This document shows, in pieces, positions 1 through 37,950 of a stretch of 37,950 bases of DNA. How positions within the stretch are numbered: position 1 is the first letter of the stretch; every line of letters begins with the position of its first letter. The translations under genes and the position numbers were made by a program. The notes under the pieces are model-generated. The model was not told the origin of the DNA. It did no database searches and saw only the letters and a list, made by a program, of their open reading frames with translations. The stretch comes from Gammaproteobacteria bacterium (lineage in GTDB: Bacteria; Pseudomonadota; Gammaproteobacteria; Pseudomonadales; Azotimanducaceae), in NCBI GenBank assembly GCA_020832055.1, contig JAFIFL010000010.1, positions 1 to 37,950 on the forward strand, read 5' to 3'.

Positions 1-200
1 CCTCCGATCAGCGCCTGGCGATCGTTCCTCCGCTGCGCTGCGGAACTTCCCACAGAGTGGGCGCCGCCCCATTGTGGGAAGGCCCTAATCCCGCAGGGAT
101 TGGGCCGATCTCGAAACGCCATCCCGAAGCTGAAGCCTGTCCCTCCGATCAGCGCCTGGCGATCGTTCCTCCGCTGCGCTGCGGAACTTCCCACAGTGGG
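1..200. repeat. Dispersed repeat array, copy A (3' of hemY): one full ~125-bp core (72-196) plus the end of another (1-54), period ~141 bp
   Basis: The 54-nt string cctccgatcagcgcctggcgatcgttcctccgctgcgctgcggaacttcccacag occurs at 1-54 and again from 142; core bounded by TTGTGGGA (72-79) and TCCCACAG (189-196); internal hairpin ggccctaatcccgcagggattgggcc at 81-106. Confidence 0.85.
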
Positions 201-229
201 CGCGTCCCCACCATATGGCACTCTTCCTT

Positions 230-1480
230 TCAGTGTCCTTCCTGGGGCATCGGTTGCTCTGGCAGCGGCAGTTCAGGCAGCAGCGTGCGCATCTGACGGA
301 CGCTTTCGGCCAGATGGCGGGCGGCGGCACCGTGGTCGCCGAGGTGCAGCAGCAACCGGCCGAGTTCGGCTTCCGCCTCCATGGTCTTGTCCTGGGCCAC
401 GCTGGCTTCCAGGTACTCCCTGGCCTTCTCCCACTGGTGGTGGCGCATCGCGAGTCGACCGAGCGTGAGCAGAAGCGCCGGATTGTTGGGCCGCGCCGTG
501 AGCCAGGCTTCTGCTTCAGCCAGCTGGGCGGCGGGATCGCTGCCCTTCACCCAGCCGTACAGTTCGATCAGTTCATTGTCCCAGTTCGCCCGCAGTCCCT
601 CGCGCAGCAGTTGTTCCGCAGCGGGCTCTGCGCCCAGATCCCGCAGCTCTCTGACCTGGGTCTGCAACAGCAGGGGATCCTTGCGCAGCGGTTTGGGGAT
701 CCGATTCCAGGCCTGCTCCAGCGCCTGTTGACGACCTTCCCGGCCCGCATCGACCCGGGCCGCGCGGTGCAGTTCCGCACACCAGACCTGTCGCTCCAGG
801 GCGACGCTGTCCGCTTCGTCCATGACGCCTGATCGGCGCAGATCCGGCAGGATTCCGGCCAGGGACTGCCAGTCTTCGAGGGCCTCGTAGGTCACCCGCA
901 GCATGCGCAGCACGGCGGCGTTGCGCGGGGCCTCCTTGCGCAGCTTCAACAGGGTGGCCAGGGCCTGTTCCCACTGCTCGTCGTCGATTTCCAGCGCCGC
1001 CCGGGTGATGCCGACCGCCAACCCGGCCTTGGGTGAGCCGACCCGCGCCGCTTCGAGATACTCATCGCGACCGGCAGCGTCTCCCATGCTGTGGGCGGCC
1101 CGCGCCGCACCGAGCTGGTTCACCAGCGGCTCATCCATGTGGTTGGACGCCGCGTCAAGTTCCTTGCGGGCGCGGGGCCAGTCGCCTTCGATGAGCGCCA
1201 GAAGGCCGCGGGTGGTTTCCTCCCGGACCCGGCGCTCCTGACGTCGATGCCGCCAGGCCTGGATGCTGCCGCGGCTGCCCAGCAGCACTGCCAGGATCAC
1301 CGCCAGCATGCGCCAGAGCAGCCAGCCGAGCAGAAGCAGCAGCAGCGCGAACCAGAGGCTGGTTTCCAGTGAGGCATCGCCCCACACCATGAGGACGTAG
1401 CCCGGATCGCGCGCAATCATGGCTCCGGCCACGCCGGCAATCAGCAGAACGAGCAGCAGTTTGAGTACCGAGGACCTCAC
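230..1480 (-). CDS. hemY: HemY-like protein (TPR-containing, porphyrin-cluster membrane protein)
   Basis: ORF 230..1504; likely GTG start at 1480 overlapping the hemX stop (GTGA); N-terminal TM segments, TPR-like helices; hemDXY order. Confidence 0.85.
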   Translation of the reverse strand: MRSSVLKLLLVLLIAGVAGAMIARDPGYVLMVWGDASLETSLWFALLLLLLGWLLWRMLAVILAVLLGSRGSIQAWRHRRQERRVREETTRGLLALIEGDWPRARKELDAASNHMDEPLVNQLGAARAAHSMGDAAGRDEYLEAARVGSPKAGLAVGITRAALEIDDEQWEQALATLLKLRKEAPRNAAVLRMLRVTYEALEDWQSLAGILPDLRRSGVMDEADSVALERQVWCAELHRAARVDAGREGRQQALEQAWNRIPKPLRKDPLLLQTQVRELRDLGAEPAAEQLLREGLRANWDNELIELYGWVKGSDPAAQLAEAEAWLTARPNNPALLLTLGRLAMRHHQWEKAREYLEASVAQDKTMEAEAELGRLLLHLGDHGAAARHLAESVRQMRTLLPELPLPEQPMPQEGH

Positions 1481-2712
1481 GGATTGGCTCCCATGGGCAC
1501 CCACGTGCGGACCGCATCCAGACGTCGCAGAGGCTCACTGATGTCAGGAGCGCTCACCCGGACGGGACGCTCCGCCAGCGCTTCGGCTTCATCGGCCAAG
1601 GCTGCAGCGTCGGGAAATTCGCGGATCCAGGCCGCGGCCCCGGTGAGGCTCCCAGCCCAGACATCCTGCTCGCCGCGCAACAGGGCGAGTTGGGCCTGGC
1701 TCAGGCGCAGCCGAATGTTGTGATGCCGCCAGAATGACGCATCCGGGGTCAGCAGGGCCCGAACCTGCTCGCCCCGATGGCGGCGGAAATCGAACAGTCC
1801 TCGCAGACGACGCTCCAGGGTCGCCAGCAGCCCGGAATCCTCGACCGAGGTCTCCTCTGCCATGTCGGGCTGCCTGAACTCCGGCCGGCTCATGGGCAGC
1901 GCGTCCACCGTCAGGGAGAGAGATTCGAGTTCCAGATAGAGCGCCACCCTGTCCACCGCAGGCTGCGCGGCCAGGGCAGCCTTGGCGTCCACCAGGGCCT
2001 CCCGCACTGGCACCAGGCTGTAATCTTCGATCTCGGACAGCACACCATCGGCAGCCGCGAGCAGATCATGGGCACCTCGCAGGTCCCGCTCCAGGCGGGC
2101 ACGCTGGTTGGCAATCCGCAGCAGATAGGCGGCCTCGGCAATGCGCCACTCCCGGGTGTCCGGCGGGCTGGCCTCCACCACCTGCCCCGCAAGGTCGCTG
2201 AAAGCCCGCCGCAGGCCCGCCACGGTGGCTTCGAGTTCCCGCTCCCGTTCCTGCAGCGACGCGGCCTGGGACTCCACATCATCGAGCAGCGTCGCCAGTT
2301 GCCGCTCGCTGCGATCGAGCCTTTGGCGCAGAGCCTGGACTCGTTCTTCAGCCCGATCATCCTGGTCGGAAACAGCCGACTCCAGCAGCGCTCGCTGAGC
2401 CTGCTCCAACTGAGCCAGCCGCTCGCGTTGCTCCCGGTCCAGGCTCGCGAGCTGGCCCTCCATCTCCTGGAGCAACCCGGCGCGGAGCCGACCCGTGTCG
2501 TCCTCGCCCTGCCATGCCAGCCACCAGGGCCAGCCCGCCAGCCCCAGAGCCGCCAGGGCCACGAGCAGAGCGAAGGCACCCAGACCCCGGCCACCGCGGC
2601 GCGGAGCATCGGGCTTGTCGCCCTTGCCGCCGCCCATGCTGATGGTTTCCGCCGGCGCTTTGGCTGGCGACTCCGGTTCGTCCTCGGAAGGTTGTTTCGG
2701 GGTATCACTCAA
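1477..2712 (-). CDS. hemX: HemX, uroporphyrinogen-III C-methyltransferase-like membrane protein
   Basis: Likely TTG start at 2712 (TTGA overlap with hemD stop) giving LSDTPKQPSEDEPES...; single TM LGAFALLVALAALGLAGWPWWLAW then coiled coil. Confidence 0.85.
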   Translation of the reverse strand: MSDTPKQPSEDEPESPAKAPAETISMGGGKGDKPDAPRRGGRGLGAFALLVALAALGLAGWPWWLAWQGEDDTGRLRAGLLQEMEGQLASLDREQRERLAQLEQAQRALLESAVSDQDDRAEERVQALRQRLDRSERQLATLLDDVESQAASLQERERELEATVAGLRRAFSDLAGQVVEASPPDTREWRIAEAAYLLRIANQRARLERDLRGAHDLLAAADGVLSEIEDYSLVPVREALVDAKAALAAQPAVDRVALYLELESLSLTVDALPMSRPEFRQPDMAEETSVEDSGLLATLERRLRGLFDFRRHRGEQVRALLTPDASFWRHHNIRLRLSQAQLALLRGEQDVWAGSLTGAAAWIREFPDAAALADEAEALAERPVRVSAPDISEPLRRLDAVRTWVPMGANP

Positions 2713-3446
2713 GGCGCATCTCCCATGCCCAGGGACGTGATCGCGGATACCGTCGCCATCGGGCCGGCTCCAGTGGCGCAGCATACTGCCTCGAATCCGG
2801 CCTGCCGCGCGGCTTGGGCCACCCGCTCGGATGGCACAATCAGGGGCGTCGCAGCAAGCGCGGCTCCGCCGCTTGCGAGCAGCGCCTGCAGCACCGCCAC
2901 ACTCGATACCACCAGGGCAGCGACTTCGTTCTGCTCAGGCAGCGTCACCGCCAATGGTACCCGCTCGTAAAGCTCGACGAACGTCACCCGCGCGCCCCGC
3001 TCGCGAAGGGCCTCCGCGAGCGTCTCCCGCCCGCCGTGACCACGCATGATCAGGACTTTTTCGCCCGCAACCTCGTTGAGGGGCGGCAGCGCCAGCAGGC
3101 CCTCACTGTGCTCGTCATCGGCAGCAGGCGCCAGCGCCTCGACGCCCCAGTCAGCGAGTACCTGTCGGGTCCGCTCACCCACGGCGACCCAGTGCACGGT
3201 GACGGGGAACTGCGGCCAGTAGCGATCGATGAGGGCCATGCCGAACTCGACGGCGGCCGGACTGACAAAGATCACCAGCCGGTTCTCCGCCAGGGCCTGA
3301 ATACTGGCCCGCATGGCCGGGGTTTCCGGCAGGGCCCGCCGGCCGAGAACCGGGAGCGCCTCAGCTTCGACGCCAGCGCCCTGCAGCGCGGCGACGGTTT
3401 CATCGGCGCCGGGCTGAGGCCGCAGAACGAGTACGCGCCGTTTCAT
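2709..3446 (-). CDS. hemD: Uroporphyrinogen-III synthase
   Basis: MKRRVLVLRPQPGADETVAALQGAGVEAEALPVL...; the annotated ORF start at 3548 lies in repeat DNA, so ATG at 3446 is preferred. Confidence 0.88.
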   Translation of the reverse strand: MKRRVLVLRPQPGADETVAALQGAGVEAEALPVLGRRALPETPAMRASIQALAENRLVIFVSPAAVEFGMALIDRYWPQFPVTVHWVAVGERTRQVLADWGVEALAPAADDEHSEGLLALPPLNEVAGEKVLIMRGHGGRETLAEALRERGARVTFVELYERVPLAVTLPEQNEVAALVVSSVAVLQALLASGGAALAATPLIVPSERVAQAARQAGFEAVCCATGAGPMATVSAITSLGMGDAP

Positions 3447-3853
3447 GAAACGCCAGCCACAGCTGGGACAACCCATGATCGAAGGTTGTGGGAAGCTGCC
3501 AACGCGCAGCGTTGCAGCGATCTGCGGAACGCATGGCCAGGGCGGCACGCGCTGCCTTCGATGAAGCGCAACGCCATCGGCCCATCCGGCTTTGCCGGAT
3601 AGGGCTCTCCCACAAGCAACAGTCCTGGGCCGAGGTTGTGGGAAGCTGCTAACGCGCAGCGTTGCAGCGATCTGTGAGGCGCATGGCCAGGGCGATACCC
3701 CCTGCCTTCGATGAAGCGCAACGCCATCGGCCCATCCGGCTTTGCCGGATAGGGCTCTCCCACAAGCAACAGTCCTGGGCCGAGGTTGTGGGAAGCTGCT
3801 AACGCGCAGCGTTGCAGCGATCTGCGGAGCGCTGGAGTCTCCACGCGTTTCAT
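3443..3853 (-). other. Repeat-derived ORF (136 aa) between hemC and hemD, possible translational bridge
   Basis: ATG at 3853-3851 overlaps the hemC TGA (ATGA) and TGA at 3445-3443 overlaps the hemD ATG (ATGA); made of ~50-aa repeats ...RRSLQRCALAASHNLGPGLLLVGEPYPAKPDGPMALRFIEG... Confidence 0.4.
3486..3835. repeat. Dispersed repeat array, copy B (hemC-hemD junction): 2 full 150-bp units plus a partial third
   Basis: Units start at 3486, 3636 and 3786 with ttgtgggaagctgcYaacgcgcagcgttgcagcgatctg; core 3486-3615 bounded by TTGTGGGA/TCCCACAA; hairpin gcccatccggctttgccggatagggc; 20-bp spacer gcaacagtcctgggccgagg between units. Confidence 0.95.
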
Positions 3854-4794
3854 CGGCCTTCGGCCAGGCGGATGGCTTCCTCCAGCAGGGGGCCGGCGCC
3901 GGCAGTCAGCAGATCTTCCGCGACGGCGATGCCGAGCGCTTCGGGATCGCGACCGCGACCTTCGGCGCGCAGGACCTTGCGGCCGTCGAGACTGGCCACC
4001 AGCGCTATCAGGGACAGTTCGTCACCGGCCTCGGTGGCATGGGAAGCCAGCGGGACCGAGCAGTTGCCACCCAGATGCCGGCTGACCGAGCGTTCGGCGC
4101 GCACACAGCGGCTGGTCACTGCGTCGTCGAGCGCCGCCAGCCATTGCCGAACGTCGGCGTCGTCGCTGCGGCATTCGATGCCGACAGCACCCTGGCCTCC
4201 CGCCGGGACGAACTCCGGCGGCCCGAGGCGGGCGGTGATGCGCTCGGCGAGTCCCAAGCGTTCGAGGCCGGCGCTGGCCAGGACAATGGCGTCGAACTCG
4301 CCGGAATCGAGTTTGCCGAGGCGCGTCTCCACGTTGCCCCGAACCGGAGCGGTCGTCAGATCCGGTCGGGCCGCGAGAATCTGGGTGGCCCGCCGCAGGC
4401 TTGCCGTCCCGACGCGACCGCCGTCGGGCAGAGAGGCCAGATCCCGGGCGTCGAGATCACCGCGCACCACCAGCGCGTCGGTGGGATCACCTCGGGCACA
4501 GATCACCGCCAGCATGAGCCCTTCCGGAAAATTCACCGGCACGTCCTTCATGGAGTGCACGGCAATGTCCGCGCTGCCATCGTAGAGTGCGGCTTCGAGT
4601 TCCTTGACGAACCAGCCCTTGCCGCCGATCTCAGAAAGGGGCGCGGACAGGAAACGATCCCCCTGAGTGCTCATCTTCACCAGCTCGACCTCGATGCCGG
4701 GATGCTCCTGCTGCAGCTGATCACGTACCCACTGCGCCTGCCATACGGCGAGATTCGAGGCGCGCGTGGCGATGCGTATTCTGCGATCGGTCAT
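3850..4794 (-). CDS. hemC: Hydroxymethylbilane synthase (porphobilinogen deaminase)
   Basis: MTDRRIRIATRASNLAVWQAQWV...; typical HemC sequence including GGQGAVGIECR. Confidence 0.97.
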   Translation of the reverse strand: MTDRRIRIATRASNLAVWQAQWVRDQLQQEHPGIEVELVKMSTQGDRFLSAPLSEIGGKGWFVKELEAALYDGSADIAVHSMKDVPVNFPEGLMLAVICARGDPTDALVVRGDLDARDLASLPDGGRVGTASLRRATQILAARPDLTTAPVRGNVETRLGKLDSGEFDAIVLASAGLERLGLAERITARLGPPEFVPAGGQGAVGIECRSDDADVRQWLAALDDAVTSRCVRAERSVSRHLGGNCSVPLASHATEAGDELSLIALVASLDGRKVLRAEGRGRDPEALGIAVAEDLLTAGAGPLLEEAIRLAEGR

Positions 4795-4860
4795 TCAAGA
4801 CTCCGTACTTCAGGCACCGCCGGGGTGCAATGGGTCGATATTTGCGGGGTGCAGGACTCT

Positions 4861-4921
4861 CAGCAACTGCTCACAGCAACTGCCCACAGCGATTGCCCAC
4901 AGCGATTGCTCACAACGATTG
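4861..4921. repeat. 13-bp short tandem repeat, ~4.7 copies, overlapping the algR 3' end
   Basis: cagcaactgctca|cagcaactgccca|cagcgattgccca|cagcgattgctca|caacgattg. Confidence 0.9.
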
Positions 4922-5659
4922 AATGAAACGCCGCAATCCCGCCACGTGCCTGCGGGACACGTCCAGGCTTTCCTCGATGCCGCGCATGCGGACGCGATAA
5001 TGGCCCTGGGCATCCCGCTCGAGACTCTCCAGAAACCGCAGCGCCACCAAGGCGTTGCGGTGGATGCGGACGAAGCGGTCACCGAATTCCGTCTCCAGCT
5101 GTCGCAGTGGGTCGTCGATCAACAGTTCGCCCTCGGGCCAGCGTACCGTGACGTACTTCTGATCGGCCTGGAAGTAGCGGATTTCGTCTACCGGAACCAG
5201 CTCGATCCCGCGCCGGGTGCGGGCCGAGATGTGACTGCGCTGGCTGTTCTGGAGGTCGCCATCCTCCAGCAGCGCCGCCAGCTGCGCCCGATTGGCCCGG
5301 GAAGCCCTGGCGAGGGCATCTTCGAGGTCGTGTTCGCGCACCGGCTTGAGCAGATAGCCCACGGCCTGGGCGTCGAACGCGGCGATGGCATGTTCCTCGT
5401 ACGCCGTGCAGAAGATCACGGCCGGCGGGGTCTCCATCCGGGCGATGTGCCGCGCCGCCTCGAGACCGTCCATGCCCGGCATGCGGATGTCGAGCAGGAC
5501 GATGTCCGGCAGCAGGCTCTGGCACTGGCGCACGGCCTCGAGACCATTGCTCGCCTGACCCACCACCTCGACCCCACCCTGACGTCCCGCGAGGCGATCG
5601 AGGATGCGCAGCAGCCGGTCCCGGGCCAGATCCTCATCATCGACCACGAGGATGTTCAT
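4910..5659 (-). CDS. algR: LytTR-family response regulator AlgR
   Basis: REC domain [20 protein letters not shown]...VLLDIRMPGMDGLE plus LytTR domain (VDEIRYFQADQKYVTVRW...FVRIHRNALV); adjacent to algZ and hemC as in Pseudomonas. Confidence 0.93.
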   Translation of the reverse strand: MNILVVDDEDLARDRLLRILDRLAGRQGGVEVVGQASNGLEAVRQCQSLLPDIVLLDIRMPGMDGLEAARHIARMETPPAVIFCTAYEEHAIAAFDAQAVGYLLKPVREHDLEDALARASRANRAQLAALLEDGDLQNSQRSHISARTRRGIELVPVDEIRYFQADQKYVTVRWPEGELLIDDPLRQLETEFGDRFVRIHRNALVALRFLESLERDAQGHYRVRMRGIEESLDVSRRHVAGLRRFIQSL

Positions 5660-6780
5660 CCCTGCCTCCCCTTTTCAGCGGCCATCGCTCCTTCGCGGCG
5701 CGAACCCTCCTCGTCGAGAGGATAACTCAGGCGAATCCGGAATCTCCCGCCGTCTTCGCCCGACTCGAACACCGCCTGCTCGCCGTACAGCACCGCCAGC
5801 CGGGAACGGATATTGGCCAGCGCCATGCGGTTGCCCTGGGCGTGCCGCTGGGCCATGCCCGCCGGCGGCAGCGGGTTGTCGATCTCGATGGCCACCCTTC
5901 CGGGCTCCATGCGCACAGCAACGTTGACCACACCCCCCTCCGGCATGGGCTGGATGCCATGGTAGATGGCGTTCTCCAGCAGCGGCTGCAGCGTGAGCAG
6001 CGGTATGCGCACATCATGGGGGATGACGTCCATGTGCCATTCCACCGTCAGGCGCTGGCCGAGGCGGAGCTGCTCGATGCGCACATAGCGCTCGCAGAGA
6101 TCGAGCTCCTGCTGCAGGGAAACCTGGTTGCCGGCCTCGTTCAGCGAAGCCCGGAACAGCTCCGAGAGGTCCTCCACCACGCGCTCAGCCGTGCGCGGGT
6201 CGGTTTCGATGAGGCTGGCGATGATGTTCATGCTGTTGAAGAGGAAATGGGGGCGGATTCGCGACTGCAGGGCCTGCAGCCGCAGCCGCAGCTCAGACTG
6301 TTCACGACCGCGCAACTGCTGCTGGACGACCAGATAGCGCAGCAGCATGCCCGCGAGAATCGCCCCCACCAGGGTGGTGCGCAGCACCAGGGACCAGTCG
6401 GGCGTGGTCGCAGGCAACAGCGTGGTGCCCGAGAGCCCCTGTATCCAGCTCCCGAATCGACCCGCCAGGGTGAGTTCGGCCAGCACGGAGAACACGGCCA
6501 CCACGCTGACCAGCAGCAGCCAGGCCAAAAGCCCGCCCGCCGCTGGCGGCAGCCGCATCAGGCTGGGGCGGGCCCAGCACAGCGTTCCCGCGCCCACCAG
6601 CGACACCCACTGCACGAACAGGGACAGGATGGCAAAATGGGTCCAGGTGAGAACGCCTGAGAGCAGGACGAAAACGACAGCCAGCAGCTGAGCACTGATG
6701 ACCACGGCGGCGAGGGCATTGACCGAGCAGAGATCCGGGATATCGAACTGCTGGCCTGCCGCGCTCTCCGATGCCGCCAT
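5656..6780 (-). CDS. algZ: LytS-type sensor histidine kinase AlgZ/FimS
   Basis: His_kinase motif [32 protein letters not shown] overlap with algR; start ATG at 6780 preferred over the upstream ORF start. Confidence 0.9.
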
Positions 6781-6820
6781 ACCCTTCCCACTGACCGAGA
6801 GGCCGGGATCCCCCGACGCT

Positions 6821-6830
6821 CTGGTATGAT
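6821..6830 (+). promoter_or_regulatory. Candidate extended -10 promoter for argH
   Basis: ctgGTATGAT: TGG-TATGAT (TGn extended -10) in the algZ-argH divergent region. Confidence 0.5.
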
Positions 6831-6891
6831 CCGCCCCCCGAATCCGACCCCTGCCGCCTTGGCGCCAGGCACGCCAACATCCGAGGTCAGC

Positions 6892-8286
6892 ATGAGCGAT
6901 GTGCAGTCGAAACTCTGGGGCGGCCGCTTCCAGGAGCCCACCGACGCGTTCGTCGAGCGCTTCACCGCATCGGTGACCTTCGACCGCAGGCTCTACCGGC
7001 AGGACATCGCCGGCTCGGTCGCGCACGCCACCATGTTATGCAAAGTGGGCGTGCTCAGCCAGGGCGAGCGGGACGCCATCGTCGACGGCTTGGGCCAGGT
7101 GCGTGAAGAGATCGAGAACGGCGACTTCGACTGGTCCGTCAGCCGCGAAGATGTGCACATGAACATCGAGGCGCGACTCACCGAGATCATCGGCGTCACC
7201 GGCAAGAAGCTCCACACCGGCCGCTCACGCAATGACCAGGTGGCCACCGACATCCGCCTGTGGCTGCGTGACGAGATCGACGGCCTCGATGCGGAACTGC
7301 AGCGCCTCGCCGAGGGCCTGCTCACCCAGGCCGAAGCCCATGCCGACACCATCATGCCGGGCTTCACCCACCTGCAGACCGCCCAGCCGGTCACCTTCGG
7401 TCATCATCTGCTGGCCTATTTCGAGATGCTGCTGCGCGACCGGGAACGACTCGCGGACTGCCGGCGGCGGGTCAACGTACTGCCGCTGGGTGCAGCGGCC
7501 CTGGCAGGCACCACGTTTCCGCTGGATCGGCACTTCACCGCCGAGCTGCTCGGCTTCGATGCGGTGGCGGAGAACTCGCTGGATGCCGTCAGCGACCGGG
7601 ACTTCGCCATCGAACTGGCCGCCTGGGCCAGCCTGACCATGATCCACCTCTCCCGGCTGTCCGAGGAACTCGTGCTCTGGTCGTCGGCCCAGTTCGGTTT
7701 CATCGATCTGCCGGATCGCTTCTGCACCGGCTCCTCGATCATGCCGCAGAAGAAGAATCCCGACGTTCCCGAGCTCGTGCGCGGCAAGTCCGGTCGAGTG
7801 GTGGGGCATCTCAACAGCCTGCTGATGCTGATGAAGTCCCAGCCGCTGGCGTACAACAAGGACAACCAGGAGGACAAGGAGCCCCTGTTCGATCTGGTGG
7901 ACACCCTGCGCGACTGCCTGAAGGCCTATGCCGACATGATGCCCGCCCTGGTGGCCAACAAGGACGTCATGCGCGCCGCCGCCATCCGCGGCTACGCCAC
8001 GGCCACCGATCTCGCCGACTACCTGGTGCGCCGCGAACTGCCGTTCCGGGACGCCCATGAAGCCGTCGGTCAGGCGGTGGCCCATGCCGTGGCCGCAGGC
8101 TGCGATCTCGCGGAGCTGTCCCTGGCAACCCTGCAGGGCTTCTCGCCGGTGATCGAAGCCGACGTTTTCGACGTCCTGACGCCGGAAGGCTCGGTGGCGG
8201 CCCGGGATCACTTCGGCGGGACCGCGCCAGCCCAGGTTCGTGCCGCCGTCGTCCGCGGCCGGCAGCGCCTGAACGCGGGCGGCTGA
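6892..8286 (+). CDS. argH: Argininosuccinate lyase
   Basis: [28 protein letters not shown]...; signature [20 protein letters not shown]. Confidence 0.97.
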
Positions 8287-8361
8287 CCGGCTCCCCGTGT
8301 TATTCTTGCCCCCTGCAAGGTTCCGAAAGCCACGTTTCCGCAAGCCACGAGGAGCGACCCC

Positions 8362-8547
8362 ATGCCGTTAGCCGCCCGCTTTCTGGTCCTGACCCTGGCC
8401 CTGATGGCGGCGACCTGCGGCCAGAAAGGCCCGCTGACGCCGCCGGATCGAAGCGGCCTCACCGCTGAGGCGGCTGCCGAGGACGTGGCGTCCGCAAGGG
8501 TCCAGCGGGCTGACACCCCGTTGATCGAGGCTGCGCGCAGCGCCTGA
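8362..8547 (+). CDS. lptM: Small lipoprotein LptM (YifL)-like
   Basis: 61 aa; lipobox-like LMAATC followed by GQKGPLTPP; immediately upstream of lysA-dapF. Confidence 0.85.
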   Translation: MPLAARFLVLTLALMAATCGQKGPLTPPDRSGLTAEAAAEDVASARVQRADTPLIEAARSA

Positions 8548-8549
8548 TC

Positions 8550-9815
8550 ATGACCCCCTTGAGCCGACGCAATGGCCACCTCCACTTCGAGGAGGTGGCA
8601 CTGACCGCCCTGGCCGAGCGCCACGGGACACCTTTGTACGTCTATTCAGCCGGCGCCATCGAGGCACGTTACCGCGCCTTCGCGGCAGCCTTCCGCAGCC
8701 ACCCCCACCGGGTCTGCTATGCAGTGAAGGCCAATTCGAATCTGGCTGTCCTGCAGCTCCTGGCACAGCTCGGCGCGGGCTTCGACATCGTCTCCGGCGG
8801 CGAGCTCGAACGGGTCCTGCTCGCCGGGGGCGACCCCGCGGGCATCGTCTTCTCCGGCGTGGGCAAGACCGTAGCCGAGATGGAGCGAGCGCTCGAGGTG
8901 GGCGTGGCCTGTTTCAACGTGGAGTCGAAGGCCGAACTTCTGCGCCTGGAAGCGGTGGCCAAACGCCTTGGCGTGGTGGCGCCGGTATCGCTGCGGGTCA
9001 ACCCGGATGTCGACGCCGCGACCCATCCCTATATCTCCACAGGCCTGAAAGAGAACAAGTTCGGCGTGTCCATCAGCGATGCTGCTGCGCTCTACCGCTA
9101 CGCGGCTGACGCCCAGGCGCTGGCGGTGACCGGAGTGGACTGCCACATCGGCTCTCAGCTCACCACGCTGGAGCCCTTCGTCGATGCCCTCGACCGGGTC
9201 CTGGCGCTGGTGGAGGCGCTGAACCGGGACGGCATCGAGCTTGCCCACATCGATCTCGGCGGTGGCCTCGGCGTCCGCTACCAGGACGAAACACCTCCGG
9301 GCATCGACGCCTACGCCACGGCCATTCTCGAGCGCCTGGGCCATCGACGCGAGGCCCTGATGTTCGAACCCGGGCGCTGGCTGGTAGGTGAAGCCGGCGT
9401 CTTCCTGACCCGAGTGGAGTACGTGAAGGAGAACGAGGGCCGGCACTTCCTCGTGGTGGACGGCGCCATGAACGACCTGCTGCGGCCGGCCCTGTACGGC
9501 TCCTTCCACGGCATCGAGCCTGTCTTCGACCGTCCCGGTACGCCCGCCGTCGAAGTGGACGTGGTCGGGCCGGTGTGCGAGTCCTCGGACTTTCTCGGCA
9601 AGAACCGCATGCTGGCGGCAGCGGCCGGCGACCTGCTGGCTGTGACGACCGCCGGGGCCTACGGCTTCGGTATGGCCTCGAACTACAATTCCCGCAACCG
9701 CGCTGCCGAAGTGCTGGTGCGCGGCGAGCAGGATTTCCTGGTCCGGCGCCGCGAGACCACAGCCGACCAGCTCGCGTTCGAGCAGCTCCTGCCGCCGCTG
9801 CCCGTCAGCGATTGA
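8550..9815 (+). CDS. lysA: Diaminopimelate decarboxylase
   Basis: PLP motif VCYAVKANSNLAVLQLL; KENKFG; CESSDFLGKNR. Confidence 0.97.
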   Translation: MTPLSRRNGHLHFEEVALTALAERHGTPLYVYSAGAIEARYRAFAAAFRSHPHRVCYAVKANSNLAVLQLLAQLGAGFDIVSGGELERVLLAGGDPAGIVFSGVGKTVAEMERALEVGVACFNVESKAELLRLEAVAKRLGVVAPVSLRVNPDVDAATHPYISTGLKENKFGVSISDAAALYRYAADAQALAVTGVDCHIGSQLTTLEPFVDALDRVLALVEALNRDGIELAHIDLGGGLGVRYQDETPPGIDAYATAILERLGHRREALMFEPGRWLVGEAGVFLTRVEYVKENEGRHFLVVDGAMNDLLRPALYGSFHGIEPVFDRPGTPAVEVDVVGPVCESSDFLGKNRMLAAAAGDLLAVTTAGAYGFGMASNYNSRNRAAEVLVRGEQDFLVRRRETTADQLAFEQLLPPLPVSD

Positions 9816-9828
9816 GGATGGTTCAGCC

Positions 9829-10671
9829 ATGCAGCTCGAATTCACCAAGATGCACGGTCTCGGCAACGACTTCGTCATCATCGATCTGATCACCCAGACT
9901 GCCATGCTGACGGCAGCGGACATTGCGCGCCTTGGCGACCGCCATACCGGCATCGGCTTCGATCAGCTGCTGGCGGTCGAACCCCCCGAAATTCCCGAGG
10001 CGGACTTCCGCTACCGCATCTTCAACGCGGACGGCAGCGAGGCCGAGCAGTGCGGCAATGGCGCGCGCTGCTTCACGCGTTTCGTCCACGACCGCAAGCT
10101 GGCCGTCAAACCCGACATCACCCTGCAGACCAACACCGGCAGCATCGTCTGCCATCTGCGGGAGAACGGTCAGGTGGAAGTGGACATGGGCGAGCCGAGC
10201 TTCGACCCGACGAGCCTGCCCTGCGTTGCCGATGACGAGTGCGAGGTCGATGGCGACACCGCCCGGGTCAGGATCGACGGCGAGACGCTTCAGCTTGCGC
10301 TGGTGTCCATGGGCAACCCTCATGCGATCCTGTTCGTGGACGACATCTTCACCGCGGGGGTCGAACGCATCGGCCCCGCAGTCCAGGCACTCGCGGCTTT
10401 TCCCAAGGGCGTCAATGTAGGTTTCTGTCAGGTGGTAGATCGTGGCTTCCTGCGCCTGCGCGTCTTCGAACGCGGCGCCGGCGAGACCCGGGCCTGCGGC
10501 AGCGGGGCCTGTGCCGCCGTGGCGGCCGCCCACCGGCGCGACCTCGTGGACGAGCGGGTGAAGGTCTCCCTGCCCGGAGGCAAGTTGCGGCTGTCCTGGC
10601 AGGGCCCGGATCATCACATTATGATGCTGGGACCCGCAGAGGTGGTCTTCGAAGGTCGGATCGAGCTATGA
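9829..10671 (+). CDS. dapF: Diaminopimelate epimerase
   Basis: MQLEFTKMHGLGNDFVIID; NADGSEAEQCGNGARC; ETRACGSGACAA. Confidence 0.97.
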   Translation: MQLEFTKMHGLGNDFVIIDLITQTAMLTAADIARLGDRHTGIGFDQLLAVEPPEIPEADFRYRIFNADGSEAEQCGNGARCFTRFVHDRKLAVKPDITLQTNTGSIVCHLRENGQVEVDMGEPSFDPTSLPCVADDECEVDGDTARVRIDGETLQLALVSMGNPHAILFVDDIFTAGVERIGPAVQALAAFPKGVNVGFCQVVDRGFLRLRVFERGAGETRACGSGACAAVAAAHRRDLVDERVKVSLPGGKLRLSWQGPDHHIMMLGPAEVVFEGRIEL

Positions 10672-11429
10672 GCGACAAGCCCCTGCCCAGGGTGGCCTCC
10701 AATGCCGATGCCTCCCTGAGCACCGACGACGTGGCAACCTATCTGCGCGATCACCCCGACTTCTTCGTCGGACGTGACGCGCTGTTGAGTGAGCTGCTCC
10801 TGCCCCATGGCAGCTCGGGTTCCGTCTCTCTCGTCGAGCGGCAGCTCAGGGTGCTGCGGGAACGCAACCAGAGCATGCGTCGCCGGCTCAACGAGATGGT
10901 GCGGACAGCAAGGCTGAACCATCGACTGTTCGAACGCACCCTCGAACTCACCCTGCGCCTGATGGAAACCGCAGGCACCGAAGCCCGGCTCCGACGCCTC
11001 GAAGAAGGGCTGTCCAGCGGCTTCGATCTCGACGCCGTGGCCATGCACGGCATCGAACGGGATGGCTTCCCCCCCGCCCTGCACCGGGCCGTCGCCGTCA
11101 CCGCCGAAGCTCAGGCCCAGCCCACCGTCGGTCACCTGCTGCGTCCCGGCCGCATCGTCTGCGGTCTGCTGCGGGCGCCGGAATTGACCTTTCTCTTCGC
11201 CGGTCATGAAAGCGAGGTCGCTTCCGCCGCCGTGATGCCGGTGGAGGTTCCAGGCGGCGTGCTGCTGCTGGCCCTCGGCAGCCGCGACCCGAATCACTTC
11301 ACGCCGGACATGGGCACGATGTTCGTCCGGTTCCTCGGCGACGCCATCGCCCGCATGCTGGTGCATGAGGCGCTGCCCGCCGGCGGCTCCCCTGCCGAGG
11401 GCGGGGCCGGCGCCACCGGAACCGCGTGA
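10668..11429 (+). CDS. DUF484 family protein (YigA-like)
   Basis: MSDKPLPRVASNADASLSTDDVATYLRDHPDFFVGRDALLSELLLPH...GSVSLVERQLRVLRERN; ATGA overlap with dapF; dapF-DUF484-xerC order. Confidence 0.92.
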   Translation: MSDKPLPRVASNADASLSTDDVATYLRDHPDFFVGRDALLSELLLPHGSSGSVSLVERQLRVLRERNQSMRRRLNEMVRTARLNHRLFERTLELTLRLMETAGTEARLRRLEEGLSSGFDLDAVAMHGIERDGFPPALHRAVAVTAEAQAQPTVGHLLRPGRIVCGLLRAPELTFLFAGHESEVASAAVMPVEVPGGVLLLALGSRDPNHFTPDMGTMFVRFLGDAIARMLVHEALPAGGSPAEGGAGATGTA

Positions 11430-12409
11430 GCCGGACAGAAGATCCTGCACCGCCAGCTGGAGCGAACCAGCAGGCCCTCGCTGCTTTCCTGCTCTATCTC
11501 GAACGCGAGCGTCAGCTTTCCCCCCACACCGTCAGCGCCTACCAAAGGGATCTCGAGCGTTTTCTGGCCCACCTGGCCCGGCGCGATGGGCAGCGGTCTC
11601 TCGACGCCGTCGACGTCCACGAAGTCCGCAGCTTCGTCGCCGCCGAGCATCAGCGCGGGCTCGACGGACGCTCCATTCGTCGCGCGCTGTCCGCCCTGCG
11701 GGCCCTGTTCGACCATCTTGCCCGGACAACTGGCATACGCCGCAATCCGGCCAAGGGCATTCCTGCGCCGAAGGCGGCCCGGCGCCTGCCGCGGACCCTC
11801 GACACCGACCAGGTCGGGCATCTACTCGGCGCCGGGGCGAGCGAGGGTCAGGACGACTTTCTCAGCCGAAGGGATCAGGCCTGCTTCGAACTGATCTACT
11901 CCAGCGGCCTGCGCCTCGCCGAACTCGTTGGGCTGGATGTCGGCGACGTCGACCTCGACGACGCTCTGGTGACCGTGACCGGCAAGGGGCGCAAGACCCG
12001 CGTCGTACCGGTGGGGCGACAGGCACGGGCAGCCATCCGCGCCTGGCTGCCCCACCGCGCGAGCGTGATGCCGCCCGGCAGCGAAGCCGAAGGTGGCGGA
12101 CCGCTGTTCGTGTCCCGCCAGGGCCGACGCATTGGCCCCCGCAGCATCCAGCAGAGGCTGCACCGGCGGGGACTTGCGCGGCAGATCGACGGCCGCGTGC
12201 ACCCGCATGCCCTTAGGCATTCCTTCGCCAGTCATCTGCTCGAGTCTTCCGGCGATCTGCGTGCAGTGCAGGAACTGCTCGGACATGCCGACATCTCCAC
12301 CACCCAGATCTACACCCATCTCGATTTCCAGCATCTTGCCGAGGTTTACGACCGCAGCCATCCCCGCGCCCAGCGCAGGAAACAGGAAAAGGACGATACG
12401 CTTGACTGA
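11426..12409 (+). CDS. xerC: Tyrosine recombinase XerC
   Basis: GTG start overlapping DUF484 stop; SGLRLAELVGL, HPHALRHSFASHLL, LGHADISTTQIYTHLD. Confidence 0.96.
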   Translation: MSRTEDPAPPAGANQQALAAFLLYLERERQLSPHTVSAYQRDLERFLAHLARRDGQRSLDAVDVHEVRSFVAAEHQRGLDGRSIRRALSALRALFDHLARTTGIRRNPAKGIPAPKAARRLPRTLDTDQVGHLLGAGASEGQDDFLSRRDQACFELIYSSGLRLAELVGLDVGDVDLDDALVTVTGKGRKTRVVPVGRQARAAIRAWLPHRASVMPPGSEAEGGGPLFVSRQGRRIGPRSIQQRLHRRGLARQIDGRVHPHALRHSFASHLLESSGDLRAVQELLGHADISTTQIYTHLDFQHLAEVYDRSHPRAQRRKQEKDDTLD

Positions 12410-13100
12410 CAGTTCTGCACGGATCCGCCTGATCACCTTCGACCTCGACGATACCCTCTGGCCCGTCGGGCCCGTCATCATCCGCGCCGAACACCGCATG
12501 CGGGACTTCCTCGATACCCACGCGCCCGAAGTGAACCGGCGCTTCGATCGCGACGCCCTGAACGCATTGCGCGAGGACATTCTCTCGAAGCAGCCCGAAT
12601 TACTGCACGACATCTCCGGCCTGCGACACCGGATCGTTGAAGCCACCCTCGAAGCCTGTGGCTATGCCGACGCGCCGGGGCTCGCTGCTGGCGCCTTCGC
12701 CGCCTTCATCGACGCCCGCCATGACATCGAGTATTTCGAGGACGCGCTGGACACCTTGGAGCACCTGAGTCGCCGCTATACCCTGGGCGCCCTGTCCAAC
12801 GGCAATGCCAGCGTGGCCCGTCTCGGTCTCGATCGCTACTTCGCTTTTCACCTGAGCGCCGAGGGCGTCGGTCGCCGAAAACCCCATCCAGCGATGTTCG
12901 AACGGGCACTGCAGGAGGCAGGTGTCGGCTCCGAAGCTGCCGTGCACGTGGGCGACCACGCGGAAGACGACATTCGTGGCGCGCATCAGGTCGGCATGGG
13001 CACGGTGTGGGTCAACCGCAGCGGGACGCCCTGGGAACTCGACGATCTCGTTCCGACCTGGGAGATCTGCGATCTCAAGCAACTTGCCGAGTTGTTCTGA
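12402..13100 (+). CDS. yigB: HAD-family hydrolase, YigB-like
   Basis: Likely TTG start at 12402 overlapping xerC; DxD motif ITFDLDDTLWPV; GRRKPHPAMFERAL; VHVGDHAEDDIRGAHQVGMGTVWVNR. Confidence 0.85.
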   Translation: MTDSSARIRLITFDLDDTLWPVGPVIIRAEHRMRDFLDTHAPEVNRRFDRDALNALREDILSKQPELLHDISGLRHRIVEATLEACGYADAPGLAAGAFAAFIDARHDIEYFEDALDTLEHLSRRYTLGALSNGNASVARLGLDRYFAFHLSAEGVGRRKPHPAMFERALQEAGVGSEAAVHVGDHAEDDIRGAHQVGMGTVWVNRSGTPWELDDLVPTWEICDLKQLAELF

Positions 13101-13192
13101 AGCCGGATGCCGGCCATCGGGATGCCATTGGCCATCCCGTGCGGGAAACGGTACGGTCAGGCTCCAGCCTCGACGCGCATTGCAGGACGCCT

Positions 13193-13846
13193 ATGAATCT
13201 CATCGCATTCGTGGCGGGAAAATTGACCCGGGAACTGTACGGGTGGAGCAAGGCGCCGCGTCAGCACAAAGCCCAGCGAGCCTTCGCCGAGCTTCGACTC
13301 GGTCCCGGCGACATCGCCATCGACTGCGGGGCCAACGTCGGCGACGTCACGCTGGCGATGGCGTCCGGGGGTGCAACCGTGCATGCCTTCGAGCCTTTTC
13401 CGGAGGCCTTTGCCGTCCTCGCGCGACGAACCCGGGATCTGCCGAATGTGCACTGCCATCAACGTGCCGTGGCCGATCGTTCCGGCAGCACCCGACTGTT
13501 CCTGCATCGCCACCGCAGCGACGATCCATTGAAGCATGCCTCCGGATCATCGCTTCTGGCCACGAAGCACAACCTCGATCCGTCCCGTTTCATCGACGTG
13601 GAAATGGTGGCTCTGACCGATGTGATTCATGATCTCGGAACGGTGAATCTGCTCAAGATAGACGTCGAGGGCTTCGAGATCCGGCTGCTCAACCACCTGC
13701 TCGATACCGGCGCCATCAACGCCATCGACCAGGTGTTCTGCGAGACCCACGAGTTCAAGGTGGCCGGCCTGTACCGCGACCTGAAACGGCTGCGCCAGCG
13801 GCTGAAGGCCGCTGGCATCGACCACGTCAATCTGGATTGGCACTGA
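13193..13846 (+). CDS. FkbM-family methyltransferase
   Basis: DIAIDCGANVGDVTLAMASGGATVHAFEPFPEA...VNLLKIDVEGFEIRLL. Confidence 0.88.
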   Translation: MNLIAFVAGKLTRELYGWSKAPRQHKAQRAFAELRLGPGDIAIDCGANVGDVTLAMASGGATVHAFEPFPEAFAVLARRTRDLPNVHCHQRAVADRSGSTRLFLHRHRSDDPLKHASGSSLLATKHNLDPSRFIDVEMVALTDVIHDLGTVNLLKIDVEGFEIRLLNHLLDTGAINAIDQVFCETHEFKVAGLYRDLKRLRQRLKAAGIDHVNLDWH

Positions 13847-13853
13847 AGCAGTG

Positions 13854-14030
13854 CTATCGGTGCTTGCCACGCTCGGCATCGCCTTCCGGTTCTGACCCAT
13901 CACGACCCGCGAGACTGTCCGCGAAGCGGTGATTGACGTCCCGATGTCCTGCTTCGTCGTCCCGCACCGCCAGGACGACGTCGCGCAGGCGCACCCTCCG
14001 GGAGACGAGGGGGTCCTTGGACGTCGACAT
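13854..14030 (-). pseudogene. C-terminal remnant of alternative oxidase (AOX), 58-aa ORF
   Basis: Hand translation: MSTSKDPLVSRRVRLRDVVLAVRDDEAGHRDVNHRFADSLAGRDGSEPEGDAERGKHR*; RDVVLAVRDDEAGHRDVNH matches the terminal AOX motif (RADEAHHRDVNH type); not in the supplied ORF track. Confidence 0.75.
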
Positions 14031-14080
14031 GGAAGCTCCAGCAATACTCAGCCTCCAGCATACGCAGCACGCAGCGGAAG

Positions 14081-15442
14081 TCAGGTGGTGAGTCCGTGCT
14101 CCCGGATGAACTGCTTCACCGCATCGAGATCGGCCGGCAACTCCACGCTGCGCACGGGTTTACCGATCAGGGCGTCCACGGCCGGATGATGGGCGAGATC
14201 CTCGCCGATGGCATCCTGCACCGCTTCCGGGAACTTCGCCGGATGGGCGGTGGCCAGGCAGATCACCAGCCGGCCTGGCGCCAGAGTCTCCGCCGCAGCC
14301 ACGCCCACGGCCGTGTGGGGATCGAGCAGGTAGCCGTGCTCCTGCCAGGTGTCCCGAATGGTCGCGAGGGTGGTTCGGGTGTCCACTGACCGTGCCCGAA
14401 TGAGAGGATCGAGCGGTCCCTCCGTACGGATCTCGCCCTTGGCCGAGAACTCGGCCATGAGGCTGACGAGGCGGGAGGCATCCTCGCCGCAGTGGTAGTA
14501 GAGAAAGCGCTCGAAGTTACTCGCCACCTGAATGTCCATGGAGGGACTGACGGTCTGGTGCACCTCACCGCGGCGATAGACACCGGTGTTGAAGAACACC
14601 GAGAGGATGTCGTTCTCGTTGGTGGCCAGCAGCAGCCGCTCCACCGGCAGCCCCATCCTCGCGGCCAGCCAGCCGGCGAAGATGTCACCGAAGTTGCCCG
14701 TGGGCACCGAGAAGGTCAGGGGAGCCCGCTGCCGCAACCCGGCATGGAAGTAGTAGACGATCTGGGCCATGACCCGGGCCCAGTTCACCGAATTGACGGC
14801 TCCAAGGCGCATGGATGACTTCAGGTCCAGATCGACGAAGGTGGACTTCATCAGCGCCTGACAGTCGTCAAAGCTGCCGTCGATGGACAGGGCATGGACG
14901 TTGGCATCCGCCACCGTGGTCATCTGCAGTTCCTGCACGCGGCTGGTCCGACCGCGCGGAAACATGATGAAGATGTGGATGTTGTGGTGGCCGCGCACCC
15001 CGGCAATGGCGGCGCTGCCGGTATCGCCGCTGGTGGCGCCGAGAATGTTCATGGACTGACCGCGGGCTTCGAGGATGTACTCGAAGAGATGCCCCAAGAG
15101 CTGCAGCGCCACGTCCTTGAACGCCAGCGTGGGGCCGTGCCAGAGCTCCAGAATCTGCCGCTCCCCCACGTCGACCATGGGCGTCACAGCCGGGTGATCG
15201 AAGCTGGCATAGGCCCGCTCGATCAGGCGTGCGAGATCCTCACGGGGGATGTCATCGCAGAACAGGCTGACGATCTCCAAGGCGAGTTCCTGGAAGGACA
15301 ACGTTCGCCAACGTTCGAGTTCCCCGCGCACGTCGGGAATCGACTCCGGCACCAGCAATCCACCATCCGGCGCCAGACCGGTGAGCACCGCATCCTGAAA
15401 GGACAGCGGCGGAGTCTGACCACGGGTGCTGACGTAACGCAT
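14081..15442 (-). CDS. thrC: Threonine synthase
   Basis: MRYVSTRGQTPPLSFQDAVLTGLAPDGGLLVPE; LAFKDVALQLLG; ATSGDTGSAAI. Confidence 0.97.
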   Translation of the reverse strand: MRYVSTRGQTPPLSFQDAVLTGLAPDGGLLVPESIPDVRGELERWRTLSFQELALEIVSLFCDDIPREDLARLIERAYASFDHPAVTPMVDVGERQILELWHGPTLAFKDVALQLLGHLFEYILEARGQSMNILGATSGDTGSAAIAGVRGHHNIHIFIMFPRGRTSRVQELQMTTVADANVHALSIDGSFDDCQALMKSTFVDLDLKSSMRLGAVNSVNWARVMAQIVYYFHAGLRQRAPLTFSVPTGNFGDIFAGWLAARMGLPVERLLLATNENDILSVFFNTGVYRRGEVHQTVSPSMDIQVASNFERFLYYHCGEDASRLVSLMAEFSAKGEIRTEGPLDPLIRARSVDTRTTLATIRDTWQEHGYLLDPHTAVGVAAAETLAPGRLVICLATAHPAKFPEAVQDAIGEDLAHHPAVDALIGKPVRSVELPADLDAVKQFIREHGLTT

Positions 15443-15549
15443 GGGGCGACCTTCAACTGAGCGGTTCAGGAACGACCGGTATCGACGGCCGCATGGCAAG
15501 GCGCGGATTCTAACCGACCCGGACAGCGTCGTCTCACGCTGAGCGCAGC

Positions 15550-16155
15550 TCAGTCACCGTCGGCATCCCGGGGCGCCCAATAGGGATACTTGACGCCCGC
15601 TATGCGATGCATCACGAAGGCCTGCAGCACCAGGATCGAGGCCCCCGCCAGCAGCAGCGGCAAATGCCACAGCGATGAGATCAGGCCCATGGACACCAGC
15701 CGCGAGGTGGCTGCGGCCGGCGGATGCGCCGCCCGCAGCCAGACCATCAGGGCACAGGAGAGGCCCATACCCACCGCCGTCGCCGCCACGCGCAGGACAT
15801 CCATGCCTCCTTCGAACGCGGACGGCGCTCCCAGCAGACCGAACATCCACAGACTGGCCCAGCCGGAAAGGACGCCGATGGTATGGCCGAGCAGGACGTT
15901 TCTCGGCGAGGCCGCCGCCACCAGCGGCCGATAGAACAGGATGAATGCACTCGAACCGACCGAGGGGAAGATGAACGGCTCCTGGGTGAGCAGCGCGATG
16001 CCTGCCAGCAGACCGATGCTCAGCGCGCCGTTGAAGCCGCTGATCAGCGCCAGTGCCGTCCGCGGGTGGAGATAGCCCACGAGGCGCTTGAGTCGCAGCC
16101 GCGCCAGCAGGAAGTAGGCGAGGCGACGCCGCGCCCGTTCGTTGCGTCCGACCAT
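15550..16155 (-). CDS. HPP family membrane protein
   Basis: HPRTALALISGFNGALSIGLLAGIALLTQEPFIFPSVGSSAFILFYRPLVAAASPRNVLLGHTIGVLSGW; 4-5 TM segments; start ATG at 16155. Confidence 0.75.
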   Translation of the reverse strand: MVGRNERARRRLAYFLLARLRLKRLVGYLHPRTALALISGFNGALSIGLLAGIALLTQEPFIFPSVGSSAFILFYRPLVAAASPRNVLLGHTIGVLSGWASLWMFGLLGAPSAFEGGMDVLRVAATAVGMGLSCALMVWLRAAHPPAAATSRLVSMGLISSLWHLPLLLAGASILVLQAFVMHRIAGVKYPYWAPRDADGD

Positions 16156-16178
16156 GAGTAACCCCCGAATCGTGCCGC

Positions 16179-16208
16179 AGCATAGGGACGGGGAGTCCGG
16201 CCTGACAA
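16179..16208 (-). promoter_or_regulatory. Candidate sigma70 promoter for the HPP gene
   Basis: Minus strand TTGTCA - 18 nt - TATGCT. Confidence 0.45.
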
Positions 16209-16439
16209 GTCGGCTGGCAGCGGCGAGTGATCCTGCAGTTGTGATCGTGACGGCGCGCGGCGCAGTCTCGGGGTGGGAGCCGACTCCGCTCCCCACGGCG
16301 AGGGGGAATATCGGGGCTCATGACCGGCGAGGCTCAGCGCCTACCGCGGCGTCTTTCGACCCTCGAGACAGGCAGCCCTGGACGCCAGTCGCGCAGTGGT
16401 CTGGGAACTCGACGTCGCCCGTGGTCAGGTGCGCCGCCC

Positions 16440-16505
16440 TTTCTGCAGAAACCCTTCATGCCCTCGGTCCTGCTGGCCGAGGTGCGGCGCATCCTCGACG
16501 CCTGA
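16440..16505 (+). pseudogene. C-terminal tail remnant of a response-regulator receiver domain
   Basis: FLQKPFMPSVLLAEVRRILDA* resembles the KPF...LL..VR..LD tail of REC domains; no receiver core upstream in any frame. Confidence 0.6.
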
Positions 16506-16514
16506 ACGCCCGCT

Positions 16515-17390
16515 TCAGGCCAGCACACGCGCCAGGAAACGTTCGATGGCCGCCAGGGCCTCCGGCTCGTCGAGCATGGGCGCATGCCCCACGCGCGGGA
16601 TCTCCACGCTCTCCAGGTCGGGCCGCCGGCGTTGCATTTCCGCCACGGTGGCGGCGGACAGGATGTCCGACAGGGCGCCGCGAATGACCAGCAAGGGCGT
16701 CGTGCCCATGGCGTCGAACACTGCCCACAGGTCCGGCGGGACGCCGCCGGCTTGGCCCGCATGGAACGGCTCGGCGATGGCCGGGTCATAGTCCAGCTCC
16801 AGCATGCCATCATCACGTTCGCGGTAAAGGCGCCGAGCGAAGGCGATCCAGGCGGCCTCGTCATAGTCCGGGAAGGCATCGCCGTTGCTGGCCCGTATGG
16901 CAGCGGCTGCCTCGACCCAATTTGCCACCGGCACGCCCTTGCCGACGTAGCCTGCAATCCGTGCCAGACCGATGGCCTCCACCACAGGACCGATGTCGTT
17001 GATCACCGCGCCACGATAGCGATCCGGTGCCGCCGCCAGCATGAGCATGGACATCAGTCCGCCCATGGAGGTACCGATCAGCACCGGCCTGTCGATGGCC
17101 AGGGCATCGAGCATCCCCAAGGTGTCCTGCACGTAACGCCCGACTTCGTAGTGCGACGGGTCGAGATCACGGTCCGAACGGCCACGGCCCCGCTGCTCGA
17201 TGGCCAGCAGCCGATGGCGGTCACGCAAATGTTCGCAAAGCGTCTCGAAATCAGCCGCATTGCGCGTCAGGCCATGCAGGCAGACCACCGTGGGAGCGCC
17301 TTCGGGACCGGCATAGTCCCGGGCATGGATGCGCAGGCCATCGTCGGTTTCATGAAATCGATCGGTATAGCTCGGCTTTGCTTCAGTCAC
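16515..17390 (-). CDS. Alpha/beta hydrolase
   Basis: VVCLHGLTRNAADFETL; RGRGRSD; nucleophile elbow GTSMGG; likely GTG start at 17390. Confidence 0.88.
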   Translation of the reverse strand: MTEAKPSYTDRFHETDDGLRIHARDYAGPEGAPTVVCLHGLTRNAADFETLCEHLRDRHRLLAIEQRGRGRSDRDLDPSHYEVGRYVQDTLGMLDALAIDRPVLIGTSMGGLMSMLMLAAAPDRYRGAVINDIGPVVEAIGLARIAGYVGKGVPVANWVEAAAAIRASNGDAFPDYDEAAWIAFARRLYRERDDGMLELDYDPAIAEPFHAGQAGGVPPDLWAVFDAMGTTPLLVIRGALSDILSAATVAEMQRRRPDLESVEIPRVGHAPMLDEPEALAAIERFLARVLA

Positions 17391-17502
17391 GTGGGCTGCC
17401 TCCAGTTGGTCTGTTGGTTCGCGCGATGAAATCGCACCAGGAGGGCGGGATGGCGATGCGCCTTGGCGCTGCTCCGGACCTCCCGTGCATCCGGACATCG
17501 CC

Positions 17503-18459
17503 TCAGCCGGCAAACGACGGCTGCTGCAGGTCAAGGCCGAAGGCCAGTGCCGAGAGTACGCTCGAAGTCAGGTGGCGACTGATGCGCGCATGAGGTACGA
17601 AGACATCGCCACCGTGGTATAAGCCCGGGAACACCGAGAGCTCGCAGGGAACGTCGGCATCGAGGAGGCGTCGCGCGTAGTCGATGTCCTCGTCGCGGAA
17701 AAGGTCTTCGCTGCCGACACAGACGTACGCCGGTGGCAATCCGGACAGATCCTCGGCGCGGCTGGCGGCAGCGTACGGCGAGGCGTCCAGACCCGGCGTT
17801 CCCGCCAGATACATTTCCCAGGCGTTGAAGGAGGTCTGCCGGTTCCAGACCGGGTGGTTGACGTAGCGTCCGGACGGGGTGGCGTGCAGGTTGTCGATCA
17901 TCGGATACAGCAGCAGCTGCATGCGCAGATCCGGGCCATGACGATCCCGGTTCATGAGTGCCACCCCGGCGGCCATGCCGCCACCGGCACTGGCGCCGCC
18001 AATCGCGATGCGGTCGCTGTCGATGTTCAACGCAGCGGCGTTCGCTGCCAGCCACAGCAGCGCCGCATGACAGTCCTCGGGACCGGCGGGAAATGGATGC
18101 TCCGGTGCCAGACGGTAGTCCACCGAAACCACGGCGCAATCCAGCGACTCGGCAATCACCCGCCCGCGGTCGTCCTCGGCGGTGCCGAGAATGTAGCCGC
18201 CGCCATGGATCCAAAGCAGCGCGGCCTGAGGAGATTCAGCCGGCCGCCGATAGAGGATCACGGGCACATCGCCGTCCGGGCCGGGGATGTGCCGCCGTTC
18301 CACCCCGACGCTGTCGGATGTCACCGGCACAGCACGCTGGGCCGCCATGACCTCTCGGACCTGCTGCAGGTTGCCGCGATCGATGCGGCCGAAGTTCGGC
18401 GGCAGGGTTGCGAGCGCTGCAGCGAGTTCCGGGTCCAGTCGGGCGTAGTTCAGTTCCAT
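17503..18459 (-). CDS. HSL-family alpha/beta hydrolase (esterase/lipase)
   Basis: LLWIHGGGYILG; YRLAPEHPFPAGPEDC; GASAGGGMAAG. Confidence 0.93.
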   Translation of the reverse strand: MELNYARLDPELAAALATLPPNFGRIDRGNLQQVREVMAAQRAVPVTSDSVGVERRHIPGPDGDVPVILYRRPAESPQAALLWIHGGGYILGTAEDDRGRVIAESLDCAVVSVDYRLAPEHPFPAGPEDCHAALLWLAANAAALNIDSDRIAIGGASAGGGMAAGVALMNRDRHGPDLRMQLLLYPMIDNLHATPSGRYVNHPVWNRQTSFNAWEMYLAGTPGLDASPYAAASRAEDLSGLPPAYVCVGSEDLFRDEDIDYARRLLDADVPCELSVFPGLYHGGDVFVPHARISRHLTSSVLSALAFGLDLQQPSFAG

Positions 18460-18620
18460 GGCGAGCGCTTCTCCTTCTGGTCTGGAATCGGCAGGGCGCC
18501 AGCGAGTATTGCAGGGGAGCAGTGGGAGGGGAATGCCGGTCGGACTCGAGGCCCGATTCCTTACATTTGTTCAGCCCCGGGGCCAGGGGAGGGGTGACCG
18601 TGGGCTCCATCTGCAAGGCG

Positions 18621-18650
18621 AAAAAAAGGGGCGCCCGAAGGCGCCCCTTG
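18621..18650 (-). terminator. Rho-independent terminator of amtB
   Basis: ggggcgcc-cgaa-ggcgcccc stem-loop adjoining a 7-A run (T7 on the minus strand). Confidence 0.9.
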
Positions 18651-18675
18651 ATCGTGCCGTGGGACGAGCCGGCAA

Positions 18676-19920
18676 TCAGCTGGTCTTCACGAACTCCGGG
18701 TAGGCCTCGAGGCCGCATTCGGAGAGGTCCACACCTTCGTACTCCTCTTCCTCGGAGACGCGGATGCCCATGACCATCTTGAGGACCGTCCAGACGATGA
18801 AGCTCATCGCGAACGTCCAGATGAAGATGGCTGCGAGACCGAGCAGCTGCGCACCGATGGCAGCACCACCGGTGACGACCACGGCGAGGACACCGAAGAT
18901 ACCGCAGGTGCCGTGCACCGAGATGGCACCGACCGGATCATCGATCTTGATCTTGTCGAGACCGATGATGGACAGGACCACGATGATGCCACCGAGAACG
19001 CCGATGATGGCAGCGGCCAGCGGGGACGGATCGAGCGGGTTGGCGGTGATGGACACCAGACCGGCCAGGGCGCCGTTCAGGGTCATGGTGAGATCCGCCT
19101 TGCCGAACATGATTCGCGCCAGGATCAGCGCACCGAGCACACCACCCGCTGCTGCCAGGTTGGTGTTGACGAACACGGCAGCCACTGCGTTGGCGGAATC
19201 GATGTTGGAGACGATCAGCTCGGAGCCGCCGTTGAAGCCGAACCAGCCGAACCAGAGGATGAAGACCCCGAGCGTGGCCAAAGGCAGGTTGGCACCGGGA
19301 ATGGCACGCGAAGAACCGTCCGGACCGTACTTGCCGGCACGCGGACCGAGCACCAGAACCCCGGCCAGGGCCGCCGCAGCACCACACATGTGGACGATGC
19401 CCGAACCGGCGTAATCGGAGAAGCCGGCAGCGTCGAGCCAGCCTTCGCCCCAGCTCCAGGAGCCCTGAATCGGGTAGATGAAGCCGGTCATCACGACCGC
19501 GAAGGCCAGGAAGGCCCACAGCTTCATGCGCTCAGCCACCGCGCCCGAAACGATGGACATGGCGGTCGCCACGAACACCACCTGGAAGAAATGGTCGGAA
19601 CGGTTGGAGTAGTAGATGTCGCCGTCGGAGGCGAGAGCTTCGGCGGCCGTGTTCTCACCGCCAATCAGGAACCCGAAGCTCGGGAAGTACCCGCCCTCGG
19701 AGATTCCCATGTACATGAGGTAGTACCCCACAAGCATGTACATGACAACCGCAATCGCGAACAGGCCGACGTTTTTGGTGAGAATCTCGGCGGTGTTTTT
19801 CGCCCGCACGAGACCGGCTTCGAGCATGGCAAAGCCGGGCGCCATGAACATGACGAGGACGCCGCAGATCAGAAAATAGAATGTATCTAAGGCGTAATTG
19901 GTCTGTACCAGATCTTCCAC
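18676..19920 (-). CDS. amtB: Ammonium transporter
   Basis: LDTFYFLICGVLVMFMAPGFAMLEAGLVRAKN; DYAGSGIVHMCGAAAALAGVLVLG; GTG start. Confidence 0.96.
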   Translation of the reverse strand: MEDLVQTNYALDTFYFLICGVLVMFMAPGFAMLEAGLVRAKNTAEILTKNVGLFAIAVVMYMLVGYYLMYMGISEGGYFPSFGFLIGGENTAAEALASDGDIYYSNRSDHFFQVVFVATAMSIVSGAVAERMKLWAFLAFAVVMTGFIYPIQGSWSWGEGWLDAAGFSDYAGSGIVHMCGAAAALAGVLVLGPRAGKYGPDGSSRAIPGANLPLATLGVFILWFGWFGFNGGSELIVSNIDSANAVAAVFVNTNLAAAGGVLGALILARIMFGKADLTMTLNGALAGLVSITANPLDPSPLAAAIIGVLGGIIVVLSIIGLDKIKIDDPVGAISVHGTCGIFGVLAVVVTGGAAIGAQLLGLAAIFIWTFAMSFIVWTVLKMVMGIRVSEEEEYEGVDLSECGLEAYPEFVKTS

Positions 19921-20053
19921 AGTGAAGTCCTCCTTACGAGGTCTGGCTTTAAGGCTGAAAGTGATTGGCCGCTTTCGAGTGGCGTTTCGATAGCAACGGT
20001 CGGCAGGTCAATGACCGTGGCTTTCGAAGTCGCCCTCGCGACCGGCTTGCGTC

Positions 20054-20446
<393 letters not shown>

Positions 20447-20474
20447 TCACCGGGCCTTCGCCCTTTGAAGATCT

Positions 20475-20496
20475 GTCCCGGGACCGAAGTCCCGGG
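20475..20496. terminator. Stem-loop downstream of the TorF-like porin, possible terminator
   Basis: tcccgggac-cgaa-gtcccggga perfect 9-bp stem; no clear U-tract. Confidence 0.4.
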
Positions 20497-20524
20497 AGCA
20501 GAAGGCAAGTCTACGCGTTCGTGC

Positions 20525-21274
20525 TCAGAAGCTCTTGCCGACGGAAAACACGGCAGTCGCGCTGCAGGCCTTGTCGCCACCAAAGCACTCACTACGGCTC
20601 AGATCCGTATCCACGTAGGACAGGGACCAGTCGAGGCCATAGGCTTCTTTGGAAAGCGTGATGCTCCAATCGAGATAGCTGCTGCCCGCACTTACGCCGG
20701 TACCAGCGAGCTCGAGGAAGTCATCCATGTTCGAACTGTTCTTGAAGATGTTGGATCCGAGGTGGAAACCGAGCGCGAACTCACCCGGCAGTTCGATTTC
20801 ATAGGAGCCATGAACGTAGAAGTAGCGACCGGTCTCCGCAAAGTAATCCGGCGAGTAGTCGACGCCAAAGTTGACCCCGGCCCAGGAGACGCTGGCGTAG
20901 ATCTCCCAGAAATCGAGGTTCGGGTTTTCGCCATCCTTCGGATAGCCGTAGTAGAGAACGCCGATGTCGAAGTCGATTTCAGAGTTGAAGGACCCCGCAA
21001 AGCCCATGTAGGGATCGAGTTCCAGGGCACCGCCCGAGAAAGAGACGTTGGAACCCCAGAGACCGGCATAGAATCCGCTCTCGTGCTCGTATTCGATGCC
21101 GCCTTGAACGGTGAAGGAGCGATCGGTCTGCGAAATGCCGCGGAAGCGGTAATCGGTGCCGATGAGGACCTCACCGGAGAAAGCGCCTTCCGTGAGTTCC
21201 TGGGCCTGAACTGCCGTCATGGCTGAGGTCAGCAGAGCGGCACCGGCGATGACTTGCTTGTACGGTACGTTCAT
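20525..21274 (-). CDS. TorF-family putative porin
   Basis: Signal peptide MNVPYKQVIAGAALLTSAMTAVQAQ; LIGTDYRFRGISQTDRSFTVQGGIEYEHESGFYAGLWGSNVSF; beta-rich, ends VFSVGKSF. Confidence 0.85.
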   Translation of the reverse strand: MNVPYKQVIAGAALLTSAMTAVQAQELTEGAFSGEVLIGTDYRFRGISQTDRSFTVQGGIEYEHESGFYAGLWGSNVSFSGGALELDPYMGFAGSFNSEIDFDIGVLYYGYPKDGENPNLDFWEIYASVSWAGVNFGVDYSPDYFAETGRYFYVHGSYEIELPGEFALGFHLGSNIFKNSSNMDDFLELAGTGVSAGSSYLDWSITLSKEAYGLDWSLSYVDTDLSRSECFGGDKACSATAVFSVGKSF

Positions 21275-21445
21275 TGAAACGTCCCCTTAGACTGGAGTGT
21301 TGTGAATGTTTCGGGCCGCCCCCTTCGGTGCAGTGCAGCCCTGTCCAACACCGGGTAACGCCCCCATGGCTTGAGACATCCCCCGGAGCCGCTCGCCTGC
21401 ATGGACGACACGGCATCGATCCAGAGAATGCAGAATCCATGCCCA

Positions 21446-21467
21446 GTCTTGAAACATGTTTCAAGAC
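21446..21467. promoter_or_regulatory. Perfect 22-bp palindrome, candidate operator
   Basis: gtcttgaaaca|tgtttcaagac in the porin-ubiK divergent intergenic region. Confidence 0.6.
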
Positions 21468-21672
21468 AATGACTTGAGACTCTGAGACCAGATCCTCGCG
21501 AGCCATGCGCACCGCAACGGGGCGCCGCACCAATGGCGCGCACTAAGTTGGCGCACCATTTCGGTGCGGTTCGCGCTCGGCAGCAGAGCGCCCTTGGAAT
21601 CAGCCCTGGCGCACAGCAAAGCGGGACAAATGCCCTCGACCCCGCCATGCACGCGCCCTAAGCTGACCCGAC

Positions 21673-21954
21673 ATGCCCCCTGAGAGAGCCCGCGCCATGC
21701 CCGCCGATGACCCGTTTCGCCAGCTCGCCGATCAGATCCGCGCAATGCTGCCGAAGGGCGCTCCCGCCCTGCCGCCAGAGTTCCAGGACAACCTCAACGC
21801 GCTGGTACAGGGCGCGCTGTCGCGGTCGGCTCTGGTGACCCGGGAGGAATTCGAGGTCCAGCAGGCCGTTCTGCGGCGCACCCGCGAGAAACTGGAGGCT
21901 CTGGAGAAGGAAGTGGAGCGGCTGGAGCAGGCCCAGACGATCAGGGACAGATAA
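21673..21954 (+). CDS. ubiK: Ubiquinone biosynthesis accessory factor UbiK (BMFP/YqiC family)
   Basis: DPFRQLADQIRAMLPKGAPALPPEFQDNLNALVQGALSRSALVTREEFEVQQAVLRRTREKLEALEKEVERLE; may start at the internal ATG (MPADDPF). Confidence 0.9.
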   Translation: MPPERARAMPADDPFRQLADQIRAMLPKGAPALPPEFQDNLNALVQGALSRSALVTREEFEVQQAVLRRTREKLEALEKEVERLEQAQTIRDR

Positions 21955-21969
21955 GGAGGACATGGCGAG

Positions 21970-23505
21970 ATGGCGTTCGCCGTCACCTGGGGCCGGGCCA
22001 GCGTCGGCATGGATGCCCCCCCGGTCCGGGTGGAAGCCCACATCACCGGCGGTCTGCCTTCATTCAACATCGTCGGACTCGCCGAAACGGCCGTCCGTGA
22101 AAGCCGGGACCGGGTCCGCAGCGCCCTCCTCAACAGCTCCTACTTCTACCCGAAAGACCACCGCATCACCGTCAATCTGGCCCCTGCCGACCTGCCCAAG
22201 ACCGGAGGCCGCTTCGATCTGGCCATCGCCATGGCCATCCTCGGTGCCAGCGGGCAGCTCGCGGCCGATCGCCTCGATGGCATCGAGTTTCTCGCCGAGC
22301 TGTCCCTCGAAGGCCACCTGCGTCCGGTACGCGGCGCACTGATCGCGGCGGCGGCTGCAGGGCAGGTGCCGCGGCCCATCATCGTCGCCCGCGGCAACAC
22401 CCTGGAGGCGGCCCTGCCCGAGCAGGCCCGGGCCTTTCCGGCCAACTGCCTGACCGACGTCGTCCAGCACATCCACGAAGGCCACGTCCTCCAGCAGGCC
22501 CCGCGACTGGTGAGGACTGCAGCGAGTCACGGTGGCAGCCTGGCCGAAGTCCGGGGCCACCACGCCCCGAAAAGGGCCCTGATCATCGCGGCAGCGGGTG
22601 GCCACAATCTCTTGATGCACGGCCCACCAGGTACCGGCAAGACGCTGCTCGCCCGGTGCCTGCCGAGCCTGTTGCCACCCCTTTCCAGCGACGAGGCCCT
22701 GGCTGTCGCAGCGGTCCATTCCCTGGCAGGGCGCCTCGATGACGGCATGCTTCCCGGACGCCCCTTCCGGGCGCCACACCACAGCGCCACTGCTGCAGCG
22801 CTGGTGGGTGGCGGCAGCGATCCCGTGCCGGGAGAGGTATCCCTGGCCCATCAGGGTGTGCTGTTTCTGGATGAGCTGCCCGAGTTCACCCGCAGCGTGC
22901 TGGAGAATCTGCGCGAACCCATGGAGGCAGGCACCGTCGTGATTGCCCGGGCCAAGGCCAGGGCCGAGTTCCCGGCAGCTTTCCAGCTCGTCGCGGCCAT
23001 GAACCCCTGCCCGGCCGGACGCGACTGCCGAGGCGGCGTCAGCTGCGTTTGTCCGGCCGATGCTCTGCGCCGTTACCAGGGCCGCCTGTCAGCGCCGCTG
23101 CTCGATCGCATTGACCTGCAGGTGGAGGTCCCCGCCGTTCCGGTGGAAGTGCTCGCCGCAGCCAGCCGCACCGAGATCGAGCCACGCAGCGAGGAAGACG
23201 CTGCTGCCCGCAACATCATCGCCCGGGCCCGGCAGGTCGCCAGCGCGCGCCAGGGCATGGTGAATGCGCGTCTCGGCCCCCAGGCCACGGAGAGGATCTG
23301 CCGGCCGGATACAGATGGGCTGACGCTGCTCGAACGCGCCGCCGCCCGCATGGGCCTGTCCGCCCGGGGCTGGCACCGTACCTTGCGGGTGGCCCGGACC
23401 CTGGCTGACATGCGCGAGTCTCGGGGCATCGGCCGCGAAGACATCGCCGAGGCCTTGGCGTTCCGCGAACAGTTCGGTGCGGCTCAGACATCCAAGCCGG
23501 GCTGA
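21970..23505 (+). CDS. comM: YifB-family Mg chelatase-like AAA ATPase (ComM)
   Basis: LAETAVRESRDRVRSAL; Walker A HGPPGTGKTLLARCLP; LFLDELPEFTRSVLENLREP; CNPC-like AMNPCPAG. Confidence 0.95.
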   Translation: MAFAVTWGRASVGMDAPPVRVEAHITGGLPSFNIVGLAETAVRESRDRVRSALLNSSYFYPKDHRITVNLAPADLPKTGGRFDLAIAMAILGASGQLAADRLDGIEFLAELSLEGHLRPVRGALIAAAAAGQVPRPIIVARGNTLEAALPEQARAFPANCLTDVVQHIHEGHVLQQAPRLVRTAASHGGSLAEVRGHHAPKRALIIAAAGGHNLLMHGPPGTGKTLLARCLPSLLPPLSSDEALAVAAVHSLAGRLDDGMLPGRPFRAPHHSATAAALVGGGSDPVPGEVSLAHQGVLFLDELPEFTRSVLENLREPMEAGTVVIARAKARAEFPAAFQLVAAMNPCPAGRDCRGGVSCVCPADALRRYQGRLSAPLLDRIDLQVEVPAVPVEVLAAASRTEIEPRSEEDAAARNIIARARQVASARQGMVNARLGPQATERICRPDTDGLTLLERAAARMGLSARGWHRTLRVARTLADMRESRGIGREDIAEALAFREQFGAAQTSKPG

Positions 23506-23612
23506 ACCGTCCTGCTTGTGCTTGTGGGGGGACCTGCCGCTCCACTAACCTTGCGCTCCCGCTGCCGTCCAGCCGGCACCCCCACCCTCACCATCGGAGC
23601 ATCCCCCATCCC

Positions 23613-25619
23613 GTGGACCTGAATCCGCAGCAAATGGCCGCCGTCCGGCATCTGCACGGCCCACTGCTGGTGCTGGCCGGTGCCGGCAGCGGCAAGACCC
23701 GTGTGATCACCGCCAAGATCAGTCACCTGCTGCGTACCGGCGGGCTCGAACCGGAGCAGGTGTTCGCGGTGACCTTCACCAATCGTGCGGCCAGGGAGAT
23801 GAGCGAGCGGGTCATCGCCGATGCCGGGCGGGCGGGCCGCAAGGTCTCGGTGTCCACCTTCCATCGCCTGGGCCTGCGCATCATCCGGGAAGATCCGGCA
23901 GCGGTGGGGCTCAAACCCGGATTCTCCATCTTCAATTCCGGTGACGCGGAATCCCTGATGCGTGAACTGCTGCGCATGCACTGGGGAGGCGAAGTGGACG
24001 CCACCGCCCTGCGTGATGCCAGTCGGGCTGCCGTGGGCATGATCTCGAACTGGAAGAATGCCCTGCTGACACCGGAGCAGGCGGCGGCTTCTGCGCGCAG
24101 CACCCTCGACCGGACCCACGCAGCGGTCTACCGCGACTATCAGAACCACCTGCTGATGAGCAACGCGGTGGACTTCGACGACCTGTTGCTGCATCCGGTG
24201 CGCCTGCTGCATCAGGCATCGGATCGGCGGGCGCTGTGGCAGGCCCGGGTGCGCTATCTCCTGGTGGACGAGTATCAGGACACCAACGGCGCCCAGTACG
24301 AACTGATCCGACTGCTCACCGGCGAACGCGGCGCCTTCACGGTGGTGGGCGACGACGACCAGTCCATCTACGCCTGGCGGGGCGCGAGGCCGGACAACCT
24401 GGTGACCCTGGCCCGCGACTTTCCCGACCTCGCGGTGGTGAAACTCGAGCAGAACTACCGCTCGCGCAGCAACATCTTGAAGAGCGCCAATGCCCTGATC
24501 AGCCACAACCCCCACCTGTTCGAGAAACGGCTCTGGAGCGAGCGTGGGCCGGGTGATCTCGTGCGCATCGTGGAACTCGACGACGACGATGCGGAAGCAG
24601 ACCGGGTGGCCAGCGAGATCGTCGGGCAGCATGCACGGCGGCGCTGCGGCTGGGGCGAGTTCGCGGTGGTCTATCGCTCCAACCATCAGGCCCGGGCTCT
24701 GGAACTGCGACTGCAGGCCATGAAGGTGCCCTACCGTATCAGTGGCGGCGGCTCCTTCTTCGATCGCGGCGAGGTCCGCGACGCCCTGGCCTACTACCGC
24801 CTGCTGGTGAACCCCGACGATGACGGCGCCCTGCTGCGGGTGATCAATGTGCCCCGGCGACAGCTCGGCGCAGCCACGCTGGGCGCCCTGCAGCGAATGG
24901 CCAATCGCCGTCGCAGCGCCCTGCTGCCCGCCATCGATGCCAGCGACCTCGCCACCGAGGTGGGCGGCAGCGCCGCCCGCCGTCTGATCGGATTCCGCGA
25001 CTGGCTCAGCCACTGGCGCGGACAGCTGCAGCGCCCGGCGGTGGCCCTGCGGGACCTGCTCACCGATGTCGACTATGAGGGCTGGCTGGCCGGGCTGAGC
25101 AAGGACGATGCGCAACTGGCCCGGATCCGCTGGAGCAATATCGAACTGCTGCTGGCGGCCATCGAGCGCCGCAGTCTGGCCGGCGACGATCCGGCGGAGA
25201 TCCTGCGCAGTCTGGCCCTGGACGATTCACTGGATCGCGACGATGACGACGAGGTGGATCCAGAACAGGTCCAGCTGCTGACCCTGCACGCCGCCAAGGG
25301 ACTGGAATTCGCCCATGTCTGGCTGATGGGCTTCGAGGAGGGCTTGCTGCCCCACCGCAACTGCATTACCGACGAGCAGGTGGCCGAGGAGCGCAGGCTG
25401 GCCTACGTGGGACTGACCCGGGCCATGGAGAGCCTGACCCTGACTTTGACCCGCAAACGCCGCGCCCGAGGCGAAAGCCGCCGCTCGGAGCCCAGCCGCT
25501 TCCTGGCCGAGCTGCCGAATGAGCACTACGAATGGGAAGGCCGGGAGGACGAACCGGAGGAGCGCAAGGAGGCGCGGGTGCGGGAGTCCCTCGACGCCCT
25601 GAAGAACCTGCTGGACTGA
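23613..25619 (+). CDS. rep: ATP-dependent DNA helicase Rep
   Basis: GTG start; MDLNPQQMAAVRHLHGPLLVLAGAGSGKTRVI; VGDDDQSIYAWRGARPDNL; LTLHAAKGLEF; LAYVGLTRA. Confidence 0.95.
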   Translation: MDLNPQQMAAVRHLHGPLLVLAGAGSGKTRVITAKISHLLRTGGLEPEQVFAVTFTNRAAREMSERVIADAGRAGRKVSVSTFHRLGLRIIREDPAAVGLKPGFSIFNSGDAESLMRELLRMHWGGEVDATALRDASRAAVGMISNWKNALLTPEQAAASARSTLDRTHAAVYRDYQNHLLMSNAVDFDDLLLHPVRLLHQASDRRALWQARVRYLLVDEYQDTNGAQYELIRLLTGERGAFTVVGDDDQSIYAWRGARPDNLVTLARDFPDLAVVKLEQNYRSRSNILKSANALISHNPHLFEKRLWSERGPGDLVRIVELDDDDAEADRVASEIVGQHARRRCGWGEFAVVYRSNHQARALELRLQAMKVPYRISGGGSFFDRGEVRDALAYYRLLVNPDDDGALLRVINVPRRQLGAATLGALQRMANRRRSALLPAIDASDLATEVGGSAARRLIGFRDWLSHWRGQLQRPAVALRDLLTDVDYEGWLAGLSKDDAQLARIRWSNIELLLAAIERRSLAGDDPAEILRSLALDDSLDRDDDDEVDPEQVQLLTLHAAKGLEFAHVWLMGFEEGLLPHRNCITDEQVAEERRLAYVGLTRAMESLTLTLTRKRRARGESRRSEPSRFLAELPNEHYEWEGREDEPEERKEARVRESLDALKNLLD

Positions 25620-25758
25620 GCCCCGAATGAACGCGCCAAAGCGGCATTCCCGGCCATTCCTCGGACACTAATGAGGCTTTCGGGGGCAGCTTTCCGGGTA
25701 TCCAGAAACGTGCAAAGTGGACGCCGGCGGCCCCTCTCGAAGCCGCCAGCAGACAGGA

Positions 25759-26187
25759 TCACTGCACCGATTCGACCATCCAGTCCACGGTCTTCTTCAG
25801 TTCTTCCTCAGTGCAATCGAAACAGGTCCCACCAGGCGGCATGGCGCCCTTACCGTTGATGGTCGTGGCGTAGAGCGTATCCATGCCCTGAGCGATTCGC
25901 GGCTCCCAGGCTTCTGCGGTCATCAGCGGTGCGCCGGCCACACCGCCGACGTGACAGCTGGCGCAGAACTGATTGTAGATGGCCTGGGGATCACGCGGCT
26001 CACGCTGGGCCACGACTTCCGCTTCGCCTTCCTCCTCGGTGGCCACCACACGCAGCTGTCCGAAGGGCGCGATGCGCTCGCGAATCTCAGCCTCGGTGCC
26101 CGGCGCGAAGGCACTGGCTCCCGCAGCTGCGGCGGTCAGGATCACGATGGCCAGCACTCGCGTGGCGATGACAGACAAATGAAGCAT
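25759..26187 (-). CDS. Cytochrome c5-like c-type cytochrome
   Basis: CASCH heme motif; AQGMDTLYATTINGKGAMPPGGTCFDCTEEELKKTVDWMV; N-terminal signal/anchor from ATG 26187. Confidence 0.9.
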   Translation of the reverse strand: MLHLSVIATRVLAIVILTAAAAGASAFAPGTEAEIRERIAPFGQLRVVATEEEGEAEVVAQREPRDPQAIYNQFCASCHVGGVAGAPLMTAEAWEPRIAQGMDTLYATTINGKGAMPPGGTCFDCTEEELKKTVDWMVESVQ

Positions 26188-26312
26188 GTTCACTCCGAAG
26201 ATTGGCGCCCGATAGAAACGAGGCGGGCCGACGACTCCCGGCCCGGACCGGCGGATTATAGCCAAACGGGCCCGCCAAGGCATTCGCCCTTGGCCATGCC
26301 CTCCACAGATGC

Positions 26313-27518
26313 TCACGCCGAAGCGTCGAAGAGCTCCCGACCGATGAGCATGCGGCGGATCTCGCTGGTGCCGGCGCCGATCTCGTAGAGCTTGGCATCC
26401 CGCAGCAGCCGGCCTGCCGGATAGTCATTGATGTAGCCGTTGCCGCCGAGGGCCTGAATGGCCTGCAGCGCCACCTGAGTGGCCTGCTCGGCGGCAAAGA
26501 GGATGCAGCCGGCCGCATCGAAGCGGGTGGTCCGACCCGAATCACAGGCTCGGGCAACGGCGTAGACGTAGCTGCGGGCGGCGTTGGTCAGGGTGTACAT
26601 GTCCGCCAGCTTCGCCTGCATGAGCTGGAAGCTGCCGATGGGCTGGCCGAACTGCTGGCGCTCGTGGAGGTAAGGCGCCACCAGTTCCAGGCAGGCCTGC
26701 ATGATGCCCACGGGGCCCGCCGCCAGCACCACGCGCTCGAAATCCAGGCCGCTCATGAGCACGGCAGCACCGCGCCCCACCTCGCCCAGCACCCGGTCAG
26801 CGGGCAGGAAGCAGTCCTCGAACACCAGCTCACCGGTCTCCGAGCCGCGCATGCCGAGCTTGTCGAGCTTCTGGGCGCAGCTGAAGCCGGCATCGCCCCG
26901 CTCGACGAGAAACGCCGTCACGCCCTTGCTGCCAAGGGCGGGGTCCACGGTGGCATAGACCACCAGCACATCGGCGCCGGGGCCGTTGGTGATCCAGAAC
27001 TTGGTGCCGTTGAGGCGGTAGCCGCCGTCCGCTTCGCGGCCGCGGAGCTTCATACTCATCACATCCGAGCCGGCTCCCGGTTCGCTCATGGCCAGGGCTC
27101 CGAGATGTTCCCCGGAGATCAGCCCCGGCAGGTATTTCGATTTCTGTTCGTCGCTGCCCCAACGGCGGATCTGATTAATGCAGAGGTTGGCGTGGGCACC
27201 GTAGGACAGGCCCACGGAGGCGGAGACCCGGCTGATCTCTTCCAGCGCCACGCACTGGGCCAGATAGCCGAGGCCGGACCCGCCCCATTCCTCTTCCACG
27301 GTGATGCCGTGCAGGCCGAGTTCACCGAACCTCGGCCACAAGTCACGGGGAAACACGTCGCTTCGGTCGATCTCGGCGGCCCGAGGTGCCAGCTCCTTCT
27401 CGCACAGCGCCCGCACCGAAGCACGCAGCATGTCGAGATCCTCTCCAAGGCCGAAATCGAACTCTGGCAGCGCTTGGGCCACGGCCCGCTCTCCTAGCAA
27501 ATGGACGGGCAAGCACAA
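26313..27518 (-). CDS. Isovaleryl-CoA dehydrogenase-like acyl-CoA dehydrogenase
   Basis: [92 protein letters not shown]; start may be GTG at 27482. Confidence 0.93.
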
Positions 27519-27569
27519 CCGATAGCATCGACCACGTCAATGGCCGGCATCCTCGCCGGCTGGCCGGTT

Positions 27570-28442
27570 TCAGGGTTTCGTCCCCGTGGTCAGGGGCATG
27601 GATGCGTCCCGCACCCATTCCGCCATGGAACCGTCGTAGACGGCCACAGCCTCCTGGCCGAGCAGCTGACAGGCGAAGCCATCCACCGTGGCGGAGATCC
27701 CGCCCCCGCAGTAGGCAATGACGCGTTCTGCATCAAGCAACCCCTGCGCCTTCAGCTCATCACGCAGCGCAGAGGCAGCCTTGAAGTGACCGTTTTCGAG
27801 CAGCTCGTCGTAATGCAGGTTCAGGCTACCGGGGATGTGCCCCCGTCGGCCGTAATGCATCGCCCCGGTCCCGGCATAGACCTCGGGCGACAGGGCATTA
27901 ATGGTGCAGACACCGGAGGTCGACATGCTCCGAGCCACTTCGTCCTTGTCCACGAACAATTCCGGTCGCGGCGACGCCCGGTACGTCTGTGGGGGCAGCG
28001 ATGGCCGGTCCGTGGCGACGGGCTGATTCGCCGCCAGCCAGGCCTCGAGCCCACCATCGAGGACGGCAACGTCATCGTGACCGGCGTAGCGCAGCAGCCA
28101 CCAGGCCCGGGTCGCCCACATCACGTGTCCGCTGGAGTAGATCACCACCCGGTGCTCAGGGCCGATGCCAAGCGTTCCCAGGGCCTCCGCCAGTGCATCG
28201 GGGCTCGGTCGCGAGAAACCGAGCCCGGTCGAGGTATCCGAAAAACTCCGAATCTGATCCATGAACACGGCACCGGGAATGTGCCCGGCACAGTAGGCTT
28301 CCCACCCGCTTTCCACGCGGTAACCGTTCTCCGCCAGATGCAGGAACACCGTGGCGTCCACGATGCGCAGACCTGAGTCCAGGTACTGCTCCGCCAGAGC
28401 TTGAACGGAAGTCAGGAACTGCGGGTGCCGATAGGCATCCAT
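27570..28442 (-). CDS. Sulfurtransferase (tandem rhodanese domains)
   Basis: VVIYSSGHVMWATRAWWLLRYAGHDDVAVLDGGLEAW; active-site loop YCGGGISA. Confidence 0.92.
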   Translation of the reverse strand: MDAYRHPQFLTSVQALAEQYLDSGLRIVDATVFLHLAENGYRVESGWEAYCAGHIPGAVFMDQIRSFSDTSTGLGFSRPSPDALAEALGTLGIGPEHRVVIYSSGHVMWATRAWWLLRYAGHDDVAVLDGGLEAWLAANQPVATDRPSLPPQTYRASPRPELFVDKDEVARSMSTSGVCTINALSPEVYAGTGAMHYGRRGHIPGSLNLHYDELLENGHFKAASALRDELKAQGLLDAERVIAYCGGGISATVDGFACQLLGQEAVAVYDGSMAEWVRDASMPLTTGTKP

Positions 28443-28573
28443 GCCGAGTCTCCTCTATTGGCTTGGTTCCACGTTGCGACCACCTCATTGTCGATGGCCT
28501 GCCCGCATTTCGAAACTCGGGGCCAGATGGCAGGCTGACCCCTGCGCGTTGCCAAACGGATGGTCCGACGCAT

Positions 28574-29959
28574 TCAAGGCCTGTCCTCCCAGTCGTCTCC
28601 GAGGCGCACGCCCATCAGGGGCAGGATCCGGCGCTGGATGACCATCAGCGCAAACGCCGCACAGAGCGCGCCCAGGAACACGGCAAACGTGCTTCCAGCA
28701 TCCCGCATCAGTGCCGGTTCGATCAACAGCACCACGGCCAGCGCCAGCATGATCATGCCACCGAACAGCTTCAGAATTCGGCCGTGTCTCTCTTCGAAGC
28801 GGTCAATGCGGAAAGTAACCAGTGCCGTGACGAAGATCACCAGCTCGATGCTCAGGTACACCAGCAGGTAGGTTGCGAGCAGAACGACAAAATAGGGCCA
28901 GTCGACTTCCTGGGCGGCCACCAGACTGCTCCAGACCACCGGGAATCCGGCCGTACACGGCAGTTCGATCAGGGCCACCCCGGCCGCCATGACCACGGTC
29001 GCCATGATCAGTGCCGGCATGGACCGGCCCTCTTTGAGCAGCCCGCGCATACTTCGGAACAGGCCCGGTTTGTGACGATCATCGATGGTGAAAGACAGGC
29101 CGCGCTTGTACCAGAAGTAGTCCTTGATGTTGACCAGCGCGAACAGCAGGGCGAACCCGGCAACGAGCCAGTAGACCCAATCCAGATACAGCAGATAGCT
29201 CAGCACGCCGAACATGCCGCTGATGAAGAGGCCGTAGATCAAGGCCGTAACGCTGAGGAAGGTCAGGCCTACGACCAGCACCCGCACGCGGGAACCGGAG
29301 TGGATGACCAGGGCCAGCAGAATCGTCAACACCCACAAGGAGCAGGGGTTGAAGCCATCAATCAGGGCGATCAGCACCGTGCTGAACAAAAGCGGCGCGG
29401 CCCCCAGATCGACTGCGCCGGTCAACGGCAGGTCTATCGTTGGGGAACGACGCTCATCGCCACTCGCCTGCAGGGGAATGTGCCCACGAGCTGAGTCGGG
29501 GCAGTCGCCACTGCTCAGGCAATGCTCGACCCAGGCGGCAATCTCTCGGCGGATCGACGGACCGTCACCGATCCAGGCCCGGCCGCCCACGAAGATCGTC
29601 GGCACCGATCCGGCCGTGATGCCGTGCGCCTCCGCCATGCGGCGAAAAGGATCACGATGGTGAACGGTACGCAGGACTTCGAAAACCTGAAGTTCGATCT
29701 GTTCGTGGTCGGCAGCGAGTTGCTGCAAAAACGGTTTCTGAGCCTCGCAGTGCGGGCAGTCTACGCTGGCGAAGACATAGACGTTCACCGGCTGCTGTGA
29801 CGCTATCGACGTCGTCAGCAACAGCAAGGACAGCAACAGCAGCGCTCTGATAGTCGGGAACCCGGCTGAAGGAGCCGGTTGCAGGCAGACCCTGGTCAGG
29901 ACCGACTCGGCGGGGACGCGGTGCGCAAGCTCACTGGCGGCTGATCGGCACCTGTACAT
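28574..29959 (-). CDS. Thioredoxin-like (CPHC) domain fused to CcdA/DsbD-like membrane domain
   Basis: N-term NVYVFASVDCPHCEAQKPFLQQLA; then TM domain with FNPCSLWVLTILLALV and ELPCTAGFPVVWSSLV; exact start uncertain. Confidence 0.75.
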   Translation of the reverse strand: MYRCRSAASELAHRVPAESVLTRVCLQPAPSAGFPTIRALLLLSLLLLTTSIASQQPVNVYVFASVDCPHCEAQKPFLQQLAADHEQIELQVFEVLRTVHHRDPFRRMAEAHGITAGSVPTIFVGGRAWIGDGPSIRREIAAWVEHCLSSGDCPDSARGHIPLQASGDERRSPTIDLPLTGAVDLGAAPLLFSTVLIALIDGFNPCSLWVLTILLALVIHSGSRVRVLVVGLTFLSVTALIYGLFISGMFGVLSYLLYLDWVYWLVAGFALLFALVNIKDYFWYKRGLSFTIDDRHKPGLFRSMRGLLKEGRSMPALIMATVVMAAGVALIELPCTAGFPVVWSSLVAAQEVDWPYFVVLLATYLLVYLSIELVIFVTALVTFRIDRFEERHGRILKLFGGMIMLALAVVLLIEPALMRDAGSTFAVFLGALCAAFALMVIQRRILPLMGVRLGDDWEDRP

Positions 29960-29990
29960 TCACGTCAACCCTCAGCAGTGACCGGGCGGT

Positions 29991-30557
29991 TCATTCGCCG
30001 AGGCTGGCCAAGGGCGCACCGAGACGACCGCCATAGTGGGCGCTGACATAGCAATCGTTCCCGGCGTCGAACCAGCGCGCCGTGATCAGCACCGGCCCGG
30101 TTCGGGCCAGGGTTTCCCGCGACACCGGTTTGGTCACTTGCCAACTCGAATCGAAGGCGCCGAATCGACTGAGGAAGGGTGCGGCAAAGCCATCACGAAG
30201 GCGGAGGCAATCCTCCTGGCTTCGGGCGCGGGAGGTTTCATGAAGGGTGACTTCAACACTTTCGATCCGGTCACCACCGGTCATGGCCATTACGGCAACA
30301 AAGTGCTCGCCAACCCAGCCGTCGTAACGGATCTCGGCGAAACCACCGCAGCCGATTCCGGAAAAGGCGGACTCCGCCGCCACCTTGAACGCCAACCGCT
30401 CAGCTTCCAGGAAGTCACGACCGAGCAAGAGCGGCCCGACGCCGTCGTCCCTCAACGCCATCGGAGCCACCGAAACCTCCGGCACCTGCTTGTGCAGGAA
30501 CCCTGCTGACAAGGCACAAGCCAGCAGCAGTGCGACGCTGAGACTGATCCGACCCAT
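29991..30557 (-). CDS. Hypothetical exported protein
   Basis: 188-189 aa ORF with N-terminal hydrophobic segment MGRISLSVALLLACALSAGFLHK; start overlaps the SOD stop; no family recognised. Confidence 0.6.
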   Translation of the reverse strand: MGRISLSVALLLACALSAGFLHKQVPEVSVAPMALRDDGVGPLLLGRDFLEAERLAFKVAAESAFSGIGCGGFAEIRYDGWVGEHFVAVMAMTGGDRIESVEVTLHETSRARSQEDCLRLRDGFAAPFLSRFGAFDSSWQVTKPVSRETLARTGPVLITARWFDAGNDCYVSAHYGGRLGAPLASLGE

Positions 30558-31105
30558 CACTCTACGGGGCGGATCACACCACAGGCGATGCGCGGGCCTG
30601 CGCCGCCGATGGGCTGACTGAAGTGATCATCCCGATGCTGGTGAATGACGAAGGTGGCACCATCGTAGTCGAGCATCGCCGGCCGCCCATCCGCACCGTG
30701 CAGCGAGGCTAGGTGGGTGAACAATTCAACCTGCACCGTGCCGTCGTCGCGAACGATCAGGTTCGGCAGATCGCCGTTGTCCGGGCCGTCCGGATTCATC
30801 AGACCATGTTTGCGTCCTTCCGGGTTCAGGTGCCCTCCGGACGCCACGAAACCCTCCGCAGGGTCCTCGCAGGTGCCAATGCTGTGAATGTGGATGGCGC
30901 GGCGTCCGGGCGGCAGACCGTAAAGATCCAGGTCGATGAGAACACCGTGCGGACCTTCGATGAGCAGGGCTTCGCCCACCTCGATTCCGTCCCGATCAAT
31001 GAAGCTGGCCGATGCCCGTGGGTGATCGCCGACATTGGCATAGGCGGCGATCGAGATCAGGCAAGCAGCAGCAACCAGGCAGGTTTTGACATTGTTTTTC
31101 TTCAT
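30557..31105 (-). CDS. sodC: Cu/Zn superoxide dismutase (SodC type)
   Basis: Signal peptide; GRRAIHIHSIGTCEDPAEGFVASGGHLNPEGRKHGL...HGDLPNL-like DNGDLPNL; GAGPRIACGVI. Confidence 0.92.
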   Translation of the reverse strand: MKKNNVKTCLVAAACLISIAAYANVGDHPRASASFIDRDGIEVGEALLIEGPHGVLIDLDLYGLPPGRRAIHIHSIGTCEDPAEGFVASGGHLNPEGRKHGLMNPDGPDNGDLPNLIVRDDGTVQVELFTHLASLHGADGRPAMLDYDGATFVIHQHRDDHFSQPIGGAGPRIACGVIRPVE

Positions 31106-31199
31106 TATCAGTGGCACCTGAAGAACCGTCCGACTTTCTCCGTCTTGATGGACTGTGTCCTGCGGGTTGCCGCGAGTCAACGGCTACAGCGGGCAGGAC

Positions 31200-31658
31200 T
31201 CACATGTCGCCTATGCGGTGCATTTGCTGGGCGATCTGCCTGGTGTGCCCCTCCTCGAGGCCCAACATCCGCGCCAGGAGCTCTTTCGCCTCGGGCGTGT
31301 CGGCCCGGTCGACGAGAAAACGCAGCACCATCATGATCTCGTTATGGGCGTCGAAAACCGCTTTCGCCACGGCCTCGAAGGCGTGCTCACGATCGGCGGC
31401 GTCGATGACGGTCTCCGGCCGTGGCGGCGGATGCTGGAGCCAATCATAGACCCATGTTTTAAGCGCGCTGCGGTCAGCCGCTTCCTCGATGCCATCAAGC
31501 TGATCCGACATCTGTGCTTCATGCTTGGCCACGTACTCCATGAGCCAGCGCACTGGCCCATCAGCGCCCTGATCTGCGCCGCGAGCCATGCGATCCGCAA
31601 GGCCTGCGTGAATGGCGCTGGACCAGTTCAGTAGTTCTCCAAGTGTCTCGATTTTCAC
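31200..31658 (-). CDS. Ferritin-like four-helix protein (putative di-iron)
   Basis: GTG start at 31658 overlapping the upstream stop (GTGA); helices RWLMEYVAKHEAQMSDQL, AVFDAHNEIMMVLRFLVDRA, ELLARMLGLEEGHTRQIAQQM with E..H spacing. Confidence 0.55.
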   Translation of the reverse strand: MKIETLGELLNWSSAIHAGLADRMARGADQGADGPVRWLMEYVAKHEAQMSDQLDGIEEAADRSALKTWVYDWLQHPPPRPETVIDAADREHAFEAVAKAVFDAHNEIMMVLRFLVDRADTPEAKELLARMLGLEEGHTRQIAQQMHRIGDM

Positions 31659-31807
31659 GCTAGAGCTCCCTGTGTCGATATCCGCTGCTCTCGCGTGATG
31701 ACGAGGTCACCAACGTGATGCTGACGCATCAGCTTGGCGGCCTCCAGAGCCGATTCTTCGCCGTCAATGTAGGCCACGGCGCGTTTGCAGGCTGTTCCGG
31801 TTTTCAT
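31655..31807 (-). pseudogene. Truncated CBS-domain protein (50 aa, about half a CBS motif)
   Basis: MKTGTACKRAVAYIDGEESALEAAKLMRQHHVGDLVITREQRISTQGALA*. Confidence 0.65.
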
Positions 31808-31916
31808 GGCGGGTCTCCCTGGCGGGCCGGATAGGGTCGGGGCGCTTCGAACGAACTCCGTGTATATACTCAAGCCACCACGATGCACAGTCTGCGCTGG
31901 TCCGATTCGGGTTGCG

Positions 31917-31930
31917 CTGACCCGGATCAA
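31917..31930 (-). promoter_or_regulatory. FNR/ANR-like box 1
   Basis: Minus strand TTGATCCGGGTCAG (consensus TTGATnnnnATCAA, 8/10). Confidence 0.45.
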
Positions 31931-31941
31931 GTCCTGCGCAT

Positions 31942-32106
31942 TTATAGGGAGGCATCACCCTCATGGCCGGCGAGAGCGTGCTGGCTCCAATCGCCAGCGA
32001 TGCTGCCGGGTGTGTCGGGCATGACGACTGCATCCTGCGCATGAAACTTCCGTGCCAGTTGGGTCAGTCGGAGGACGTCATCGGGGGTCACGGCAAGCGT
32101 GGTCAT
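31942..32106 (-). pseudogene. Truncated DUF3775-like protein (54 aa)
   Basis: MTTLAVTPDDVLRLTQLARKFHAQDAVVMPDTPGSIAGDWSQHALAGHEGDASL*; resembles the N-terminal half of DUF3775. Confidence 0.5.
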
Positions 32107-32192
32107 GGTTGATGGCTCGACCTGAAGGGTTGGGCCAGGCACGAGGCGTGGCAAGCGTGCGCCATTTCAACATTGGAACGACCTCGAGGACG

Positions 32193-32206
32193 TTGAGCCG
32201 GATCAA
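32193..32206 (-). promoter_or_regulatory. FNR/ANR-like box 2
   Basis: Minus strand TTGATCCGGCTCAA (consensus TTGATnnnnATCAA, 9/10). Confidence 0.5.
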
Positions 32207-32421
32207 CCCCTGGGGAAATCGCGCACTATGACTTCGCATGTGTCGAACCGGGAACTCAGATCAGCGAAAGACGGCTGGCAGAGCCGAGAGCAGCCTCGCG
32301 CCAGGTTTCAGCATTGCTTTCGCGAACCGGCCCCACACCGGTAACCTCGGGAATCGAGGCAGACCGAATGACGTGTCATCTGGTGCGAGCGAATGTACGA
32401 CCTGGACGGGAGCACCCCATC

Positions 32422-32661
32422 ATGATCTTCCTGCCGCCCTTCCTGTCGAAGGCAGCCCGCAAGCGGACGGACCGATGCGTTCGCTGCGAACAGCTGACCA
32501 ACCCCGCGCTCGAGCGTTGCGAGCACTGCGGCCACACCTTCACCGACGCCGACCGGGCGCAGATGGAAGCCTGCCGCGAAGAGCGCAGCAAGGTGTCGCT
32601 GTCGGCCATCGCGTTCCCGTTCGTCTTCGTGCTCATTGTCCTTCTCTTGCTGCTGGCCTAA
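32422..32661 (+). CDS. Small zinc-ribbon protein with C-terminal TM anchor
   Basis: DRCVRCEQLTNPALERCEHCGHTF (two CxxC knuckles) and C-terminal LSAIAFPFVFVLIVLLLLLA. Confidence 0.65.
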   Translation: MIFLPPFLSKAARKRTDRCVRCEQLTNPALERCEHCGHTFTDADRAQMEACREERSKVSLSAIAFPFVFVLIVLLLLLA

Positions 32662-32686
32662 GTGGACAACTGCAGCCCGGCGAGGC

Positions 32687-32818
32687 TCAACTGAGTTCAG
32701 GCTCCTGCATCCACGTTCGTAGATCTCGGTGGCCGCTGAGGACGCGCCAGACGTCAATCTGCTCGGGACGCTCGAGATAGAAAACAAGGTGCGGGCGGAA
32801 TGCCAGCGAGCTTGGCAA
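32687..32818 (-). pseudogene. C-terminal remnant of a ParE/RelE-superfamily toxin
   Basis: LPSSLAFRPHLVFYLERPEQIDVWRVLSGHRDLRTWMQEPELS*; RPHLVFY...I.V.RVL.G.RD pattern; no N-terminal half or antitoxin. Confidence 0.6.
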
Positions 32819-32945
32819 AATTTGGCAAAACCAGTGAGCAGTACGCCCAGGCAGGAGGTGATCAGTTGCCTCGAGTTCACAATCATGTTCCACAGTTGGG
32901 CCCTTGCCTGAACCCATCGCCTGTTCCCAACCCGGAACGCCGACG

Positions 32946-33467
32946 TCAAGTCGGCGGCGGATCCCGCGGCTGTGTCGCGTCCCGCGCACGAAATGTCCAC
33001 GCCATCAGGATCAACGGCAACAGTACCACCGCAGTGAAATAGAGGCTGTACTCAAAGTTGAGCCAGTCCATGAACAGGGCGTAGTCCCGGGAATGCAGAT
33101 GCCACATGGCGACGATCTGCGGCACCCAGTACCAGTTGAAATCGATGGGCAGACCCACCGGCATCAGCAGCATGATGCCGATGACCACGAACAGGACTCG
33201 ACGTTCGAGCAGTGAGGCTCGGGCGAGGCCCGCCCACCGCCATATCAGCCAGAACAGTGGCAGGACGAGGGCCAGGCCCGTGCCGTAGGCCAGCAGGTTG
33301 ATCTGATCAAGCTGGTGGCCGCCACAGCGCTGCGATTCCGGCGTATCGGTCCAGCCGAGCAGACCAAAGCCTGTAGTGCGTTTGACTCGCTTCCGAGCCT
33401 GCTCCAACACCCAGTGCTCCGGCGCACCCACCGCGTAGCCCACATCACGGCGCAGAAACCTCTGCAA
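32946..33467 (-). CDS. Hypothetical multi-pass membrane protein
   Basis: INLLAYGTGLALVLPLFWLIWRWAGL; RVLFVVIGIMLLMPVGLPI; SLYFTAVVLLPLILMAW; start uncertain. Confidence 0.55.
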   Translation of the reverse strand: MQRFLRRDVGYAVGAPEHWVLEQARKRVKRTTGFGLLGWTDTPESQRCGGHQLDQINLLAYGTGLALVLPLFWLIWRWAGLARASLLERRVLFVVIGIMLLMPVGLPIDFNWYWVPQIVAMWHLHSRDYALFMDWLNFEYSLYFTAVVLLPLILMAWTFRARDATQPRDPPPT

Positions 33468-33509
33468 GCCGGAGAGTTGCTCCCAGCAGTTCAGTCGCGT
33501 CGCTTCACG

Positions 33510-34063
33510 CTACGGCAAAGGCTCGTCGAAGTGCTCCGAGAAAGACCGCAGATTCCAGCTATCCGTGAACACCGCAGGATGACGCTCAACCGTTACTCGA
33601 GCATCAGGGAAGGCCTTTGGAAGAGCTTCATCACGCAACCCTCGAAACAGAGCCCACTCGTCGAGACCAAATCGCGGTTCACCGTGACGATGCCTGAATA
33701 CAAAACCAGACTCGAAACCTGTGCAGGCTCTCTATTCCACAGAACCCTGAGTCCGTAGTCATCTCGATACGCCTTACGTGATTCATAGGTCAAACCCCTT
33801 TGCAATGTCTGAGCAGTTCCCGGCGCATCCAGAAAATCCTCCCCGCGCGGCGGAAGCCCTGCCGTTACCGCCACAGATTCTGCCGCGAGGAACGCGTGCC
33901 TCCGACTCATTTCATTGGGCAGCTCCACAGCGAGTCGGGCATTCGGTACCGTATAGCCACCGACACCAATGGGAAGCAATGAAAAAAACAAATAGCCCGA
34001 CGCAACCAACCCTCCGAGGATGAGCGCCAGATTTCGTATTCCAAGTATCAGCCTGGAGGACAA
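33510..34063 (-). pseudogene. Hypothetical membrane-anchored protein with apparent frameshift
   Basis: Frame A MSSRLILGIRNLALILGGLVASGYLFFSLLPIGVGGYTVPNARLAVELPNEM...; from ~33720 another frame reads RHRHGEPRFGLDEWALFRGLRDEALPKAFPDARVTVERHPAVFTDSWNLRSFSEHFDEPLP*. Confidence 0.5.
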
Positions 34064-34135
34064 GCGCCTTGCTCCCGCACCCAGTCCTCAATCTTCCGAT
34101 CAACGTGTCGGAAAAAGCAGCAGCGCCTTGCCGCT

Positions 34136-34573
34136 CTAGTCGAGCTGAACGAGGCCCATCCCGACTTTGGCCGCTGCTGCATTCAGCCCCTGATCGAAAG
34201 CGAAGAAGCGGAGGCGGGCCGCGTCCCCAACACGACGACTGAGCCGCGATGCCGCTGCCAGGTGCAAGCTGTCGAATCCTCGCAGCCCATGTTGCTCAGC
34301 GAGCGCGCCAGCGGCCATCACCAGATGCGCATCCACGCTGATGTGGCGCAGTCGCGCCCAGTCACGATCCGCGTCCTCTACGAGCGAACGAAGCTGGGAA
34401 TCGTTCACCCGCCCCAGGCGCCAGGCCTTGGCCAACCCGGCTCGGAGTTCGGCGTAGGCGATGAGGTGAACGTAAACGGCTGTCGCTGACTGAATCAGGG
34501 CCAGGGTCTGGGCAGACTCGTCCTCCCGGACATAGAGCTTGAGCAACGCCGAGGTATCGACATAGAGGATCAT
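34136..34573 (-). CDS. PIN-domain toxin (VapC-like)
   Basis: MILYVDTSALLKLYVREDES; AELRAG; LRGFDSLHLAAA; overlaps the antitoxin ORF. Confidence 0.92.
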   Translation of the reverse strand: MILYVDTSALLKLYVREDESAQTLALIQSATAVYVHLIAYAELRAGLAKAWRLGRVNDSQLRSLVEDADRDWARLRHISVDAHLVMAAGALAEQHGLRGFDSLHLAAASRLSRRVGDAARLRFFAFDQGLNAAAAKVGMGLVQLD

Positions 34574-34863
34574 TCCCGCTCCAGCAGCTCGCTGGAGAGC
34601 CGCTCACCTTCTGGCACCCGGATCGGATCTGTAGCGCCACTCGGCCTGCCGGCCGCCTCCGGCGCATTGACCCAGGGCAGTTCGTCGAGACGGGCGACGA
34701 TCTCGGCATCGTCATCTTCAGTCGCAGCGAACTCCGGCTCGGCGACGATACGAGCCACCCGGCGCCCGCGCAGGGTGACGACCACCTCCTCACCGGCTCG
34801 AACCCGCCGCAGACAATCTGAAAGCCTGGCCTTCAGCTCACGCACTGTGACGTCCATAGACAT
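34570..34863 (-). CDS. Phd/YefM-type antitoxin (VapB-like)
   Basis: VTVRELKARLSDCLRRVRAGEEVVVTLRGRRVARIVAEP; immediately upstream of PIN toxin. Confidence 0.9.
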   Translation of the reverse strand: MSMDVTVRELKARLSDCLRRVRAGEEVVVTLRGRRVARIVAEPEFAATEDDDAEIVARLDELPWVNAPEAAGRPSGATDPIRVPEGERLSSELLERE

Positions 34864-34868
34864 GCTCC

Positions 34869-34896
34869 GTGACTACAACTTTCTAATTGTAGTCAC
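34869..34896. promoter_or_regulatory. Inverted-repeat operator of the TA operon, overlapping a -10 like element
   Basis: gtgactacaa-ctttctaa-ttgtagtcac (10-bp perfect arms); minus strand contains TACAAT. Confidence 0.75.
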
Positions 34897-35035
34897 ATGG
34901 TGCGGGCCCGGCTAGCGGCGATGGGCGGCAGGGAAAGACGTCAGAGACGCCGGGAAGGGAGACACGGTCGGTGCACGGCAACTTCCTCTGGGCAACGCAA
35001 GAGTCAAAGCGCGCACCGGTCGGTCACCGGCGCAT

Positions 35036-37950
35036 TCAGGCTGCGCTTTGGGGTTCCATGACGCGGACCGGGGATGTGGGTGAGCGGAAGTCGGCCAGCA
35101 GTGCCGGGAGCACTTTGCGCCAAGCCTCGGCGTTGGCTTCCCGCACCGGGCCGAAGCCTGAGACCTGCTGGATCGAGGCGGCGAGGCGCACGGCGGCGTC
35201 GAGGTTGTCCTCGTTCAGGCCACGCTCGATTTCCGCCAGCAGGGTCTGATACTCGGCTGCCAGCGCGCGTTCGAGCTTGCGGTCGGCGCTGAAGCGGAAC
35301 GGGTCCAGCCAGGTTCCGCGCAGACCTTTGCAGCGGGCCAGCAGGCTGAACAGGCCCAGCACCCAGGGTCCGAAACCGAACTTGCGTGGGCGGCCGGTCG
35401 CATCTTTAAGGAAGCCGAGCATCGGCGGCGCGAGATGGACCCGGACTTTGCCGCCGTCGAAAGTGGCCATGAGCTTGCGGCTGAAGCGTCCGTCCGCATA
35501 CAGCCGCGCCACTTCGTACTCGTCCTTCGGCGACAGCACCCGGAACAGGCCCTCGGTGACCGCCTCGCTGAGGCGTTCGCTCTCGCTGTCGCCCCGGGCT
35601 TCAGCACTGCGCAGGCCGGCCAGCGCGTTTCGATATTGCTCGGCCAGTGCTGCATCCTGATAGGTTTCGAGTTCCTGCGCCCGCGCTTCGATTCGGGCAT
35701 CGAGGTCAAGCGACTTCGGCGGGTCCATGGCTGTGGGCGCAGCCGCCTGATCCATTGACAGCAGGGCATCGTCCGGGGCGTGGGCCGTGAGTCGGCCGAG
35801 CTGGAAGGCGGCCTGATTCATGGCCACGGCCACACCGTTCATTTCAATCGCGCGCTCGATGGCGGCCAAGCTCACGGGAATCAGTCCAATCTGCCAGGCA
35901 TGGCCCAAGGCCAGCAGGTTGGCGCCTACCGCGTCGCCGAGCAGACGCTCTGCCAAGCCGGTGGCATCGAGGGTGGCGGTGGTTCCGGAGTGCCGGCGAA
36001 TGCGCTGCAGCAGATTGGCCTCATCGAAATCCACGGTGCGGTGGAGGACGAAGTCCGCCGTGGGTGCCACGTGGGTGTTGACCACGGCCGTGGTGTGCTG
36101 GGGGCTGATCCGGGTCAGGGCATCCGGGCTGGCTGCCGTCACCGGATCACAGGCCAGCAGCAGATCGGCGCGGCCTGCAGCCACCCGCGTGGTGTGCAGT
36201 ACATCCGGCTCGCTGCCGATGCGGACGTGGGAGAACACGGAACCTCCCTTCTGGGCCAGCCCGGTCATGTCCAGGGTCACCGCCGCATTGCCGTCGAGGT
36301 GAGCGGCCATGGCGAGGATCTGCGATACGGTGACGATGCCGGTGCCGCCGACGCCGGTGATCACCAGATTCATGGGCACTTCGAGCCCTGCCCGGTCGGG
36401 CTCCGGTATCCGGCCGGCGAGGCTGGCCGCATCCACGCCCGCACCCACATCCGGCTTGCGCAGCGCGCCACCGGCAATCGTAACGAATGAAGGACAGAAG
36501 CCGCGCAGGCAGGACAGATCGGAGTTGCAGGCACTCTGGTTGATGCTGCGCTTGTAGCCATGCTCCGTGGCCAGGGGCTCCACCGCCACGCACTGGGATT
36601 GCTCGGAGCAGTCGCCGCAACCTTCGCAGACGGCCTCGTTGATCAGCACTTTGGTGGCGGCCGGGGCCGCCTTGCCACGCTTGCGGCGGCGGCGCAGCTC
36701 GGTGGCACAGACCTGATCGTAGACGATGACGCTCACACCCTGAGTTGCGCGCAGCTCCTGCTGCAGTCCGTCCATCTCGTCCCGGTGGCGGACAGCGATG
36801 CCCGACACCCGCCGCCGCGGATGGCGGTCGGGATCATCGGCCACCACTTCGATGCGCGCGACGCCCTCGGCGCGGAGCTGGGCGATCACGCCCGGGACCG
36901 TCAACGTACCGTCCACATGCTGACCACCGGTCATTGCCACCGCATCGTTGAAGAGCAGCTTGTAGGTGATGTTCACCTTGGCCGCGACCGCGGCGCGCAC
37001 GGCGAGAATGCCCGAGTGAAACCAGGTGCCGTCGCCGATATTGGTAAAGACGTGAGGGGTATCGGTAAAGGGTGCCTGACCGATCCAGGGCGTACCCTCG
37101 CCACCCATCTGGGTGAAGAGATCCGTGTGCGGCTCGTTCCACTGGGCCATGTAGTGACAGCCGATACCGGCCATGGCGCGACTGCCGTCCGGCACCTTGG
37201 TGGATCGATTGTGGGGACAGCCGGCACAGAACAGGGGCTGACGGCTGGCCTTGGGCGGCGGTTCGAACAGCGCCTTCTCCCGTTCCAGCAGCATCTGCAG
37301 GTAGCGCTCCACGCCCTCACCGCGGGCAGCCGGCGGCAGGACCTTGGCCAACGCCCGGGCCACCTTGGCAGGTGACAGCTCGCCGGCGGTCTGCAGTTGC
37401 GGTTTACCGTCGGCATCGAGTTTGCCGGTGATGCGCGGGCCATCACGCATGCCGTAGAGCAGGCTGCGCATCTGGTCCTCGATCAGCGGGCGCTTCTCTT
37501 CCACCACCAGCACGTGTTCGAGGCCAGTGGCGAAAGCGCGCAGCGCAGTGTCATCCAGAGGCCAGGGCATGCCCACCTTGAGCAGGCGAATGCCGGCGGC
37601 GGCGATCTCGTCTTCCGTCACCATGCCGAGTTCGGCCAGGGCCTGACGCACGTCGAGGAAGGCCTTTCCGGTGGCCACCACACCGAGTTTCGCACCTGGC
37701 GCGGGCACCACCAAGGGATTGAGATCATTGGCCCGGGCGAAAGCACGCGCTGCCGGCAGGCGCCAGGTGTAGAGACGCTCTTCCTGGGCCAGAGGCGTGT
37801 CGCCGAGCCGGATGTGGACACCGTCAGCGGGCATCTCGAAGCGCTCGGGCAGGACGATGCGCGGACCATCCGCCACGTCCACCGTGGCCGTGGAATCCAT
37901 GGTGTCCGCCAGCGCGATCATGCCCACCCACAGGCCGCAGTAGCGGGACA
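35036..37950 (-). CDS. Indolepyruvate ferredoxin oxidoreductase (fused), 5' end outside the window
   Basis: CHYMAQWNEPHTDLFTQMGGEGTPWIGQAPFTDTPHVFTNIGDGTWFHSG; NEAVCEGCGDCSEQSQCVAVEPL; frame stays open past 37927 (SRYCGLWVGMIALADTMD). Confidence 0.95.
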   Translation of the reverse strand, partial: SRYCGLWVGMIALADTMDSTATVDVADGPRIVLPERFEMPADGVHIRLGDTPLAQEERLYTWRLPAARAFARANDLNPLVVPAPGAKLGVVATGKAFLDVRQALAELGMVTEDEIAAAGIRLLKVGMPWPLDDTALRAFATGLEHVLVVEEKRPLIEDQMRSLLYGMRDGPRITGKLDADGKPQLQTAGELSPAKVARALAKVLPPAARGEGVERYLQMLLEREKALFEPPPKASRQPLFCAGCPHNRSTKVPDGSRAMAGIGCHYMAQWNEPHTDLFTQMGGEGTPWIGQAPFTDTPHVFTNIGDGTWFHSGILAVRAAVAAKVNITYKLLFNDAVAMTGGQHVDGTLTVPGVIAQLRAEGVARIEVVADDPDRHPRRRVSGIAVRHRDEMDGLQQELRATQGVSVIVYDQVCATELRRRRKRGKAAPAATKVLINEAVCEGCGDCSEQSQCVAVEPLATEHGYKRSINQSACNSDLSCLRGFCPSFVTIAGGALRKPDVGAGVDAASLAGRIPEPDRAGLEVPMNLVITGVGGTGIVTVSQILAMAAHLDGNAAVTLDMTGLAQKGGSVFSHVRIGSEPDVLHTTRVAAGRADLLLACDPVTAASPDALTRISPQHTTAVVNTHVAPTADFVLHRTVDFDEANLLQRIRRHSGTTATLDATGLAERLLGDAVGANLLALGHAWQIGLIPVSLAAIERAIEMNGVAVAMNQAAFQLGRLTAHAPDDALLSMDQAAAPTAMDPPKSLDLDARIEARAQELETYQDAALAEQYRNALAGLRSAEARGDSESERLSEAVTEGLFRVLSPKDEYEVARLYADGRFSRKLMATFDGGKVRVHLAPPMLGFLKDATGRPRKFGFGPWVLGLFSLLARCKGLRGTWLDPFRFSADRKLERALAAEYQTLLAEIERGLNEDNLDAAVRLAASIQQVSGFGPVREANAEAWRKVLPALLADFRSPTSPVRVMEPQSAA

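Follow-up and report, generated by a model that had tools for sequence, protein, structure and literature searches.

Repeats on either side of the hemD-hemX-hemY genes are very probably REPINs, or BIMEs, mobilised by a RAYT that is encoded on another contig (C258) of the same genome, with arrays that grew by unit duplication. The window in which they lie is a stretch of 37,950 nucleotides from an uncultured gammaproteobacterium. The conclusion rests on the analyses presented here: the repeat family, its architecture, stem covariation, extragenic position, a RAYT gene flanked by REPs, the joint occurrence of RAYTs and REPs in the genus, and site occupancy specific to the lineage. For binding and cleavage by this RAYT, for the way in which the elements are copied and for any influence on hem expression, we rely on analogy with the E. 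coli system. REPs are palindromes of 20-50 nt behind a GTAG or GTGG tag that occur in inverted pairs and in tandem, beside a single tnpA-REP gene (PMC8266576, PMC3116915, PMC6006769, PMC3733652). All testable features of REPs, BIMEs or REPINs, and RAYTs were present here, save direct sight of movement.

An earlier note had described two diverged copies of one repeat family, copy A (72-196) and an inverted copy B (3486-3615), on both sides of hemD-X-Y. Copy A lies downstream of hemY and copy B between hemC and hemD. Our analysis confirmed that they belong together and that tandem copies adjoin both; the window holds three further copies, namely the half unit at 1-55, a second unit B2 and the half unit at 3787-3822 (Table 1). 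Copy A and reverse-complemented copy B share the TGTGGGA...TCCCACA ends, and the GCCCT-stem-GGGCCGAT block is present in both as claimed. The right end proposed as common, ...AGCTTCCCACA, does not fit copy A, which terminates in CTGCGGAACTTCCCACA, and its right-hand hairpin is therefore unlike that of copy B. The copies are thus better described as sub-types of one family than as simply diverged, the unlike right ends being further hairpin sub-types. Upstream of hemC, approximately four copies of a short 13-bp tandem repeat (TGCCCACAGCGAT-like) were also observed (window 4857-4921).

Table 1. Coordinates of the hem genes, the REPs and REPINs of the window, and the RAYT
Feature	Position	Strand	Remarks
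REPIN right half, cut by contig start	1-55	-	Identical to 142-196; contig starts at base 1
Inverted REP in half unit 1-55	20-54		Tag TGTGGGA on - strand
REPIN copy A, two inverted REPs, tags outward	72-196	+	ssDNA fold z = -3.15
Copy A left REP, GCCC type	73-110	+	TGTGGGA-AG-GCCC-T(bulge)-AATCCC-GCA-GGGATT-GGGC-CGATC; covariance model 58.2 bits
Copy A right REP, inverted, third sub-type	161-195	-	TGTGGGAAGTTCC...GGAACGATC; read from sequence
hemY	230-1504	-	Name from sequence and gene order, no profile search
hemX	about 1477-2784	-	Name from sequence and gene order, no profile search
hemD	2709-3446	-	Name from sequence and gene order, no profile search
Array B entire, in hemC-hemD gap	3483-3832	.	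Two and a half units
REPIN copy B1	3487-3614	.	Left REP 3487-3522 +, right REP 3575-3614 -; fold z = -4.12
REPIN copy B2, tandem to B1	3637-3764		Left REP 3637-3672 +, right REP 3725-3764 -; fold z = -4.29
Half REPIN B3, left REP alone	3787-3822	+	Covariance model and repeat comparison
hemC	3850-4794	-	Name from sequence and gene order, no profile search
RAYT, 157 aa	C258, L064 231-704		NCBIfam REP_Tyr_transpos

The hairpins follow a single plan. TGTGGGA and two further bases precede a lower stem of 4-5 bp, which one bulged base separates from an upper stem of 5-7 bp; the upper stem carries a loop of 3 nt, and CGAT follows the hairpin. In 189 of 192 hairpins the bulged base is T. One REP measures 36-41 nt, with GTGG 3-4 bases ahead of the stem, which agrees with REPs in size and tag. 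A published rule set (PMC6006769) allows 0-2 bases between tag and stem, from which these REPs depart slightly. TGTGGGA was followed by a bulged hairpin (score ≥9) in 185 of its 281 occurrences, whereas six control 7-mers composed of these letters gave 0-1 such cases each, and the association of tag and hairpin is therefore not due to chance. Among the lower stems, two sub-types predominate (GCCC...GGGC and GCGC...GCGC), next to a third one (GCTGC...GCAGC and its relatives). Upper stems vary more widely (AATCGC, AATCCC, AATTGC, ATTTCGC, ATTTGCC, ATCCGGC, ATCCGCC, ATCGCCC and AACGC).

The earlier note had observed that the stems of the two copies differ and still pair (AATCCC/GGGATT in A, ATCCGGC/GCCGGAT in B) and had taken this as a sign of selection on structure. 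Both points held, and these two stems are only two among many variants. In a set of 42 distinct hairpins, pairing was kept in 99.5% of stem cells (shuffled: 79.4%; slid: 25-44%), a percentage that is biased upward because the structure was read from these same hairpins, which were picked partly for pairing. Nine of the 11 stem pairs had changed on both sides, and two-sided changes occurred in 74 stem cells compared with 22.9 in shuffles, well beyond both the shuffled and the slid controls. The covariation score was 0.458 (shuffles: 0.173), a value reached by none of 500 shuffles. Paired-stem substitutions were therefore present across additional copies, as the note's reading required. The stems are kept by compensatory change, as is characteristic of REPs.

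Two unlike REPs, inverted and with their tags outward, make up one REPIN unit. The distance between the hairpins was 52-53 bp in 43 of 47 tag-outward pairs, and 40 of 44 distinct units combined a GCCC-type with a GCGC-type hairpin. Folded as single-stranded DNA, whole units were closed by TGTGGGA/TCCCACA and formed doublet hairpins (z = -3.15 to -4.35 relative to shuffles). Units are repeated in tandem with a period of about 141-165 bp and variable linkers of mostly 15 to 37 bp; copy B2 is 94% identical to B1 at a period of 150. With an inverted REP pair, a linker and tandem repetition, the units have the organisation of BIMEs or REPINs, which is the precise name for what the note, from size and tandem spacing, had called REP-like or non-autonomous and had set apart from a simple REP. 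The largest clusters contained up to five hairpins in this genome (G000) and 11 in its congener G001, where the longest assembled array seen packs them into 0.85 kb (L243 11541-12393).

Searching the genome for further copies, as the note had suggested, revealed hundreds. BLAST with copies A and B yielded at least 89 and at least 75 matches, respectively, and a covariance model of the single hairpin (R1) detected 239 hairpins in the 0.85 Mb of contigs that were sampled. A separate count by exact tag gave 192 hairpins in 0.85 Mb. In 59 contigs picked by number and not by content (0.65 Mb), 101 exact-tag hairpins were counted, giving by extrapolation ~670 per genome, an estimate likelier too low than too high because arrays are collapsed and contigs end in arrays. 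All copy numbers are lower bounds in an assembly that breaks at arrays. The hairpins occur throughout the genome, as inverted pairs and on either strand, and mapping showed the copies to be mostly extragenic: 9 of 192 hairpins lay inside predicted coding sequences, whereas a simple codon-usage gene finder assigned 80% of the sequence to genes. Of these nine, at least two lie under a wrongly chosen open reading frame over hemD. The family is thus high in copy number and mostly extragenic, as REPs are.

The draft genome is in 361 pieces. In 81 stretches, 20 of them picked for holding matches, 159 of 188 hairpins were located within 500 bp of a true contig end, a zone that makes up only 8% of the sequence. 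A tagged hairpin was present in the last 300 bp at 71 of 139 contig ends. REPIN arrays, in which about half of the examined contig ends lie, explain much of the fragmentation.

The note had advised looking for a RAYT or other transposase with matching ends, and a RAYT was found. Three Y1_Tnp genes are present in the genome (on C258, C136 and C15). The C258 protein matched NF047646 (REP_Tyr_transpos) with 130 bits (cut-off: 80) and PF01797 with 46.7 bits. Its best solved relative (phmmer) is 4ER8, the E. coli TnpA-REP, and in the alignment with the E. coli protein it keeps the HUH motif (DHVHW) and the tyrosine (ARYLVSDPVRSG). Judged from its sequence, it is a Y1 HUH protein of the REP-associated family and qualifies as a RAYT. 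Hairpins of the family stand upstream (L064 5-44 and about 75-115) and downstream (L064 728-1091) of the gene. REPs on both flanks of the single matching protein of the genome constitute a REPtron; a second RAYT could be missing from an assembly broken at arrays. The protein is 43-52% identical to Pseudomonas RAYTs and 30% identical to the E. coli RAYT over 89 residues.

The Y1_Tnp genes on C136 and C15 were considered as partners and rejected, since they are bordered by unlike motifs (GGGGTCAGACC-like, CTTAGA...TCTAAG) and no hairpin-model match was present in 8 kb around either. Their frames are longer (285 aa, L065 1600-2900, and 263 aa, L066 5200-6340, respectively), and they probably represent a separate type of Y1 transposase element with its own hairpin-like ends.

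RAYTs of congeners are 48-62% identical to the C258 protein, and the five closest RAYTs, C258 included, form a clade (support 95/90). Hairpins built in a similar way stand beside several congener RAYTs; next to the RAYTs of L145 and L146 the plan is the same and the bulged base is A. The numbers of hairpin-model matches in genomes of the genus were 32, 50 and at least 150 where a RAYT was present and 2 and 17 where there was none, and 23 relatives outside the genus yielded no match. G001 (92% complete) has identical hairpin sequences, and its sole RAYT (62% identical) is flanked by a third sub-type, so that the pairing of one RAYT with one REP is not clean there. This sub-family (GTGGGAAGTTTCCC...GGGGAACGATGG; L261 downstream of hemY, and L230 2068-2170) resembles the right end of copy A. 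L145 (SLKB01000016.1) belongs to a bin labelled Rhodobacteraceae, and its RAYT and hairpins group with this gammaproteobacterial genus, by mis-binning or transfer. In G028, of the same order, the hairpins flanking a RAYT (L234 1380-2105) read GTGG-GTTGC-AACGC-GCA-GCGTT-C-GCAAC and have their bulge on the 3' side of the stem.

Array B was absent from the hemC-hemD position in all five congeners examined. The two genes adjoin or overlap in G002, G003 and G005, and unrelated sequence separates them in G001 and G004. The array therefore looks like a lineage-specific insertion. After hemY, we found one different REP in G001, other GTGGGA hairpins in G004, and none in the other congeners. Occupancy thus differs from one species to the next, a pattern that mobile repeats would be expected to show. 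Comparison of G000 with G001 resolved no exact empty sites, because filled G000 sites often stop at contig breaks.

Other explanations were weighed against the REPIN reading. Inverted, outward TGTGGGA/TCCCACA ends and a size of ~130 bp would suit, in outline, MITEs that belong to a conventional DDE transposon and have TGTGGGA terminal inverted repeats. We consider this highly improbable, as conservation and covariation extend to two sub-terminal tagged hairpins and are not confined to the ends, and the gene with matching flanks is an HUH RAYT. Even less credible is a local tandem duplication with a structured RNA product (a non-coding RNA or a CRISPR-like array): compensatory stem changes and tandem organisation would suit it, but an Rfam scan of the window's first 4.2 kb gave no match above threshold, and the genome-wide dispersal in inverted pairs on both strands and the RAYT flanked by the copies speak against it.

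A less remote, still improbable explanation is that the hairpins persist chiefly because they terminate transcription or stabilise mRNA 3' ends, and that mobility is historical only. Such roles have been reported for REPs of other species (PMC8266576, PMC6006769), and six of nine internal clusters with a neighbour gene on each side lay between convergent genes, compared with 54 of 273 gaps >80 bp. However, a terminator needs neither tag, bulged base nor inverted pairing, array B lies within the operon-like hemC-hemD run, and the sites are not conserved among congeners; all these numbers are small.

Under the preferred reading of mobile REPINs, the C258 RAYT would most likely use its HUH motif and catalytic tyrosine to recognise single-stranded hairpins that bear the GTGG tag and the bulge. 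Cutting and rejoining beside the hairpin would spread REPINs between genes, and the tandem arrays would then enlarge as whole units were duplicated.

RAYTs of the Pseudomonas type as a rule have short perfect REPs (PMC8266576). Here the REPs are long and bulged, while the RAYT is closer in identity to Pseudomonas (group 3/subclass 2.5) proteins, a slightly unusual combination. Published rules admit long hairpins with bulges of 1-3 nt (PMC6006769), and heterodimers and bulged stems are known in E. coli (PMC8266576). We regard the heterotypic pairing, the invariant one-base bulge and a RAYT nearer to the Pseudomonas than to the E. coli type as modest variations. As a speculation that we think more doubtful than probable, a group 3-like RAYT lineage may read the unpaired base of long heterotypic REPs (T here, A in the L145/L146 lineage) as its recognition mark, with stems drifting by compensatory change and tag, bulge and CGAT kept. 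If true, bulge-marked recognition would be a third mode, next to the mismatch mode of E. coli and the perfect-stem mode of Stenotrophomonas/Marinomonas. The many stem variants around an invariant bulge offer naturally occurring material for learning what a RAYT reads. Our findings also document a complete REPIN-RAYT system from an uncultured group of gammaproteobacteria, one genus of which has several related RAYTs.

Among known systems, the GTAG-family head-head REP heterodimers (PMC3733652) share, in general plan, the tag-outward dimers, the conserved spacer, heterodimers of unlike stems and large tandem clusters. The REPINs of Pseudomonas fluorescens SBW25 (PMC3116915) resemble the present ones in their unit of an inverted REP doublet, in tandem clusters of near-identical units, in clusters beside a RAYT and in a GTGGGA-type tag (GI 16-mer GTGGGAGGGGGCTTGC). 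In contrast to SBW25, the hairpins here are longer (stem of ~11 bp), have one invariant bulged base and combine unlike REP sub-types within a unit. E. coli BIMEs with Y, Z1 and Z2 REPs and TnpA-REP (PMC8266576) likewise show heterotypic inverted pairs, irregular bulged stems, tandem BIMEs and a single RAYT flanked by its own REPs. They differ from the system described here in having GTAG in place of GTGG, an AA-GC mismatch in place of one bulged base, and a RAYT with the low identity given above.
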